A stretch of DNA of 64,000 bases, taken from positions 1-64,000 of the forward strand of contig QEVG01000021.1 in assembly GCA_003576905.1 (NCBI GenBank). The letters run 5' to 3'. Positions 1-64,000 of the stretch are shown here, one piece after another; within the stretch, counting starts at the first letter, position 1; each line of letters opens with the position of its first letter. Position numbers and translations under genes: made by a program. The notes under the pieces were generated by a model. That model ran no database searches. It had not been told where the DNA came from and saw nothing but the letters and a program-made list of their open reading frames with translations. Source of the stretch: Planctomycetota bacterium (GTDB lineage Bacteria > Planctomycetota > Phycisphaerae > UBA1845 > UTPLA1).

Positions 1-1
1 C

Positions 2-1393
2 GCGCGCGCGCTTCTCGCCGGCGTGCGCGTGCGCGAACATCCCGCCGCGCCGCATGAAGACCGCACCGCCCTGCGCCGGCTGGCTCGATGGATGCTCCGC
101 TTCGCCCCCGTCGTCTCGCCGGACGCCCCCGACGGCCTGATGCTCGACATCTCCGGCTGCGGACAGCTCTTCGGCGGAGAGCGCGCCCATGCCCGGCGCA
201 TCGCCGCGGCGCTGCGCGGGTGGGGCCTTCATCCCCGGCTGGCGGTCGCGCCGACCTTCGCCTGCGCCTGGGCGATGGCGCGGTTCGGCGCGGAGGACAT
301 CGCCTGGGTCGGCGACGACGCCGTGCGCGACGCGCTTTCGCCCCTGCCGGTCGCCGCCCTGCGCATCGCGGAGGCGTCGGCCGACCACCTCGCCGACATC
401 GGCATCGAGCGGATCGAACACCTGTGGGCCCTGCCGCGCGACGAGCTGGCCGCGCGCTTCGGCGCCGATCTGCTTCACCGGCTCGATCTTCTGACCGGCG
501 CGGCGGCCGAGACGATCCAGCCGATCCACGAGGCCCGGCGCTTCGAGGTCGCCCACGTCTTCGACGGCCCCGTGCGGCGGATCGAAATCGTCGAGGCGAC
601 CACGCGCCAACTCCTCGCCGCCCTCGTCGAACAGCTTCATGCCGCCGATCGCGGTGTCGTCGAGCTGGCGGCGGTCTTCCGCCGCGCGGGCGCCGGGCCT
701 GCTTCGCCCCCCTCCGCGAGCCCTCCGGATCGCGCCGCCGGCGACGCGGCGACCTCGCTCCGCCTCACCTATCCCAGCCGCGACGCCGCCCATCTCTGGA
801 AGCTGTTGTGGCCGCGGCTGGAACGCACGCACCTCGGCCACGGCGTCGAGGAGATCATCCTGCGCGCCGTTCGCACCGGTCGCGTGATCAATGAACAGGC
901 CGTCTTTCTTCGCGAAACGCGCCGCGACTTCGCCGGCGGCGCCGTCGCCCTGGGCGAACTGGTCGATCACCTCGTAAGCCGCCTCGGTGAACAGACCGTC
1001 ACGCGCGTCCGGCCGGAAGAGACCTACGTCCCCGAGTACGCCTTCGCCCATGACGCCGTCCGCGAAGACGCTCCGCGCGCGGCCGGGCGCGCGGTCCTCG
1101 CCGACCGCGTGATTCATCCCGCCCCGCGGCCCTCGCGGCTTTTCGAGCCGCCCGAGCGCGCCCGCGTCCTTTCGCTCGTGCCCGACGGCCCGCCGGTCTG
1201 GCTCGATTGGCGCGAGCGGTCCGGCGAGGTTGTCTCCGGCGTCGGCCCCGAGCGAATTTCATTTCCCTGGTGGAAGGGCGGCCCCGCCGTCGAGCGCGAT
1301 TATTACGAGGTCGAGGATGAGCATGGCCGACGGCTGTGGGTCTATCGCGACGGCGGTTCGGGCGCCTGGTTCGTGCACGGCCAGTGGATGTAG
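2..1393 (+). CDS. imuB: ImuB-like Y-family DNA polymerase protein (5' end missing)
   Basis: ImuB is the catalytically degenerate Y-family polymerase subunit of the ImuA-ImuB-DnaE2 mutasome; it bridges the beta clamp and DnaE2 during damage-induced mutagenesis. The reading frame is already open at base 2, before the first GTG at 23, so the window cuts the gene. The visible part has the little-finger/palm signature LMLDISGCGQLFGGE near the N-terminus, a helix-hairpin-helix-like region (IGIERIEHLWALPRDELAARFG cut short here), and the C-terminal ImuB segment ending in DYYEVEDEHGRRLWVYRD. It lies 83 bp upstream of dnaE2 on the same strand, the usual mutasome order. imuA and lexA would be expected to the left, outside the window. 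Identification rests on sequence pattern and neighbour. Confidence 0.85.
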   Translation, partial: ARALLAGVRVREHPAAPHEDRTALRRLARWMLRFAPVVSPDAPDGLMLDISGCGQLFGGERAHARRIAAALRGWGLHPRLAVAPTFACAWAMARFGAEDIAWVGDDAVRDALSPLPVAALRIAEASADHLADIGIERIEHLWALPRDELAARFGADLLHRLDLLTGAAAETIQPIHEARRFEVAHVFDGPVRRIEIVEATTRQLLAALVEQLHAADRGVVELAAVFRRAGAGPASPPSASPPDRAAGDAATSLRLTYPSRDAAHLWKLLWPRLERTHLGHGVEEIILRAVRTGRVINEQAVFLRETRRDFAGGAVALGELVDHLVSRLGEQTVTRVRPEETYVPEYAFAHDAVREDAPRAAGRAVLADRVIHPAPRPSRLFEPPERARVLSLVPDGPPVWLDWRERSGEVVSGVGPERISFPWWKGGPAVERDYYEVEDEHGRRLWVYRDGGSGAWFVHGQWM

Positions 1394-1399
1394 GAGAAC

Positions 1400-1431
1400 G
1401 GGAGTGAGGGGTTTGGGGAACGGGGTCCGGG
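1400..1431 (+). repeat. G-rich octamer-phased repeat between imuB and dnaE2
   Basis: Four consecutive 8-bp units lie in the short gap between imuB and dnaE2, three of them beginning with GGG (GGGAGTGA, GGGGTTTG, GGGAACGG). They resemble the phase-locked G-rich repeats found inside dnaE2 and beside lpdA. The units are degenerate, so some of the pattern could be chance in GC-rich DNA. Confidence 0.4.
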
Positions 1432-1476
1432 GCGCGGGTTGGCAGATGCCCGGCGTATCAGAAAGAGAGTCCGTCC

Positions 1477-4400
1477 GTGCCTGATCCGGCCGATCCCAAG
1501 GTGCATGCCCATCCCTTCAAGCGCGCGCCGCTGGAAGACGACGGCGCGGCCCGCGCCGCCTACACGCCCGCGCCGATTCCCTATGCCGAGCTGACTGTCA
1601 CCAGCAACTTCACCTTTCTGACCGGGGCGAGTCACCCGGACGAGTTGGTATCGCGCGCGGCCGAGCTGGGCTACCGCGCCATCGCCCTGACCGACTGCAA
1701 CTCCCTCGCCGGCATTGTTCGCGGCCACGTCGCCGCGAAGGAGACCGGCATTCCCTTCGTCGTCGGCTGTCGGCTGCGCTTCGTCGAGCCCGCCGGATTG
1801 TCGCTCTTTGTCTATCCGACCGACCGCGCCGCCTACGGCCGGTTGTGCCGGCTGCTGACGCTCGGCAAGCGCCGCGCCCCGAAAGGGGAGTGTCATCTCT
1901 GGCTGGACGACCTGGCCGAACACGCCGAGGGCCTGCTCGCCGTGGCGTGGTTCGCCGCGCCGAAAGAGCCCGAAGTGCCGGAGATCATTGACCGCCTCGC
2001 GGGACTCTTTGATGACGACCGTCTGTCACTCGCGCTCGCCCGGCTCTATACCGCCCATGACTTCGAGTGCATGGGCGTCGTCGCCGATCTGGCCGCGCGG
2101 ACCGGCGTTCCGCTGGTGGTCGCGGGCGACGTGCATTACCACGTCCCGCGGCGCCGGGCGCTGCACGACGTGCTGTCGTGCGTACGGAACGGCTGCACGC
2201 TCGACGAGGCGGGCTTTCGGCTGTTCCCCAACGCCGAGCGCTATCTCAAGCCTCCCGAAGAGCTGGCCCGGCTGTTCGCGGAGTACCCCGCGGCGCTGGC
2301 CCGCACGGTCGAAATCGCCGGCCGCGCGGCCGGCTTCTCGCTCGATCAGCTCCGCTACGAATACCCGCACGAGATCTGCCCGCCGGGCCTGACGCCGATG
2401 GAGCATCTTCGCCGGCTGACGTGGCAGTGCGCCGCGGAGCGCTACCCGCGGGGCGTTCCGGAGAAAGTCCGCGCGCAGATCGAGCACGAATTCGCGCTGA
2501 TCGAGGAGCTGGATTACGCGCCGTACTTCCTGACGGTCCACGACCTGGTCACCTTCGCGCGCGGGCGCGGCATTCTCTGCCAGGGCCGGGGGGCGGCGGC
2601 GAACTCGGCCGTGTGTTTCTGTCTCGGCGTCACCTCGGTCGACCCCGACCGGATCAACGTGCTTTTCGAGCGCTTCGTCAGCCGCGAGCGCGACGAGCCG
2701 CCCGACATCGACATCGACTTCGAGCACGAGCGCCGCGAGGAGGTCATCCAGTACATCTACGAGAAGTACGGCCGCGACCGCGCCGGTCTGACCGCCGAGG
2801 TCATCACCTATCGCAGCCGCAGCGCCGTCCGCGACGTCGGCAAGGCCCTGGGTCTCTCGCTCGACGCCGTCGACCGGATCGCCAAGCGCGTGCACGACTG
2901 GCACGAGGACGGGCTGACCGATGGCAAGCTCGTCGAGCTGGGCCTGTGTCCCGACGATCCGATGCTGCGGCTCTTCGTGCGCCTGGTGGGACAGGTCGTC
3001 GGTTTTCCGCGTCATCTTTCGCAGCACGTCGGCGGCTTCGTCATCTCGCGCGGCCCGCTCTGCGAGCTGGTGCCCATCGAAAACGCGGCGATGGAGAACC
3101 GCACGATCATCGAATGGGACAAGGACGACATCGAGGCGCTGGGGATGCTCAAGGTGGATGTGCTGGCGCTGGGGATGCTGACGTGTATTGCCAAATGTTT
3201 CAAGCTGCTGGAGAGATGGGAGGGAACAGGGAACAGGGAACAGGGAACAGGAAATAAAAGGCGGGCGGTAGCCGAGGCCGGGCGCAATAGTGGGAGCGAA
3301 ACGCGTAGCGGAGGAACACGCGATGGCGAACGAGGAAGATTTTCGCGAACTCATCGTATGGCGGAAGGCGATCGAAATGACCAAGAATGTATATCGGATT
3401 ACGCAAAGACTTCCGGACTCGGAACGGTTCGGCATGATGTCGCAGATGCGCCGGGCGGCGGTCTCGGTTCCGTCCAACATTGCCGAGGGGAATGCGCGGG
3501 AGACCGTGAAGGATTATCTCAAGTTTCTTGTGACCGCGCGAGGTTCCCTGGCCGAAGTGGAAACACAGTTCATCATCGCGACCGAATTGAAAATGTTGGA
3601 CGATACCGCTTTTGTTCTTGCGGCGATCAACGAAGTCAAGCGGATCCTTCAGGGGCTCATCCTGAGTCTGCGCCGCAGAATGAGAGGGAAATGAGATCGC
3701 CATGCACGGCGTCGCCTTGTTCCTGTTCCCTGTTCCCTGTTCCCTGTTCCCTTACGGAAATTCCCCCCGAAGATCCTCGCGTCTACGACATGATCTGCAA
3801 AGCCGACACCCTCGGCGTTTTCCAGATTGAATCACGGGCACAGATGACCATGCTGCCGCGGCTGAAGCCACGGTGTTTTTATGATCTGGTGATCGAAGTG
3901 GCGATTGTCCGGCCCGGCCCCATCGTCGGCGACATGGTGCATCCCTACCTGCGCCGCCGCAACGGGGAAGAGCCCGTCGTCTATCCCGATGAAAAGGTTG
4001 CCCGGGTTCTGGGCCGCACACTCGGCGTCCCGCTCTTTCAGGAACAGGCCATGGCCCTCGCCATCGTCGCCGCCGGTTTCACGCCGGGCGAGGCCGAGCG
4101 GCTCCGCCGCACCATCAGTGCCTGGAAGAGCCGCGGCAAGGACGCCATCCCGCGCTACCGCGACCGCTTTATCACCGGCATGGTGACCAACGGCTACGAG
4201 CGCAAGTTCGCCGAGCAGTGTTTCGAGCGGCTCAAGGGCTTCAGCGAGTACGGCTTTCCCGAGTCCCATTCCGCGAGCTTCGCGCTTCTCGTCTATGCCT
4301 CGGCCTGGCTCAAGTGCTATTACCCCGCCGCCTTTGCCGCCGCGCTGCTCAACAGCCAGCCCATGGGCTTTTACGCCCCGGCGCAGATCGTCCGCGACGC

Positions 4401-5250
4401 CCGCGACCACGGCGTCGTCGTCCTGCCGGTCGACGTCAACCGCAGCGACTGGGACTGCACGCTGGAGAGAGAGGGTTTCAGGGATTCGGGGATTGAGGGA
4501 TTAAGGGAACAACAGCCGTCCCTTCGCCTCGGCATGCGCATGATCAAGGGTCTGCGCGAATCCGATGCCCGCGCGATCGTGGAGGCCGTCCGCCGCCGCG
4601 GCCGTCCTTTCGCGTCGGTGGTCGATCTCTGGCGGGCCAGCGAGGTGTCCGCCGCGGCGCTCTATACCCTCGCCCTCGCCGATGCCTTCGGCTCGATGGG
4701 GCTCGACCGCCAGCAGGCCCTCTGGGCGGTGCAGTCGCTCCGGGGCCGCCCGCTGCCGCTCTTCGACGCCCCCGATCGCGCCGAATCGTCGCCGGATCGC
4801 GCCGAAAGCCTGCCGCCGGTGTCCGCGCCGGTCGAGGTCGTGCGCGACTACCACGCCACCGGCCTCTCGCTGAAGGCCCATCCGCTCTCGTTTCTCCGCG
4901 AGGAGCTGCGCCGCCGCCGCGTCCGGACCGCCGCCGAGATCCGCGATGAAGGGGCCTGTCCGCACGGCCGGTGGGCCGCCGTTGCCGGCATCGTCCTCTT
5001 CCGCCAGCGCCCCGGCACGGCGAAGGGTGTCCTTTTCATGACACTAGAGGACGAAACCGGCCGCGCCGATCTGATCGTCCGCCCGAAGGTGTACCGGCGG
5101 GACGCCGCCGCCGCCCTCTACGGCCGGATCGTCTGCGCCCGAGGCCGCGTGGAGCGCGACGGCCGGGTCGTTCATCTCCTGGCCAGCCGGATCGAGGAGG
5201 TGACGGCCGAGTACCTCGCCCTTCCCGCCGCCTCGCGCGATTTCCACTGA
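1477..5250 (+). CDS. dnaE2: Error-prone DNA polymerase III alpha subunit DnaE2, interrupted by an in-frame element
   Basis: DnaE2 is the C-family polymerase that performs error-prone translesion synthesis with ImuA/ImuB. The 1257-aa frame starts at a GTG after an AGAGAG ribosome-binding-like stretch. Order: PHP domain (PYAELTVTSNFTFLTGASHP, about residue 36), polymerase palm with catalytic aspartates in PDIDIDFE (D410, D412) and LKVDVLALG (D561), then the block starting IPPEDPRVYDM, and a C-terminal HhH/OB region. DnaE2 is normally about 1050-1080 aa; the excess is explained by residues about 582-759, which have no DnaE2 character and come from the 530-bp element at 3222-3751. A second foreign-looking linker is encoded by octamers at 4473-4512. 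The frame stays open throughout, so the gene may be functional with an extra loop. The insertion falls some 20 residues after the third catalytic Asp. Confidence 0.9.
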   Translation: MPDPADPKVHAHPFKRAPLEDDGAARAAYTPAPIPYAELTVTSNFTFLTGASHPDELVSRAAELGYRAIALTDCNSLAGIVRGHVAAKETGIPFVVGCRLRFVEPAGLSLFVYPTDRAAYGRLCRLLTLGKRRAPKGECHLWLDDLAEHAEGLLAVAWFAAPKEPEVPEIIDRLAGLFDDDRLSLALARLYTAHDFECMGVVADLAARTGVPLVVAGDVHYHVPRRRALHDVLSCVRNGCTLDEAGFRLFPNAERYLKPPEELARLFAEYPAALARTVEIAGRAAGFSLDQLRYEYPHEICPPGLTPMEHLRRLTWQCAAERYPRGVPEKVRAQIEHEFALIEELDYAPYFLTVHDLVTFARGRGILCQGRGAAANSAVCFCLGVTSVDPDRINVLFERFVSRERDEPPDIDIDFEHERREEVIQYIYEKYGRDRAGLTAEVITYRSRSAVRDVGKALGLSLDAVDRIAKRVHDWHEDGLTDGKLVELGLCPDDPMLRLFVRLVGQVVGFPRHLSQHVGGFVISRGPLCELVPIENAAMENRTIIEWDKDDIEALGMLKVDVLALGMLTCIAKCFKLLERWEGTGNREQGTGNKRRAVAEAGRNSGSETRSGGTRDGERGRFSRTHRMAEGDRNDQECISDYAKTSGLGTVRHDVADAPGGGLGSVQHCRGECAGDREGLSQVSCDRARFPGRSGNTVHHRDRIENVGRYRFCSCGDQRSQADPSGAHPESAPQNEREMRSPCTASPCSCSLFPVPCSLTEIPPEDPRVYDMICKADTLGVFQIESRAQMTMLPRLKPRCFYDLVIEVAIVRPGPIVGDMVHPYLRRRNGEEPVVYPDEKVARVLGRTLGVPLFQEQAMALAIVAAGFTPGEAERLRRTISAWKSRGKDAIPRYRDRFITGMVTNGYERKFAEQCFERLKGFSEYGFPESHSASFALLVYASAWLKCYYPAAFAAALLNSQPMGFYAPAQIVRDARDHGVVVLPVDVNRSDWDCTLEREGFRDSGIEGLREQQPSLRLGMRMIKGLRESDARAIVEAVRRRGRPFASVVDLWRASEVSAAALYTLALADAFGSMGLDRQQALWAVQSLRGRPLPLFDAPDRAESSPDRAESLPPVSAPVEVVRDYHATGLSLKAHPLSFLREELRRRRVRTAAEIRDEGACPHGRWAAVAGIVLFRQRPGTAKGVLFMTLEDETGRADLIVRPKVYRRDAAAALYGRIVCARGRVERDGRVVHLLASRIEEVTAEYLALPAASRDFH
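3222..3253 (+). repeat. Left terminal inverted repeat of the dnaE2 element (4 x GGGAACA)
   Basis: Exact heptamers at 3222-3228, 3229-3235, 3236-3242 and 3243-3249, then GGAA to 3253. This is the perfect reverse complement of 3720-3751. In the transcript the pair could form a 32-bp stem closing a loop of about 466 nt. Confidence 0.95.
3323..3694 (+). CDS. Four-helix-bundle (S23/IVP-like) protein encoded inside dnaE2
   Basis: A 123-aa protein of the four helix bundle / 23S rRNA intervening-sequence protein family (TIGR02436-type). Family traits: FRELIVWRKAIEMTKNVY at the N-terminus, a SQMRRAAVSVPSNIAEGNAR core (the SIPSNIAEG signature of the family), and a C-terminal helix with amphipathic heptads. 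The length matches the usual 115-125 aa. The ATG at 3323 follows GGAGG at a good distance; a GTG at 3290 in the same frame is less likely. It lies in the +1 frame relative to dnaE2, so the same DNA codes twice. The function of the family is unsettled; relatives include the Avd accessory protein of diversity-generating retroelements, a basic nucleic-acid-binding pentamer. A role in spread or RNA handling of the surrounding element is inference. Confidence 0.85.
   Translation: MANEEDFRELIVWRKAIEMTKNVYRITQRLPDSERFGMMSQMRRAAVSVPSNIAEGNARETVKDYLKFLVTARGSLAEVETQFIIATELKMLDDTAFVLAAINEVKRILQGLILSLRRRMRGK
3720..3751 (-). repeat. Right terminal inverted repeat of the dnaE2 element (4 x TGTTCCC)
   Basis: TTCC followed by four exact TGTTCCC heptamers at 3724-3730, 3731-3737, 3738-3744 and 3745-3751. 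Perfect inverse of the left end. The dnaE2 homology resumes about three codons downstream at EIPPEDP. Confidence 0.95.
4473..4512 (+). repeat. In-frame GGG-octamer repeat inside dnaE2
   Basis: Five consecutive 8-bp units, each starting with GGG (consensus GGGATTNN; second unit GGGATTCG, fourth GGGATTAA). They encode a polar linker (around residue 1000 of DnaE2) that interrupts the region between DVNRSDWDCTLE and RLGMRMIKGL. Forty bases is not a multiple of three, yet the frame is open; flanking bases must compensate. Confidence 0.7.
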
Positions 5251-5255
5251 CGCGC

Positions 5256-5879
5256 CTACCGGCGGCAGTTGCCCACCGTCTCGCGGGTAAGCGAAAAATC
5301 CACGTAGATGTCGTCGATGCTGTGGTACCATGTGCCGGAAAGCGTCTTGCCGTCGTCACTTACAACAAGGGTCATGTCGGATTCGGTAATCCCGTTCATC
5401 ACGCCGCTTCCCTCGTCGAAGCCGTAAACACAGGTGGTCGTCGTGCCCGCAAGCTGGTTCCCAGTCATCTGGGCACTGAAATTGAATGACGTCTGGCTCG
5501 TCGTACCTGCCCCGTCTTGATGATCACAGATGTAAGGCTCGACATAGGTTGCCTCAACGCTCGAACCGCTGTGGAGGATGCACACGAGACGCCCGTTGTC
5601 CAGCCACTTTCCGTTTAACCCGAACACCGCCAGGTCCACCTGTTCATCGCTGACGTTCGTGCTCTCCGGAGGAGTCGTGCCCGGCTCCGTCGGCAGCCCG
5701 CCTGTGCCCGGCCCGGGCGGACCGAGTTCATCCGCGCCGACGACGCCGGCCGGTACGCACAATCCGGTGACCGGGTCGTAGTCCGGGTGCTCCGGCGTAC
5801 ACGGCTGCGGGTTGCAGCTCGTGGCTCCGCCCCAGATACCCAGTGACGCGATAAGCAGGATGTTGGAAAGCACGCGCAT
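5256..5879 (-). CDS. Secreted or lipid-anchored hypothetical protein
   Basis: A 207-aa protein I do not recognise. It starts at an ATG preceded by AAGGAG and has a hydrophobic N-terminal signal (LSNILLIASLGIWGGATSC), where C22 could be a lipobox cysteine although ATSC is a weak match. A Pro/Gly/Thr-rich linker follows (about residues 45-75). The C-terminal domain contains GKWLDNGRLVC, NQLAGTTTTC and DGKTLSGTWYHS, motifs that look like a small beta-barrel or lipocalin-like fold of secreted planctomycete proteins. It converges on dnaE2, with only 5 bp between the two stop codons. Function unknown. Confidence 0.7.
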   Translation of the reverse strand: MRVLSNILLIASLGIWGGATSCNPQPCTPEHPDYDPVTGLCVPAGVVGADELGPPGPGTGGLPTEPGTTPPESTNVSDEQVDLAVFGLNGKWLDNGRLVCILHSGSSVEATYVEPYICDHQDGAGTTSQTSFNFSAQMTGNQLAGTTTTCVYGFDEGSGVMNGITESDMTLVVSDDGKTLSGTWYHSIDDIYVDFSLTRETVGNCRR

Positions 5880-5996
5880 GGTCAGTCTCCTTGACGCGAG
5901 ATTCGCGAGGACTCGACTAAAAACGATTCGCCCATGGACCCGAGGATTCGCCGCGCTCGACCGGAACGCCCAGTGACCGCGGCGTTTCCATGCAAC

Positions 5997-7877
5997 TCAT
6001 TGCTGCCGCTTCAATGCCCGCGCGGCCCTGGGCCGCATCCCGAAAAGACCGACGAGCGATATCGTCAGCATCAGCGGCGATCCGACGCCGCACATCCCCG
6101 CCCCGCAGCCGGTCAGACCCGTGTCCACTCCGCCGATCGGCGCGCTTGAGCCGAGCGGGTTGTTGCCGGGCATCGCGTCGGGGACTTCCATGCAGTCCGG
6201 CGTGCCGTCCGAATCGGCGTCGGCCGCGGGATCAACGCAGGGGTTTGCGGTTGCCTCGCGGGAGACCGGGCCTTCCGCTCCGCTCACCACCGTCGAAACC
6301 ACGAAATAGATCGGGACGTTGCCGGGAATCCCGCTGATCGTCGTCCCGTTGGAGGGCACCCCGGTCATCGCCGCGCCGCCCAGCGCCTGAAAGTTTGATT
6401 GGTTGGCGCCGCTCTGCGGCGCGTAATACACGTTGTATGAAGTCGCGCCGAGAATCGCCTCCCAGGCGAGCTCGACGACGCCGTTGGCCGTGGCCTGTGC
6501 GGAAACGATCCACGGCGCGGCCGGAACATCCTCGGCGGCCGCCGTGACGGCGTCTTTCAGAAAAACTTCCACGTCCGCGCCGCTGCCGCTGCTCCGGCGG
6601 AGCTGTGCCACACGGCCGTCAGCAAGCCATCCGTCGCTGCACACCGTGCCGAAGTTCCACCCATCGAAGAGCGCAATCGAGCCGGACCGGGTCTGCCAGA
6701 GGGCCTGCCCGCGCTGAAGCTGTATGGGAAAATTGAAGTTCAGCGGTTGATCGGCGGGCTGTGTATTGACGTCGCTGAGGGCGAACCCTCCGAGCAGCGC
6801 GACCTCTCGATTCTGGAAGTTGGAATCTCCCAGAAGCATGGCCACGTGCCATCCGTCGGTTTGCGCGAAGATGATCCGCGGGTCCGTGCTTGAAAGCTGG
6901 GTGATCTGCACCGGCGCGGGATTGGGCAGGTTCGTGTCATAGACGAATAACTGGGGCACGCCGCCGACATCTTTGGAATAGACCACGCGTCCCGCGTTCA
7001 TTCCATACAGCACGGCGTTACTGTCGATGACCTGGACGCTCGCGCCGTCAAAGCAGTGCAGTTGCACCGCATCGTCGTTGCAGCTTCCATTCGCTCCGGC
7101 GGAACACCACAGCCACGCCGCCCGGCATCCGTCGGAATAAAACGCGGTCGAGTACGCGCCGGTGCCGTCGTTGTTCACGTCATTCAGGAAGCCCCCGGTC
7201 AAGAGTGTCGCGCTTCCGCTCGCCGGATCAACCTGGAAGACGTGCTTGATGAGCGTGCCGCCGACGGCCGCCTGGAGCAGCAGGAAGACGCATCCGTCCG
7301 CGGCGGCGATGCCCTCGGGATTCATGGCCGAATTCGGATCGTACGGGTTGACGGCGCTTACGAGCTGCGGCTGGCTTCCCGCGCCGGCCCACACCCAGGC
7401 GAAATCCGTCCCGCGCCGCCAGCCGCCGACCACGTCGTCGGCCCCCGCGCCGCTGCCCAGCGTGAACACAAACGTCTCTACGTTATCCAGCGACGGGACA
7501 TTGACATCCTTCGCCTGAAGGAGCGAGGCGGACACGCCGTCGAAGAAATGAATGGACTCATCCTCGTCCGCCCAGATCACCCGGCCCCGGCTTGTCGACG
7601 GCTGGCGCGAGCCCCAGCGCTCCGCCTTGTTGTTATCCGTGATCTGAACCCCGCAGCCGTCGCAGGCGTCCGGCGTGCCGTCGCCGTCGCTGTCCGGCTG
7701 ACACTCGTCCGGCACTCCGTTGACGTCGCAGTCAAGGCTTGCAAGCGTCGCGATGTCGACGGCGTCCTCGATTCCGTTCTGGTTGCAGTCGGCGGCCATT
7801 GCCCGGTCGGCCCGCGCGGCGGAAACGACAGCCCAGCACAGTATCATGAACACCCGGCGGCTCGTTGAACGTGTCAT
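5997..7877 (-). CDS. Secreted protein with EF-hand-like repeats, fibronectin-like domain and C-terminal anchor tail
   Basis: A 626-aa secreted protein. The ATG at 7877 follows AGGAG and gives a clean signal peptide (FMILCWAVVSAARADRAMA). After it come D-C-N-Q-N-G-I-E-D and DCDVNGVPDECQ calcium-loop motifs (residues about 30-70), then a long beta-rich section resembling a WD/beta-propeller reader (VWAGAGSQPQL, VVYSKDVGGVPQLFVYD). A fibronectin-III-like module follows (PAAPWIVSAQATANGVVELA onward), then a DADSDGTPDC motif. The last 40 residues form GCGAGMCGVG, a hydrophobic stretch (SPLMLTISLVGLFGM) and an Arg/Lys-rich end, as in sortase- or rhombosortase-type sorting signals. The frame stays open upstream to 8276, but that part has no coding character and no ribosome site. 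Confidence 0.8.
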   Translation of the reverse strand: MTRSTSRRVFMILCWAVVSAARADRAMAADCNQNGIEDAVDIATLASLDCDVNGVPDECQPDSDGDGTPDACDGCGVQITDNNKAERWGSRQPSTSRGRVIWADEDESIHFFDGVSASLLQAKDVNVPSLDNVETFVFTLGSGAGADDVVGGWRRGTDFAWVWAGAGSQPQLVSAVNPYDPNSAMNPEGIAAADGCVFLLLQAAVGGTLIKHVFQVDPASGSATLLTGGFLNDVNNDGTGAYSTAFYSDGCRAAWLWCSAGANGSCNDDAVQLHCFDGASVQVIDSNAVLYGMNAGRVVYSKDVGGVPQLFVYDTNLPNPAPVQITQLSSTDPRIIFAQTDGWHVAMLLGDSNFQNREVALLGGFALSDVNTQPADQPLNFNFPIQLQRGQALWQTRSGSIALFDGWNFGTVCSDGWLADGRVAQLRRSSGSGADVEVFLKDAVTAAAEDVPAAPWIVSAQATANGVVELAWEAILGATSYNVYYAPQSGANQSNFQALGGAAMTGVPSNGTTISGIPGNVPIYFVVSTVVSGAEGPVSREATANPCVDPAADADSDGTPDCMEVPDAMPGNNPLGSSAPIGGVDTGLTGCGAGMCGVGSPLMLTISLVGLFGMRPRAARALKRQQ

Positions 7878-8289
7878 ATGTTCGGCACTCCTGTTGAGGG
7901 CGAGGTCGCGTACAGGTCGCCCCGCGCCTGCCCGGGATTCGGGGTTGCGCCGACGACCCACAGGCTGATAAAGGCGATACAGTCGCCGCGCGCTCCGCGC
8001 GGTCGGATAATTGCTGGTAGCAGGGCGGCATGTGCCCGGCCGGGCATCGTTTTCAACGGGGAGCCGCATGCTTGCGACGGGCGTCAGGGCACGTCTCGGC
8101 TTGCGAGTTAAATTAGCTCCTAATAGTAACTTACGGTGATTTGAGTGCGGTAGTTGGGTGGGAGCCTTGTCGAACCTCCGCAGGGGGCGGCGATTCGCTT
8201 TCAAACGTGCAAATGCGCGGGGCGCGGAAGAGGTCGAATCGCACAGAGAGCGGCCACGCGTCGGGGATCGCGGCATTATTGCATATTCG
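7878..8289. other. Divergent intergenic region without a supported gene
   Basis: About 410 bp between two divergent genes. It contains an AT-richer patch near 8108-8135, plausible as promoter DNA for the leftward secreted-protein gene, but I could not place convincing -35/-10 boxes for it. No RNA gene or repeat was seen. Confidence 0.4.
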
Positions 8290-8318
8290 TTACATACACC
8301 GACGGCGCGAGTTAGAAT
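8290..8318 (+). promoter_or_regulatory. Sigma-70-type promoter of the first ECF sigma gene
   Basis: TTACAT at 8290-8295, 17-bp spacer, TAGAAT at 8313-8318. Transcription would begin near 8325, downstream of the GTG at 8321, which favours the ATG at 8363 as the start of the sigma gene. Confidence 0.55.
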
Positions 8319-8362
8319 GAGTGCAAGGTCGGTCGATCGGTGTTCGTGTCAGAATCAGCGCC

Positions 8363-8998
8363 ATGATCGAGGGTTCGCCACAAGCTGGGCTCATCGCGCG
8401 CGCCGTTGCAGGCGACGGGGTCGCGCTGACGCTTCTGCTCACCGAAACACGATCCGGGCTGTGCGGCTATCTGGCCGGCCGCATACCGGCCGACCTCAAG
8501 GGAACGCTCGACGCCGACGACATCGCCCAGGAGGCCCACGTCGAGGTTTTTCGACACATCGGCGATTTCGAGAATCGAGGCCCCGGCTCGTTTGAGCGCT
8601 GGGTTCGCACGATAGCCATTCGGAAGCTCCGCGACGCCATCAAGATGCGCCGCGCCGACCGCCGGGGCGGCGGCCGAGTTGCGGTCAGTCCGTTCCCGCG
8701 GCACGTGGAGGATTCCATGGTCGCCCTGCTGGACCTTGTCGCGGTGCCCGGCCAGACGCCGAGCCGTTCGGCCGCGCGGCATGAAGCCGTCGCCGCCGTG
8801 CAGTCCGCCCTCTCCGAGCTTCCCGAGGACTACCGGCAGGCCGTCTGGATGGTGTACATCGAAGGGCGGTCGGTGGCGTCCGCCGCGGAGCACATGGGCA
8901 GAACCGAGCGGGCGATTCACAATCTGTGCTACAAGGCGAAGGACCGCCTGCGCGAGCGCCTCGGCAGCGACGCGCGTTTTTTCAGCAGTTCCGGCTGA
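8363..8998 (+). CDS. ECF-type RNA polymerase sigma factor (module 1)
   Basis: A 211-aa sigma-70 family protein. Region 2 is visible in YLAGRIPADLKGTLDADDIA with EVFRHIGDFENR after it, and region 4 in LSELPEDYRQAVWMVYIEG followed by a helix-turn-helix (SVASAAEHMGRTERAIHNL). The family redirects RNA polymerase to specific promoters. The start at 8363 is chosen because a good promoter ends at 8318. The gene lies 116 bp upstream of a kinase-TPR gene on the same strand, the recurring planctomycete pairing in which the kinase is thought to relay a signal to the sigma factor. No separate anti-sigma gene is visible. Confidence 0.88.
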   Translation: MIEGSPQAGLIARAVAGDGVALTLLLTETRSGLCGYLAGRIPADLKGTLDADDIAQEAHVEVFRHIGDFENRGPGSFERWVRTIAIRKLRDAIKMRRADRRGGGRVAVSPFPRHVEDSMVALLDLVAVPGQTPSRSAARHEAVAAVQSALSELPEDYRQAVWMVYIEGRSVASAAEHMGRTERAIHNLCYKAKDRLRERLGSDARFFSSSG

Positions 8999-9114
8999 GG
9001 ATTCGCCGGCCGAGCCGGCCGGACATTTTCAGAGCGCGCCCGGCTGATTCGTCGTTTATCGCAATGTGCGGCGGCGTTCGTACCGGCCGCGCCTGAGCCT
9101 GTGACGGATCTCTC

Positions 9115-12100
9115 ATGGCTTCCGAACCCACATCCCGGACGGCGATTGGCCCGGCCGACGACCGTCTTGCGCGCCTGCTTGAGGATGTCGTCGCCCGGCG
9201 GATGGCCGGTGAGGACCTCTCCGATGAACAGCTGATCCGCCGCCATCCCGAACTGATGCCCGAGCTTTCGAGCAAACTCGGCGAGCTTCGTCGCGTCGAG
9301 GCCGCGCGCCGCCTGGCCGAAAATTCCAGCGAGCCGCCGACCCTGTGGCGCGGCGGTCCCCCGCGCGAGGACGCCCGTTCGGCCGGCCTTGGTGAACCCG
9401 AGGCGCTTGCCGGTTATCAGGTCATCCGCGAACTGCATCGCGGCGGTCAGGGCGTCGTGTACCTGGCCGTGCGCAAATCGACCGGACGGCAGGTCGCCGT
9501 CAAGGTCATGCGTGAAGGGCCGTTTGCCGGTCCGCGCGACGTGGCCCGGTTCGACCGCGAAGTCAGCATTCTCGCCCGCCTCGATCATCCCAGCATCGTC
9601 GGCATCCACGACAGCGGCGTGGCCGCCGGACATCACTATTTCGTGATGGACTACGTCGACGGCGTCCGCCTCGATCAGTGGGCCGACAGGTTTCTCGGCC
9701 GCGGCGGGGCGGCGACTGACCCGAAGCCGTCGCGCGAGCGGGTTCGGGGCGTCCTCGATCTGTTCGCCTCCGTCTGCGATGCCGTGAGCGCGGCACACGT
9801 CCGAGGCGTCATCCACCGCGACCTCAAGCCCGCCAATATCCTTGTCTGCCGGCGCGCCGCGCGCGCCGCCGCGCCCTGGACCGCCGCGGGGCCGCACTCC
9901 CAAGCAACCGCCTCCGCCGCGCGCACGGAAAGCGAGGATTATCTGCCCAGGATTCTCGACTTCGGACTGGCCAAGCTGTCTGAGCAGACCGGCGCGGCCG
10001 GGGAGAGAACGCTTACCGGTCAGTTCATCGGCTCGCTCCCGTGGTCCAGCCCCGAACAGGCCCGTGGGGCCGGCGATCACGTCGATCTTCGCACCGACGT
10101 CTACTCCCTCGGCGTCGTGCTTTACCAGCTTCTGACCGGCGCGTTTCCGTACGATGTGGCCGGCAACCTCCGCGACGCCGTTGACAACATCCTCCACGCC
10201 GTACCGATTCCGCCCCGCCGACTCAACCGGTCCATCGACGACGAAGTTGAGACGATCGTGCTCAAATGCCTGGAGAAGTCGCCGGACCGGCGTTACCAGA
10301 CCGCCGGCGACCTCGCCCGCGAGCTTCGCCGCTACCGGGCCGGGCAGCCGATCGAAGCCAAGCGCGACAGCGGATGGTATTTGCTGAGAAAGTCACTCTC
10401 CCGGCACCGGCTGGCGGCCTCGATCGCCCTCGCATTCGTCCTTCTCGTGACCGTCTCCGCCGGCGCCCTCTTCGTCATGTACCGCGCCCAGAGCCGTTTG
10501 CGCGTCACCGCAGAGCGCCACGCCCGGCAGGCCGAGCAGACGACGCGCTTCCTCCGTGACATGCTCGCGTCGGCCGATCCCAACCTGGCGCGGGGGCGCG
10601 ACGTCACGGTGCGCGAAGTGCTTGACGCGGCCGCCGCGAAGCTCAGCGGAGCTCTGACCGACGACCCGGCCGTTGCCGCCGCCGTGCATCGGACACTGGG
10701 CACGACCTATCAGTCGCTCGGGCAGTTTGCCGACGCCGAAAAGCATCACCGCGCGGCGATGGAACTGACCCTCGGCGCCCTTGGCGAGGATCACGTCGAC
10801 ACCCTCGCGGCGATGAACGGCGTGGCCACCGCCGTCGAATCGCTCAGTCGCTACGACGAGGCTGAGGCGCTCTACCGCCATTGCATTGACTTGATCGAGC
10901 GGCGGGCATCCGCTGATCCCGTCGACGCTTCCGCCGCCCTTGAAATCTATCACAACCTCGGCAATCTGCTGCGCAATCGCGGTCGCTTTGACGAGGCCGA
11001 ACCCATTCTTGCGCGTGTGCTGGAGGAATCCGCGCGCGTCCTCGGCCAGGAAGACTCGGGCACGCTCATTACAAAAAAAATCCTGGCCGCCGTCTGGATG
11101 GATAGGGGCGAATACGAACAGGCCGAGACGGCTTTTCGCGAAGTGCTCGAAGTTCAGCGCCGAACGCTTGGCAACAATTCTCCGCTTACGCTCGGCACGA
11201 TCCAGTACCTCGCCATGCTCCTCAAAGCACGGGGCCGGCTCGACGAGGCCGAGCCGCTTTATCGCGAGGCCGCCGGCGTCTCCCGCGTCGTTCTTGGTGA
11301 CACACATCCCGACACCTTGCGGCTCATGAACAGCCTCGGGCGTCTGCTTCAGGCCCGCGGGAATCTCGCCGAGGCCGAACAACGTTTTCGGGATACCGCT
11401 CGGGTCCAGCGCGAGACCCTCGGCCCCGTACATTTCGACACGCTTGTGACCACGAACAATCTTTCATTGCTGCTTCAGGAGCAGGGACGGTTCGACGAGG
11501 CCGAGCCTCTCGCCGTGGCCGTGGAGGAAGCCGGCCGCCGCGCCCTCGGTTCCGAACACCCCGACGCCCTGGTCTGGATGAACAACCTTTCCAGCCTGTA
11601 CGCGCGGCAGGGGCGCTGGGCAGATGCCGAACCGTTGTGCCGCGAAGTGCTCGACGCGCGCCGCCGCGTTCTGGGAGCCGATCATCCCGCGACTCTGAAC
11701 ACCCTTGGCAACCTGGCCCTGCTTCTGTCCGAGCTTGCCCGGCATGAGGAGGCCGTTCCGCTCGCGCGGCAGGCCCTGGAGGCGCGGGGGCGCATTCTCG
11801 GCGAAGATCACCCCGACACGCTTCTTGCGATGAGCAATCTCGCTCGGGTCCTCATGGACGCCGGACCACTCGAAGAGGCCGAGGAACTCGCCCGGAAAAC
11901 GCTCGACGCCCGCCGCCGCGTGCTCGGCGACGACCACCCGGAGACGCTGCTCGCAATCAACAACCTCGGAAGGATTCTGGTGGCCGCTGACAAGGCCGCG
12001 GAGGCCGAACCGGTTCTCCGCGCGGCGCTCGAAGCCGCCGAATTGAACCTGCCGGCCCGGCACTGGTACACACCATTGCTCAGCGCATCGCTCGGAAAGT

Positions 12101-12294
12101 GTCTGGCGCGGCTCGGCCGAACAGAAGAGGCCGCTCTCCGCCTGAAGGCCGGGTGCGAGGGCCTTGCCGATGCCATCGGTCCGACCCATGCCCGGACGCG
12201 CGACTGCCTCGACGAACTGGCCGCGCTTTATGAGCAGACGGGCGACCCGCAGAAGGCCGCCGAGATTCGCGCCGGCGTTTCGCCTGAGAAGTAA
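9115..12294 (+). CDS. Transmembrane serine/threonine protein kinase with C-terminal TPR array (module 1)
   Basis: 1059 aa. Residues 1-95 are a helical N-terminal region. The kinase domain begins near residue 101 with a Gly-rich loop (LHRGGQGVVYLA), VAVKVMREG with the ATP lysine, catalytic HRDLKPANIL (about 235), DFGLAK and SSPEQARG. A transmembrane helix at about 432-456 (LAASIALAFVLLVTVSAGAL) separates the cytoplasmic kinase from a long C-terminal array of TPR_12/TPR_10-type repeats (LG-x-x-H-P-D-T-L followed by GRLDEAEPLYREA). The array may read out protein partners in the periplasm or paryphoplasm. Between the catalytic loop and DFG there is an Ala-rich insertion of about 35 residues. Its 3' end is 15 bp from a convergent gene. 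Confidence 0.92.
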   Translation: MASEPTSRTAIGPADDRLARLLEDVVARRMAGEDLSDEQLIRRHPELMPELSSKLGELRRVEAARRLAENSSEPPTLWRGGPPREDARSAGLGEPEALAGYQVIRELHRGGQGVVYLAVRKSTGRQVAVKVMREGPFAGPRDVARFDREVSILARLDHPSIVGIHDSGVAAGHHYFVMDYVDGVRLDQWADRFLGRGGAATDPKPSRERVRGVLDLFASVCDAVSAAHVRGVIHRDLKPANILVCRRAARAAAPWTAAGPHSQATASAARTESEDYLPRILDFGLAKLSEQTGAAGERTLTGQFIGSLPWSSPEQARGAGDHVDLRTDVYSLGVVLYQLLTGAFPYDVAGNLRDAVDNILHAVPIPPRRLNRSIDDEVETIVLKCLEKSPDRRYQTAGDLARELRRYRAGQPIEAKRDSGWYLLRKSLSRHRLAASIALAFVLLVTVSAGALFVMYRAQSRLRVTAERHARQAEQTTRFLRDMLASADPNLARGRDVTVREVLDAAAAKLSGALTDDPAVAAAVHRTLGTTYQSLGQFADAEKHHRAAMELTLGALGEDHVDTLAAMNGVATAVESLSRYDEAEALYRHCIDLIERRASADPVDASAALEIYHNLGNLLRNRGRFDEAEPILARVLEESARVLGQEDSGTLITKKILAAVWMDRGEYEQAETAFREVLEVQRRTLGNNSPLTLGTIQYLAMLLKARGRLDEAEPLYREAAGVSRVVLGDTHPDTLRLMNSLGRLLQARGNLAEAEQRFRDTARVQRETLGPVHFDTLVTTNNLSLLLQEQGRFDEAEPLAVAVEEAGRRALGSEHPDALVWMNNLSSLYARQGRWADAEPLCREVLDARRRVLGADHPATLNTLGNLALLLSELARHEEAVPLARQALEARGRILGEDHPDTLLAMSNLARVLMDAGPLEEAEELARKTLDARRRVLGDDHPETLLAINNLGRILVAADKAAEAEPVLRAALEAAELNLPARHWYTPLLSASLGKCLARLGRTEEAALRLKAGCEGLADAIGPTHARTRDCLDELAALYEQTGDPQKAAEIRAGVSPEK

Positions 12295-12309
12295 TTGGTC
12301 CGCACACGC

Positions 12310-14286
12310 CTACAGAAGGCAGTTTACGAAGATGGAGATGTCCGTGGGCGTGTTTGCGCAGTCGCCGTTCATATCAGCGCAGTTGTCGTATGGTCCGAAC
12401 AGGATCGCGTCGATGAACGGCTGAATGTCCGTCCCGTCGCATCCTCCGTTCGAGTTCAGGTCTCCCAGTGCCGTGCAGCCCAGGGGTGGGCGAACAAGCA
12501 CGATCGCCGCGGTTGAAGAATAAACCAGCACGAAGGTTACGTCATTGCAGGGGCCCGGCGAAGGCGGAACGATCGCGTCGAACTCGCCGGTGCGGCCCAT
12601 CGTGGCGTTGATGGCGATGAACTGCTCCCCGACCTTCGGGACGTAGCCGTTCGGGATCGTGACCCGAAGCGTGCCCCCGAACGTGGCCGTTCCCGACACA
12701 TTCAGCCGATCGTGCTGATTGCTCGCGGGAGTTCCTCCGATCTCCATGTCGAACACGCCCGTGGGATTCATGTGCAGGTCTCCGGTGATCTGCATGATCC
12801 CGCCCGGCGTGCCGCTGCGCTGCGGGTCGAGCGCGCCCGAATTGATGACATTCCCGACGAGCGTCCCTTGACCTTGTATGCGGCCGCCGTTGGCCAGTCC
12901 GATCCCGTTTGCGCCGGTCAGGGTCCCGCCGGATGCCATCGTCGTCAGTCCGCCGAGGACCGCCCCGTTCGTGTCGACCAGCGTGACATCCTGCGAGCCC
13001 ACGGCCAGTTGCCCATTGTAGGACACGCCGCTTGTCGTGTTTCTGCCGAGCGAAAGGGCGCCGGTGGCGGTGATGAGTGCCGACGTGTCGCCGGTGATGT
13101 CCACGCCGCACGAGCCCGACCCGGTGTATCCGCCCGTCGCGCCGAAATGGATCTTTGTTCCGAATACGCCCGCGCCTGTGTTGTTGATGAACCCGTTCAT
13201 GGTGATGCCCGCCGCCCCCGTCGGGACGATGCTGCCCGGCACGACGTTGACATCCGCGTTGATCGTGCCCGTTCCGACGATCGCCGAGCCGGACTGCATG
13301 CTGATCGGCATCGCCCCGTTGAACGTGCCACCGCTCAGGTCGATGGTGCCCGTTCCTCCGTCCGGGTCGCCGAGCAGCGTCGCCTGCTGCACGGTCACCT
13401 GCCCGCCGGTGTTGATATTCAGTGTCCCCGCCCCGGCCGCGACCGCGGCGCTGACGTTGCGTCCGATGAGCAACTCGCCGTCGATAAGCAGGGCGGAGTT
13501 GGCGAGTCCGATGTCTTCGACGGTCACTTGCGACGTGGAGGCCGACCCGTTGGCGATGATCAGCCGCGAGGCGATCTCCACGGTCCCACCGTTCGAAATC
13601 GTCATCGTCGCGTCGCCGCCTGCCCCGATCCGCGAGTCGTTGGCTCCCAGCACTTCCAGTCGCGAAACGCCGATCGGCGCGACCGAAAAACCCGACACGT
13701 TGACCACGGCGACGGAGGTGCTGTTGGAGCCAACCAGCAACTGGTCGGCCACCTGGACGCGCCCGGTGCCCGTGATGTTCAGCGTGCCGCTTCCGCCGTT
13801 GCCCACGGTCAGGTCCGCGCTGCCGCCGATGATCAGGTCGGCGTCATCGTCGTTGACGTTGACAACGCCCGTACTCCCCGCCGCGTCGCCGATCACCGTC
13901 ACCGCGTTGGAGTTCAACGTGCCGGTCGTCAGGGTCAGCGTCGCGTTGTCCGCGTTCAGGTCGCCGACCGTCAGCCCCGTCGAAGTCGTGTGCGGTGAAG
14001 AGATTGACATCGTGACCGTGCCCTGCCGAAAGGTCTGAGTCCGGCTGGCATTCGCGCCCGCGCTCCAGGTCACCGTGTAGGCGCCGTTCAGGTTGAACGT
14101 CAGATCGTCCGCCGACGTGGGTACCTGTGCCGGGCTCCAGTTCGCCGCCGTCGATGCCGCGCCGCCCGCCGCGTTGATCCACGACAGCGCTGCCCCCCGC
14201 GCCATCCGGCACGGAGTTATGGCCATTATCGCGGCGGCCGCGCACAGGACGGCATTGTGTGTTCTCGGTCTGGCATACGAAGTCAT
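12310..14286 (-). CDS. Secreted beta-strand-repeat protein with C-terminal dockerin-like module
   Basis: A 658-aa exported protein. The ATG at 14286 has AGGGAAAGG upstream and yields a signal peptide (NAVLCAAAAIMAITPCRMARGA). The body is a repetitive Gly/Thr/Asn-rich beta-helix of the type found in autotransporter passenger or PEP-associated proteins (VTVIGDAAGSTGVVNV, LTVGNGGSGTLNITGTG, LLVGSNSTSVAVVNVSG). There is no outer-membrane barrel. The C-terminus carries two calcium-loop motifs, GDLNSNGGCDGTDIQPF and ADMNGDCANTPTDISIF, resembling a type I dockerin. It lies between the two sigma/kinase modules and on the opposite strand. Its role is probably cell-surface or matrix; no enzyme motif was seen. 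Confidence 0.8.
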   Translation of the reverse strand: MTSYARPRTHNAVLCAAAAIMAITPCRMARGAALSWINAAGGAASTAANWSPAQVPTSADDLTFNLNGAYTVTWSAGANASRTQTFRQGTVTMSISSPHTTSTGLTVGDLNADNATLTLTTGTLNSNAVTVIGDAAGSTGVVNVNDDDADLIIGGSADLTVGNGGSGTLNITGTGRVQVADQLLVGSNSTSVAVVNVSGFSVAPIGVSRLEVLGANDSRIGAGGDATMTISNGGTVEIASRLIIANGSASTSQVTVEDIGLANSALLIDGELLIGRNVSAAVAAGAGTLNINTGGQVTVQQATLLGDPDGGTGTIDLSGGTFNGAMPISMQSGSAIVGTGTINADVNVVPGSIVPTGAAGITMNGFINNTGAGVFGTKIHFGATGGYTGSGSCGVDITGDTSALITATGALSLGRNTTSGVSYNGQLAVGSQDVTLVDTNGAVLGGLTTMASGGTLTGANGIGLANGGRIQGQGTLVGNVINSGALDPQRSGTPGGIMQITGDLHMNPTGVFDMEIGGTPASNQHDRLNVSGTATFGGTLRVTIPNGYVPKVGEQFIAINATMGRTGEFDAIVPPSPGPCNDVTFVLVYSSTAAIVLVRPPLGCTALGDLNSNGGCDGTDIQPFIDAILFGPYDNCADMNGDCANTPTDISIFVNCLL

Positions 14287-14559
14287 GATCGCCTTTCCCT
14301 GTTGAGTCACTGAGGGTTGAACGTCGCGGCCGTCGCATCCGCCCCCGCGGGCGTGCGTTCAGATCCGGCGCGAGACGCATCAATACCATCCCCCGGCGAC
14401 CGCCCGGCCACACCGTGTATTGCCTGCCGGGCACGTCTTTTCTCATGCTTTTTTTGAGACGGCGGGCCGGAAAGACGTTCGGAAAGCCGCCGCCCGGTAT
14501 CCAACGGGGCCCCTTCGCGTGGTAAACTATTGTCACAGGGTCGGTTGGAGCCGGGCCGC

Positions 14560-15168
14560 ATGATTGAATGGATGACCACGACGACCATCCTCGAGCGCCT
14601 CCAGGATTACGGAAACGAGGATGCCTGGAGTCGCCTCTCCGCGCGCTTCCGCCGTCCGATCGTCGGCTTTGCCCGGCGAATGGGACTCTCTCCCGCCGAT
14701 GCCGACGACGTTGCGCAGGATACGCTGCTGACCTTTGCCGAGCGATTTCGGAGCGGCGCGTTTGACCCGGCCCGCGGACGCCTCAGCCATTGGCTCTTCG
14801 GCATCGCCTATCGCCAGGCACTGCGCGCCCGCCGCCGCGCTGCGAACAAGCCTGTACCGCCGGGTGACGACGGCTCCGCGGATTCGTTCTGGGCCAACCT
14901 TCCGGATAACAGTCCCGATTCCGTCGCCTGGGACGAGGAGTGGGAGCGCGCGGTGCTGGAGGATTGTCTTCAGAAGATCCGTCAGGAGTCCGAGCCGGTC
15001 ACCGTGCGGGCATTTGAGCTGGTCGTCCTCGACGGAAAATCCTCCGAAGCGGCGGCGATGGAACTCGGCGTCCCGATCAAAACCGTCTACAACGCCAAGC
15101 ACCGGATGCTCAAGCGCATCCGCGAACTTCGCGCGGAGCTCGAGAATGTTTCTTCGCCCCGCAGGTGA
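14560..15168 (+). CDS. ECF-type RNA polymerase sigma factor (module 2)
   Basis: A 202-aa sigma-70 family protein. Region 2: RRMGLSPADADDVAQDTLLT followed by LSHWLFGIAYRQALRARRR. Region 4: FELVVLDGKSSEAAAMELGV with helix-turn-helix VPIKTVYNAKHRMLKRIREL. The ATG at 14560 has GGAG upstream; the next in-frame ATG at 14572 is also possible. The gene is 126 bp upstream of the second kinase-TPR gene. It differs clearly from the first sigma factor, so the two modules are probably old duplicates or separate recruits rather than a recent copy. Confidence 0.88.
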   Translation: MIEWMTTTTILERLQDYGNEDAWSRLSARFRRPIVGFARRMGLSPADADDVAQDTLLTFAERFRSGAFDPARGRLSHWLFGIAYRQALRARRRAANKPVPPGDDGSADSFWANLPDNSPDSVAWDEEWERAVLEDCLQKIRQESEPVTVRAFELVVLDGKSSEAAAMELGVPIKTVYNAKHRMLKRIRELRAELENVSSPRR

Positions 15169-15294
15169 GAAATCTACCGCGCCGCGGTCAATTACTCCGT
15201 ACGCGGTCCTGGTTTTCTCCGTCGGGCGGGTCGCATCCACGCCCGGCGTCGAGCCGCGTGACGTGTCGTGTCCCAGTTCCGTCGCGAGCCGGCC

Positions 15295-17712
15295 ATGAAC
15301 TGTCTTGACATCGGCGATCTGGAAGCCTTTGCCCGCGAGGCGTCCTCGACCGGGGGAAGTGCGCTGTTCGCCGTGCATTTGTCCTCGTGCGATATCTGTC
15401 GGGACCGCCTCGCCGAGGTCCGCGAGAATCTCCGCACCGAGGAATCGCTGCGGAGGATCGCCCGGCCCGCCGATCGGGCGGTCCCCGTGCGGATCGGTCC
15501 ATACGAGATACTTCGCGAAATCGGCCGCGGCGGCATGGGGTCCGTCTATGAGGCCCGGCAGAAGCACCCGCAGCGCCGCGTCGCCGTAAAGGTGCTCAAT
15601 ACCGGATTCACCCACGAATCCGCCGGCGAGCGGATGTTCCGGCGCGAGGCGGACGCCCTCGCCCGGCTGAAACACCGTCACATCGCCGCGATTCACGACG
15701 CGGGCACGGCCGAAGACGGCCGCCCCTACATTGTCATGGAACTCGTGGAGGGCCGATCGCTTCGGCAGTGGGCCGCGGGCGCCGCGCCTTCGCTGCGCGA
15801 GCGGGTCATGCTGCTTCGTGCCGTCTGCGAAGCCATCGCCTACGCCCATCAGCGCGGCGTCATTCATCGCGATCTCAAGCCCGGCAATATCTTTGTGACG
15901 CGCGATGGGGGAGACGCCGAAGACGCGCCTGCCGCCGCCGGATGTGCCGCGCCCAAGATTCTCGACTTCGGCCTCGCCAAGTTCGTCGAGCACGAGGACC
16001 GGGAGGGGCGGTCCATCCTTACCGAAGTGGGTCGAATCCACGGCACCCTGCCTTACATGAGTCCCGAACAGGTGCGCGGAGACGCCCTGGATGTCGACGT
16101 TCGCAGCGATGTTTACTCGCTCGGCGTGATTGGTTTCGAACTCATCACCGGGCGTCTTCCGTATGCCCTCGATCGTGCGGCCCTTCCGGAAGCCGCGCGG
16201 ATCATCTGCGAGGCCCGCCCGCCCGATCTGCGCGCGCTCAATCACGAAGCCGCCGGCGACCTCGAAACCATTATCGCCAAGGCCCTCGAAAAGGAACCGG
16301 ACCGAAGATACTCCAGCGCCGCCGCGATGTCCGAGGACCTGAATCGTTACCTGAACGATCAGCCCATTCTCGCCCGGCCACCCACGCTGGCCTATCAGGT
16401 GCGAAAGCTCGTCCGCCGCCACCGCGCCCTTTCCGCCGCGGCAGCAGCCATGTTTCTCCTCGCCGTCGGGCTCGGTGTTCTGATGAGCTTTCTCTACGCC
16501 CGGGCGAATCGCGAGTCGATCCGCGCCCGCGACGCTGAGGTGCACGCCCAGGCCGAGGCCCGGAAGGCCCAGGAACAGGCCCAGACCGCCAGCGCCGTCC
16601 GGGATTTTCTCGTGGGCGTCTTCCGCGTCTCGGACCCCGAGGTGGCACGGGGCCAAGCCGTCACCGCCCGTGAACTGCTCGACAACGCCTCATTCCGAAT
16701 CGACCGCCAGCTTGGCGGCGAGCCCGCGATCCGCGCGGCGCTGAAGAAATCCATGGGCATGGTCTATCAGAATCTCGGGCTGAATGATTCGGCCCGGCCG
16801 CTGATCGACGATGCCCTGGCCTATTTTCTGACGCGGCCAAAGGACTTCGCCCGGGACATTTCCGAGTGTTATGCCACGCTCGGGCAGATTCACTTCATGC
16901 GCGGCGAACTGATACCCGCGGAGGAAAACTACCACCGCGCCCTTTCACTCATCCGCGCCCGCCTCGGCGACGCCGACTGGCACGTGTCCGATCTCATGAA
17001 CACGATCGTCAACGTCATGCGCCTGCGCGGCGATCTGGTCGCCGCCGAATCAATGGCCCGCGAATCCGTCGAACTCCTTCGGCGCAGCCCCCATGCCGAC
17101 GTGACCCTGCCCAAGGCCCTTAACAGCCTCGCCGGACTTCTCGAGGCTCAGGACCGTCCCGCCGAAGCGTTGCCCGTTCTGGAAGAAGGGCTGTCCATTC
17201 TTCGCAGATCGGGTCACTCAGATGGCACTCAGGCCGGCATCGAAAACAACCTCGCCCGCATCCTGCTTCAGCTCGATCGGCTCGACGAGGCCGAAGCCCG
17301 CGCGACCGCCGCCCTTGCGACGCGCCGCCGCATCTATCCGCCCGGCCACCCGTCCATCGGAACGTCCCTCTCGGTCGTGGGACTGATCCAGATCAAACGC
17401 GGAAACCTCACCGCCGCGGAAGCGAGCCTGTCCGAAGCCGTCGGCATTCATCGTGCCGCCGGCTCCGCGCCGAACGACCTGTGCGAGGCGCTCAGCCTGC
17501 ACGGCGAATGCCTCGTGAAGCTCGGTCGCCTTGACGATGCGGAGCCCATCCTGCTCGATTGCCTGAAGCGGATGATCGATTCAAACGCCGACCGGCGATC
17601 TCTCGACAGCGTAAAAGAATCACTGGTCAGATTGTACGAAAAGCGCGGCACGCCGGGCCTGGCCGAAGAGTTTCGGTCCAATCGCGCACCAGCCTCCAAC
17701 GACCGGCCATAA
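15295..17712 (+). CDS. Transmembrane serine/threonine kinase with N-terminal HxxxCxxC motif and TPR tail (module 2)
   Basis: 805 aa from the ATG at 15295. An N-terminal segment has HLSSCDICR (H28, C32, C35), the zinc-binding pattern of anti-sigma ZAS domains. The kinase follows at about residue 70: YEILREIGRGGMGSVYEAR, VAVKVLNTG, HRDLKPGNIF, DFGLAKF, YMSPEQVRG. A transmembrane helix lies at about 377-402 (AAAAAMFLLAVGLGVLMSF). The remaining 400 residues are TPR repeats (LDRLDEAEARATAALATRRR). A single protein could bind the adjacent sigma factor through the ZAS-like segment and phosphorylate it; this is inference from layout. The TPR part is shorter than in module 1. Confidence 0.9.
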   Translation: MNCLDIGDLEAFAREASSTGGSALFAVHLSSCDICRDRLAEVRENLRTEESLRRIARPADRAVPVRIGPYEILREIGRGGMGSVYEARQKHPQRRVAVKVLNTGFTHESAGERMFRREADALARLKHRHIAAIHDAGTAEDGRPYIVMELVEGRSLRQWAAGAAPSLRERVMLLRAVCEAIAYAHQRGVIHRDLKPGNIFVTRDGGDAEDAPAAAGCAAPKILDFGLAKFVEHEDREGRSILTEVGRIHGTLPYMSPEQVRGDALDVDVRSDVYSLGVIGFELITGRLPYALDRAALPEAARIICEARPPDLRALNHEAAGDLETIIAKALEKEPDRRYSSAAAMSEDLNRYLNDQPILARPPTLAYQVRKLVRRHRALSAAAAAMFLLAVGLGVLMSFLYARANRESIRARDAEVHAQAEARKAQEQAQTASAVRDFLVGVFRVSDPEVARGQAVTARELLDNASFRIDRQLGGEPAIRAALKKSMGMVYQNLGLNDSARPLIDDALAYFLTRPKDFARDISECYATLGQIHFMRGELIPAEENYHRALSLIRARLGDADWHVSDLMNTIVNVMRLRGDLVAAESMARESVELLRRSPHADVTLPKALNSLAGLLEAQDRPAEALPVLEEGLSILRRSGHSDGTQAGIENNLARILLQLDRLDEAEARATAALATRRRIYPPGHPSIGTSLSVVGLIQIKRGNLTAAEASLSEAVGIHRAAGSAPNDLCEALSLHGECLVKLGRLDDAEPILLDCLKRMIDSNADRRSLDSVKESLVRLYEKRGTPGLAEEFRSNRAPASNDRP

Positions 17713-17927
17713 GGAGTAGAACTCGGTACAGTGGCCCCAGAACGCTATTCGCTCTTTTCTCGCAGCGGCCGTCGGCCGCCATCAAATCGAGCGTCAAACC
17801 CCGTTGCGTCCTGTTCAATGGATGGCACGGCACTTGAGTCTGCTCAGGGCTAATCTCCTTTGGTTGCGAATGGCAGGTCCCGCAAGTAACCCTGTATTCG
17901 TCTCACGGCGCTCCCCCCTCCCGCGGC

Positions 17928-18113
17928 ACGTTTCTGTCCCGCGAGGAGCTTCGCAACATCTTCGGGCCGATCGCCCTGTACCCGGACGTCCTGCTTGCCC
18001 AGATGCTCACCGCGGCGACGGTTCCCAATGACATCGTTCAGGCCGATCGCTGGCTGAAGACCAACCCGGATCCTTCGACGCTCCTTCCGCAGCCGCGCGC
18101 GCTGGACCGCTGA
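17928..18113 (+). pseudogene. Remnant of a DUF3300 family gene
   Basis: This frame, too short to be noticed as a gene, reads FLSREELRNIFGPIALYPDV then LLAQMLTAATVPNDIVQADR and WLKTNPDPSTLL before a TGA at 18111. The stretch matches the start of the DUF3300 domain (typically IALYPDxLLAQxLxAATxPxxVVxAxRWL). Full DUF3300 proteins run several hundred residues further and begin with a signal peptide; here no start codon with a leader is visible and the domain stops after about 60 residues. It sits in the 452-bp gap between the kinase and rbsB; the rest of that gap shows nothing I can name. Confidence 0.65.
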
Positions 18114-18131
18114 CACTGGCGCAAGTACCAT

Positions 18132-18160
18132 TCGCCTCGGCAGCGCAGACTGCGAGGCGA
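18132..18160 (+). promoter_or_regulatory. Hairpin covering the rbsB ribosome binding site
   Basis: TCGCCTCG (18132-18139) and CGAGGCGA (18153-18160) form a perfect 8-bp stem with a 13-nt loop. The right arm contains the GAGG that would serve as Shine-Dalgarno for the ATG at 18165, so the fold would hide the ribosome site. It could also be a chance palindrome in GC-rich DNA. Confidence 0.4.
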
Positions 18161-18164
18161 TGGC

Positions 18165-19121
18165 ATGCCCCATTTCTTTACATTGCGATCAGCGACAGGG
18201 TCGTGCGGTCGGGTCGTCCTGTCCGCTCTTGCCGTGCTGCTTGCCGCCGTCGGCTGCCGCACCTCCGAAGAAAAATCCGCCGCCGCCGCGCCAAAAACGA
18301 TCGGTGTCACGCTGCTGACCGTGCAGCACCAGTTCTACCAGGACCTTCGCGCCGGGCTCGAAGCCGAGGCCGAGAAGCACGGTTACAAGCTGCTCGTCAG
18401 CACCGCCGAGTTTGATGCCGCCCGCCAGGCCAACCAGATTGACGAGTTCATCGTGCAGAGGGTCTCCGCTCTCGTCGTCTGCCCCTGCGATTCCCGCAGC
18501 GTCGGCGCGAGCATCGCTGCCGCCAACGACGCCAACATCCCCGTCGTCACCGCCGACATCGCCAGCATGTCGCCGCTTGGCAAGGTCGCCTGCCATGTCG
18601 CCTCCGACAACGTCGCCGGCGGACGCGAGGCGGCCCGCCTGCTTGCGGCGGCCGTCGGCGGCAAGGGCAAGGTGGCGATACTCAATCACCCCGAGGTGGC
18701 GAGCGTCATGGACCGCGTCCGCGGCTTCAAGGAAGAAATCGCCAGATCGCCCGGAATCCAGGTCGTCGCCGAGCTTTCCTCCGACGGGAAACGCGACAAG
18801 GCCGCCCGCGTCATGGAGGACCTGCTCCTGTCGCATCCCGATCTGGTCGGCGTATTCGGCATCAACGACGACTCCGCCCTCGGCGCGCTGGCCACCATCG
18901 AGGCCGCCGGAAAAATCGGAAAAGTCCGCATCGTCGGCTACGATGCCACGCCCGAGGCCCGCGCGCGGATCAACGCCGGCGCGATCTACGGAGACGTGAT
19001 CCAGAACCCGCGCGAAATCGGCCGCCTCACCATCGGCGCGATTCGCGATCTCTTCGAGGGCAGGACCCCGGCGCCGGTGATTCCCGTCGCCGTCGGCGCA
19101 TACACCGGCGAGGGCGGCTGA
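18165..19121 (+). CDS. rbsB: Sugar-binding lipoprotein of a ribose-type ABC transporter
   Basis: A 318-aa periplasmic binding protein (Peripla_BP_4, RbsB type). The signal peptide ends in a lipobox (LLAAVGC), so it is probably membrane-anchored. Family features: IGVTLLTVQHQFYQDLRAGL at the start of lobe 1, LVVCPCDSRSVGASIAAAND, VASDNVAGGREAARLL, and VFGINDDSALGALATIEAAG plus VRIVGYDATPEARARI in lobe 2. The substrate is a monosaccharide such as ribose, but specificity cannot be read from sequence. It is followed by the ATPase and permease genes with short spacing, forming an operon. A hairpin overlaps its ribosome binding site. Confidence 0.88.
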   Translation: MPHFFTLRSATGSCGRVVLSALAVLLAAVGCRTSEEKSAAAAPKTIGVTLLTVQHQFYQDLRAGLEAEAEKHGYKLLVSTAEFDAARQANQIDEFIVQRVSALVVCPCDSRSVGASIAAANDANIPVVTADIASMSPLGKVACHVASDNVAGGREAARLLAAAVGGKGKVAILNHPEVASVMDRVRGFKEEIARSPGIQVVAELSSDGKRDKAARVMEDLLLSHPDLVGVFGINDDSALGALATIEAAGKIGKVRIVGYDATPEARARINAGAIYGDVIQNPREIGRLTIGAIRDLFEGRTPAPVIPVAVGAYTGEGG

Positions 19122-19142
19122 TCCGCGCGGCCGTTTCCTCCC

Positions 19143-20654
19143 ATGCAGACATCGACTCCCCGCATTCAGTTCGACGCCGTTACGAAGACCTATCCCGGCG
19201 TCCGAGCGCTTGACGCCGTGTCCTTTGACGTCTCTCCGGGCTGCGTCCACGCCATCGTCGGCGAGAACGGCGCGGGCAAAAGCACCCTCATGAAGATCCT
19301 CGCCGGGGCGACCCGCGCGGATGCGGGCACGATCCGAATCGACGGTCGGCCGGTCGCGATCTCGAACGCCCGCGACGCCCAGACCCGCGGCATTGCCATT
19401 GTCTATCAGGAGTTCAACCTCGCCCCGCACCTGTCCGTCAGCGAAAACGTCTTCCTCGGCCGCTGGCCGCGCCGAAAATGGTTCGGCCTGGTCCGCTTCG
19501 CCGAACTGCACGAGCGCACGACGCGGCTTTTCCGCGATGTCGGCCTCGATGTGCCGGTTCGCGCGCGCGTGGAGACCCTCAGCGTCGCCCAGCAGCAGAT
19601 GGTCGAAATCGCCAAGGCCCTTTCGCACTCGGCCCGCGTACTGATTCTCGACGAGCCGTCCGCCGTGCTGACGCCCGGTGAACTCGCCACGCTCTTTCGC
19701 GTCGTCCGAGAAATGACCGCGCGCGGCGTCACCGTCCTCTATATTTCCCATCGCCTCGATGAAATCTTCGAACTGGCCGATTCTGTCACCGTCCTGCGCG
19801 ACGGCCGCCACGTATCCACTCGGCCCATTCGCGAAGTCGATCGCCGCACCCTCATCCGCGAAGCCGTCGGCCGTCCGCTCGAAGAGGAGTTTCCCGCGCG
19901 CGAATCACGGCCCGGCGAGGTGCGTCTCTCCGTACGGGACCTCTCCGCCCCGGGTCGGTTCGCCGGCGTCTCCTTCGACCTTCGCGCCGGCGAAGTAGTC
20001 GCCCTGACCGGCATGGTCGGCTCCGGCCGCAGCTCCGTCGCCATGGCACTCTTCGGCGCGATCGGCTCCGTCTCCGGCACGCTTCGCGCGGGTGCCATGC
20101 GCGGCCCGTTTCGCTCGCCCGCCGAGGCCAAGCGCGCCGGCATCGCATTCCTTCCCGAGGACCGCAAGCGTGAAGGCCTGCTTCTCGCTCGGCCCACGCG
20201 CGAAAACGTCACCCTCGCGCACATGTCCGACGTCTCCGCCGCGGGTTTCTTCATCCGCCGCCGCGAACGCTCCGTGGCGAACGCGCTCATGTCGCGACTC
20301 GGCATTCGCGGAAGCGCCCTTGAAGAACCCGCAGGCGCGCTAAGCGGGGGCAACCAGCAGAAGGCAATGCTCGCCCGCTGGCTCCAGCGTCCCTGCGACG
20401 TGATCATTCTCGATGAACCGACGCGCGGCGTCGATGTCGGCGCGAAGTTCGAGATTTACGCGATCATCAATGATCTGGCTACACGCGGCGCGGCGGTTCT
20501 CATGATCTCTTCCGAGCTTCCCGAGGTCATCGGCATGGCCGATCGCATCGGCGTCATGTGCCGTGGCCGTCTTGTCGGTATCCTCGATAATGCCGGACGC
20601 GCGGTCACCCAGGAGGCCATCCTCCGCCTGGCCGTGGGAGAGGCTCATCCATGA
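19143..20654 (+). CDS. rbsA: Ribose-type sugar ABC transporter, dual ATP-binding protein
   Basis: 503 aa, the usual length of RbsA/MglA ATPases with two fused nucleotide-binding domains. Domain 1 has Walker A GENGAGKST (about residues 41-49), signature LSVAQQQMVEIAKAL and Walker B LILDEPSAVL. Domain 2 has the characteristic degenerate P-loop (GMVGSGRSSVAMALF), signature LSGGNQQKAMLARWL and Walker B VIILDEPTRGVDVG. It energises sugar import with the RbsC-type permease. Spaced 21 bp after rbsB, it overlaps the permease gene by 4 bp (ATGA), which implies translational coupling. Confidence 0.93.
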   Translation: MQTSTPRIQFDAVTKTYPGVRALDAVSFDVSPGCVHAIVGENGAGKSTLMKILAGATRADAGTIRIDGRPVAISNARDAQTRGIAIVYQEFNLAPHLSVSENVFLGRWPRRKWFGLVRFAELHERTTRLFRDVGLDVPVRARVETLSVAQQQMVEIAKALSHSARVLILDEPSAVLTPGELATLFRVVREMTARGVTVLYISHRLDEIFELADSVTVLRDGRHVSTRPIREVDRRTLIREAVGRPLEEEFPARESRPGEVRLSVRDLSAPGRFAGVSFDLRAGEVVALTGMVGSGRSSVAMALFGAIGSVSGTLRAGAMRGPFRSPAEAKRAGIAFLPEDRKREGLLLARPTRENVTLAHMSDVSAAGFFIRRRERSVANALMSRLGIRGSALEEPAGALSGGNQQKAMLARWLQRPCDVIILDEPTRGVDVGAKFEIYAIINDLATRGAAVLMISSELPEVIGMADRIGVMCRGRLVGILDNAGRAVTQEAILRLAVGEAHP

Positions 20655-21646
20655 GCGCAGCGTTTAGCCGGGACGTACTCCGATGGCTGGTCGCCCTCCG
20701 CATGCCGGTCATCCTCGCCGCGCTCGTCGTTGCCTCGACAATCCTCACCGGCGGCCGGTTCGCGCAGCTCGACAACCTCGTCAACGTCGCCCGCCAGATT
20801 TCATTCGAGGGCCTCATCGCCTTCGGCATGACGCTGGTCATCGTCACCGGCGGCATCGACCTGTCCGTCGGCTCCCTCGTCGCCCTGTGCGGCGTCGTCG
20901 GCGCACTCGTCATGCGCTCGATGGGGGAGTCCCCGCCCGCCCTTGCCATCGCCACCGGCCTCGCATGCGGTATCGCCGTCGGCGGCGCGATCGGTCTTTC
21001 ATCCGGCGCGATCATCGCCCGCTTCGCGATCCCGCCGTTCATCGTCACGCTCGCGGCGATGCTCATGGCGCGCGGTTTCGCTTTCATTGCCTGCCACGGG
21101 GAGCCGGTCTACGAGCTGCCCTCCCGCCTTATGTGGCTGGGTCGCGGCTTCGTCGGGGAGTCGGTTCTCGGCCGCATGCTGCCGGTGCCCGTATTGGTGC
21201 TGATCGTCGCATATGCCTGCTTCGCGGTCGTGCTCACGCGCACCGTGTTCGGGCGGCAGGTCATCGCAGTCGGCAGCAATGAGGAAGCCGCCCGGCTGGC
21301 AGGCATCGCCGTCCGCCGCACGAAGCTGATCGTCTATGTCATCACCGGGTCACTCGCCGGCCTCACGGGCGTCATGCACAGCGCCAAGCTCATGGCCGGC
21401 GATCCGAAAGTCGGGGACATGTGGGAACTCAATGTCATCGCCGCCGTCGTGGTGGGGGGGACGAGCCTCTTCGGCGGCCGCGGCACCATGACGGGCACGC
21501 TGATCGGAGCACTCCTGATCGGTGTCCTTAACAACAGTCTCAATCTGCTTCAGGTCGAGCATTTTTGGCAGAAAGTGGTCCTCGGCGGCGTCATACTCGC
21601 GGCCAGCCTCATCGACGCCGGTCTCCGCCGCCTCGATGCCCGCTGA
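20651..21646 (+). CDS. rbsC: Ribose-type sugar ABC transporter permease
   Basis: A 331-aa polytopic inner-membrane protein (BPD_transp_2). Visible family motifs are FGMTLVIVTGGIDLSVGSLV, FIVTLAAMLMARGFAFI, AVGSNEEAARLAGIAVRRTK (the coupling-helix EAA-like region) and VIAAVVVGGTSLFGGRGTM. Eight or more hydrophobic segments alternate with short loops. The start ATG overlaps the rbsA stop. Pairs with RbsA to form the translocation channel. Confidence 0.92.
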   Translation: MSAAFSRDVLRWLVALRMPVILAALVVASTILTGGRFAQLDNLVNVARQISFEGLIAFGMTLVIVTGGIDLSVGSLVALCGVVGALVMRSMGESPPALAIATGLACGIAVGGAIGLSSGAIIARFAIPPFIVTLAAMLMARGFAFIACHGEPVYELPSRLMWLGRGFVGESVLGRMLPVPVLVLIVAYACFAVVLTRTVFGRQVIAVGSNEEAARLAGIAVRRTKLIVYVITGSLAGLTGVMHSAKLMAGDPKVGDMWELNVIAAVVVGGTSLFGGRGTMTGTLIGALLIGVLNNSLNLLQVEHFWQKVVLGGVILAASLIDAGLRRLDAR

Positions 21647-21766
21647 CCGGCGGGACAGCCGCGCCGGCGGACTGGACCATGTGATTTGTCGTGGACTCAC
21701 CGGCGCCGCTCCGGACTGCCGATGAATGCTTGGCCCGCAGCTCAATCCGCCGGGGAGCATGGCTCT

Positions 21767-22696
21767 ATGACCCAGTCGCTTGTTTCCATCATGATCGTGG
21801 GTACGCTCTGCGGTGCAGGCGGCTCTTCGGTGGACCCCGTCGGCCTCCAGGCCGCGCTGGACCGCGCGGGTTTCTCGCCCGGCATCATCGACGGCCGGCC
21901 CGGCGCGAAGACCCGCGCCGCGCTCGAAGCCTTTCAGGCCTATCATGGTCTGCCCATCACCGGCGAGGCCGACTCCGCGACGGTCAAGGCCCTCAAGGTC
22001 GATGAACATTCCGCGCTCATCCGATACACCATCACCGCCGCGGACAAGAAGCTGGTCGATCCGCCGCCGCGCAATTGGCAGGACAAGGCCAGGAGAAAGC
22101 GCCTCGGCTACAAGTCGCTCGCCGACCTCCTCATCGAGCGCGGGCACTGCACCCGCGCGCTCCTCGCCCGGCTCAATCCGAAGCGGAACCTTGACCGTCT
22201 CAAGGTCGGCGACGAGGTGCTATTACCTTTCGTATGGTCCGACCGATCGCTCCCTGCCGCGGACCGACTTGAAATCGATCTCGATCGCAAAATCGTCCAT
22301 GTCATCGACGCAGATGGCCACGTCGCCGCGCTGCTGCACTGCTCCATCGCCAAAGACAAGCACAAGCGGCCGAAGGGGAGTTGCAAGGTCATCAGCGTCG
22401 CGAAAAATCCCGTGTATCTTTTCGACCCGAAGATGTGGCCCGAGGTCAAGGGCGTCAGGCAGAAGCTCCACATTCCTCCCGGACCGCGAAATCCCGTCGG
22501 CCTCTGCTGGATCGGCCTCTCTCTGCCGGGCTACGGCATTCACGGCACGCCCGAGCCGGAGATGATCGGCAAGACCGGCTCGCACGGCTGCTTCCGCCTG
22601 ACCAACTGGGATGCCCTGCGACTCGCGAAGATGGTCGATGTCGGCACGCCGATCAGATTCAGATCGGCGGACCAGGCCGCCTTCGCACGGCGCTGA
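21767..22696 (+). CDS. Exported L,D-transpeptidase with peptidoglycan-binding domain
   Basis: A 309-aa YkuD-family protein. The ATG at 21767 is preceded by GGGGAG and starts a signal-like segment (LVSIMIVGTLCGAGG); an upstream ATG at 21722 lacks a ribosome site. A PG_binding_1 domain follows (LQAALDRAGFSPGIIDGRPG, AFQAYHGLPITGEAD), then a LysM-like link (LKVGDEVLLPF). The C-terminal catalytic YkuD domain has IHGTPEPEMIGKTGSHGCFR with the His and the nucleophile Cys. It makes 3-3 cross-links or attaches proteins to peptidoglycan, which suggests the organism keeps a peptidoglycan wall. Its link to the upstream rbs operon is only positional. Confidence 0.9.
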   Translation: MTQSLVSIMIVGTLCGAGGSSVDPVGLQAALDRAGFSPGIIDGRPGAKTRAALEAFQAYHGLPITGEADSATVKALKVDEHSALIRYTITAADKKLVDPPPRNWQDKARRKRLGYKSLADLLIERGHCTRALLARLNPKRNLDRLKVGDEVLLPFVWSDRSLPAADRLEIDLDRKIVHVIDADGHVAALLHCSIAKDKHKRPKGSCKVISVAKNPVYLFDPKMWPEVKGVRQKLHIPPGPRNPVGLCWIGLSLPGYGIHGTPEPEMIGKTGSHGCFRLTNWDALRLAKMVDVGTPIRFRSADQAAFARR

Positions 22697-22831
22697 ACAT
22701 CGAGCGGAACCGATGTATCATGGCGAAGATTCTCGCCGAACGGGGCGGGTTCGTCGGTTGATTGAGAGGCCGTACCCATCAATCGCTCCATCCTCGATCG
22801 CTGGTCCGCCGCCTGCATCGTCATTCCCGCC

Positions 22832-24421
22832 GTGTTCATGTTCTGGGCCGCGGGCCGATACACCGTCTTCGACGACGAGGCCTTCAGCGCGCTGCGCTAC
22901 ACGCTTCCGCCCGTCGAGATGGTGAAGGCCCTGTGGCACGGCGATGAGCCCGACCCGCCGCTTTACTACCTGATCCAGTCCGGCTGGGTGCGCGTCTTCG
23001 GCATCGGCCCGCTCGGCCTGCGCAGCCTGTCTATTGTCCTCTTTCTTGCCGGGCTCGTATTCGTCCGCCGTGCCGGTGAATTGTGGTTCAATGAGCGGAC
23101 CGGCCGCCTCGCCATGCTGCTCTGCGCCATTCACCCCGCGCACCTTTTCTTCGGCTTCGCGGGCCGATGGTATGCCGCGATGTTCTGCGCCGTGGCGATT
23201 CTCCTCTGGCAGACGGGCCGACTCATCGCCTCGGCGCGAACGGATGTCTGTCATGTCGGCGGAACTCAGTCCGCGCCAAGTTCCGCCGGAGATGAATCGG
23301 CCGCGCTGGGGCGCCGGTCGATTCAGGCGCCGGATTCGACGCACGGGCCGTCTGCGTTCTTCCTGTGGTCCCTCGCCGCCGCCGTTGTTTGCTACGTTAA
23401 CTACTTCGGTCCGGTCGTCGTCGGCTTCGTCTGGGTCGCGGCCATCCTCGCCGCGCGCCGGCGCCGAGGCTGGCTCCACGCAGCCGTCGGCGCGATCGTC
23501 CTCTATCTCCCGTGGTTTCCGCCCTTCTGGCGTCAGGTCACTTCCTTTCCCCAGCTCGGCGGCTCCGCGCTGGACTACGCCGCCACCCTCGCCCGATCCC
23601 TCGCCGCGCTTCTCGCCGGGAACCTGGCCTCCGCGCGGGCATGGTGGGTCTGGGCGCCGCTTGCCGTCTTCGGACCGGCACTCCTCGCGCTGTTCGCCGC
23701 GCGCCGCCGCCGGGTGCTCGGCCTCGCCGCCGTCGCGTGTGGATGCCTCCTGGCCGGTACCCTTTCCCGCACGATGATTGACAAGTACGTCATGAGCTTC
23801 AGCGCCGCGGCCTGGCTCGCCGTCGCCGCGGGCCTCGCGCCGGCGGAGCCGCCCGTAAAAGGTCTCGAACGATACCTTCGCCGCGTTGCACTTATCGCCC
23901 TGTGCCTCGCCTGGCTCGGCTGTGGTGTCAATCTCGTGACGCAGCGCCACTGGTCCAGCCTGCGCTGGCTCGATCCGTTTCCCCAGGCCATCGCCGATCT
24001 GGCCGTCGGCGATCTTGCGCGGGTTCCCCCTGAAAATACGATCCTGCCCCACCCTTCCGCGCGCTATTACTATGCCCGGCGCCGGCTGGCATCGTCGGAA
24101 ACGCCGGACGATCTGTCCCGCTGGCGCGCTCTCGCCGCCACCGATGGCCCCGCGCCCGCCGCGCGGCCCGCCACCGTTTCCACCCTGCTCGACCGCATGG
24201 CGGCCGACCCGCCGCAGCGCCTGATCCTCATGGAAACCGCCGGCTTCAGCGACGACCCCGACGCCCGCGCATTGGAGGCGCGCCTCTCCGCCGATTACAA
24301 GGTGATTGAAGAGCGGACCTATCTCGACGACCCCGACGCGGAACTCAAAAACCGCCTCGACCCCCGCTACACACACCCCGCGCAGCGCATCCGTATCCGC
24401 CTCTGGCAGGGCGGAAACTAG
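22832..24421 (+). CDS. Polytopic GT39/PMT-like glycosyltransferase (start uncertain)
   Basis: About 529 aa from the first standard start codon (GTG at 22832). The N-terminal FDDEAFSALRY acidic motif after the first membrane helix and PPLYYLIQ are typical of PMT/ArnT-like GT-C transferases that use lipid-linked sugars. Ten or so hydrophobic helices follow, then a soluble C-terminal region (ALEARLSADYKVIEERTYL). The GTG lies inside the predicted first helix, and the frame is open back to a TGA at 22763. ATC at 22778, which follows AGAGG, would give the whole helix, so a rare start or a sequence error is possible. A palindrome-bearing insert sits near residues 135-170. Confidence 0.75.
   Translation: MFMFWAAGRYTVFDDEAFSALRYTLPPVEMVKALWHGDEPDPPLYYLIQSGWVRVFGIGPLGLRSLSIVLFLAGLVFVRRAGELWFNERTGRLAMLLCAIHPAHLFFGFAGRWYAAMFCAVAILLWQTGRLIASARTDVCHVGGTQSAPSSAGDESAALGRRSIQAPDSTHGPSAFFLWSLAAAVVCYVNYFGPVVVGFVWVAAILAARRRRGWLHAAVGAIVLYLPWFPPFWRQVTSFPQLGGSALDYAATLARSLAALLAGNLASARAWWVWAPLAVFGPALLALFAARRRRVLGLAAVACGCLLAGTLSRTMIDKYVMSFSAAAWLAVAAGLAPAEPPVKGLERYLRRVALIALCLAWLGCGVNLVTQRHWSSLRWLDPFPQAIADLAVGDLARVPPENTILPHPSARYYYARRRLASSETPDDLSRWRALAATDGPAPAARPATVSTLLDRMAADPPQRLILMETAGFSDDPDARALEARLSADYKVIEERTYLDDPDAELKNRLDPRYTHPAQRIRIRLWQGGN
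23257..23288. repeat. 10-bp inverted repeat inside the GT39-like gene
   Basis: CGGCGGAACT at 23257-23266 and AGTTCCGCCG at 23279-23288 form a perfect 10-bp stem with a 12-nt loop. It lies in a low-complexity polar stretch (ARTDVCHVGG to HGPSAFF) between two hydrophobic helices, so it looks like an in-frame palindromic insertion. Confidence 0.6.
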
Positions 24422-24444
24422 CGATCGCGCCGTAGACGGCTAGA

Positions 24445-25800
24445 TCACTCCCGCCGGGCCGGCGGTCGCCGCCCGTTGTCATCGGCCTCGGCCGCTTCCA
24501 ATCTATTGAGAATCGCCTCGTACTCCGAAAGCTTCTCCCCCGCGTCGCGCGATTTGTAAAACGCCACGACCGCCTCGCACGCCTCGCGCACGCGGATCGA
24601 CGGGGCGTCGCGGCTTTCGCGCAGACCTGCCAGGCCCTCGACGAGCAGCTTCTCCGCCTCCTCGTCCTGCTTCGCCCCCGCCAGCGCCCGGCCCAAGGTC
24701 ACCTTCGCGTTCGCCGTCTGCCAGTGGCCCTCCGGCAGTTTCGTGCTGCGGATCGCCACGCACTCGCGCATCAGCGCCACCGCCTCATCGAACCGACCCG
24801 CGTCGATCTCCACCTGCGCCAGCCCGATCAGCGGCTCGCCCAGTTGCGGGTGTCCCGGCGGAAGCCTCCGCCGCAGCATGTCCAGCGCCTTGGCGGCCGT
24901 CCGCCGCGCCTCGTCGAGCTGCCCCGCGCGCCGCTGCATCGACGCCAGCCGTACTCCGCTGATCAGCGTGTGCGGATGCACCGGTCCGAACTGCCGCGTG
25001 AGCAGGTCCTGCGCGTACAGGCAGTGTCCGATCGACTTGTCCGTGATGCCCGCCGCCGCCGCCGCTTCGGCGAGGCCGTACAGGTTCAGCACGCGCCGCC
25101 ACGGCTGCCTGGCGACCAGCGCGTCATAGAGTGCCGTCGCCTCGTCGTAGAGCTGCTGCCCCTCGGGCTTTTGAAGCGCCGTCAGCACCCGCGCCAGCCC
25201 GCAGAGGTCCTCCAGCAGCTCCGGGCTCGCATCGCCCGCCGTCGCCCGCGTTTTTTCGAGAACATGCCGCATCTGCGGCTCCGCCTCCGCCGGGAGGTGC
25301 AGCTTCAGGTACGCCTCGCCGATCGTCCTTCGCAGTTTCAGCTCGACCTCGGGCCGATGGGCCATGGCCCCTTCGTCCAGCAGCCGCACGCCCCGCGCCA
25401 GTGCCTCGCGGACGGCATATGCTTCGCCTCCGCTCGTGTCCGCCGTGCCCTCGGCGAGAATCGACCCGAGAAAGTCTGCATAGGCCCGGCTGTCCTCCGC
25501 CTCGCGCCGCGCCGCTTGCAGTTCCCGCTGGTTCTTCTCGCGCTGCTTTCGCTCGGCGGATTTGGAAAGCTCCATCGACTCGAGCTTCTGCTGCTCGGCG
25601 GCGAGCTTGGCCCGTGCTTCAATTGCCTGCCACACCGCGAGACCACCGCCGACCGCAAGAAACGCGATCAGCGTGATCGCCAGCACCTTGAGCGCGCTGG
25701 AAGGCTTTTCGCCCGACCGGGCCGGGGGCGGAGCGCACGTGACTTCTCCCGGCCGAAGCGGCGGACGGCTCGCGGACGATGACGCGCTGTCTTGACTCAT
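24445..25800 (-). CDS. Membrane-anchored TPR protein resembling the tail of the kinase-TPR proteins
   Basis: 451 aa. The start ATG at 25800 follows GGAG; a GTG at 25806 in the same frame is the alternative. A Pro/Ser-rich cytoplasmic start leads to one transmembrane helix (LAITLIAFLAVGGGLAVWQ), a charged coiled coil (about residues 60-105) and TPR repeats (GHPQLGEPLIGLAQVEIDAG, RFDEAVALMREC). The order helix, coiled coil (with RQAEQTTRF-like ADFLGSILAEG), TPR is the same as downstream of the kinase domains at 9.1 and 15.3 kb, but no kinase domain is present. It may be a partner or relic of such a sensor. Confidence 0.8.
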   Translation of the reverse strand: MSQDSASSSASRPPLRPGEVTCAPPPARSGEKPSSALKVLAITLIAFLAVGGGLAVWQAIEARAKLAAEQQKLESMELSKSAERKQREKNQRELQAARREAEDSRAYADFLGSILAEGTADTSGGEAYAVREALARGVRLLDEGAMAHRPEVELKLRRTIGEAYLKLHLPAEAEPQMRHVLEKTRATAGDASPELLEDLCGLARVLTALQKPEGQQLYDEATALYDALVARQPWRRVLNLYGLAEAAAAAGITDKSIGHCLYAQDLLTRQFGPVHPHTLISGVRLASMQRRAGQLDEARRTAAKALDMLRRRLPPGHPQLGEPLIGLAQVEIDAGRFDEAVALMRECVAIRSTKLPEGHWQTANAKVTLGRALAGAKQDEEAEKLLVEGLAGLRESRDAPSIRVREACEAVVAFYKSRDAGEKLSEYEAILNRLEAAEADDNGRRPPARRE

Positions 25801-25842
25801 AGTCACATCTCCAGCCTGTGCCGGTGGCTTCAGCGCACCCGC

Positions 25843-26886
25843 CTAGTCGCCCGCCTTCAATATCCTGGGTTCGAGCGAGCGGATGGCATGAATCAGCGCA
25901 GACCGCATCGGGATCGCGCTGCCGCTGTGCCCGGCAGACTCCACCAGCACAAGTTCCGACCCCGGCAGCGCTTGGTGCAGCTCGTACGCCTGGCTCGGCG
26001 GACAGATCACGTCGTACCGCCCGTGCACGATCACTGTCGGTATCTTCTCCACCTTTCGCGCGTCCTTCAGAAGCTGCCCCTCCTCGAGAAAACAGTCATT
26101 CGCCATGTACCAGTTTTCGAGCAGCGAGAAGTTGTAGCAGTCCGAGCCGTTCAGAAGTGACTCCACCTCGGCATCCGGCGTCTCCAGCGCCGCGACCTTT
26201 GTCTCGTATCCCGCCCATGCCCGCGCCACCTTGTCACGCGCCGATTCGTCCTCGCCGCGCAGGAGATCGAGAAACTGCTTCGGATAATTCAGCTTGTCCG
26301 GGCTGGGCAGGTGCGCCTTCAGTTTCGCGTACACATCCGGAAAATACTGGCCCGTTCCGCCATGGTAGAAGTAGTCGATGTCCTGCTTCCGGGCGAGGAA
26401 CACACCGCGAAGCACCATCGAATCCACCCGCTCCGGATATTTCTCCGCGTACGCCAGGGCCAGCGTCGAGCCCCACGATCCCCCGAAGAGCTGCATCTTC
26501 TCAATCTTCAGCTCCTTTCGGAGCTTCTCCATGTCCTCCACCAGCGCGCCCGTGGTGTTGTCCTTCAGCTCTGCGTAGGGCTTGCTCTTGCCCGCCCCGC
26601 GCTGATCGAACAGCACGATCTGGTACTTCTCCGGATGGTGATAACGCCGCAGCGACGGATAGCTTCCGCCCCCCGGCCCCCCGTGCAGCACCATGACCGG
26701 GTGCCCGAGCGGGTTGCCGGAAATCTCGTAATAGATCTCATGCAGGTCGCTGACTTTCAGAAACCCCGTGCGAAACGGCTCGATGGGGGGGTAATAGTCA
26801 AAAAGCTGCTTGCCCGGCTGCGTCCCCGCCGGGGCACAGACGGCCGACAGGAGCAGAATCGAGAACATCCGTACGCGAAACGTCAT
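25843..26886 (-). CDS. pip: Secreted proline iminopeptidase (S33 alpha/beta hydrolase)
   Basis: 347 aa. A signal peptide (MFSILLLSAVCAPAGTQ) precedes an alpha/beta hydrolase of peptidase family S33. Motifs: oxyanion-hole HGGPGGG, DQRGAGKS, nucleophile elbow GGSWGST, Asp in VHGRYDVICP and His in ESAGHSGS; together they define prolyl aminopeptidase, which removes N-terminal proline from peptides. The ATG follows GGAGG at 5 bp. A cleavable signal implies a periplasmic enzyme, whereas the well-studied bacterial members are mostly cytoplasmic. Its 5' neighbour on the minus strand is tRNA-Leu. Confidence 0.88.
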   Translation of the reverse strand: MTFRVRMFSILLLSAVCAPAGTQPGKQLFDYYPPIEPFRTGFLKVSDLHEIYYEISGNPLGHPVMVLHGGPGGGSYPSLRRYHHPEKYQIVLFDQRGAGKSKPYAELKDNTTGALVEDMEKLRKELKIEKMQLFGGSWGSTLALAYAEKYPERVDSMVLRGVFLARKQDIDYFYHGGTGQYFPDVYAKLKAHLPSPDKLNYPKQFLDLLRGEDESARDKVARAWAGYETKVAALETPDAEVESLLNGSDCYNFSLLENWYMANDCFLEEGQLLKDARKVEKIPTVIVHGRYDVICPPSQAYELHQALPGSELVLVESAGHSGSAIPMRSALIHAIRSLEPRILKAGD

Positions 26887-27073
26887 CGTGTCCTCCGGGA
26901 ATTGGCTTCATTGCGCCGCCCGGCGCTGCATTGCCTGCGGCTGCCCGAATCCACAAGCGTCGCAGGCCCACCGCGCCCGGTCAAGTGCGCCGCATACCGA
27001 CCGGCCGGAACGATCCCCGCGCAATGCCGCCAGAGCTGGTGAATCACGAGGTGCTTGATAGGGGAGGGGCGAA

Positions 27074-27159
27074 TGCCCGGGACAGGGATCGAACCTGCAC
27101 TCCGTATAACCGGAACCAGGCCCTCAACCTGGCGCGTCTGCCAATTCCGCCACCCGGGC
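27074..27159 (-). tRNA. tRNA-Leu (anticodon GAG)
   Basis: An 86-nt tRNA on the minus strand. The acceptor stem pairs GCCCGGG with CCCGGGC and ends in discriminator A. The D-arm is TGGCGGAATTGGCAGACGC, the anticodon arm CCAGG-TTGAGGG-CCTGG gives GAG, a long variable arm (class II) fits leucine, and the T arm contains GGTTCGATCC. The CCA end is not encoded. No integrase or attachment-site duplication is visible beside it. Confidence 0.93.
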
Positions 27160-27229
27160 AGGGGGTCTTACCGAGGACGTGAAAACTTAGCAGGTCAAAA
27201 TGCCGGCGTCAATACGAACCGGACGCGGG

Positions 27230-29245
27230 CTAATTGCACCCGTAGATCATGCAGTTGACCATTTCCGTCACGTCCAGCCCGTCCGTCACGCCGTCGAAGT
27301 TCAGGTCGCTCCGGTAGATCGCCCCTTCGGGCTCATCAATCTCGAGAAGGGCATCGACAAAGCAGGGAACGTCTCCCTCCATGTCGAGTACGCCGTCGTT
27401 GTTGCAGTCGCCGATCAGCGGGATCGTATCCACGATGATGGGGGCGCTCCACGCCGTCTCGACGCCCACCTGGTTCCGCGCCTTGGCGCGGAACGTGTAG
27501 CTCCGTCCCGCCAGCAGGCCCGTGACGAAAGTCGAGTTGGTCTGCTGCCATGTCCCGATGCCGCCATAGCTGCCCGGCGGGTCAGCGTCGAAATAGATTC
27601 CCGACATCCCCACGTTCAGGTTCGTGAACACCCCGGTCGCCGTGAGCTGGACCGAGTTCGTGCCCGTGTCGAACGACGCCATGCCCACCGGCGCCTGAAT
27701 GTGGGTGACGGCCGTGGCGGGATCGGAAAACGCCGTCTGGTTGGGCACCGTCTCATCGTCCCGCGCCATCACCTGGTATGCGTACTCCGTGTTCGGCGTC
27801 AGGTCGCTGTCCATGTACGAATTGGGCAGTTGCCAGCCGCTCGCGTTGCCGCCGGGGTTCCCCGAGACTTCGCCAAAGTAATACTGACAGGGGAGGTTCT
27901 CGTCGCTGCACGGCGTCGCCGTCATCGTGATCGCGCTCGCGCTCACCGCCGTCGGCGGCGCGTCAAACGTCATCGGGTTCGGCGTCGGCGGGTCAAAGTC
28001 CTCCGGAATGGCGTCGCGATACTGCGAGACCGTCAGCGCCGTGTTGTTGATCGTCTGCGCGTTGTGCGCCTCCTGGCCCACGATCCCGATCGGGACGCCG
28101 GTCGGCACGCCGTTGTACAGCACGTCCGGGTTGGAAAAGTGGTTTACCCGCGTGCCGGGGTCGTAGGCCATGATCGTCCGTTTCAGCCCGCCCGACTGGA
28201 AGCGATACCCGTAGGCATAGGGGTAGATTCCCGTGCCCGCGTTGTCTCGGTCGTGCTGGCAGCCCTGGTTGTGCCCCAGCTCGTGGGCAAAAGTGAGATT
28301 GCTCGCCGCGCAGCCCCGCGCCGTCACCGAAAACGCCAGGCTCTGAAACGACGGCGAGTTGGAGGTCATCAGCCAGGCGATCCCGCACACGTCGAAGTCG
28401 TTGACGATCAGTGCCACAAGGTCGGCGCCATAGGTATTCCGAAGGGAGTGCGCCTCGTCGATGTGGCCGTCGTTCGTGTCCGTCAGCCGGTCGAGGTCCG
28501 TGCCGCCGCTCAACGACTCCGTGTACGAGGTTTCCGCCATGTGCACCAGCCGCAGCCGCGGGTTCACCAGGCTGTTGCCGTATGACGAGTTCGTCAGGTT
28601 CACCGATGTGACGATCAGCGACTCGATGCCGTTCGTCCCGCCCGCCGCGATCCGCGCGGCCGTCGTGTACAGGACCAGGACGTCAATTCGCGATCCGTCG
28701 TCCCCGCGCGGCGCGGCGCCGGCCGGCGCGGGCTCCCGCGCGGCCAGCGCAGGCGCGCGCTTCGCGTGCGCCGTGCCCGTGCCGCAGCCGGCGAACTGCG
28801 CGGCGTCCTTTTCCAGAAGCTCGTAATGTCCGTTGGCGTGTGTCCGAAGCTCAAAGACACGCCCGTCCGCCGTGTCGATATGGGCGTGTACCGCACCGCG
28901 ATGCGCGGTGAGGACGAAATACCCGCCCGGCAGGCCCTCCAGCCGTCCGCTCCAGGATACGCTCTGCGCCCCGAAGTCGTCGCGCTTCTCGAATATGCCG
29001 ACCGGCCCGAAGCCGTCGAACAGGTCGAACCGCAGCCGGTCTCCCCCGCGCGGAGAAAGCGCCGCCAGCGGCGCGGCGTCGACGTCGACAAACCGCTGTT
29101 TCACGACCGGGGGCGCTAGCCCGTCCCGCGGCGCGGCGATTCCGGCCTCAAGAATAAAGGAAGGCTGAGCCTGCGCCGCGCCCGCGCCCAGCAGGATCGC
29201 CGCGCAGACCGCGGCGAAAATCGGGGTAGTAACTCGAACTCGCAT
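27230..29245 (-). CDS. Secreted reprolysin-like zinc metalloprotease with FnIII-like and dockerin-like modules
   Basis: 671 aa. The ATG at 29245 has GGAG 6 bp upstream; an in-frame ATG at 29257 is less well placed. After the signal peptide (AAVCAAILLGAGAAQA) and a propeptide, the catalytic domain starts near SRIDVLVLYTTAARIAA. It has the extended zinc motif HELGHNQGCQHD and the Met-turn IMAYD typical of metzincins (M12/reprolysin-like). Fibronectin-III-like segments follow (LTPNTEYAYQVMARD, LLAGRSYTFRAKARN). The C-terminal GDCNNDGVLDMEGDV and SDLNFDGVTDGLDV loops form a dockerin-like pair. It probably degrades extracellular protein or processes surface proteins. Confidence 0.88.
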   Translation of the reverse strand: MRVRVTTPIFAAVCAAILLGAGAAQAQPSFILEAGIAAPRDGLAPPVVKQRFVDVDAAPLAALSPRGGDRLRFDLFDGFGPVGIFEKRDDFGAQSVSWSGRLEGLPGGYFVLTAHRGAVHAHIDTADGRVFELRTHANGHYELLEKDAAQFAGCGTGTAHAKRAPALAAREPAPAGAAPRGDDGSRIDVLVLYTTAARIAAGGTNGIESLIVTSVNLTNSSYGNSLVNPRLRLVHMAETSYTESLSGGTDLDRLTDTNDGHIDEAHSLRNTYGADLVALIVNDFDVCGIAWLMTSNSPSFQSLAFSVTARGCAASNLTFAHELGHNQGCQHDRDNAGTGIYPYAYGYRFQSGGLKRTIMAYDPGTRVNHFSNPDVLYNGVPTGVPIGIVGQEAHNAQTINNTALTVSQYRDAIPEDFDPPTPNPMTFDAPPTAVSASAITMTATPCSDENLPCQYYFGEVSGNPGGNASGWQLPNSYMDSDLTPNTEYAYQVMARDDETVPNQTAFSDPATAVTHIQAPVGMASFDTGTNSVQLTATGVFTNLNVGMSGIYFDADPPGSYGGIGTWQQTNSTFVTGLLAGRSYTFRAKARNQVGVETAWSAPIIVDTIPLIGDCNNDGVLDMEGDVPCFVDALLEIDEPEGAIYRSDLNFDGVTDGLDVTEMVNCMIYGCN

Positions 29246-29475
29246 GGAAGACTCCATCCGTCAGGCTCGCTCGATTGTTGGAAAAATGGGCCGAAGAGGG
29301 ACCCATACATCATATCCCCTTCGCCCGCTCCAAACAACCGCGATATCGGGCCCATCCATCCGAATCGATGCTGCGACGGTTGAATTGGCGGCAGTTGGTA
29401 AGAGAACTTGCCCGTCGAACCGTCGGGGAAGGCATTGCGCACTGCTCATTGGATCGTTGTGTTGGACCAGGTGTT

Positions 29476-31155
29476 CTACGGATTGGAAACCATCCCGACC
29501 GCCGCCAGCATCGCCTTCGCCTTGTTCATCGTCTCCTCAAACTCCGCCGCCGGGTCGCTGTCCATTACGATGCCCGCGCCGGCCTGAATGTCATAGGTCC
29601 AGTCCGATCGGCCCACTTGCGAATCGGAGCAAACCCCTCCCTGATGGACGGGGCGTTGATCAGCATCGTGGCTCGGATCGGGCGGCGTGATCACCATCGT
29701 CCGCAGCGCGATGCACGTATCCATGTTTCCCGAAAAGTCCAGGTACCCCACCGCGCCGCCGTAAGGCCCGCGGCGCACCGGCTCCAGTTCGTCGATGATC
29801 TGCATCGCCCGGATCTTCGGCGCGCCGCTCACCGTCCCGACCGGCAGTGCCGCACGGAGGGCATCGACGGCCGTCCGCCCCGGCGCAAGCCGCCCCGTCA
29901 CGTTGCTTGATATGTGCATGACATGGCTGTAGCGCTCCACGCTCATCACGTCGGAAAGCTCCACGCTGCCCGGCGCGGCGACCCGGCCCACGTCGTTTCG
30001 CCCCAGGTCCACGAGCATGATGTGCTCCGCCCGGTCCTTCGGGTCGGCAAGCAGCTCCCGCTCCAGCGCCGCGTCCTCCTCCGCCGTTGCGCCGCGCCGC
30101 CGAGTCCCCGCCAGCGGACGGTTCGTCACCACGCCGTCTTCCACCCGGCACAAGATCTCCGGGCTTGCGCCAACCAGCACGCACGTCGGGCTTTTGACGT
30201 AGAACATGAACGGCGACGGATTCACGACGCGAAGGGCCCGGTACACGTCGAAAGGGTCCGCCGCCGCCCGCACGCGCAGCCGCTGGCTCAGCACGACCTG
30301 GAAAATGTCCCCGGCAAGGATGTATTCCTTCGCCGCAAGCACCGCCGCCTCGAATGACGGCCGCGTAAACGTGCTCTCAAAGTCAATCGCCCTGCGCGTC
30401 TCCAGGTCGAACTGCCGTCCCAGCCCCGCTTCGCCCGTGGAGAGCTTCTCGACCACAAGGTCAATCCGCCGGCACGCGTCGGCATGCGCCACCGCAAGGT
30501 CCCCCGAATCCAGCCGCGCATGCGCCACGACGAGCAGCGTCTTGTTCGCGTGGTCGAAGATGACCATTTCGTCGTAGATGCCGAAGAGCAGATCATCCAG
30601 CCCCCGGTCATCAACCGGCCCCGGACACCCGTCTTCGCACTCCGCCATCGCGCCGCCCGAACCATCCCCCGTCTCGCCATTTCGCCATTTCGACGCTTCG
30701 GCGTTTCGACCTGCGAGTTGTTCGTAGTAGCGAATCGTGTCGTATCCCGCGAATCCGACGGCCCCGCCCGTGAACCGGGGGAGCGGTATCGAAAACGGCA
30801 GAGCCGCTCCGTGCGGCGGCGTCTGCCATTGACGAACCAGACCATCGAGCGTGGCGAGGGGGTCCCGGCAATCCGAGATGACTTCCATCGTTCCGCCTGC
30901 GCGCTCGATCGTCGCCACCCCGCGCCGGGCACGAAATACCGCGCTCGGCCGGGCTCCGACGAAGCTGTACCGCGCGATCCGCTCGCCGCCCACCACGCTC
31001 TCAAGCAGAAACGCATGATCCTCGCCCGCAGAAAGCCGCGCAAAAACGCCTACCGGCGTCGTCTGGTCCGCGAGCAGTCGTCGCACGATCGGCGCCGTCC
31101 TCGCGCGGCCGGCCAGCCGCTTCATCGCTTCGAGTGTCGGGTGATACGTCGCCAA
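29476..31155 (-). CDS. trpE: Anthranilate synthase component I with two lineage-specific inserts
   Basis: TrpE converts chorismate to anthranilate using ammonia from TrpG. The chorismate-binding core is complete: GDIFQVVLSQRL, NPSPFMFYVK, GASPEILCRVEDG, RPLAGTRRRG, HIMLVDLGRNDVGRV, LPVGTVSGAPKIRAMQII and QAGAGIVMDSDP. The TTG at 31155 is preferred because GAGG lies 6 bp upstream and YHPTLEAMKRL then falls at the usual N-terminal position; other starts are possible. Two inserts are unusual: a polar stretch at about residues 148-180 encoded by octamers, and about 28 residues (VHQGGVCSDSQVGRSDW) before YDIQAGAG, where TrpE normally has about 5. No other trp genes are in the window. Confidence 0.9.
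   Translation of the reverse strand: MATYHPTLEAMKRLAGRARTAPIVRRLLADQTTPVGVFARLSAGEDHAFLLESVVGGERIARYSFVGARPSAVFRARRGVATIERAGGTMEVISDCRDPLATLDGLVRQWQTPPHGAALPFSIPLPRFTGGAVGFAGYDTIRYYEQLAGRNAEASKWRNGETGDGSGGAMAECEDGCPGPVDDRGLDDLLFGIYDEMVIFDHANKTLLVVAHARLDSGDLAVAHADACRRIDLVVEKLSTGEAGLGRQFDLETRRAIDFESTFTRPSFEAAVLAAKEYILAGDIFQVVLSQRLRVRAAADPFDVYRALRVVNPSPFMFYVKSPTCVLVGASPEILCRVEDGVVTNRPLAGTRRRGATAEEDAALERELLADPKDRAEHIMLVDLGRNDVGRVAAPGSVELSDVMSVERYSHVMHISSNVTGRLAPGRTAVDALRAALPVGTVSGAPKIRAMQIIDELEPVRRGPYGGAVGYLDFSGNMDTCIALRTMVITPPDPSHDADQRPVHQGGVCSDSQVGRSDWTYDIQAGAGIVMDSDPAAEFEETMNKAKAMLAAVGMVSNP
30672..30711 (-). repeat. Octamer-phased repeat inside trpE
   Basis: Five in-phase 8-bp units on the plus strand, of the form YTTCGNCN (second TTTCGCCA, third TTTCGACG, fifth TTTCGACC). 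They encode the KWRNGETGD-type polar insert between YYEQLAGRN and the conserved GLDDLLFGIYDEM. Confidence 0.65.
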
Positions 31156-31255
31156 TGAATTCCTCGTCGCTCGGGCATCCGGCGCGCCGCACACGATAGA
31201 TCACGCACGCCCCTGTCCGCCCCTCTCACTATCTTGCCCCATTCCCGCCCTGCCG

Positions 31256-31287
31256 TTTCACCTATTCGTCGTTTCGACGTTTCCCTC
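31256..31287 (+). repeat. Octamer-phased repeat upstream of the large membrane protein
   Basis: Four 8-bp units (TTTCACCT, ATTCGTCG, TTTCGACG, TTTCCCTC) in the gap between trpE and the membrane protein gene. The unit TTTCGACG is identical to one inside trpE. The third unit supplies the -35-like TCGACG of the promoter described next. Confidence 0.5.
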
Positions 31288-31302
31288 CGCCGCTCCTAGA
31301 AT
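31274..31302 (+). promoter_or_regulatory. Candidate promoter giving a nearly leaderless transcript
   Basis: TCGACG (31274-31279), 17-bp spacer, TAGAAT (31297-31302). Transcription would begin near 31309, only a few bases before the GTG at 31312, so translation may start without a ribosome binding site. The -35 is a weak match. Confidence 0.4.
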
Positions 31303-31311
31303 AGCCCCCGC

Positions 31312-33963
31312 GTGTCACTTGGAGCAACACATCCCCGATCGCCCGCGCCTGCCGCGCCGCTGCGGAAATGGATTCTGTCGCTCGCCGCCCTTGTCTCAGG
31401 CGGAATCGCGCTCATCATTCCGTTCATCCCCGGTGGTCAGTCCTGGTCCTGGCAGATTCGCTCCGCCGCGGATCTCGAAGGCGCCGATGTCAATGCCGTA
31501 CTTGTCTCGGTGGGCGCATTGGGCGCTCGGCTTACGCCCCAGCCCGGCCGCGCCATCAGCCTCATTACGCCGCCGCTTCAACTGTCCCGCAACGTGGAGC
31601 GAACGCTTCGCATTGACGTCTCCTGCTTGCAGGTGACGACCGAAGTCGTGGGGCCGTCGCGCGTCCGCCTGCTCTGGCAGACCGAACCCGGTGAGGCATA
31701 CGAGTTTCAGGAGTCGAGGGTCAGGCTGAGCGGCGGCCCCGTGGCAATCGAGTTCAGTATCCCCGAATCCCCGGACCGCCTGCACCGGCTCGGTGTCCAG
31801 TTTCCCGACGCCCAGGGGCCGATCGACATTCGCTCGCTGACAATTCCCGTCCTCAGTATTCCTGAACGGGCACGGCTCTTCGCCCGCCAGCTTTCCGAGC
31901 GAGAGCCGCTCCTGAATCACGCGCTCAATTTCCTTCGCGGCCCGAACATGCTCGGCCGTACGCTGAACCTCTGGCTTGTCGCGCTGGGCCTTACCGTCGG
32001 CGGTGCGGTCGCGCTCGCGCGCATCCGCTCCGGACGGCCTGTCACCTTCCGCTCGATGGCCGCTGTCGGGCTCCTGGTCTGGCTCCTCGGAGACGGCCAG
32101 GCCGCCGCCAATCTCGACCGCAACCTCATCCTCGAAACCAAGCGCTTCTACGGCCGCTCCGCGCTGGAAAAAATCGAACTGGCCGAGGGCCCGGAAATCG
32201 CCTGGGCTTGGCAGCAGCTCGTCGAACACTGCCCGGAAGGGGAGTCGTATGCGGTCATCAGCGACGACCCCTTCACGCCCGGCCATCGACTCGACTATTA
32301 CCTCGCTCCGAACCGCGTCCAGTGCGCCGCCTCCGACGCGCCACCCGTCATCGTCGTCATTCGCAGCGCCTCGGTACGGATTGACGCCGAAAGAAGCTCC
32401 CTGGTCGTACCCCTGCATTCAGGCGGCGCCGTCGAATGGCCCGGGTCGGTCGTCGCCGCGCGCGACGATTCCGTCTTTCTCTTCAAGCGTGCCGCCGGCC
32501 CCATCGGATCGCCGCTCGAAGACGATGATGTTGAGCGCGAGCGCGCTGCCCCGCCGCGCCGCGAGCCGGCAGGCGGCAAGTCCCGCCTCCTTTGGATTGT
32601 GCTTGCCATCTTCTCCCCGTGGTGCGTCGGCACGATCCTTCTTCCCATGATCCGCAACCGCCCCGTGCGCCCTTTCATGGACCTGACGCTTGGCCTCCTC
32701 GTCGGCCAGTCGCTGACGATGTGTCTCCTCTATCTCTCCTTTCGCTTCACCGGCGCAAGCCAGGCCCGCACGATCACCGTCGCCCTTGCCATCACCGCCA
32801 CGACACTCTGGGTCAGCTACTTCACCCTCCGCGCCGGCGCGCGCCGCGGCGAGTTCCCCTATGCCTTGCCCCGGCAAGCCCCGCGCGCCGCGCCGCTTGT
32901 TCGGGCACTGCTGATCCTCATCGCCGTCAGTCTTGGCACGCGGTTTCTTTTCATGCTCGCCGACGTCGCGAATGTTCCCATTCGCGGCGACGACGCCATC
33001 TCCATCTGGCTCTACCGTGCCAGGTGCATTGCCGCGACCGATCAACTGAGCTTCGATCGCGCGAGCGCGCATTACCTCGGCGGCTCCATTCCCGGATATC
33101 CCGTGTTCCTCTCCCTCATCGCCGCATGGATTCCGCTCGTCGTCGGCGGATGGAGCGAACCTCTCGCCGTCCTCTGGTGGCCGCTCTGGTACTTCATTCT
33201 CGTTCTAACCGTCGGACTCGGCCTGCGCAAGTGGCTCCCGGCCTTCGAAGCGACGCTCGCCGCCTGGATCGTGGCGTCGCTGCCTCTCCTTTGCGTTCAC
33301 GTCTGCCGGCCCGGCTACGCCGACCTGCCCCTCGCAGTCTTCCTGACCGCCGCCGTGCTCTGCGGGCTGCAGTGGCGCGCGTCCGCGCGGCTCGCGGATC
33401 TGCTGACTTTTCTGATCTTCCTGACCGCCGCCGCCTGCCTGAAGCGCGAAGGGCCATTCCTCGCCCTGATCGTCGCCGCGGCGCTCGTGGCCGCCGGCAT
33501 TCAGCCCATTCGTGCCATGCGCGTCCGATCGCGCATCCTGGGCGCGGGGGCGCTGCTCGCGGCCGTCGTGTGGTGTTTCGCTGTCCTCGACTTCTCCGAA
33601 CAGCGCGACGCGCTTGCCGGGATCGGCTGGTATCCGGCCGCATTCCTGCCCCTCGTCCGCCATGCCTTCGCGTGGTCCTCCTTCAATGTCCTCTTCTGGC
33701 TGTGCGGCGTGCTGCTTGCATGCATCGCTGTTCACCGCGGCGCGCAGGAAAGGCGCGTAACCCTCCTTCTGTCCCTCGGCCTGCTCGGATTCGTCGCCGC
33801 CGTCTTCCTCGTGACTCCCCAGGTCCGCTTCGCCCTCAACAACCAGACCCCTTCGCGCTTGCTCCTCCAGGTGGCCCCCGCGATCATTCTTCTCCTGGCC
33901 CGGTCGGTCGCGCCGCTGCTGGCGACGTCGCCGACCAATTCGACCCCGGCGAGGGTCCCATGA
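31312..33963 (+). CDS. Large polytopic membrane protein, GT-C-like
   Basis: 883 aa from a GTG. One N-terminal transmembrane helix (WILSLAALVSGGIALIIPF) is followed by a soluble domain of about 180 residues rich in beta strands. A second soluble loop (about residues 270-410) carries EGESYAVISDDPFTPGHRLD. More than ten membrane helices then lead to the C-terminus. IPIRGDDAISIWLYRARCI resembles the first-loop acidic motif of GT-C transferases, but I cannot name the substrate. It overlaps the next gene by 4 bp (ATGA), so the two are probably translated together, although their functions appear unrelated. Confidence 0.75.
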   Translation: MSLGATHPRSPAPAAPLRKWILSLAALVSGGIALIIPFIPGGQSWSWQIRSAADLEGADVNAVLVSVGALGARLTPQPGRAISLITPPLQLSRNVERTLRIDVSCLQVTTEVVGPSRVRLLWQTEPGEAYEFQESRVRLSGGPVAIEFSIPESPDRLHRLGVQFPDAQGPIDIRSLTIPVLSIPERARLFARQLSEREPLLNHALNFLRGPNMLGRTLNLWLVALGLTVGGAVALARIRSGRPVTFRSMAAVGLLVWLLGDGQAAANLDRNLILETKRFYGRSALEKIELAEGPEIAWAWQQLVEHCPEGESYAVISDDPFTPGHRLDYYLAPNRVQCAASDAPPVIVVIRSASVRIDAERSSLVVPLHSGGAVEWPGSVVAARDDSVFLFKRAAGPIGSPLEDDDVERERAAPPRREPAGGKSRLLWIVLAIFSPWCVGTILLPMIRNRPVRPFMDLTLGLLVGQSLTMCLLYLSFRFTGASQARTITVALAITATTLWVSYFTLRAGARRGEFPYALPRQAPRAAPLVRALLILIAVSLGTRFLFMLADVANVPIRGDDAISIWLYRARCIAATDQLSFDRASAHYLGGSIPGYPVFLSLIAAWIPLVVGGWSEPLAVLWWPLWYFILVLTVGLGLRKWLPAFEATLAAWIVASLPLLCVHVCRPGYADLPLAVFLTAAVLCGLQWRASARLADLLTFLIFLTAAACLKREGPFLALIVAAALVAAGIQPIRAMRVRSRILGAGALLAAVVWCFAVLDFSEQRDALAGIGWYPAAFLPLVRHAFAWSSFNVLFWLCGVLLACIAVHRGAQERRVTLLLSLGLLGFVAAVFLVTPQVRFALNNQTPSRLLLQVAPAIILLLARSVAPLLATSPTNSTPARVP

Positions 33964-34349
33964 GCGATGCAGGCACCTACGAAATCCTTCTCCTCGCTGA
34001 GTTTTCCGCCGCACACCGCCTCCGCATGCACGACGGCGCGCTCGAACCGCTTCACGGCCACAACTGGCGCGTCGAGGTCTACCTCCGCGGCCCCCGGTTG
34101 GACTCCGCCGGACTCCTCGCCGACTTCACCCAGCTTCAACCCCGCCTGCGCGCCGTCACCGACGCGATGCACGATACGTATCTGAACGATTTGCCGCCCT
34201 TCGCCGGCCGCAATCCATCCACCGAAAACGTCGCCCGCCACATTCACGACAGCCTGGCGGCGCACTTGCCCCCGTCGGTGCGTATATCCCTTGTTCGCGT
34301 CTGGGAGACGAGCACCTGCGCGGCGGCATTTCTTCCGGACTCGCTTTGA
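33960..34349 (+). CDS. 6-pyruvoyl-tetrahydropterin synthase family protein, ExxHGH (PTPS-III-like) type
   Basis: 129 aa, full length for the PTPS/QueD fold. The zinc ligands are visible as FSAAHRL (H) and HGHNW (two H); the substrate-anchoring Glu lies in VWETSTCAAAF. The catalytic Cys of QueD (about four residues before HGH) is absent; instead the sequence reads LEPLHGH, that is ExxHGH. That replacement is the mark of PTPS-III enzymes, which supply 6-hydroxymethyl-dihydropterin for folate and can replace FolB. A role in folate rather than queuosine synthesis is therefore inferred. The ATG overlaps the stop of the preceding membrane gene. A conserved Asp/His pair (DAMHDTYLND) is present. Confidence 0.85.
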   Translation: MSDAGTYEILLLAEFSAAHRLRMHDGALEPLHGHNWRVEVYLRGPRLDSAGLLADFTQLQPRLRAVTDAMHDTYLNDLPPFAGRNPSTENVARHIHDSLAAHLPPSVRISLVRVWETSTCAAAFLPDSL

Positions 34350-34408
34350 ACGCCGACGCGCTATGATCCCACGGCGGTGCAGGCCCTTGCGCGCGTGCCG
34401 TTACTGCC

Positions 34409-34425
34409 GGTCCGCCGGGCGGACC
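34409..34425 (+). terminator. Hairpin downstream of the PTPS gene
   Basis: GGTCCGC and GCGGACC form a perfect 7-bp stem with a 3-nt loop, 60 bp after the stop. No U-run follows, so it is only a weak terminator candidate. Confidence 0.25.
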
Positions 34426-34454
34426 CATATTGAATCTGATGCCGCCTCATAAGT

Positions 34455-34483
34455 TTGACGATAAAATAGGTGTGTTCTAAGAT
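34455..34483 (+). promoter_or_regulatory. Sigma-70-type promoter of mcsA-mcsB
   Basis: TTGACG (34455-34460), 17-bp spacer, TAAGAT (34478-34483), 39 bp before the mcsA start. No CtsR-type tandem heptanucleotide operator could be seen around it. Confidence 0.6.
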
Positions 34484-34522
34484 TTCTCGGACCAACCAGT
34501 CCGGATGAGGGGTTGCCCTTCG

Positions 34523-35023
34523 ATGCACATGCCCTGCCAGTCATGCAAGAAGCAGCCGGCCACGGTGCATCTGACCGAAATCTCGCCGGACGGCGAGAAG
34601 TCCGAACGCCACTACTGCGAAAAATGCGCCGTTGATGAGGGCTACGCCACCAAGGCCCCGTCCACCATGCCCGTCAACGAGATTCTCAGCGGCCTTGTCA
34701 TCCAGAAGGCCGCCATCCAGCAGCTCGCCGACCTCGCCTGCCCCAAGTGCAAGCTTACCTTTGTCGAGTTTCGCAATGCCGGACTCCTCGGATGCCCCTG
34801 CGATTACGACGCCTTCGAAAAGGCCCTCCTTCCGCTCATTGAGCGGGCTCACGAGGGCGCCAGCCACCACATGGGGAAGGTCCCGCGCCGAATCGCCACA
34901 CCGCGCCCCGTCGAGACCGATCTGGTCCGCCTGCGGACGGAACTGAATCAGGCGGTCACCGACGAACAATACGAAAAGGCGGCACGCATCCGCGATCAGA
35001 TCAGGATACTCGAAGAACGATGA
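34523..35023 (+). CDS. mcsA: McsA-like activator of protein-arginine kinase
   Basis: 166 aa. Two zinc-binding pairs start the protein (MPCQSCKKQPATVHL, HYCEKCAVDEGY) and two more occur at CPKCKLTF and GCPCDYDAF, as in McsA. The C-terminal 35 residues are a UvrB/UvrC motif (QAVTDEQYEKAARIRDQIR). McsA activates the arginine kinase McsB, which tags proteins for ClpCP. The start at 34523 is chosen because the CQxC motif normally begins within the first residues and GAGGGG lies upstream; 34505 and 34529 are alternatives. The gene overlaps mcsB by 4 bp. Confidence 0.88.
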   Translation: MHMPCQSCKKQPATVHLTEISPDGEKSERHYCEKCAVDEGYATKAPSTMPVNEILSGLVIQKAAIQQLADLACPKCKLTFVEFRNAGLLGCPCDYDAFEKALLPLIERAHEGASHHMGKVPRRIATPRPVETDLVRLRTELNQAVTDEQYEKAARIRDQIRILEER

Positions 35024-36087
35024 TCATCGACGACATTGCCGGACATCCGGGCGAGTGGCTTCGCGGCAACGGGCCGCTGTGCGACATCGTCATCAGCTCG
35101 CGCATCCGCCTCGCGCGAAACGTCCTCGGCTTCCCCTTCCTTACCCGGGCCAGCGACGCCCAGAAGGCCGAGCTGGCCGCGACCATCCGCCGCCACATCG
35201 ACGCCGAAGCCACGGCGGGCGACTGGGCCTACCTGGAAATGGCCCGTGTCGAGGAAATCGATCAGCAGGTGCTGGTCGAGCGGCACCTCATCAGCCGCCA
35301 GCATGCCGACGCCCGCGGCAGCCGCGGCGTCTCGATCAGCCGCGACGAATCCGTCTCCATCATGGTCAACGAGGAAGACCATCTCCGCATTCAGGTCCTG
35401 CGCAGCGGCCTTCAACTCGACGAAATCTGGGATGACATCAACCGCATCGACGACCGACTCGAAGAACGCCTCGACTACGCCTTTCATCCGCGCTACGGAT
35501 ATCTCACCGCCTGCCCGACCAACGTCGGCACCGGCATCCGAGTGTCGGTCATGCTGCACCTGCCGGCCCTCAAGCTCACCGGCGAAATTGAAAAAGTCTT
35601 CCGCGCCGCCAAGGACATGCGCCTTGCCGTCCGCGGCCTGTTCGGCGAAGGCACCGAGGCCACCGGCGACTTCTTCCAGATCAGCAACCAGGTCACCCTC
35701 GGCCGAACCGAGGCTGAAATCATCAACGACTTCAAGCACCAGGTGATCCCCCGCATCATCGACTTTGAAAACCGCGCCCGGAAGGCCCTCGTCCAGGAAC
35801 GCGCCAACGCCCTCGACGACCGAATCTGGCGCTCCTATGGCGCCCTGCGCCATGCCCGGACCATCAGCAGCGAGGAAACGATGCTCCACCTGTCGCACCT
35901 TCGCATGGGCATCCACCTCGGCCGCATCAAGCTCGTCGACATGAAGACGGTGAATGACCTCTTCCTCCTTTCCCAGCCCGGACATCTCCAGCGCCTCTAC
36001 GGCGCGAAGCTCTCCGGCGAGCAGCGCAGCGCCGCCCGCGCCGACCTCATCCGCAAGCACTTTGAAGCCTGTTCGTCTTCCGCCTGA
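35020..36087 (+). CDS. mcsB: Protein-arginine kinase McsB
   Basis: 355 aa, an ATP:guanido phosphotransferase. Motifs: ISSRIRLARNVLGFPF (ATP-binding arginines), NEEDHLRIQ with the catalytic Glu, and TACPTNVGTGIRVSVMLHLP (the CPTNxGT signature). McsB phosphorylates arginine on damaged or regulatory proteins. The C-terminal pocket that recognises phospho-arginine usually reads RDxxRA; here the position reads RSAARA, with Ser in place of Asp. This may weaken allosteric pArg binding. In Firmicutes the operon is ctsR-mcsA-mcsB-clpC; here neither ctsR nor clpC is adjacent. Confidence 0.92.
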   Translation: MIIDDIAGHPGEWLRGNGPLCDIVISSRIRLARNVLGFPFLTRASDAQKAELAATIRRHIDAEATAGDWAYLEMARVEEIDQQVLVERHLISRQHADARGSRGVSISRDESVSIMVNEEDHLRIQVLRSGLQLDEIWDDINRIDDRLEERLDYAFHPRYGYLTACPTNVGTGIRVSVMLHLPALKLTGEIEKVFRAAKDMRLAVRGLFGEGTEATGDFFQISNQVTLGRTEAEIINDFKHQVIPRIIDFENRARKALVQERANALDDRIWRSYGALRHARTISSEETMLHLSHLRMGIHLGRIKLVDMKTVNDLFLLSQPGHLQRLYGAKLSGEQRSAARADLIRKHFEACSSSA

Positions 36088-36164
36088 TCGGCGTCACTTC
36101 ATATTGAGGCCCTGTGCCGTACGACCCCCGCGCCGCGACCGTTTGTGCACGAGGCATTTCCGGT

Positions 36165-36647
36165 ATGATTTCCGGCGTGACACCCGATGACGAGAAGCTC
36201 ATGGCCGCGCTGAGGGAGGGCGCCCTGCTCCCGCGCATCTTCGCGCACGCCGAGCGCCAGTACCCGCGCGAATGCTGCGGGATGATCCACCGCTCCGGCA
36301 TCCTGCGAATCTGCGACAATGCCATCGACCGCCTTCACGCGGCCGATCCCGAATCGTTTCCGCGCTCGTCGCGCAATGGCTACGCATTCGATTTCGATGA
36401 TCTTCGCTGCCTGGTCGAGTCCCTCGACACGCCCGATCCGGTGCGCGTCGTCTATCACGCCCATCCGGATTCAGGTTCGGCGCTGAGTCAGGCGGACATC
36501 GCGGCGGCACTCATCGACGGAGTCCACGTCTACCCGACGCTCATGCACCTGGTCATCGCCGTGTCAAAAGGCCGCGCCATCGAAGCCGGCCTCCACGAAC
36601 CGGCGCCGGGCGGATACATCGAGCGCGCACGATTTTTCCCCCGTTAG
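36165..36647 (+). CDS. JAMM-family (M67) metallopeptidase
   Basis: 160 aa. The zinc motif HAHPDSGSALSQAD fits HxHx(7)SxxD, and the upstream catalytic Glu lies in RECCGMIHR. Bacterial members remove ubiquitin-like or sulfur-carrier-protein tails, or act in cysteine synthesis. No ThiS/CysO partner is nearby. The ATG at 36165 is chosen over GTG at 36114; GTG at 36177 is also possible. It follows mcsB after 77 bp and may be co-transcribed. Confidence 0.85.
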   Translation: MISGVTPDDEKLMAALREGALLPRIFAHAERQYPRECCGMIHRSGILRICDNAIDRLHAADPESFPRSSRNGYAFDFDDLRCLVESLDTPDPVRVVYHAHPDSGSALSQADIAAALIDGVHVYPTLMHLVIAVSKGRAIEAGLHEPAPGGYIERARFFPR

Positions 36648-36855
36648 CCTGTGCGGCAGGTTGGCAAACGGGAGACGTGTTTCCTCCGTCGGCCGGAATA
36701 GGCGGGATTCTGACGTAAAATACGGCTAATTAACGAGTTACATTTCCATCGGGCCACGGAGTTCGAATCTCTCAGCCTCTCCGGTTATCTTGTATCTTGC
36801 TGTCCTTGCAGAAGTTGGAGTAAGCCGTTTCCATTTCTCCACCTGCGGAAAGGGC

Positions 36856-36885
36856 TTGCAGTGCGGGAACTGGTTGCGGTAGTAT
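36856..36885 (+). promoter_or_regulatory. Candidate promoter of the HU-type gene
   Basis: TTGCAG (36856-36861), 18-bp spacer, TAGTAT (36880-36885). The whole gap from 36648 to 37035 has no supported gene; the part before this promoter shows nothing else I can name. Confidence 0.45.
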
Positions 36886-37035
36886 CAGTTACGTTAATCC
36901 CACGGATCGGCGAGGCGCCGGGCTGGCAAAGGAGAATCTCACGCGGCCCCCGAGAATCACATGCCTCGGCGATACCCGCACCTGTGATCCTTGTCTTTCG
37001 CAAAGCGTTGGCCTTGTTGAAGTAGGGTGCAAGTC

Positions 37036-37377
37036 ATGACCACCGTCACCAAGAAGGACCTGATTGACCGAATCGCCGACCGGACCGGGAACAAGCGTGT
37101 GGTCGTGAAGCGCATCATTCAGAGCTTCCTCGACGACATTGTCGAAGAGCTCGGCAAGGGCAACCGTCTGGAGTTCCGTGATTTCGGCGTCTTTGAAAGC
37201 CGCGTTCGCGCCGCACGCGTCGCGCAGAATCCGAAAACGCTCGAGCGCGTCGAAGTTCCAGAGAAGCGCACTGTGAAGTTCAAGGTGGGCCGGATCATGA
37301 AGTTAAAGCTCGGCATTGATTCGGACCCGCCACCCAAGTCGACCAAGCCGGGCACGCACATTCCTTCAAGCACCTGA
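37036..37377 (+). CDS. HU/IHF-family nucleoid DNA-binding protein
   Basis: 113 aa. The N-terminal KKDLIDRIADRTGNKRVVVK, RLEFRDFGVFESRVRAAR and NPKTLERVEVPEKRTVKFK are the conserved HU/IHF core with the NPxT beta-arm. A 20-residue Pro/Ser/Lys-rich tail (SDPPPKSTKPGTHIPSS) extends beyond the usual 90-100 aa. HU-type proteins bend and compact DNA. The ATG at 37036 is preferred to a GTG at 37027. Confidence 0.9.
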   Translation: MTTVTKKDLIDRIADRTGNKRVVVKRIIQSFLDDIVEELGKGNRLEFRDFGVFESRVRAARVAQNPKTLERVEVPEKRTVKFKVGRIMKLKLGIDSDPPPKSTKPGTHIPSST

Positions 37378-37549
37378 GTTCCGGCCTAACTACTGCCTGA
37401 AACACGGGATACGCGTCGAACATTCGCAGGGGTTGCAGCTACGCACATTTGGCGGAACCCGTCACGCCGCGGCTGCTTCGGACCCATTCACGCATCGGTG
37501 GGGCGGTTTGATCCTGTGCGATCATGGCCGCGATATTCCGCGGAAGTGA

Positions 37550-37577
37550 TTGACAGCCAAAAAAGACATGCTATTCT
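37550..37577 (+). promoter_or_regulatory. Promoter of feoA-feoB
   Basis: TTGACA (37550-37555), 16-bp spacer, TATTCT (37572-37577). It lies in the 285-bp gap after the HU-type gene; the rest of that gap contains no gene I can support. Confidence 0.65.
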
Positions 37578-37578
37578 T

Positions 37579-37601
37579 TAATTGAGAACGGGTCTCAATT
37601 A
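37579..37601. promoter_or_regulatory. Palindromic operator at the feoA-feoB promoter
   Basis: TAATTGAGA (37579-37587) and TCTCAATTA (37593-37601) form a perfect 9-bp inverted repeat with a 5-bp spacer, immediately after the -10 box and over the expected transcription start. This is where an iron-responsive repressor (Fur- or DtxR-type) should bind to shut off feo. The sequence is not a textbook Fur or DtxR box, so the regulator's family is open. Confidence 0.65.
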
Positions 37602-37662
37602 GCCGCCTCGGACGGCGGGGCCCGCGTGTGCACAACGGTGTGCCCATAAAGGACTTAAAACC

Positions 37663-37920
37663 GTGGCAGCTATATCCAAGTTCGCCGCCGCCGTTCGATC
37701 GCTCGCCGATCTGATCCCCGGCCAGCGGGCCCGCGTCGCCGCCGTGTCCGGGCCGGCCGCCAGTCGCAACCGCCTCCTGGAAATGGGTCTCACGCGTGGC
37801 ACTGTCATCGAGTTGATCCGTGTCGCCCCGTTGGGCGATCCCATCGAGCTTGAACTTCGCGGTTACCGCCTCAGCGTGCGAAGGGCCGAAGCCGCCAACG
37901 TCTCCATCGAGTCGGCTTGA
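37663..37920 (+). CDS. feoA: Ferrous iron transport protein FeoA
   Basis: 85 aa, the length of a single SH3-like FeoA domain. SLADLIPGQRARVAAVSG at the N-terminus, RLLEMGLTRGTVIELIRVAP in the middle and DPIELELRGYRLSVRRAEA at the end match the family. It assists the FeoB transporter, probably by docking on its cytoplasmic side. The start is a GTG. It lies 19 bp before feoB in one operon. Confidence 0.9.
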   Translation: MAAISKFAAAVRSLADLIPGQRARVAAVSGPAASRNRLLEMGLTRGTVIELIRVAPLGDPIELELRGYRLSVRRAEAANVSIESA

Positions 37921-37939
37921 CGGACGAATCCGGCGCTGC

Positions 37940-40204
37940 GTGACTCAATCTCCAACAACCTCGCTCCAGATCGCCGTCGCGGGCAACCCAAACTCCGGCA
38001 AGACCACTCTCTTTAACGCCCTCACCGGCCTGCGCATGAAGGTCGGGAACTACCCCGGCGTAACCGTCGAAAAACGCGAAGGTCCGCTCACCGGCACAAA
38101 CGCCGTTCTGCTGGACCTGCCCGGCGTTTACAGCCTCTCCGCGCGGTCGCCCGACGAAGAGATCGCACGCGACGTCCTCCAGGGACGCATCCCGGGCGTG
38201 CGCCGGCCCGACGTCGTCCTGCTCGTCCTTGATGCCGCCAACCTCGAACGCAACCTCTACCTTGCGACCCAGATTCTCGACTTCGGCGCGCCCGTCGTCA
38301 TCGCCCTCAACATGATCGACGTCGCCCGCCGCCGCGGCGTGGTCATCGATCACGCCGCCCTGGCCCGCCTTCTCGGCGTGCCCGTCATTCCCACCGTCGC
38401 CAGCGAGGGCGAAGGGCTTGATGCCATAAGAAAGGCACTTACGAGCTGCGCCGAGCGCCCGCCCGCGCGCCGGCCCTGGAGCCTGCCGCCCGCCTTCGAG
38501 GCCGCCGTCGAGGCCGTCGCCGCCGTCATGCGGCGGTCCGCCGCCGTGCCGCCGCGCGCCGTCTCCGCCGGGGCGCTCCTCTGGCTTATGGACTACCTTT
38601 CCGGCGACGCTCCCAGCCGCCGCTCCGCCGAGCGCTTCCTTGGCCGCCTCAGTTCGTCGGACGCCGCCGCGCTGCGTGCCGCCGCCGAGGCCCTCGCCGC
38701 CGAACTCCCCGACGCCGCCGCCACCGCGATCGAAGCCCGCTACGAGTGGATCGCCGGCATCGCCGCCCAGGTCGTCTCAGCGCCCCCGACCGCCGCGCGG
38801 CCCGGCGAAGGCGCCACCGACCGCATCGACCGCTATCTCACCCATCGCGTCATCGGACCGGTTTTCTTCGCCGCCGTCATGTTCGTCCTCTTCCTGTCCA
38901 TCTTCGCCTGGGCCCAGCCGCTCATGGCGCTGATCGAGTTCGCGCAGAATGCCGTCGCCGGGCTCGTCGGCGACCGCATGTCCGAAGGGCCGCTGCGCTC
39001 CCTCATGACCGACGGCGTCATCGCCGGCGTGGGCGCGGTGGTCGCCTTCTTCCCGCAGATTTGCATCCTGTTTCTCTGCCTCGGCGTTCTTGAAGACTCC
39101 GGCTACATGGCCCGCGCCGCCTTCATCATGGACCGGGTCATGAGCCGGGTCGGCCTGCACGGCAAGAGCTTCATCCCCCTGCTTTCCAGTTACGCCTGCG
39201 CCATACCGGGAATTCTCGCCACGCGGACCATCGAGGACCGCCGCGATCGCTTCACGACCATCATGGTCGCCCCGCTCATGAGTTGCTCGGCCCGCCTCCC
39301 GGTGTACATCATCGTCATCGGCGCGGTCTTCGGAGATCGCCCCTGGCTCGCCGCCGGCGTCATGTTCTCCATGTACGCCCTGGGCACCCTGACGGCACTG
39401 GCGATGGCCCTTCTGTTCAAGAAGACCCTTTTTGCAGGGCCGCGACCGCCGTTCATCATGGAGCTGCCGCCGTATCACCTGCCGAGGCTCTCGGCATTGC
39501 TCCGGACGACCTGGGACCGCAGCAAGCTCTTTCTCACCAACGCCGGCACGACGATCTTCGCCGTCTGCGTCGTGATATGGGCCTTGTCTTACTTTCCCCG
39601 CACCGACGAACAGGACTTTTCCCCCGAAGTCCGCGCCCGTCTCGCCGCGCTCGACGCCGCCGGCCCCGCGCCGTCCGCTGCATCACCCCGTGTGGGTGAC
39701 GGCGCATCTCACGCCGCGCGGACCGCCGACCCCTCATTGTTATCACAATCCTCCGAATCCCGCGCGAATCTCATCGCCGCCGAGCGCCTCCGACTGAGCT
39801 GCCTCGGCCGGCTCGGCCGCTTTCTCGAACCCGCCATCGAACCGCTCGGTTTCGACTGGCGCATCGGGGTCGGCATCCTCTCGTCGTTTCTGGCCCGCGA
39901 AGTGTTCGTCGGCACGATCGGAATCACCTTCGCCGTCGGCGAGGCCGATGAGGAGTCCGTCGCCCTGCGCGAAAAACTTGCCACCGCCGTCTGGCCCGAC
40001 GGCCGACCCGTCCTGACGCCCGTCACCGGAGTCGGCCTGATGGTGTTCTACGTCCTCGCCTGTCAGTGCATCAGCACCCTCGCCGTCGTCCGCAAGGAGA
40101 CCGGCTCCTGGCGCTGGCCCGCCCTGATGTTCGCCTACATGTCGGTGCTGGCGTACGTTGGCGCCTTTCTGGTTTTTCAGATAGGTGCTCGCGCACTGGG
40201 TTAG
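37940..40204 (+). CDS. feoB: Ferrous iron transporter FeoB
   Basis: 754 aa from GTG 37940. The N-terminal G domain has G1 GNPNSGKTT, G3 DLPGVYSL and G4 NMID. A helical GDI-like region follows, then the membrane core with the FeoB gate motifs (SYACAIPGILATR and MAPLMSCSARLPVY-type sequence), further helices and a C-terminal QCISTLAVVRKE region. It imports Fe2+ across the inner membrane. An extra polar stretch of about 50 residues at 39640-39775, which carries a palindrome, sits between membrane segments. The stop overlaps the stop of a convergent gene by 3-4 bp. No feoC is present. Confidence 0.93.
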   Translation: MTQSPTTSLQIAVAGNPNSGKTTLFNALTGLRMKVGNYPGVTVEKREGPLTGTNAVLLDLPGVYSLSARSPDEEIARDVLQGRIPGVRRPDVVLLVLDAANLERNLYLATQILDFGAPVVIALNMIDVARRRGVVIDHAALARLLGVPVIPTVASEGEGLDAIRKALTSCAERPPARRPWSLPPAFEAAVEAVAAVMRRSAAVPPRAVSAGALLWLMDYLSGDAPSRRSAERFLGRLSSSDAAALRAAAEALAAELPDAAATAIEARYEWIAGIAAQVVSAPPTAARPGEGATDRIDRYLTHRVIGPVFFAAVMFVLFLSIFAWAQPLMALIEFAQNAVAGLVGDRMSEGPLRSLMTDGVIAGVGAVVAFFPQICILFLCLGVLEDSGYMARAAFIMDRVMSRVGLHGKSFIPLLSSYACAIPGILATRTIEDRRDRFTTIMVAPLMSCSARLPVYIIVIGAVFGDRPWLAAGVMFSMYALGTLTALAMALLFKKTLFAGPRPPFIMELPPYHLPRLSALLRTTWDRSKLFLTNAGTTIFAVCVVIWALSYFPRTDEQDFSPEVRARLAALDAAGPAPSAASPRVGDGASHAARTADPSLLSQSSESRANLIAAERLRLSCLGRLGRFLEPAIEPLGFDWRIGVGILSSFLAREVFVGTIGITFAVGEADEESVALREKLATAVWPDGRPVLTPVTGVGLMVFYVLACQCISTLAVVRKETGSWRWPALMFAYMSVLAYVGAFLVFQIGARALG
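39668..39705. repeat. Palindromic insert inside feoB
   Basis: Outer arms GCGCCG (39668-39673) and CGGCGC (39700-39705) enclose inner arms TCACCC (39683-39688) and GGGTGA (39694-39699) around a 5-nt loop. The left side has a 9-nt bulge. It falls in a polar, non-conserved stretch of FeoB. Confidence 0.4.
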
Positions 40205-41628
40205 CAGACCGTGGCGTCGGTCTGCGAAGGTTGAACTTCCTGCGTGCACGCGCCCCACGCTTTCGGAGACGCCGATAGTGTCCACACCAGGACACCCGCG
40301 ACACCCGCCGCGCACCACACCCCCGGCGGAATCCCCAGCCACGTCCGATGCAGCGCCGCCCTCAGCGACTCCTCCCACGGCGCCGGCCACACCCAGAACA
40401 CGTTGATCCCCGCGCACGCCGCCAGCACGCCCAATCCGATCCATGCCCGCCGCGCCGGACTCATCGCCCACGCCCAGGACGCCACCGCGGGATACAGGTA
40501 CCGCTCGTGCATCTGCGTCGATAGCACGAAAAACGCCAGCGGAATCACGCACGCCGCCCACCGCAGCGATGCGTCGTCCGCCTTCCGCCGCCACACCGAG
40601 ACGCACACGAAGCCCGTCACGCCGAGAAACGCAGCCACGCCGATCTGCCGCGCTGTCAGTCCCAGCGCAACCGGCCGATCGTCGCGGGCATAATGCGCCA
40701 GCAGATCGCCCTCCAGGTGAGACTCCAGCAGCGGCCGGCCGAGAAACCACGCCGAAAACCCGTTCAGGTGCGTCAGCGGATAATAAGCCGGCGCGCCGGT
40801 GTACGCCTCTCGCACCCCGCCCAGGGCCCCCCGAAAAGGAGCGATCACCGCAAGCGCGATGACCGCCGCGACCGCCCCTGCGCCGAGCATCTGCCGCCCG
40901 CCCGCCGCGCGCGGCCGCAACGTCGCAAGGACCCACAGCGGCGCGAAGATACACGCCTGCGGCTTGATCAGCACCGCCAGCGCCGCGAATCCCCACATCG
41001 GCGTCATGCGCCGACCCAACGCCGCCTCGAGCGAAAAGAGGACCGCCAGCGCCGGCAGCGCGTCGACCGCTCCCCATGCGGCCGAGTTATGCCACACGTT
41101 TGGCAGCAGCACATAAACGAGGCCGACGGCTCCCGCGAAGTGTAGCGGCGCGCGCCGCCGTGCGAAGTAGTACAGCGCCAGCCCCGCCGCCAGGTCCGCC
41201 GCCATCGCCGGCCACTTGAACAGCGTGTACGCCGCCCGCGCCGCGCGGCTCTCTTCCCGCCGCGCCACCTCACCAAGCACTTCTTCGTCCAGCGGACGCC
41301 CGGTCACGACGCCGTACGCCCCGGCCAGCCACCGGCAGATCAGGTTCTGCACCGGCGGGTAGTTCGACAGCCGCTTCGGCCCGGCGGGCGTCTCGATCAC
41401 GTCATAGACGTGCGCCAGCCCCCGGTCCCGCGCCACCATCCCCCAGACGATGAACTGCTCCTGATCGTGAAGAAACCCCGGCGAGCCCATCAGCGGCAGT
41501 CGCGCCGCCAGTCCGGCGACGACGATCACCAGCGGCCACGCGAAGATCGCGGCGGCCGCGCCGCCCGAAAAGACCGGCCGACTCATTCTCGGTGAGGAAG
41601 GGCCTTCAGAAGGGGTCTGTGGCGGCAT
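40201..41628 (-). CDS. Polytopic GT-C-like (DUF2029/mannosyltransferase-like) membrane protein
   Basis: About 475 aa. Roughly a dozen membrane helices begin with IFAWPLVIVVAGLAARLPL. The first loop has HDQEQFIVWGMVARD, and PPVQNLICRW and STQMHERYLYPA (the QMHERY signature) point to a dolichol/polyprenol-phosphate-sugar dependent glycosyltransferase. The start is uncertain: ATG 41628 or 41586 both fit before the first helix and neither has a strong ribosome site. It is transcribed towards feoB, and the stop codons overlap in a shared TTAG. Confidence 0.75.
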   Translation of the reverse strand: MPPQTPSEGPSSPRMSRPVFSGGAAAAIFAWPLVIVVAGLAARLPLMGSPGFLHDQEQFIVWGMVARDRGLAHVYDVIETPAGPKRLSNYPPVQNLICRWLAGAYGVVTGRPLDEEVLGEVARREESRAARAAYTLFKWPAMAADLAAGLALYYFARRRAPLHFAGAVGLVYVLLPNVWHNSAAWGAVDALPALAVLFSLEAALGRRMTPMWGFAALAVLIKPQACIFAPLWVLATLRPRAAGGRQMLGAGAVAAVIALAVIAPFRGALGGVREAYTGAPAYYPLTHLNGFSAWFLGRPLLESHLEGDLLAHYARDDRPVALGLTARQIGVAAFLGVTGFVCVSVWRRKADDASLRWAACVIPLAFFVLSTQMHERYLYPAVASWAWAMSPARRAWIGLGVLAACAGINVFWVWPAPWEESLRAALHRTWLGIPPGVWCAAGVAGVLVWTLSASPKAWGACTQEVQPSQTDATVC

Positions 41629-41825
41629 TGCGCCGCAGTTTATCGGCCCGATCGCGCGAGAAGAAGTCGCCATCGGCGCTAATATCGAGCCTAATGGACC
41701 GTCCCTCGCGCACCGATGAATCCAGCGCGGCATGCCCGTAAAAGGCCCGCACAAGGCGGCGTGACGACAGCCTGTTTCGGCCGATCCCCGGCCCGCGGCC
41801 GGGCATTTTCGGGAGAGCGTTCGGA

Positions 41826-42602
41826 GTGGATCTTGCAACACTGATCGGCTTCGTGGCCAGTGTCGGCCTCTTTGCGTGGGCCATCGTCAGCGGCTCCGGC
41901 GGAAACGTCGGCGGCTTCTGGGATACCCCCTCGATCATCATCGTGATCGGCGGCGGCATCAGCACCACGCTGCTCTCCGTCCGCCTCGAAAGATTCCTGT
42001 CCCTGGCGAAGGTGATGAAAAACGCCTTCTTTTCTCGGCTTCAGTCCCCCGAAGCCATGATCCGAACGCTCGTCGGCTTCTCCGAAGTTGCACGCCGCGA
42101 GGGCATTCTCGCCCTTCAAAGCCAGGTCGAGAAAGTCGAAAATCCCTTCATCGCCAACGGCCTCCAGATGATCGTCGACGGCACCGACGCCGAGACCGTC
42201 AAGACCCTCACCCAGTACGAAATGGACTCGATCGACATGCGCCATGCCGAGGGCAAGCAGGTCATCGACCTCCTCGGCAAGTATGGCCCGGCCTACGGCA
42301 TGATCGGCACCCTCGTCGGCCTCGTCATCATGCTTCAGAACATGGACGATCCCAAGAAGATCGGGCCTGGCATGGCCGTCGCCATTCTCACAACGCTCTA
42401 CGGCGCGATCATTGCCAATATGATCTGCCTCCCCATTGCCGACAAGCTCAACATCCGGCACGGCCAGGAAATGCTCGCCCTCACCATTGCCCAGGCCGGC
42501 ATCCTCGGTATCCAGGCCGGCGACAATCCGCGCGTCCTCGAAATGAAACTCGCCGCCTTCCTCGACCCCAAGAAGCGGGCCGCGCTGGGCGACAAGAAAT
42601 AG
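41826..42602 (+). CDS. motA: MotA/PomA-type proton or sodium channel subunit
   Basis: 258 aa, four membrane helices. Start DLATLIGFVASVGLFAWAIV (helix 1), SIIIVIGGGISTTLLSV (helix 2), a cytoplasmic loop with RREGILALQSQVEKVENPF (charged residues that engage FliG) and the late helices GPAYGMIGTLVGLVIMLQN and GMAVAILTTLYGAIIANMI with the conserved prolines and threonines. The close resemblance to PomA (MDLATLIG start) suggests Na+ or H+ coupling. It starts with GTG and is followed by motB after 12 bp. No other flagellar gene is in the window. Confidence 0.92.
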   Translation: MDLATLIGFVASVGLFAWAIVSGSGGNVGGFWDTPSIIIVIGGGISTTLLSVRLERFLSLAKVMKNAFFSRLQSPEAMIRTLVGFSEVARREGILALQSQVEKVENPFIANGLQMIVDGTDAETVKTLTQYEMDSIDMRHAEGKQVIDLLGKYGPAYGMIGTLVGLVIMLQNMDDPKKIGPGMAVAILTTLYGAIIANMICLPIADKLNIRHGQEMLALTIAQAGILGIQAGDNPRVLEMKLAAFLDPKKRAALGDKK

Positions 42603-42614
42603 CGGCAGGCACCT

Positions 42615-43388
42615 ATGGCCCTCAAGAAGCAGGAAGCACCCGCCGGCGCTCCGGAGTGGATCGTCACCTACGGCGACATGATGTCGCTCCTGCTCTGCTT
42701 CTTCATTCTCCTCGCCGCCTTCGCCAACTTCGACAAGCAGGACAAGATGTTCATGACCGCCATCGAGTCCATCCGCGAGGCCCTCGGTTCGCCGGGGCAG
42801 CACGGCTGGCTTCAAGCCGATGAGATCGACTTCAAATCCCTGATGATCCTTCTCGAAAGCCTGATCCCGCCCGACCGCCCGAAGGACCAGGGCTACAGCG
42901 ATCAGCCCGGCACGGACGGCAGGTTCTACCGCGTGAAAAGCGTCCGCGAGGGTCTCGAGGTCATTGTCGGCGGGCCTATCGCCTTCGATCGGTTCAGCGC
43001 CCGCATTGAGCCGGACATGGACCGCGTCCTGGCGCGCCTCGCCCCCGAGCTGATCGGAAAGAACAACAAGATCGACATCCGCGGCCACGCCACCAACGAG
43101 CCGCTTCCGCTCGACTCCCCTTACAAGGACGCCATCGATCTCGGCTATGCCCGCGCCCGCGCCGTGCGCGACCGGCTCGTCGAGCTGGGCATCGACTCGC
43201 GCACGATTCGCGTCGCCTCCGCCGGCTGTTACGAACCCGTGGCCGACAAGACCTTCATCGACGCCCGGCGCGCCGCGAACCGCCGCGTCGAGATCATCAT
43301 CACCCAGGCTCTCCGATCGGAATACCGCCCCGAGCCTCTCCCCGAGGACGCCGCGGCCCCGGCACCCGCTTCCGCCCCCGCGAAGTAA
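42615..43388 (+). CDS. motB: MotB-type stator with peptidoglycan-binding domain
   Basis: 257 aa. The single membrane helix near the N-terminus has WIVTYGDMMSLLLCFFILL with the ion-carrying Asp at position 21. The C-terminal OmpA/MotB domain contains NNKIDIRGHATNEPLPL, LGYARARAVRDRLVELGI and RRAANRRVEIIITQ. It anchors the stator to peptidoglycan. A Pro/Ala-rich tail (AAAPAPASAPAK type) ends the protein. Operon partner of motA. Confidence 0.92.
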   Translation: MALKKQEAPAGAPEWIVTYGDMMSLLLCFFILLAAFANFDKQDKMFMTAIESIREALGSPGQHGWLQADEIDFKSLMILLESLIPPDRPKDQGYSDQPGTDGRFYRVKSVREGLEVIVGGPIAFDRFSARIEPDMDRVLARLAPELIGKNNKIDIRGHATNEPLPLDSPYKDAIDLGYARARAVRDRLVELGIDSRTIRVASAGCYEPVADKTFIDARRAANRRVEIIITQALRSEYRPEPLPEDAAAPAPASAPAK

Positions 43389-43397
43389 TCGCCCCGC

Positions 43398-44690
43398 TTA
43401 CTTCGCCGTTGGTCCGCACAGCGCCGAAGCCCCCAGCAGCGATCGAATGCCGCCGCTCTGCCCCAGGTAGCGCATGCGCAGTGCCGCCGTTCCGGTGCCC
43501 AGCTCCCGCGCCCGGCCCGCCGTCCGGTCCACGATTCCGACGGCCCGCCGATACTCATCAATCCCGCAGTGCCCCCGCCCCGCGCCCGCCGCCAGGTAGC
43601 GCGCGATCCAGTCCGCCGTGCAGACCGCCGCGAGCAGCGCCGTCACGCCGTTCAGAACCGCCCAGCCGTAGTAACCTGCCCCAAACGCCGTGCCGCTGAG
43701 AATCCGCATCCGTACATACCGCGTCACGAGTTCCTCAGCCGCCTCTCGCGCTTCTTCATCCAGTGCCACCTCCGGCACGGCCTCGAGCATCGGCGCGCCT
43801 GCCCCCGGAATGATCTCCGGCGAGCGGCCTTCGCCCACGGCCAGCCGCCGCGAACGCTGGAGCTGTCCCCACCGATACCGCAGCCCGGAAAAATACGACA
43901 TCCGCGCCTGTTCAAATGAGATGTACGCGCAGTGCGAAAACACGCTCATCCGCAAGAGTTTCATCTGCCGGCCCGTAGGGCAGGGCGGCGACGCTGCCTC
44001 GCGCAGTGCCTCCGGCAGGTCCGACAGGAGCAGGTCCAGTAGCTCGATGAACCGCTCCGCGCGGAGCTTCTCCAGCTTCGCCCCGCTCAGCGTCTCCACA
44101 AGAATCGCCACGCCCGTCAGCCGCTCGCCAAGTGACCGGTTCATGTCACGCAGCCACCGATCCAGCCGATCCACCAGCGCCTTGTGCTCCGCCACCGACA
44201 TCTCCCGGCCCTCGCGCAGCAGCAGGGGACCCCCGCGCTCCGCGAACCAGAGCCGCTCCGCCTCGTCCAGCGCCCCGGACAGCCGTATCACCTCTCCGCG
44301 ATGTGCCGACAGCCCCGATCCCCGGCTCGCCGCCGCGCTCGGACAGTCGAACCGGATCGTCGTCCGCAGCGCGTCCCCCTCGCGGTTCAGCGAAAACGGA
44401 TAAAGGCGGCATGCCAATGGCTTGGCATCTTCTCCATGTTCCTCGTGTATGCGGCATCGGCCCGCCGCGCTCAGAAAAACGCACGCCCCGTCCGCGCCGT
44501 GGTTCAGCACCGTCTCCCGGCCCAGCTTCACATACGGCGGACCCGCGATCTGTCCCGTCCAGTTCTGCCCGTCGATAAGCGCGATGTCCCGACGCGTCAG
44601 ATGAACGACCAGCTCCCGGCAGCAGTTCGTGCAGCCGTGACAATCCCAGTGCTGAGGCTTCAGTTCCGTGAAAAGGACGGGCAGCTTCAT
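43398..44690 (-). CDS. YkgJ/FliB-like cysteine-cluster protein
   Basis: 430 aa. DCHGCTNCCRELVVHLTRRD at the N-terminus, then CVFLSAAGRCRIHEEHG and CRLYPF, give the CxxCxxCC...C...C cluster of the YkgJ family (metal or iron-sulfur binding). The cluster also occurs in the flagellin lysine N-methylase FliB. The other 320 residues are helical and unassigned; MSYFSGLRYRWGQLQRSRRL may be a membrane-proximal amphipathic region, and near the C-terminus there is GYYGWAVLNGVTALLAAVC. Its start overlaps the stop of the deacetylase gene (4 bp). Convergent with motB 9 bp away; a flagellar role is only suggested by position. Confidence 0.75.
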   Translation of the reverse strand: MKLPVLFTELKPQHWDCHGCTNCCRELVVHLTRRDIALIDGQNWTGQIAGPPYVKLGRETVLNHGADGACVFLSAAGRCRIHEEHGEDAKPLACRLYPFSLNREGDALRTTIRFDCPSAAASRGSGLSAHRGEVIRLSGALDEAERLWFAERGGPLLLREGREMSVAEHKALVDRLDRWLRDMNRSLGERLTGVAILVETLSGAKLEKLRAERFIELLDLLLSDLPEALREAASPPCPTGRQMKLLRMSVFSHCAYISFEQARMSYFSGLRYRWGQLQRSRRLAVGEGRSPEIIPGAGAPMLEAVPEVALDEEAREAAEELVTRYVRMRILSGTAFGAGYYGWAVLNGVTALLAAVCTADWIARYLAAGAGRGHCGIDEYRRAVGIVDRTAGRARELGTGTAALRMRYLGQSGGIRSLLGASALCGPTAK

Positions 44691-45547
44691 CGTGTCGGTT
44701 CCACGCCCGCCGCGCCGGGTGCGATCAGCTTTCGAAAGCCCCCCAGGCTCTTGTACCCCTGCACCGTGTAGCGCGGCATGCGATACGGATTCGTCCCCGG
44801 CACGATCCTTCCCCTGTCGGAGACAAACACCGCGTCATACCCCTCGCGCCGCGCGAAAGTCAGAACGCGTTCGTCATACCAGTTCCCCGGCACCGCCATG
44901 TATGCAACCCGGCGGCCGGTCAGGTTTGAAAGTACCTCGCGCGATTCCCGCAACTCGGCGGCCAGTTCACGATCGCTGAGATCGCGCAGGGGCCGGTGCG
45001 TCGCCCCGTGCGCCTGCACATCCAGCACACGCGGGTCGAGCGAGCGTATCTCATCGTCCGTCAGCCGCGCCCGATCCGGCCGCTCCGCGTCGAAGACAAA
45101 TGCACATGGATCGGTCGTCACAAAAAGCGTGGCCCGCATGCCATACTTTCGCAGCAGCGGCTCCGCCATGGTCAGCGCGCTTCGATTCCCGTCGTCAATC
45201 GTGATCAGCACCGCCGGATGGGGCGGCCGCCCCTCGCCCCGGGCAAACGCCACCGCCTCATCCGCGCCGATCGCGCGATACCCCCAGCGTCGCAGTTCCG
45301 CGAGCTGCTCCTCGAAACGCTCGACCGGTATCGAATAAACCCGTTCATCGCCCGCCAGCCCCGCGTAATCCGCCGACGTGACAAATCGGTGGTACATCAG
45401 GCAGATAATCCCGCCCGAATCGCGGACGCCGCCCGGCGACCCCGGCACCGCGGTATTCCGCGACCGCGTCGGCGCATCCGCGCCGGAGCTAAGCAGTGCA
45501 GCGACTGCCGCGACCAGCGCGATTCCGACAGCCTTGAAGTTTTTCAT
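44687..45547 (-). CDS. Exported polysaccharide deacetylase
   Basis: 286 aa from ATG 45547. The signal-like start (VGIALVAAVAALLSSGADA) is followed by a carbohydrate esterase 4 (NodB) fold: MYHRF, VLITIDDGNRSAL (the catalytic TxDDG), HGATHRPL (H-x3-H zinc site, here HGATH) and DVQAHGAT. The enzyme probably deacetylates GlcNAc polymers such as peptidoglycan or exopolysaccharide. An upstream in-frame start at 45703 lies in R-rich sequence without coding character. Overlaps the YkgJ-like gene by 4 bp. Confidence 0.85.
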   Translation of the reverse strand: MKNFKAVGIALVAAVAALLSSGADAPTRSRNTAVPGSPGGVRDSGGIICLMYHRFVTSADYAGLAGDERVYSIPVERFEEQLAELRRWGYRAIGADEAVAFARGEGRPPHPAVLITIDDGNRSALTMAEPLLRKYGMRATLFVTTDPCAFVFDAERPDRARLTDDEIRSLDPRVLDVQAHGATHRPLRDLSDRELAAELRESREVLSNLTGRRVAYMAVPGNWYDERVLTFARREGYDAVFVSDRGRIVPGTNPYRMPRYTVQGYKSLGGFRKLIAPGAAGVEPTR

Positions 45548-45706
45548 GCGTGCCAGACCCGAAGCTCCTCGACGAGACCGGGCATTATGATAGCATGCCG
45601 GGCGATTCAAACGCCAAGCCCGGCGAGAGCCCGTGTGCCCCGCGGGCGGGGCCGGCCGCGCGGCGTTGCATGCCGATTGAGGTTTGCCCGGTTCAGGAGT
45701 CACCCC

Positions 45707-45880
45707 ATGGCGTCATCCGATTCGCAGCCCGGCACGCCGAAGGTGGGCGAGCGCACCACCGCCACCGAGTGGGTGGTCATCGCGGCGCTTGTTCTCGTGG
45801 TCATCATCGGCGGCATTACCCTCCTCGGCGAGCGGATATCGGGTGTCACGGAGCCGGCCGACGCGCAGGTCGCGGAGTAG
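45707..45880 (+). CDS. 57-aa single-helix protein resembling a Flp/TadE-type pilin core
   Basis: A very small ORF with an excellent AGGAG 8 bp before the ATG. It has a 20-residue polar start, then TTATEWVVIAALVLVVIIGG and ITLLGERISGVTEPADAQ. The pattern T-A-T-E-W followed by a hydrophobic helix and a Leu-Gly turn recalls Flp-type class IVb pilins (GATAVEY-LIAALIAVVIIGA). No Gly at the usual processing point is obvious and no tad genes lie nearby, so this is a resemblance, not an assignment. It precedes the MmcQ-like gene by 59 bp. Confidence 0.6.
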   Translation: MASSDSQPGTPKVGERTTATEWVVIAALVLVVIIGGITLLGERISGVTEPADAQVAE

Positions 45881-45939
45881 GCGGAGTTGCTGTTCGCTGC
45901 CCGATCAGATCGAACGTGCTTTACACGAGGTTCGACGTC

Positions 45940-46281
45940 ATGACCCCGGACGCCTTTCGCCGACTTGCACTCAGCTTCCCGGAGGCAACCGAGGGCGCGC
46001 ACATGAATCACCCCGACTTTCGCGTCGGCGGCAAGATCTTCGCCACCCTTTGGCCCGACGAGAACTGGGGCATGGTCAAGCTCACTCCCGAACAGCAGCG
46101 CATGTTTGTTCAGGCCGAGCCGGAAATTTTCGCGCCGATCAAGGGCGGCTGGGGCAAGAGGGGAGCGACGCAGGTCCGCCTCCACCCTGCAAAAAAGGCC
46201 GTGGTCAAGCATGCCCTTGCCACCGCCTGGCGCAACACCGCCCCGAAGCGGCTTGCCGAAAAGCACGAAGATGACTTCTGA
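45940..46281 (+). CDS. MmcQ/YjbR family protein
   Basis: 113 aa. MTPDAFRRLALSFPEATEGA and HMNHPDFRVGGKIFATLWPD, then GWGKRGATQVRLHPA, are the conserved blocks of the MmcQ/YjbR family (cyanophage-type DNA-binding double-wing fold). Members are small cytoplasmic proteins of unproven function. Start ATG 45940 with GAGG upstream. It follows the 57-aa peptide on the same strand. Confidence 0.85.
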   Translation: MTPDAFRRLALSFPEATEGAHMNHPDFRVGGKIFATLWPDENWGMVKLTPEQQRMFVQAEPEIFAPIKGGWGKRGATQVRLHPAKKAVVKHALATAWRNTAPKRLAEKHEDDF

Positions 46282-46391
46282 CGACATGCAGCGTTCCGAA
46301 CGCCTCTGCGGCCTGGGGTCATGATCCGCCGGGTGCTTTCGCTCCGCATTTCTGCGTCTTCCACCGCCCCCAAGCCGATACGATTCTTGCC

Positions 46392-47906
46392 ATGAACCGG
46401 ACGACGCCATCTCCCGACCGCAGGCTAAGTCCGTTCGCCGTCTGGTTCGCAGCCATATTTCTCGCCCTCCTGCTCGTCGGGCGGGAGCGTATGTTCCGCG
46501 ACCCTGGCACGCTCTGGCACACCGTCGTCGGCGAGCGCATGCTCGACACCCGGCAGGTGATCCGCACCGATCCCTTCAGCTTCACATGTGAAGGTCGCCC
46601 GTGGATCGCGCAGCAGTGGCTCGCCGAGTGTCTGATGGCACTACTTCATCGCGCCGCGTCTCTGGACGGCCTTCTGCTCGGCGCGGCGGCCCTCCTTGCG
46701 GCCGCTTACGCCTCGATCGCCGCGCGGCTCATGGCCCGCGGGGCCGGACCCGCCGGCGCGGCAATCGTCGTCGCCCTCGTGGTCGGCGCGTCCTCGTTTC
46801 ATTTCCATGCCCGTCCGCATGTCTTCACCATCGCCTTCGCGGCATGGACGTTCGGTGCGCTTTGCGATGTGGAATCCGGCCGCGCCGCCTCGCGCCGCCT
46901 CTGGCTCCTGCCGCTCGTATTGGCGCTCTGGACCAATCTCCACGGCGGCGCCCTCGGCGGTGTCCTTACCATTCTCCTGGCCCTCGCGGGCTGGATCGCC
47001 GTGATGCGGCTCACCTCCCCGCGCTCCGCGCGCGGCTTCCCCGTTCTCGTCGCGGTCGGCGCGGCCGTCGTCGCCGCCGTGCTGGTAAACCCCTTCGGCC
47101 TTGAACTGCCCCGCGTCTGGCTGGCCCTGATGAACTCCCGGGTGCTTCCCGCGATCATGCAGGAACACGGCCCGCTCGAACCCGGCAGCCCCGAGGCGTG
47201 GATGATCTTCGCCCTCGCCGCCCTCTACGTTGGCGTCCTGTTTGACAGCCGCCGCGTCATGCTGCGCGTCACCTGGTTGCTGCCGCTCGTCTGGCTCGTG
47301 CTCGCAGTGTCACGAATACGGCACGCGCCCATCTTCGCCGTCCTCGCCGCTGTCGCCGTCGCCGAGATGCTCCCCTGTTCCGCGCTGCTCACAGTGCTGC
47401 GAGATCGCCGAAGCCTTTTCGCCGCATCCGGCGTCGGATCATCGCCCCCGCGGGCCGGGCGGTGGGCCGCCCCGGCGCTCGTTCTTCTCGTTCTTGCCGT
47501 CCAGACCCTGGGGTGGCGTCTCCCCCTGATCGGAGCGGGCTGGGCGCGCCTCAGCCCCGACTACTGGCCCGTCGAGGCGGTACAGCAGCTTGCGGAAGCC
47601 GCCCCCAGAACGGCCCGCCCCCGCGTATTCAACCAGATGTCCTACGGCGGCTACCTCATCTACGCCCTTCCCCGCGCCCAAGTCTACATTGACGACCGCT
47701 GCGAGTTGTACGGCGACGGATTCCTGAAGGCGTACGACGCCCTGATGCGCCATCCGGCGGGGTTTGACGCCGAGGCGTCCCGCTGGAACTTCGACTTTGC
47801 CATCGTATCCTCCCGCTCCCGGCTCGCCGAACACCTGCGTGCGAATCGCGCATGGCGCGTGGTCCACCGCGATGACACCGCGACCCTCTTTCAGCCGCAA
47901 AATTGA
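46392..47906 (+). CDS. Polytopic membrane protein, probable GT-C-like
   Basis: 504 aa. After helix 1 (FAVWFAAIFLALLLVGRE) comes FRDPGTLWHTVVGERMLDTR then DPFSFTCEGRPWIAQQWLA, a first-loop pattern shared by a set of bacterial polytopic proteins related to PMT transferases. About nine further membrane helices end in a soluble domain (RVFNQMSYGGYLIYALPRAQ, YIDDRCELYGDGFLKAYDAL). The soluble end is typical of these proteins, whose substrate is unknown. ATG start. Confidence 0.75.
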   Translation: MNRTTPSPDRRLSPFAVWFAAIFLALLLVGRERMFRDPGTLWHTVVGERMLDTRQVIRTDPFSFTCEGRPWIAQQWLAECLMALLHRAASLDGLLLGAAALLAAAYASIAARLMARGAGPAGAAIVVALVVGASSFHFHARPHVFTIAFAAWTFGALCDVESGRAASRRLWLLPLVLALWTNLHGGALGGVLTILLALAGWIAVMRLTSPRSARGFPVLVAVGAAVVAAVLVNPFGLELPRVWLALMNSRVLPAIMQEHGPLEPGSPEAWMIFALAALYVGVLFDSRRVMLRVTWLLPLVWLVLAVSRIRHAPIFAVLAAVAVAEMLPCSALLTVLRDRRSLFAASGVGSSPPRAGRWAAPALVLLVLAVQTLGWRLPLIGAGWARLSPDYWPVEAVQQLAEAAPRTARPRVFNQMSYGGYLIYALPRAQVYIDDRCELYGDGFLKAYDALMRHPAGFDAEASRWNFDFAIVSSRSRLAEHLRANRAWRVVHRDDTATLFQPQN

Positions 47907-48284
47907 TCCGCGATTCCGCCGCCTTGCGCGGCGCGAGCTTCGTCGTTGCGTTGCCGCTCCCCGGCAGATCTCACCGGCCCGCGCGCCGCGGGTCGCGCCG
48001 GAATCTCCCGTTTTCACGCCCATTCGACAGCGGTCCGCGGACCTTGCCCGACGGGCGCAGGAACCGCGCCACCCGCGCCGCCGACGCCCTCCGCTGCGCG
48101 CCAGATTCAAGGGCCCCAACATCCCGCCACGCGCTCAAGCGCGCCCCGGTCGACGGTCGATACGTCTAATCGCCTGAAGGCGCCCGGCAGACGTGTACGC
48201 AGGCGCGTTTCCCGGAATGCCCTTTTCTCTGGCACATTCGCCGATAGATTGCCGCCCGCCGAACGGCAACGTGGGAGTTGCACC
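47907..48284. other. Intergenic region without a supported gene
   Basis: About 380 bp, very GC-rich. The open frames here (for example 47903-48169) are Arg/Pro/Ala-rich without homology character or ribosome sites. No RNA gene or repeat stood out. Confidence 0.5.
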
Positions 48285-48482
48285 GTGAATCTGTCTCTCG
48301 CCGGTCCGGAGTCATTGAGCATGTCCAAGCGCGATCTCATCGAGCGCATCGTTGAGTTGAATCGTTCGGCGAAACGCGATTTCCTTCAGAGCTTCTCGGA
48401 GATCGAACTGGCCGATTATCTCCGGCAGCTCGAGTCCGTCTGCCCCATCGAAGAGTACGTCGTCTGGCCCATGGCCTCGTGA
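48285..48482 (+). CDS. 65-aa conserved-looking small protein
   Basis: The GTG at 48285 follows GGGAG, with an alternative ATG at 48321. Core: SKRDLIERIVELNRSAKRDF, LQSFSEIELADYLRQLE. The pattern LIExIxxLNRSAxxxFL-x-F-x-x-x-x-L-x-x-YLxxL looks like a small helical family of planctomycetes and other bacteria, but I cannot give its function. No cysteine motif or membrane helix is present beyond a single CPIEEY near the end. Confidence 0.6.
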   Translation: MNLSLAGPESLSMSKRDLIERIVELNRSAKRDFLQSFSEIELADYLRQLESVCPIEEYVVWPMAS

Positions 48483-48981
48483 CGCCCGGGGCTTCCCGCC
48501 TCTGCTGACTTCCTCTCCCTTGCGGCCCGTGGGTGCGCCGCGAGCGAGGCAGCCGTTCACTTCTCCCGGCCCGCCGCGTAAGCTGGAGCTGCGTTATGGC
48601 GGCCGCAGGCGCCGCCCCCCTGATGTCTTCGGTCGCAAAACGGCGCATGATCAGGCGACGTTTCGCGAGCGCGATCTACCGACGCCTGCGCGCCGCGGCA
48701 CACCGTACCGGACGGCGGATTCCGGGTATGGGGGAAAACCCGCCGCGGGGTATGCCGCACCCCGCTTTTCGGGACTCTCCCCCGGTTGCGACCGGATATT
48801 CAATCGCCCCTTTTTTGGGGCGGATTCCGGAGCGACAGTATCGCGGTTTCTTAATAAAGGACCTTTGTTCTAATATGCGTTCGCGCGTAAGATAGGGGAG
48901 TCTCGACCGGTCGGGCGGTCGAGCGTAAGTGACGAACTGCAACCGATTTCGCGCCGGATTGTCCGGCGACCGGGTTCAAGC
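48483..48981. other. 500-bp intergenic region with an unassigned hairpin and AT-rich promoter-like patch
   Basis: CGCCCC (48805-48810), six T, GGGGCG (48817-48822) make a 6-bp stem whose T-run is the loop, so it is not a terminator. Downstream, near 48851-48880, a local AT-rich stretch contains TAATAT and a 5-bp inverted repeat (AAAGG-A-CCTTT), possibly the promoter of the large repeat protein. No matching riboswitch class was recognised. Confidence 0.4.
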
Positions 48982-51600
48982 ATGTCCACGACGGCACGGT
49001 CAGGGCTGCTCTTCGCATGGGTCTCCACGCTCCTGGTGGGCGTGGGGCTCGAATGTCCGGGCGTGGCCCCCCAAGTAATCCCGACCCCTGGCACCGGCGT
49101 CGTGACGCTTCGGATTCAGAACGAATCCGGCTTCCGCGCGCGGGTCGAGTCTGAATTCGTTCTCGAAAACCTCGAGGTCCGCAAGACCCTGCGTATGCTC
49201 GACGCCATCGGTCTTGAATCCGAGGCCATGCTTCTGCCGACGCGCACCCATTTTCTCAGTGTCGTGGCCTACGTGGCCGACGACTCCGCTATTCCGCCCT
49301 CGGCCCTCCTGAAGCCCGGCGACGTGCTGGCCCAGGCCTCCTTCGAGTGGAATGTCGATTTCAAGGACGGCGACACCCTGCTCTTTGTCATCCCGGCGCC
49401 CGACGACAGCGGCGGACAGATAATCGACTGCAACTCCAACGGCGTCTCGGACCTGCTCGACATCCAGTCCGAGACCAGCGCCGACTGCAACACCAACGGC
49501 ATTCCCGACGAATGCGATATCGCCGGGCAGCCCGACCTCGACTGCGACGAGAACGGCACGCTCGACGCCTGCGAACCCGGAAACGAGTCCCTTTTTGACT
49601 GCAACGAAAACGGCGTCTTCGACGCCTGCGACATTCGAAACGGGACCAGCCTGGACTGCAACGCCAACGGCGTTCCCGACGAGTGCGATCTCTGGTCCGA
49701 AGGCAGCTACGACTGCAACGACAATGGAAAGCCGGACGAATGCGACATCGCCTCCGGGTTCAGCGAGGACTGCCAGTCCAACGGCATTCCCGACGAGTGC
49801 GACATCGCCTATGGCGAAAGCGACGACTGCAACTCAAACGGCATTCCCGATGAATGCGACGTCGAGCACGACGCCGACGTCCTGCCGCGCGGAACCGAAG
49901 GCGCGTTGCTTTTTCCCGTCGACGAGACCCATCAGCTCGCCATGCTGCCTACCGATGACGGCTCCTCCGCCCAGATCGACCTCGGCTTCGGCTTCCAGCT
50001 GTACGGCGTGACCCATCACTCCGTGTACATCAACAACAACGGCAACATCTCCTTCGGGGCGGCCTTCCCCCAGTTCACGTCGACCGGTTTTCCGGTTCAG
50101 AACTTCCCCATGGTCGCTCCCTTCTGGGCAGACGTGGACACCCGCGGCGAGCTGGGCCGCGTCGTCTACAAGCTCACCGAGCACGCCCTCATCGTGACCT
50201 GGGAATCGGTCGGTTATTTCAACCAGAAAGGCGACAAGCGCAACACCTTTCAGGTCGCCATCTCCGACGGCGACGATCCCGTCATCGGCATGGGAAATAA
50301 CGTCGCCTTCAGCTACGCAAACATGCAATGGACCACCGGCGACGCCTCAGGCGGCGCCGGCGGCTTCGGAGGTGTGCCGGCGACTGTCGGCGCGAACGCG
50401 GGAGACAATCAGAATTTTTTTCAGATCGGCCGCTTCAGCCAGCCCGGAGACGCGTATGACGGGCCGCTCGGAGCGGCCGATGGAATCGACTTCCTCGACG
50501 ATCAGGTCATTCGCTTCAGCACCGCCGGCGGCACCACCAACGTCGCCCCCATCGCGACCGGCCTTCCGCCCGACGGTGTTCTCCGCGTCAATCCCCGCAA
50601 CGGCGAATCCGTCGATCTCCTCATTCAGTTCCTGAGTCCTGAAGCGGGCCAGACCACCACCCTGACCGTCCAGGACGTCGGCGGGGCGGGTGTGCACGGC
50701 CTGACCTTTGAAAACACCCCTGGCAACACCGCGACCGTCCGGTTCCTCTGGACGCCCGATTGCAACGATCAGGGGCTCTTTCAGTTCGTGATGACCGCCC
50801 GCGACGACTTCATCACGCCCGCCGAGTCCGTCTCGTCCTTCCAGATCCTCGTCACCTGCTTCAGCGAGGACTGCAACGGCAATCAGATTCCCGATGAGTG
50901 CGAGACCGACTGCGACGGCAACGGCCGTCCCGATGACTGCGACATGGCACTGTGCGAGGGCCGGCCCGGCTGCGGCGACTGCAACGAAAACGGCGTCATG
51001 GATTCCTGCGACATCGACTCCGGCTACAGCGACGACGAAAACGAAAACCTTATCCCCGACGACTGCGAGCCGGAGCAGGGATTTCCGCGCATCGGCGACC
51101 ACGGTTCAATCAAGATCACCGTCCCCCTGACCCGTGTCGATGTCGGCCCCGTCATTCCGCTCGACGACTTCCCCAACGGCGTCACGATCGGGCCCGGCGT
51201 CAGGGCCCGGATCGGTTCCGACGCCGCCTGTCCGGATCCCGATGCCGGCCCCTCAACCGACGGCCAGTCCGGCCAGAGTCCCTATCTCGCCGTCCGCACC
51301 GTCTGCGGAAGCGCCGGCATTTCCGTCATTTTTGACGAGACCGTGGCCGGGCAGTTGCCCGTCTGGTCCACCATTGCAGGCGTGCAGTCCTCCAGCCCTT
51401 TCCTCGTCGAGGCCTTCAACGACGCGGGCGAGTGCGTGGCCTGCGGCAGTTCCGCGGTCTTCGCTTCATCCCCGCAGTCGGACCAGCCCGAGACCCTTGC
51501 CCTGTCGGTACAGGTGAATGCCGGCATCTCGAGAATTCACATCCGCCGCGACTCGATCGGAGACCTCCTCGTCACCGCGCCGGACCTCCTGCACGACTGA
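48982..51600 (+). CDS. Large secreted protein with TSP3/dockerin-like repeats and a NIDO-like domain
   Basis: 872 aa. A signal-like start (GLLFAWVSTLLVGVGLEC) may end at a lipobox-like Cys. Residues about 149-294 hold eight consecutive 19-residue calcium-loop repeats (DCNxNGxPDECDI). Then comes a NIDO-like domain (GFGFQLYGVTHHSVYINNNG, GNISFGAAFPQFTSTGF, VAPFWADVDTRGELGRVVYK). A cadherin/Ig-like block (PPDGVLRVNPRNGESVDL) follows, then more DCNGNQIPDECE loops at 50869-51070. The C-terminal 180 residues look like a beta-sandwich ending LLHD. It is probably a matrix or adhesion protein whose fold depends on calcium. Confidence 0.85.
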   Translation: MSTTARSGLLFAWVSTLLVGVGLECPGVAPQVIPTPGTGVVTLRIQNESGFRARVESEFVLENLEVRKTLRMLDAIGLESEAMLLPTRTHFLSVVAYVADDSAIPPSALLKPGDVLAQASFEWNVDFKDGDTLLFVIPAPDDSGGQIIDCNSNGVSDLLDIQSETSADCNTNGIPDECDIAGQPDLDCDENGTLDACEPGNESLFDCNENGVFDACDIRNGTSLDCNANGVPDECDLWSEGSYDCNDNGKPDECDIASGFSEDCQSNGIPDECDIAYGESDDCNSNGIPDECDVEHDADVLPRGTEGALLFPVDETHQLAMLPTDDGSSAQIDLGFGFQLYGVTHHSVYINNNGNISFGAAFPQFTSTGFPVQNFPMVAPFWADVDTRGELGRVVYKLTEHALIVTWESVGYFNQKGDKRNTFQVAISDGDDPVIGMGNNVAFSYANMQWTTGDASGGAGGFGGVPATVGANAGDNQNFFQIGRFSQPGDAYDGPLGAADGIDFLDDQVIRFSTAGGTTNVAPIATGLPPDGVLRVNPRNGESVDLLIQFLSPEAGQTTTLTVQDVGGAGVHGLTFENTPGNTATVRFLWTPDCNDQGLFQFVMTARDDFITPAESVSSFQILVTCFSEDCNGNQIPDECETDCDGNGRPDDCDMALCEGRPGCGDCNENGVMDSCDIDSGYSDDENENLIPDDCEPEQGFPRIGDHGSIKITVPLTRVDVGPVIPLDDFPNGVTIGPGVRARIGSDAACPDPDAGPSTDGQSGQSPYLAVRTVCGSAGISVIFDETVAGQLPVWSTIAGVQSSSPFLVEAFNDAGECVACGSSAVFASSPQSDQPETLALSVQVNAGISRIHIRRDSIGDLLVTAPDLLHD
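49426..49863 (+). repeat. Eight 57-bp tandem repeats encoding 19-aa calcium loops
   Basis: Unit starts are spaced exactly 57 bp from 49426 to 49825, each beginning with the codons for D-C. The core is DCNxNGxPDECD, the variable half about seven residues. Copies differ at the DNA level, so expansion is not recent, but the register is exact. Confidence 0.9.
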
Positions 51601-51842
51601 TCCTTCTCCGCGCCGCCCAGATTTTACCCCGCACCATATTCTCGACCGGTTTTTTCAGTTTGCCCCGCTGCCGACACTGTTCAAACGCCTTCGCGCAGGA
51701 CTTGCCGGTATTCCGCCTGTTTCTATAATGCGGCTCGCCCGCCGGGTGGACGGGGTCCACGACCGCCTCTTCGGGTCGCGCGTGTCAATGGAATGACGAC
51801 CCGCCCGCGCATGCCGGCTGGTAATCAACGGGAAGGACGATC

Positions 51843-53201
51843 ATGGCAGATAGCCCGCAGGAACTGACCCGGATCAACTGGTCCGAGTGCTTCCGGTTCG
51901 TGCGTGTCTTTCGCAGCTTCCGCTATGCCCTCCAGCCCGTCGCCTTGATGCTCACCGTCCTGGCCGTCATCAAGACCTACATCGTCGGCCGCATCCTCGA
52001 CTTCTTTTGGCCCGACGCCAGCCTTCCGGCGATCGGTGGGGGGATGAACGAGCTTTCTGTCTTTATCACCAACGGGGGCAACGCCGCCGCCACGCTCGAA
52101 TGGGCCAAGGCCCTCGGCGATCCCGCCCGGCTCGATCACGCCGGCGTCTTCGCGCTCCTCATGAATCACCTCATGGTCTCGGCCAACCAGGTGATCTCCG
52201 CCGTCCTCGGTGCGAGTCCCACGGCCGTTTTCGCCGCCATCGTGCATGCCGTCATGGGCCTCGTCTGGCTCGTCGTCATGCACCCGCTCTATGCGATCCT
52301 CTTCGGCGCATGCTGCCTCGCCATCTGGTCCTACCTCGGCGGGGCTGTGTGCCGGGCGACGGCCATGCTCGCCGCCCGCGACGAGCGCATCACGCTCGGC
52401 GAGGCGACGTCCTTCGCCCGTGCCAGGCTCTGGTCCTTCTTCTGCGCGCCGCTTTTGCCCCTGGCCCTGATCCTCGTCGCCGGTATCGTCCTCACAGCAT
52501 GCGGCCTGGTCGGAAAGGTCCCCCTGCTCGGCGATATTCTCGTCGGCCTGCTCTTCTTCATCGCCATCGGCATCGGCCTGGCGATCGCCTTCTTCGTGGT
52601 CGTCTTCACGGCCGGGGTCGGGATGTGCTTCCCCACCATCGCCGTCGAGGGCTCCGACGCTTTCGACGCCCTTAGCCGCACAGCCACCTATCTCTTTGGC
52701 CGACCCTGGAAATCCCTGCTCTATTACGCCGGCGCGATCGTCCACGGCGCGATCTGCATCACTTTCGTAAAGATTTTCGCCCGCATCGTGTTCTGGGCCG
52801 TCGGCGTCTTCGGCGGAGTCACGCTCAATTGGGCCAGGGCCTACGTCCCGACGGGCGAGCGTCCCGGGATGTTCGAATCCATCTGGCAGCCGCCCTCGCT
52901 CTCTGCGGACACCCCGTTCTACGGCGTCTTTGACGACACCGAACTGTCCCACGTCAGCGCCGTCGCCCGGTTCCTCATCCGGTGCTGGGTGTATGGCATG
53001 TGGGCCGTCGTCGCCGCCATCGCCATTAACTACTACTTCGCCGCCAACACAATCATCTACCTCCTGCTTCGCCGCGAGGTGGATATGACGGATCTTGAAG
53101 ACGTACACCTCGATGAACCGCCGGAAGGCCCGGCCCAGCCGCCTGCCCCGACCGGCGCAAGCGGCGCATCGAGCGGTACGTCATTGCCTGTCATCGGATA
53201 G
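51843..53201 (+). CDS. Planctomycete-type polytopic membrane protein of unknown function
   Basis: 452 aa. The N-terminus NWSECFRFVRVFRSFRYALQ is followed by about seven membrane helices (LIVVAGIVLTACGLVGKVP-like and LLFFIAIGIGLAIAFFVVV). Late motifs GSDAFDALSRTATYLFGRPW and LLRREVDMTDLEDVHLDEP precede a Pro/Ala/Gly/Ser-rich tail. The SxDAxSR and FxRPW pattern is seen in planctomycete membrane proteins of unknown role. The ATG has GGAAGG upstream. Function unknown. Confidence 0.75.
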   Translation: MADSPQELTRINWSECFRFVRVFRSFRYALQPVALMLTVLAVIKTYIVGRILDFFWPDASLPAIGGGMNELSVFITNGGNAAATLEWAKALGDPARLDHAGVFALLMNHLMVSANQVISAVLGASPTAVFAAIVHAVMGLVWLVVMHPLYAILFGACCLAIWSYLGGAVCRATAMLAARDERITLGEATSFARARLWSFFCAPLLPLALILVAGIVLTACGLVGKVPLLGDILVGLLFFIAIGIGLAIAFFVVVFTAGVGMCFPTIAVEGSDAFDALSRTATYLFGRPWKSLLYYAGAIVHGAICITFVKIFARIVFWAVGVFGGVTLNWARAYVPTGERPGMFESIWQPPSLSADTPFYGVFDDTELSHVSAVARFLIRCWVYGMWAVVAAIAINYYFAANTIIYLLLRREVDMTDLEDVHLDEPPEGPAQPPAPTGASGASSGTSLPVIG

Positions 53202-53315
53202 CGTCTGTCTGCATGGGGGGTTTGGCACGGGCCAGAGGCAGCGGACGCCGGTCCGACGCGCGACGACCCATCGCGCGAGACCCCGAACTGAATCCTCGCC
53301 GTGAGGGATGAAGCC

Positions 53316-54779
53316 ATGCGCAGACTTTTCGCCAGTCCGCTGTTCGTTCTCCTGTGCCTCTCGGTCCTGCTGTCCACCGGCTGCACCGAGTTCTACGTCC
53401 TCTTCGGCCCCGGCGGAATCTGGGGCCCCGGCGGCGGCGGCGCCACCGGCTCGCTCACGTCTTCCGGCACGACGACCCAGCCCGCCTCAATCGCCGGCCC
53501 GCTCTTTTCCGTCCGGCAGATCGATCCGATTCTCGAATCCACCGCCGGCGCCCGCGTCATCGTCGCGGCCGATTTCAACTTCGACGGACTCACCGATTTC
53601 GTCTCCGGCTCCGCCGAGAGTCAGCCGGTCCAGATTCACCTCCGCATCCCGGGAACCCAGGACTACAACACCTTTTCCATTGCCGGCGAGGTGCCCATCT
53701 CCATCATGTACGACGTGCAGGTTGCCGACTTCGACCAGGACGGCCGGCTCGACGTGGCCGTCCTCGTGAACAATACGGGCATCATTCCCGTCGCCGGCGC
53801 GAACAAGCGCGGCGCGGTTGTTCTCCTCTTCGCCCCGCCCGACCCCGCCGACGCCGTCTCCTGGACCCAGGTGCTGATCAACGCCACCTTCGTCCTGCCC
53901 AACGACGATACCGGCATGACCGACTTCGCCGTGGGCGATATTGACGGCGCCAACGGCCCCGACGTCGTCCTCGGCTCCAACGAGGTCGCCGCCGGCGGCA
54001 ACACAGCCACTAAGCGCATCTACCTGTTTCAGAATCCCGGCCCGGCCAATGCCCGTAACGGCGCGGCCTGGGTGGGCCCCGATTTCGCCGCCACGTTCCC
54101 GATCATCTCCGAGGCCCCGCCCTTCAAGCAGCTTGAGCTTGCCGACCTCGACGGCGACGGTGACCTCGACGTGGTCGGGACTTTCCCCACGGCCCTCTCC
54201 AGCAACATCCGCTGGATGGTCAACCCCCTCGTCCCCTCCGGTGCCGGTGCCGTGGCAGCCGGAAACTGGGTCGACAACATCATCGGCGAACAACGCCAGC
54301 TTACCCAGCCCGGCGACGAGCAGGTGCCGGGGGCCGACTTCATCGCCGTCGGCGACATCGACGGCGACGGCGACATCGACGTCGCCAGCGGCTTCGAGCA
54401 GCTGCGCCTCTTCCAGTGGTTTGAGAACCCCGGCCCGGCCCTCGTCGCCCTCCAGGGATTCCCGTGGAAGGTCTACAACATCGGCCAGCTCAACGAGGGC
54501 GTCACCATGAACCAGTTGCAGCTGGTGGACCTCGACCTCGACGGCCGGTTGGATGCCTTCGTCACTGCGAGCGGCAACATGGTCGCCTTCGAGCCGCGCA
54601 CCAATGTGCAGGATTACTGGCAGCCGATCTCCATCACCAGCACGAACCCCATCGCCACCATCGGCCGCTGCGCCTTCGTCGACGAAAACGGCGACGGCCT
54701 GCTTGACATCATCGCCCCGATGGACCGCGACGGCGTGACCCTCGACCAGTTCCTGATCCTGACGCGCCTGACCCCGTAG
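53316..54779 (+). CDS. FG-GAP/VCBS-repeat lipoprotein
   Basis: 487 aa. The signal ends in LLSTGC, a good lipobox, so the protein is lipid-anchored. A Gly/Ser/Thr-rich linker leads to FG-GAP repeats of a beta-propeller: VAADFNFDGLTDFV, VADFDQDGRLDVAV, VGDIDGANGPDVVL, LADLDGDGDLDVVG, VGDIDGDGDIDVAS, LVDLDLDGRLDAFV and FVDENGDGLLDIIA. Seven such loops fit one complete propeller. Calcium-binding DxDxDG loops sit at each blade. Start ATG 53316 after GAGGG; GTG 53301 is the alternative. Function: probably extracellular binding. Confidence 0.85.
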   Translation: MRRLFASPLFVLLCLSVLLSTGCTEFYVLFGPGGIWGPGGGGATGSLTSSGTTTQPASIAGPLFSVRQIDPILESTAGARVIVAADFNFDGLTDFVSGSAESQPVQIHLRIPGTQDYNTFSIAGEVPISIMYDVQVADFDQDGRLDVAVLVNNTGIIPVAGANKRGAVVLLFAPPDPADAVSWTQVLINATFVLPNDDTGMTDFAVGDIDGANGPDVVLGSNEVAAGGNTATKRIYLFQNPGPANARNGAAWVGPDFAATFPIISEAPPFKQLELADLDGDGDLDVVGTFPTALSSNIRWMVNPLVPSGAGAVAAGNWVDNIIGEQRQLTQPGDEQVPGADFIAVGDIDGDGDIDVASGFEQLRLFQWFENPGPALVALQGFPWKVYNIGQLNEGVTMNQLQLVDLDLDGRLDAFVTASGNMVAFEPRTNVQDYWQPISITSTNPIATIGRCAFVDENGDGLLDIIAPMDRDGVTLDQFLILTRLTP

Positions 54780-55057
54780 GGCGGTTTCCGCGCGGTCGCG
54801 GCGCTGCCATTGCCCTGCGAAGGAGGGCCTCTCGCGCACTCGATCCGCCTTCCCGCGGAAGCACGACGACCGATCGAAAAACGGCCCGGACCGACTCTCG
54901 CGCGGCGCCGGAGTCCGGCTTCATGCCCGCCGACGATGCGCGATTCAGGCGTCGCCGTCACCCGCCCCGAAGTGACGCCGCGATGACACTTAGGAAGCTC
55001 TCGCGAATTGGGAACGGCCTACGTGGATTCGGCCGCCAGACCGCCCGAACTCGTTTC

Positions 55058-55092
55058 TATTCCCTGTTTCCCGTTCCCCGTTCCCCGCTCCC
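55058..55092 (-). repeat. Heptamer array downstream of lpdA
   Basis: Five 7-bp units of the form NRYTYCC/NGTTCCC (third and fourth CGTTCCC, exact). The consensus matches the TGTTCCC ends of the dnaE2 element. A solo GGGAACG lies 42 bp further left at 55010-55016 in the opposite orientation. The array ends 10 bp from the lpdA stop. The rest of the 323-bp gap (54780-55102) shows no gene. Confidence 0.6.
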
Positions 55093-55102
55093 TTGCCTTC
55101 AT

Positions 55103-56515
55103 TCAATGCCCCGCGTGCACCGCGTGACCAAACATCGCCTCCGCCGCCTCCGCGAGCGTCTCGCTCGTGGCCGGGTGCGGGTGGATCGCCACGCCGATGT
55201 CCTCCGCGACCGCCGCCATCTCCATCGCCAGTACGCCCTCGGCGATCAGGTCGCCCGCGTGCGCCCCGACGATCCCCACGCCGAGCAGCCGCTGCGTCTT
55301 CTTGTCGAAGATCATCTTCGTCAGTCCGTCCGTCCGACTCATTGACACCGCACGGCCGCTGCCCGCCCAGGGAAACTTGGTCACTTTCACGTCCAGTCCC
55401 TTGGCCGTCGCCTCGGACTCCGTCACGCCGCACCACGCCACCTCCGGATCGGTATAGACCACCGCCGGAATGCACGCCGGATCGAAGACGCTCGGCTTTC
55501 CGGCGATCGCCTCCACCGCCACCTTCGCCTCGCGCATCGCCTTGTGCGCCAGCATCGGCTCGCCCGCCACGTCCCCGATGGCGTAGATCCGCTTGTCCGT
55601 CGTCCGCCGCTGCGCGTCCACCTCGATGAACCCGCGGTCGTTCACCTTCACCTGCGTGTTATTAAGGCCGATCGTGTCGCTGTTCGGCCTCCGGCCCACC
55701 GACACCAGCACCCGGTCGAACTCGACCGTCTCGTCCTTGCCGTCCACGCTGTAGCTGATTGCCACGCCCGAGCCGCTCTTCTTCGCCCCCTTTAGCGTCG
55801 CCCCGGTGATGATCGCCTTCATCTGTTTCTTCAGCTTCGCGATCAGCGGCCGCGCCAGGTCCGGGTCCGCCCCGGCGAGGATGTTCGGCAGCGCCTCCAG
55901 CACCGTCACTTCGCTTCCCAGCGTCGCGTACACCTGCCCCAGCTCCAGGCCGATGTACCCGCCGCCGATCACCAGCAGCTTCCGCGGAATCTCCTGAATC
56001 TTTAGCGCGTCTGCCGCGTCCCAGATCAGCTCCCGTGGAAGCAGCGCCTCCGGGAGCATCTTGGCCCGCGACCCGCTCGCGATGATGCAGTGCTTGAACT
56101 TGATCCGCGCTACATCCGCCCCCTCGATCCGCACCGTCCGCGAGTCCTCGAACTCCGCCTCGCCCGTGATGTAGTCCACCTTCCGCCCGGCCAGGAGCTG
56201 CTTTACCCCGCCCGACAGTTTCCGAATCACCCCGTTCTTCCAGTCGCGCAGCTTGTTCACGTCGGTCGTCGGCTTCCCGAACGATACCCCGAAGTCCGCC
56301 GCGTGTGCCGCCTCGTCGATGATTTTCGCCACGTGCAGCAGCGCCTTGCTCGGAATGCACCCCTCGCGCAGACACACCCCGCCCGGAACCTCCGCCTTTT
56401 CCACCAGTGCCGTCTGGATCCCGTGATCCGCCGCCACCAGCGCCGCCACGTATCCCCCCGGCCCGCCGCCGATCACCAGTAAGTCCACTTCCTGCGTCAG
56501 TTCCCCGACAACCAT
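55103..56515 (-). CDS. lpdA: Dihydrolipoamide dehydrogenase
   Basis: 470 aa from ATG 56515, with AAGGAG 6 bp upstream. FAD-binding VIGGGPGGYVAALVAADHG, redox disulfide in GGVCLREGCIPSK (C48, C53), NAD-binding LVIGGGYIGLELGQVYATLG, second FAD motif IYAIGDVAGEPMLAHKA, and the active-site IHPHPATSE with His. It reoxidises lipoyl groups in 2-oxoacid dehydrogenase or glycine cleavage complexes. No E1/E2 gene is adjacent, so it stands alone. The upstream open frame to 56782 is not coding. Confidence 0.95.
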   Translation of the reverse strand: MVVGELTQEVDLLVIGGGPGGYVAALVAADHGIQTALVEKAEVPGGVCLREGCIPSKALLHVAKIIDEAAHAADFGVSFGKPTTDVNKLRDWKNGVIRKLSGGVKQLLAGRKVDYITGEAEFEDSRTVRIEGADVARIKFKHCIIASGSRAKMLPEALLPRELIWDAADALKIQEIPRKLLVIGGGYIGLELGQVYATLGSEVTVLEALPNILAGADPDLARPLIAKLKKQMKAIITGATLKGAKKSGSGVAISYSVDGKDETVEFDRVLVSVGRRPNSDTIGLNNTQVKVNDRGFIEVDAQRRTTDKRIYAIGDVAGEPMLAHKAMREAKVAVEAIAGKPSVFDPACIPAVVYTDPEVAWCGVTESEATAKGLDVKVTKFPWAGSGRAVSMSRTDGLTKMIFDKKTQRLLGVGIVGAHAGDLIAEGVLAMEMAAVAEDIGVAIHPHPATSETLAEAAEAMFGHAVHAGH

Positions 56516-56918
56516 GGCTGCTCCTTCGACTTTCTGTCCCGTTCGCCCCCGCGCTTCCCAGTGTCTCCCGCGCCCACGCATGTCGCCTGCCCCGGCTCCA
56601 CCCACGCCGCCGCGCGCCGGGGGGGATTCTATAGACACCCCCCGGACCGGGAAAGCCGCCCGCCCGCAGGGGCAGGGGCCTGCCTCAGCCGCCGCGCTTC
56701 GCTCCGCGCAGAGCCCTGCGTCAACCCCGCCGCGGACTTTTTTGACAAGCTGGGATCGCTCTTTCGCGCGTGCGCTGAGCAAGGATGGGGGTCAGAGAAC
56801 CGCGAAGGCGGCCGTGTTCTCTTGTCCTCCGCCGCCGGGAGGCTGCGTTTCGGGAGAATTCAGTCGGATTCCGGCGGATTTGTGTTTTATTTATTTTTTT
56901 TTGCGAAAGGGCGTGCCC
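56516..56918. other. Divergent upstream region with an AT-rich tract
   Basis: About 400 bp between lpdA and the unknown coiled-coil gene. The plus-strand frame is open but low complexity. At 56883-56902 a T-rich run (TTTATTTATTTTTTTTT) sits just before the next gene's AAAGGG ribosome site, standing out from the GC-rich surroundings. Promoter boxes could not be fixed. Confidence 0.4.
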
Positions 56919-57746
56919 GTGACCGGATCGGAAATCCACGACGTCGCTTTGAAGAATCTCTGCACAAATTCTTCGGTGATCAAGCGCACCACTCCCGAAG
57001 AGCGAAGGAAGATCAACCTCGCCATCATCGACCGCGTCCCGCCGACCTATCGGGCCGTGTACGACAAGTTCGCACTCGGTGAGAGACGCATCAGTTTCAC
57101 CGCCTTTTACAACTACGCGCGAAAAATCCGGCTCGCCGCCGCGCGCTACGCCGTCGCCGAACTGGCCGCACCCAGCCCCCGTGAACTGGGCGAACTCCTG
57201 CCGCGCCTCCTGGGGGCCAATCTTGTTGAATGTCTCATGTACGGAGACGACGACGCGCCCCTTCAGATCGGTCGCCTCCTCCGGGCATACAAGACCGCCC
57301 TAGACGCCCGGCCCGCCTTGGCGGAGGCGATCCCCCCGGATTCGCGCCGGCTGCTGCGCGACCTCGAAGGGGCCCCGTCCGAACCGGGCTACAAGTGCGT
57401 CCAGCGCACCCGCGAGCTGGCTGCCCTGCGCGAGGAGTTGGAACAGGTCACCCGCCAGAAGGACGCGCTCGAAGCCGAAAACGTCTACCTCCGCGCTCCC
57501 TTCGAGGCCGTCGGGTTCGACGTGAAGAAATACCTCGAGCGGATCCCGTCGGGTGATGGCGATGTCCTTATCAGCGCCTCCGAAGCCCTCGTCCGCGCCG
57601 TGTCCGCGGCCGTAGCGGGCGATTCAGATGCACCGGCCCGTCGCCCACGTTCGACCGACGCCGGGAAGGCGGACGCGCCCCATCCCGGCGAACAGGACGT
57701 GGGTATGGGTGTTCCCGACCTCGAACAAGCGCGGGCGCGCGGCTGA
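56919..57746 (+). CDS. Unknown protein with helical N-terminus and coiled coil
   Basis: 275 aa from GTG 56919 (AAAGGG upstream). The N-terminal half has TTPEERRKINLAIIDRVPPT, YRAVYDKFALGERRISFTAF and YNYARKIRLAAARYAVAELA, charged helices with a loose resemblance to phage Mu-type DUF3486 proteins. The middle holds a coiled coil (LAALREELEQVTRQKDALEA). The last 60 residues are polar and low complexity. No membrane helix, cysteine pair or enzyme motif. It may be a DNA-associated protein, but this is weak. Confidence 0.6.
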   Translation: MTGSEIHDVALKNLCTNSSVIKRTTPEERRKINLAIIDRVPPTYRAVYDKFALGERRISFTAFYNYARKIRLAAARYAVAELAAPSPRELGELLPRLLGANLVECLMYGDDDAPLQIGRLLRAYKTALDARPALAEAIPPDSRRLLRDLEGAPSEPGYKCVQRTRELAALREELEQVTRQKDALEAENVYLRAPFEAVGFDVKKYLERIPSGDGDVLISASEALVRAVSAAVAGDSDAPARRPRSTDAGKADAPHPGEQDVGMGVPDLEQARARG

Positions 57747-57786
57747 AGTCATGTGGTGGTTTTTGAGAGATTCCCCCGCGCGCCGC

Positions 57787-58647
57787 CTACCACGGCCACT
57801 CCAGCTTCAGCCCGCTGTCCGTTGTCTGAAGCTCCGGCGGCGTGCGGCCCGCCTCGGCAAACGGGTCCGGCGTCTGCGCCAGCCACGCCCGCCAGGCCTC
57901 CGCGCTGTGGTCGTGCGTGTGACCCGTCAGCGCAATGAGTGACACCTCCGCGGCATGCCGCAGGGCGTAGTCGTCCTCTTCCAGCAGCGCGACGAGCGCC
58001 GGCGGCACCGACGGCTCCGGAAACTGCCCGAGCGCGTCGATCGCCGAGAGCCGGACGTTGCGGTCCTTGTCCCCGCTCGCCGCGTCCAGCAGCGTCTGCA
58101 CGATCTCCCCGCGCTGCTCCGGCGAATAGGCCCCGCGAGCCGTCACCGAATGAAGCGCCTTCGCTGCCTCCCACCGCACCGCTCCCGGCGCGGGACGCAC
58201 GTCATCGTACTTCTGCGTTGCGCTCGATAGCAGCTTCACCAGCGTCGGCGTCTGCTCTGCGCCCGACGCCGGAGCCAGCGCGTGAACCGCCGCGCACCGC
58301 GTCGCGGCGTTCACGTCCGTCCGGGCGATCGTGTCATACACCTTCATCGCCCAGTCGGTCCGCCCGTCGCCGCTCCGGGCCAGGCCGATGACCCCCTTGC
58401 GCCGGTCGTCGGCGTTCTCCGCCTCCAGTGCCATGTCGAGATAGTCCTTGCTCGACTTCGGCTTCTGAATCCACGACGTGTTCTTGCCGCCCGAACAGCC
58501 GGGCATCGCACCGCACAGCAGGAGGCAATAGGGAAGGCAAGCCAGCCGGCGAAGCCAGGGGGAACGACGGGGCGCGCGCCGTCGTGGCGCAACAACACCA
58601 GACCACGTGGGCGGGGCGGTTCGGTTATCAAAGGATGGCGGGTGCAT
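57787..58647 (-). CDS. HEAT-repeat putative lipoprotein
   Basis: 286 aa from ATG 58647 (58662 is also possible). An Arg-rich start is followed by LACLPYCLLLCGAMPGCSGG, a lipobox-like sequence (AMPGC). HEAT/PBS-type repeats follow: DRRKGVIGLARSGDGRTDWA, VRWEAAKALHSVTARGAYSP, NVRLSAIDALGQFPEPSVPP and YALRHAAEVSLIALTGHTH. The fold is a protein-binding superhelix. The start overlaps the 3' end of murI by about 20 bp, suggesting co-transcription, but no common function is evident. Confidence 0.75.
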   Translation of the reverse strand: MHPPSFDNRTAPPTWSGVVAPRRRAPRRSPWLRRLACLPYCLLLCGAMPGCSGGKNTSWIQKPKSSKDYLDMALEAENADDRRKGVIGLARSGDGRTDWAMKVYDTIARTDVNAATRCAAVHALAPASGAEQTPTLVKLLSSATQKYDDVRPAPGAVRWEAAKALHSVTARGAYSPEQRGEIVQTLLDAASGDKDRNVRLSAIDALGQFPEPSVPPALVALLEEDDYALRHAAEVSLIALTGHTHDHSAEAWRAWLAQTPDPFAEAGRTPPELQTTDSGLKLEWPW

Positions 58648-59485
58648 CGTGCGCCGGCGCATGGGACATGAACTGCTCCTGCGAGACCCACGTCACATCG
58701 ACGACCGGGTGATCGAGGAACCGCTGTCCAAGCTCGCGGAATCTTTGCGGATTATCGCTCACGTAGCAAGTCAGGCTCCCCGGCGCGGGACCGGGGTTCA
58801 GTTCGCCGCGCTGCCGCAGCTTGTCGACCACCATCGCCGCCGTCTGTTCGCCCGAGTCGACCAGCTTGATGTCCGGCCCGGCGATGTCCGCGATCGCCGG
58901 TTTCAGAAGGGGATAGTGCGTGCAGCCCAGGATCAGCACCTTCGGATCCAGCCGGAGAATCGGATCGAGATAGTCCTGTATCACCGCCCGCGTGATCGCG
59001 TCTTCGCACCGCCGCCCCTCCTCCACCATCGGCACGAGCAGGGGGCAGGGCTTCTGCACGACGCGGCTGCCCGGCTGATACTTGTTCATCGCCTTGCGAT
59101 AGGCGTCCGAGCCGATCGTCGCTTCCGTCGCGATCACCGCTACCGTGTGGCCCTGCGCCAGAAGCACCGCCTGCCGCGCCCCCGGCTCAACCACCCCGAT
59201 GACCGTGACCGGCAGCGTGTCCTCCAGCTCGGTCAGGGCGATCGCGCTGACCGTGTTGCAGGCGACGACGATCATCTTGGGGTCGAACCGAAGGAGAAAG
59301 TCGCAGTCCTCCCGCGCAAACCGGCTGACCGTCTGGACGCTCTTGATGCCGTAGGGCACCCGCGCCGTGTCGCCGAAATAGACGATGTTCTCGTGGGGAA
59401 GTCTGCGGCGAAGCTCGCGGACGACGGTGAGGCCGCCGATGCCCGAGTCAAACACCCCGATGCAGCGAACGTCGCCCTGGCTCAT
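58628..59485 (-). CDS. murI: Glutamate racemase
   Basis: 285 aa from ATG 59485 (AGGGA upstream). Makes D-glutamate for peptidoglycan. Both catalytic cysteines are visible: VVACNTVSAIAL and LILGCTHYPLL. The phosphate-binding-like FDSGIGGLTVVRELRRRLP and YFGDTARVPYG with the catalytic region are intact. With the L,D-transpeptidase it shows that the organism makes peptidoglycan. An upstream in-frame start at 59548 is less likely. Overlaps the HEAT-repeat gene. Confidence 0.93.
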   Translation of the reverse strand: MSQGDVRCIGVFDSGIGGLTVVRELRRRLPHENIVYFGDTARVPYGIKSVQTVSRFAREDCDFLLRFDPKMIVVACNTVSAIALTELEDTLPVTVIGVVEPGARQAVLLAQGHTVAVIATEATIGSDAYRKAMNKYQPGSRVVQKPCPLLVPMVEEGRRCEDAITRAVIQDYLDPILRLDPKVLILGCTHYPLLKPAIADIAGPDIKLVDSGEQTAAMVVDKLRQRGELNPGPAPGSLTCYVSDNPQRFRELGQRFLDHPVVDVTWVSQEQFMSHAPAHDAPAIL

Positions 59486-59662
59486 GATCGCATCCCTGCC
59501 GTTGTCGCCCGGGGACGCCTTGTCAACGCTTCCCCGGTCAGAGTCCATTCAATGCGCCCGCGCCCCGCGGTTCGCCACTCATGTTATCGACGATCCCGCG
59601 ATTCTCCAAAACCCTTCCCGCGCCGCGGCGGCGGTTTCCGATTTCGGTGTTCCCGTTTCCGC

Positions 59663-59691
59663 TTGTCCCCCCGGCATTTGCGTGGTTTAAT
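59663..59691 (+). promoter_or_regulatory. Candidate promoter of scpB
   Basis: TTGTCC (59663-59668), 17-bp spacer, TTTAAT (59686-59691), 35 bp before the scpB start, which has AAGGAG upstream. The -35 is a partial match. Confidence 0.4.
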
Positions 59692-59726
59692 CCGTCGGTT
59701 GCCCCAGTGAAGGAGATTCTGTCACC

Positions 59727-60539
59727 ATGGATGGTGCTTCCGCGACTATGGCCGAAAGGGACGAACGGATCGACGACGAAACCGCCGGCGACGAGGCCGC
59801 ACGCGGCGAGCCGCGCGCAGAGGCCGAATTTTCCGATTCCGCCGCGCCGACCCCCATCGAACCTCGCCGCGTTGTCGAGGCCATCCTCTTTGCCACCGAT
59901 TCGCCGCTGCCCGCCGCGAAGATCGCGAACATCCTCGACGTCGGCGACGCCCGCGACGTGCGCAAGCACATTGCCGCCCTCAACGAGGAATACGACCAGC
60001 GCGGCATGAGCTTCCGCATCGAAGAAATCGCCGGCGGCTACCAGATGCTCACCGCCCCGATCTACAACACCTGGCTCTCTCGGCTCCTTCGCGTCCGCCA
60101 GGAAACCAGGCTCAGCCCCGCCGCCATGGAAACCCTCGCCGTTGTCGCCTACAAACAACCCGTCACCCGCGCCGAGATAGAGGCCATCCGCGGCGTCGCC
60201 GCCGGCGAGATGCTCAACCGCCTCCGCGAAGTGAACCTCGTGAAAATCGTCGGCCGCGCGGAGGATCTGGGCCGCCCGCTTCTTTATGGAACGACCAAGC
60301 GCTTCCTCGAAGTGTTCGGACTCGGCTCGCTGGAAGATCTCCCGCAGGTCGAAGCGCTGGCAAGCGGAGCAAAGTCCAGGCCCGGCGAGCAGGCCGTCGC
60401 CGCGATCGAATCCGGCGTCGACGACGCGCCCGCTGATGAGGCGCGCTCCTCCGACGCATCGGCGCCGAAGCTCACCCTCGTCGACGGCGAAGAGCCGGCC
60501 CCCGGGTCTTCCGAGGGCGACGACGAATCGCACGCCTGA
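59727..60539 (+). CDS. scpB: Segregation and condensation protein ScpB
   Basis: 270 aa. The winged-helix core is RRVVEAILFATDSPLPAAKI, GGYQMLTAPIYNTWLSRLL and TLAVVAYKQPVTRAEIEAIR, followed by GRPLLYGTTKRFLEVFGLGS, all typical of ScpB, which with ScpA and SMC forms the condensin-like complex. The ScpB core is flanked by long acidic, low-complexity ends (about 45 residues at each side), longer than in most bacteria. scpA is not beside it. Start ATG 59727 with AAGGAG. Confidence 0.93.
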   Translation: MDGASATMAERDERIDDETAGDEAARGEPRAEAEFSDSAAPTPIEPRRVVEAILFATDSPLPAAKIANILDVGDARDVRKHIAALNEEYDQRGMSFRIEEIAGGYQMLTAPIYNTWLSRLLRVRQETRLSPAAMETLAVVAYKQPVTRAEIEAIRGVAAGEMLNRLREVNLVKIVGRAEDLGRPLLYGTTKRFLEVFGLGSLEDLPQVEALASGAKSRPGEQAVAAIESGVDDAPADEARSSDASAPKLTLVDGEEPAPGSSEGDDESHA

Positions 60540-60635
60540 AATTCGGTTATCATTCCACCGCGGACACCGATTGCGCGGCCGAACCGCGCTGCGCAGGCCG
60601 CGTGCCTGCGCTGGCGTCCGATGGGAGGGACGGAA

Positions 60636-62108
60636 ATGATTCATATCGTCGGCCTGCCGCGATTCCATGCGCTCGGATTGCTCCTGACGCTGACCGTAAT
60701 CGGGCTTTGTGTTCCCATGATTGCTGCCGGGGCCGATACGACCGCCGATGCCGTGTTCGGCCAACCCACGCTGAACGACAACAATCCCAACCAGCCGGCC
60801 GGGCTTCCCACCGTCGAGAATCTCTCCCTGTCAAACGCCGCGCACGTCGCCGTCGCCCCCGACGGCCGCGTGTATGTCTCAGACGTCGATAACCATCGGG
60901 TGATCAGTTGGCCCGATTCCCACGCATTCGTCAGCGGCGCACCGGCCAACATGGTCTTCGGCCAGCCGGACTTCGTCAGCAACGCGCCGAATGCCGGTGG
61001 GGCGGTCAGCGCGGCCGGGTTTTTTCTCCCCCAGGGACTCTGCATCGACGACGGCGGCAATCTGTGGGTGGCGGACGCATTCAATTCCCGCGTGCTCCGG
61101 TTCAACAACCCCGCGTCCGACGGGACCCCGTACGTCGCCGACCTCGTAATTGGCCAACCCGATTTTGCGAGCAGCGATCCCAATCTCGGCATGGGCTTCA
61201 GTGAAGTGGACGTGGCCTCGGCTGATTCGCTCTGTTTCCCCGGCCGTGTCCTGGTGCGCGGCACCGACGTCTGGATCGCCGATTCCGGCAATAGCCGCGT
61301 TCTGCACTACACGAACCCCACGGACAACAAGCCGCTCGCCGATCGCGTCCTGGGTCAGTTCGGCGATTTCTCCTGCCGCGTGAAGAACAACGACGGCACG
61401 TGCTCGGAAAAGTTCGGCGTCGCCGCAACCGCCGACAACCTGTTCAACCCGATCGGCCTCGGCCTTGCTCCCGACGGCGCGCTCTACGTCGCCGACTGGA
61501 TGAACCACCGCGTCCTGCGCTTCGTCGATCCGCTCGCAACCGATACGACTGCCGACGGCGTGATCGGCCAGCCTGATTTTTCCGACTCCGCGCCCGACGC
61601 CGGCGGCGTCGCGCAGGGACTGGAACTGCCGATCGACCTATTTGTCGACGGCGTCGGGAGCCTCTTCGTAGCCGACTCCGGCAATCACCGCGTGCTGGTC
61701 TTTCACTCGCCGGATGCTGCAACCAGCGCAGACGAAGTCTTCGGTCAACTTGGCAGCTTTTCATCCGATGCGCCCAATCACGGCCTCTCGCTGCCGTTTA
61801 CCGACGCGGATGGCCTCTGGGGTCCGACCGGCGTGGCCGTCGACGCCCATTGCAACGTGCTCGTCGCCGATACCAACAATTCGCGCGTCCTGCGATTTGA
61901 CTCGCCGATCCGCGCCTGCGCCGACATGAACTGCGACGAGGCTCTCGAATTCGACGACATTTCCGCGTTCGTGCTGGCCGTGCTCGATCGGGATGGCTAT
62001 CAATCCCTTTATCCCGGCTGCTTCGTCGGCGGCGGCGATCTGAATCACGACGGCCGCCTCGACGGCCGCGACGTGGCCTTGTTCAATGCGGTCCTGCTCG
62101 ATGATTGA
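60636..62108 (+). CDS. Secreted NHL-repeat protein with dockerin-like C-terminus
   Basis: 490 aa from ATG 60636 (GGGAGGG upstream). Signal peptide ALGLLLTLTVIGLCVPMIAAG. Then NHL beta-propeller repeats marked by VYVSDVDNHRVISWP, LWVADAFNSRVLRFN, VWIADSGNSRVLHYT, LYVADWMNHRVLRFV, LFVADSGNHRVLVFH and VLVADTNNSRVLRFD. The linkers repeat VFGQPDF-type sequences. The C-terminal ADMNCDEALEFDDISAF and GDLNHDGRLDGRDVALF pair is dockerin-like. It overlaps the next gene by 8 bp. Probably extracellular. Confidence 0.88.
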   Translation: MIHIVGLPRFHALGLLLTLTVIGLCVPMIAAGADTTADAVFGQPTLNDNNPNQPAGLPTVENLSLSNAAHVAVAPDGRVYVSDVDNHRVISWPDSHAFVSGAPANMVFGQPDFVSNAPNAGGAVSAAGFFLPQGLCIDDGGNLWVADAFNSRVLRFNNPASDGTPYVADLVIGQPDFASSDPNLGMGFSEVDVASADSLCFPGRVLVRGTDVWIADSGNSRVLHYTNPTDNKPLADRVLGQFGDFSCRVKNNDGTCSEKFGVAATADNLFNPIGLGLAPDGALYVADWMNHRVLRFVDPLATDTTADGVIGQPDFSDSAPDAGGVAQGLELPIDLFVDGVGSLFVADSGNHRVLVFHSPDAATSADEVFGQLGSFSSDAPNHGLSLPFTDADGLWGPTGVAVDAHCNVLVADTNNSRVLRFDSPIRACADMNCDEALEFDDISAFVLAVLDRDGYQSLYPGCFVGGGDLNHDGRLDGRDVALFNAVLLDD

Positions 62109-63087
62109 TCGATTCGCCTCAATCCGCGGCCTGCATTCATCGGCCGCGCGGCCAGTCCGCCACGCGCCTGGGAGCGAATCGCCCTCGCGCCGCGGCCTTA
62201 CGCTTATCGAGCTTCTTCTCGTCGTCGGCATCATCGCCATTCTTGTGGCGATCCTCGCCCCCGCGCTTACCGGCGCGAGACAAAACGCCCGAAGTGTCGC
62301 CTGCCGCGCCAACTTGCGCGGCCTCATCGAGGGAATGCTCGTCTATTCCGGGGGGGCCGATGACGCCATTATCCCGTCCTACAACATGAGCGGCGTCAGC
62401 TTCAGTGCCCGCAATCCTCTCGACGGCTGGGGACCGATCCTCGACAAGGGAAACTTCGTCCTCGGCTCGCGGGACATCTCCGGAAACCCCTTCTGCTGTC
62501 CTAACACTCTCAACACTCCCGGTATGGCGGGTACTCAGACCGGCGCCGACCCGATGAAGCCGCGCGGATACATGGACTGGCCGGCGGTCATTTCGCTTTC
62601 CCAGGTCTATGCCATGCCCGCGCCGCAGTGGGGGATGGAAAAGGTCATTCGTGTGGGGTACTGGATCAACGGCGACAACCCAATCGGCCGGCCGCTCAGG
62701 TTCATACCGGGGGTCCATTTCACCGGTTCCGTAGGCTACGGACCCGACCCCGAGGGCAAGGTCATGCAGGCCGGCAGGATATCCCGCATTCGCTGGCCCT
62801 CGCGTCTCATCGCTGTCGCCGACGGGATTTACTCCGGAAATCAGGAAGTCACGCGCCTCGGCGACCGGAATCTGCGCATCGGCTATCGGCACGCGGGGCG
62901 CAAGGGCCGGGCCAATGTCGCCTTCGCGGACGGCCATGTGGATTCCATCGAGGGCGACGCCTTCCCGAGAAAATTCGGCGAGGGGGGCATTCCGCTGGAA
63001 ACCGTTCGCGCGGAAAACCTCGGTGAAGGCCCGACGCTCTACGCCGACCCGCAGCGCGACCTCGCCTTGCCGCCGTCGGGCGGATGA
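62101..63087 (+). CDS. Type II pseudopilin-like protein of the H-X9-DG family
   Basis: 328 aa from ATG 62101. A 32-residue polar leader ends RRGLTLIELLLVVGIIAILV, the prepilin cleavage site (G before LTLIE) and N-terminal helix. The body is the DUF1559-type planctomycete domain with CRANLRGLIEGMLVYSGG. HAGRKGRANVAFADGHV near the end gives the H-X9-DG motif. Such proteins may be major pseudopilins of a type II secretion or adhesion system. The start overlaps the preceding stop, an unusual leader length is noted. Confidence 0.9.
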   Translation: MIDRFASIRGLHSSAARPVRHAPGSESPSRRGLTLIELLLVVGIIAILVAILAPALTGARQNARSVACRANLRGLIEGMLVYSGGADDAIIPSYNMSGVSFSARNPLDGWGPILDKGNFVLGSRDISGNPFCCPNTLNTPGMAGTQTGADPMKPRGYMDWPAVISLSQVYAMPAPQWGMEKVIRVGYWINGDNPIGRPLRFIPGVHFTGSVGYGPDPEGKVMQAGRISRIRWPSRLIAVADGIYSGNQEVTRLGDRNLRIGYRHAGRKGRANVAFADGHVDSIEGDAFPRKFGEGGIPLETVRAENLGEGPTLYADPQRDLALPPSGG

Positions 63088-63249
63088 GAGGCCGCCGTTT
63101 GGCGGTATCGGCTTATCCTGTCCGGGGTATGGCAGTCGGTGACGTTAGCCATATCATGGGTTTTGTCGACGTGGCGGATCGGGCGGGCGCCTTTCTCCGC
63201 GAGTGGCTGATTCACATCGATGTGCTTGATTTCGCGCGCCCTGTAGCAT

Positions 63250-64000
63250 GAGGCCCCGGAAAATGGTCAAGTTGCATCCCCGTTGGCTCATCGCGGCGAC
63301 GATCGCCGGCTTGGCGGCGCTTACCGGCTGCGCCAATCCGTCGGGCGGATTCGGCCTGGTGGGCGGAGGTTCGCGACCGACGCTGCTGACCAGGGAGGAA
63401 CTGCGCGACCGGCTCGACCAGTTCGAGGACAGCTTCGAGGCCCAGGTGCGCAAGGCGAGCGACGAGATTCTCGAACGCGACAGCTCGCGGCGCATGAAGC
63501 GCCTGACCCTCATCTGGCAGATGCGCATGGTCCCGATGCTGCGTAACACGCTCGATCAGGACAACCCCCTCGGAGCGGTTCTCGACAGTTGGACTCTCTG
63601 CCTGCGCATGCGCGCCTTTCTAACCGAGGGAGACGGAAAGTCCCTGTTCGGCGAGCAGCAGCCGATCGCCGTTCGCGCGGCCACCGAATGCGAAGCGGAA
63701 ATCCGCCGGATCGCCGAGTTGGTCCTGACACCGCAGATGATTCAGGACACGCAGTCACGCGTTCGCGATGTGGCCACCAAGCATCCGCTTTTCGGCGAAT
63801 TCAGTGGTGCCGACGTCCGAACCGCGATTGCGGGCGGTGACGATCGTGTCCTTCAGGATGTTCTCGCGATTCCACTTGCACCTTTCCGATGGCTTGGCGG
63901 CGTCGATGAGACGGCCCAGGCCATCAAGGGCTTTACAGCCGTTTCGGCCCGCCTGACAGACGTTGTGCAGGGGCTGGCCGCCGATGCCCGGCTCCAGACG
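63250..64000 (+). CDS. Putative lipoprotein, C-terminus beyond the window
   Basis: At least 250 aa, open to the right edge. The N-terminus WLIAATIAGLAALTGC is a lipoprotein signal with lipobox LTGC. Helical, charged domain (REELRDRLDQFEDSFEAQVR, MKRLTLIWQMRMVPMLRN) without recognisable enzyme motif. A second start ATG at 63265 has a slightly better position. It follows the pseudopilin gene by 162 bp. The complete length and function cannot be judged here. Confidence 0.7.

Follow-up and report, generated by a model that had tools for sequence, protein, structure and literature searches.

The heptamer array downstream of lpdA

We analysed a window of 64,000 nt (the whole stretch of DNA, positions 1–64,000 of the forward strand of contig QEVG01000021.1) from the Planctomycetota bacterium assembly GCA_003576905.1 (Phycisphaerae; UBA1845; UTPLA1), whose genome comprises 4.71 Mb in 65 contigs. 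A tandem heptamer array lies in the intergenic region between lpdA and a convergent gene:

53301–54779, plus strand: gene for an FG-GAP repeat protein, convergent with lpdA
54992–55009, plus strand: AGGAAGC...CGCGAAT, possible decayed outer units of a left arm (from the RNA fold, otherwise by eye)
55010–55017, plus strand: GGGAACGG, inverse of the array unit, proposed as the inner portion of a left arm (sequence and partner score)
55058–55092, plus strand: five-unit heptamer array (sequence and TRF), GTTCCC-type on this strand and G-rich on the sense strand of lpdA; putative right arm of a decayed miniature
55103–56521, minus strand: lpdA (dihydrolipoamide dehydrogenase; Pfam Pyr_redox_2 and Pyr_redox_dim), start approximate

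The preliminary description had reported five NGTTCCC units beside lpdA and a solo inverse unit at 55010, and both are present. The units read TATTCCC, TGTTTCC, CGTTCCC, CGTTCCC and CGCTCCC on the plus strand, two of them exact and three with one mismatch; TRF reports a period-7 row at 55060–55092. The lpdA stop codon (55103–55105, minus strand) is separated from the array by 10 bp, and the inverse unit, GGGAACG, occupies 55010–55016. Allowing up to three mismatches, GTTCCCNGTTCCCNGTTCCC matched nine times in the window, three of these within the array; 100 shuffles that preserved dinucleotides gave 0.15 matches on average.

The array could be a plain simple-sequence repeat, a G-rich heptamer grown by slippage and kept or tolerated near stop codons through G-quadruplex formation, with no tie to a mobile element. 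Its sequence fits the G3+N1-7 quadruplex pattern, with at least four G-tracts spaced roughly a heptamer apart on the sense strand of lpdA, and it lies less than 50 bp past the stop, like the GGGAATC repeats described in Xanthomonas (PMC4692102). The evidence that weighs against this explanation is given below.

We then asked what faces the array. The best array partner on the element-correct side scored 9, compared with 5 on the other side, and consists of 8 bp of exact match plus degenerate units, facing five units on the array side; read on the lpdA strand, the order is array, then CCGTTCCC, then degenerate units. The chance of such a partner is roughly 4% over the few windows within reach, and since 22 of 2000 random 40-bp windows equalled or exceeded its score, the case for an inverted partner at this locus by itself is moderate. 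The RNA fold of 54985–55105 (minus strand, 121 nt) reached -44.6 kcal/mol (z -2.8; two of 200 shuffles as good) and pairs the array with its partner, with 54992–55009 taking part. The opposite strand gave z -1.5, and a 66-nt stretch with the array and without the partner folded no better than its shuffles (z 0.39).

A stable sense-strand fold between convergent genes would also suit a structure at transcript 3' ends, serving lpdA and the FG-GAP gene as a hairpin or quadruplex terminator or as an RNase barrier. Elsewhere in the genome, two arrays (L001, L006) are directly preceded, by eye, by a hairpin-like palindrome with a T-run. Against this, the array stretch without its partner has no unusual fold, no intrinsic-terminator-like site (GC stem plus T-run) occurs within 54700–55300, and Rfam matches in the same interval are all sub-threshold, with none near a gathering score; the promoter and terminator scan of this interval returned nothing. 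The array is also missing after lpdA in the two same-genus genomes. We therefore consider a 3'-end structure quite improbable as an account of the array.

lpdA matches at E up to 1e-60 were found in 59 of 61 genomes (the window's own and 60 relatives), and 27 of 30 lpdA loci, the own locus included, were compared in search of an empty allele. A period-7 array with a score of at least 10 follows lpdA at two of these 27 loci only, in G000 and G019, while G011 and G029 carry weak period-5 or period-6 repeats. The DNA downstream of lpdA could not be aligned by eye with the same-genus genomes or with other lpdA orthologs, and because of the former no target-site duplication is visible at lpdA.

The dnaE2 element and GTTCCC arrays in the window's genome

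The same heptamer core occurs at both ends of a small element inside dnaE2, at the other end of the window:

1477–5250: dnaE2, with an IVP element at 3221–3752 inside it
3221–3251, plus strand: left array of the element, AGGGAAC x 4.4 (tandem repeat scan)
3290–3694, plus strand: IVP/S23 four-helix-bundle ORF of the element, with an in-frame ATG at 3323 (PF05635, E 5.1e-34)
3718–3752, plus strand: right array of the element, TGTTCCC x 5.1 (tandem repeat scan)

This element has a PF05635 gene with matched inverted 7–8-bp arrays on both sides, as is characteristic of the family described below. The heptamers at dnaE2 and lpdA had been called the same; their core agrees, but the dnaE2 ends are mostly perfect TGTTCCC, whereas the lpdA units mostly carry C for T or are otherwise altered. 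The sole PDB match of the dnaE2-element protein at E up to 0.001 was 2gsc (XCC0516, E 3.8e-25). Pfam found no transposase domain in the ORF, a match to bAvd was weak and below the cut-off, and phage records gave no match at E 1e-5.

The element sits in frame within dnaE2, leaving the host frame open across it. The same dnaE2 linker carries an IVP element in eight of 28 orthologs read, with no host-frame stop over the stretch read; in G029 dnaE2 the element is present by coordinates. In a tree of 70 IVP proteins, the dnaE2-resident ones cluster (two changes, compared with a shuffled mean of 9.6; bootstrap unsettled), and one origin for them is possible. Their array units vary, including 7-mers and 8-mers. 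Because these proteins cluster and yet the units differ, the two ends seem to change in step, with the element keeping its place in dnaE2. Separately, a gene-less octamer array (GGGATTC-like) at 4472–4508 of the window falls within the coding sequence of dnaE2, lengthening the product by a short peptide; by eye, G010 dnaE2 has a similar insert at the same place.

The proposal that the heptamer would be enriched genome-wide was borne out. With up to two mismatches, GTTCCCNGTTCCCNGTTCCC matched 36 times in the window's genome, at 18 places by our grouping, and the reversed pattern gave no match there. The companion proposal, that such arrays flank four-helix-bundle ORFs, fared differently: it is strongly supported in other genomes, but in the window's genome just one array locus out of 17 lies beside a gene of this kind, counting the two dnaE2 ends as one locus. 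PF05635 has two matches in this genome, one being the dnaE2 element and the other lying on a different contig without the GTTCCC heptamer; neither is at the lpdA array, which has no IVP/S23 gene. An inverted partner is present on the element-correct side for three of the 11 arrays scored, lpdA included, and on the wrong side for none. The remaining eight have no clear partner arm, as the simple-repeat explanation would have it. Judged from this genome alone, the link between arrays and IVP genes would look weak.

Ten other GTTCCC arrays are located within or next to a longer, modular repeat dispersed through intergenic DNA of the genome, and the lpdA array lies outside any such repeat. Blocks of about 100–390 bp are common to L001, L006, L009, L013, L018, L021, L024, L026, L008 and L028; at L001 and L006 the palindrome directly before the array, accompanied by the T-run, is GGTCCCGAAGGGACC.

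Inverted arrays around IVP genes, their insertion and their remnants

PF05635 gave 167 matches in 47 of the 61 genomes, and we analysed the flanks of 73 of these 167 genes, mostly the better-scoring ones. Arrays were called at period 5–10 with a score of at least 12 within 250 bp, with windows 700–1250 bp away as controls. In these genomes, an array was present upstream at 44 of 72 loci, downstream at 51 of 72 and on both sides at 34 of 71, compared with 6.2% of 275 control windows, and all but two of the arrays had period 7 or 8. The two ends of a locus match each other in inverted orientation: for the 40 loci where the arrays of both sides scored 10 or more, the mean inverted match was 24.2 to the locus's own other end and 5.9 to ends of other loci, the own partner ranked first in 31, and 38 had the same period at both ends. 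The units themselves vary among elements (AGGGAAC, AGCGGTC, ACTAGAA, AGGGATCG, AGGCACGA and others). A full element spans about 400–660 bp: units of 7 or 8 bp form an array on the left, a single PF05635 four-helix-bundle gene follows, and the units return in inverted orientation on the right. On the upstream side the purine content averages 0.68 (45 arrays) and on the downstream side 0.36 (51 arrays), so that the purine-rich strand reads inward.

The arrangement extends well beyond these genomes. Among the best 80 of 586 loci in named genomes, covering many phyla and an archaeal group, 30 of 76 were flanked by arrays at both ends, against 4.8% of 419 control windows. Own ends scored 28.4 compared with 5.9 for others in 38 loci, and the own end ranked first in 30 of them. 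In a Luteimonas-centred family, PF05635 matched in 29 of 60 genomes, and 14 of 29 loci (from 39 listed matches) had arrays on both sides, compared with none of 112 control windows; the unit form G[GT]GA[AT]TC occurred at 15 of the 29. About half of the IVP loci fall below the threshold for arrays on both sides. On plasmids, 12 loci from 25 matching records, counted without control windows, all had an array scoring 10 or more on one side or the other, and seven had arrays on both; five of these seven match inverted (two of the five being near-copies), and two (L275, L279) run in the same direction. In two cyanobacterial plasmids (L272, L279), array-flanked IVP genes lie between cas6 and cas4, L279 having two long arrays in one direction. 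IVP genes have been seen in cas loci before (PMC3936711), and elements such as these may explain some of those counted there. They have also been described in rRNA inserts (PMC11270868), and four-helix-bundle genes among strain-unique genes (PMC8700078).

Unit similarity also tends to follow protein identity. Across 112 IVPs, the two correlated weakly but beyond chance (Mantel rho 0.086; none of 500 permutations as high). The mean unit score was 4.4–5.6 at 20–60% identity, 10.6 at 60–70% (56 pairs) and 16 above 70% (eight pairs); three pairs under 20% identity scored 7.3. The Mantel test does not separate descent from recognition, and shared descent alone could explain this correlation. These data bear on the simple-repeat explanation, to which it is foreign that units differ between genomes, that related IVPs have similar units and that inverted partners occur almost only on one side. 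The quadruplex pattern is present at just 26 of 96 and 13 of 85 IVP-gene arrays and is therefore not a common property of them; quadruplex formation as a common principle was rejected on this ground. We consider it unlikely that the lpdA array is a simple repeat of this kind, although it ranks ahead of the other alternatives weighed here.

Plasmids provided an insertion at base resolution. Among conjugative cyanobacterial plasmids assigned to rep_cluster_1671, those of Trichormus variabilis (L278) and Scytonema (L300) carry the element, and those of Aulosira laxa, Nostoc linckia and Microchaete, with flanks about 97% identical, lack it. The filled plasmids are longer than the empty ones by 428 and 414 bp. 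The breakpoint can be shifted across five bases, GTAAT, so that a 5-bp direct repeat borders the insert. This repeat suggests that the filled lineage gained the element, as opposed to the others having cleanly lost it. The same site carries an array and a truncated IVP gene (40 residues, 72.5% identity, E 2.7e-16) in a Nostoc plasmid (C052), and in Brasilonema a gene-less hairpin of a similar unit (L298 and L299, truncated IVP and gene-less miniature). We read the history of the site as insertion followed by deletion to remnants. It is the only insertion resolved to the base and probably a single event. At a second Nostoc plasmid site a TTCTA boundary was drawn by eye, where the script gave no resolution; filled and empty sites in Calothrix (L276) and Nostoc edaphicum (L271) had no clear boundary, and comparisons of G003 with G014 and of G059 with G041 showed presence and absence of the element with no clean boundary.

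The plasmid site also speaks to the suggestion in the preliminary description that the lpdA array is an empty target, tandem arrays being pre-existing landing sites for IVP elements. Such a reading would accommodate the 18 array places against one full element in the window's genome, and the many matches in G035 and Luteimonas. However, the three empty plasmids (of six such records listed) have no array with a score of at least 10 within 150 bp of the site, which indicates that arrays arrive with the element. We regard the empty-target reading as very improbable.

Gene-less arrays are found in several genomes whose IVP genes use the same unit. The Luteimonas salinisoli IVP gene (L237) has inverted GGGAATC arrays, and three tandem GGGAATC units (up to one mismatch) gave 149 overlapping matches in this genome, 16 in Pseudoxanthomonas and none in ten other named genomes. 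Scanning for an inverted partner within 150 bp, where both arms of one pair can count, we found one on the element-correct side for 26 of 34 Luteimonas arrays (20 places) and on the wrong side for two; in G035 the figures were 10 and none of 26 arrays (19 places). G035 has 491 GTTCCC pattern matches and just two IVP genes, both of which have octamer ends. The three genomes in which a GTTCCC-unit IVP gene was seen (G000, G028, G032) all have further copies of the unit, as do the four in which one with an AGCNNTC unit was seen (G004, G032, G036, G059; by eye). Against this, the reversed control of the AGCTNTC pattern itself gave 29 matches in G004 and 163 in G012. The unit of the G003 IVP gene has no other copies in its genome. 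Of the 61 genomes, 18 have GTTCCC arrays, the two same-genus genomes being without them, and 18 have AGCTNTC arrays. The idea that these two units are nearly disjoint across genomes was rejected: seven genomes carry both, about as independence gives, which is no evidence by itself.

A further gene-less pair follows lpdA itself in G019 (L155), where the arms of a complete inverted array hairpin of unit GGGCGCA enclose about 20 bp of loop, in which no ORF was seen. The same unit flanks an IVP gene in the G019 genome, and the hairpin looks like an event independent of the array in the window. A non-coding relative or scar, as also suggested in the preliminary description, is the best fit for the lpdA array: gene-less pairs are frequent in Luteimonas, occur in G035 and in one case occupy a site of the full element, and the lpdA array itself faces a weak partner arm. 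We conclude that the array is probably a non-coding, partly decayed relative, either a miniature or a worn end, of the small mobile element family that has a full copy in dnaE2.

Relation to known elements and heptamer repeats

Gene-less inverted repeats that are scattered by a gene with the same ends elsewhere are familiar from MITEs and from REP/RAYT systems, the latter pairing REP palindromes with a Y1 HUH transposase (RAYT). The lpdA array resembles a MITE in being gene-less and in having a heptamer core in common with the dnaE2 element, its inverted partner being weak. Unlike MITEs and REP/RAYT, the IVP ORF in dnaE2 has no transposase domain in Pfam, and the tandem arrays that form the ends differ in their unit among elements.

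The IVP family is known from the 23S rRNA intervening sequence (IVS) of Coxiella burnetii (S23p/IVP), described as a 428-nt selfish element with terminal inverted repeats and GACAGAT tandem heptamers before the ORF (PMC4990558). The elements here have the IVP protein family in common with it. The Coxiella IVS lies inside precursor 23S rRNA and is excised by RNase III (PMC4990558), whereas those analysed here are intergenic or in frame in dnaE2, are frequently flanked by matched arrays at both ends, and in one case show a 5-bp direct repeat. The array at lpdA is without an ORF and lies between the FG-GAP gene and lpdA, not in an rRNA gene.

Heptamer arrays have been described independently of such genes. 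The GGGAATC and GGGGA(C/T)T quadruplex heptamers of Xanthomonas and Nostoc, whose functional role their authors left open, are G-rich, often of four units, over-represented in non-coding DNA and near sense-strand stops, as is the case here (PMC4692102), and the GGGAATC of that paper is the unit that flanks the Luteimonas salinisoli IVP gene. In marine Beggiatoaceae, TAACTGA arrays lie mostly upstream of start codons in the studied genome and were proposed to form a regulatory network (PMC4679880), with counts given in PMC4853749. They likewise are dispersed intergenic heptamer arrays, unknown in origin and patchy over distant lineages (PMC4679880); that text contains neither 'four helix' nor 'S23'.

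Mechanistically, the IVP protein, whose solved relative XCC0516 (2gsc) is a pentamer of four-helix bundles (PMC4990558), would read the tandem units and bring the two ends together. Cutting and copying would then fall to a nuclease or polymerase from the host or from another element. A borrowed reverse transcriptase is thinkable as the mobilising enzyme because of the homology of IVP to Avd: BPP-1 Avd, of the diversity-generating retroelements, was compared with 2GSC as homologous (PMC10053308), and the IVP in the window has its sub-cut-off likeness to bAvd. Loss of the gene would leave a miniature hairpin, and slippage and mutation would then wear the arms down to a remnant like that at lpdA.

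IVP-bearing IVS elements and heptamer arrays were each known already. Among the open-access papers listed in our searches, none connects IVP genes with flanking inverted arrays, and none describes the two combined, as IVP elements that are mobile outside rRNA, carry matched inverted arrays and leave gene-less arrays behind. It may well be, and to us the evidence is about evenly balanced here, that IVP/S23, a four-helix-bundle gene to which no function has so far been assigned, is the sole gene of pan-prokaryotic minimal elements without a recognised transposase, whose inverted 7- or 8-bp arrays change together and follow the protein, that the orphan arrays of Xanthomonas and Nostoc, and perhaps those of Beggiatoaceae, are their gene-less offspring, and that the lpdA array is one worn copy. 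If this is true, the role of the common IVP/S23 genes and the origin of bacterial intergenic heptamer arrays would become one testable story, and a non-catalytic-looking pentamer acting with changeable short-word ends would be a new way of marking DNA for mobility.
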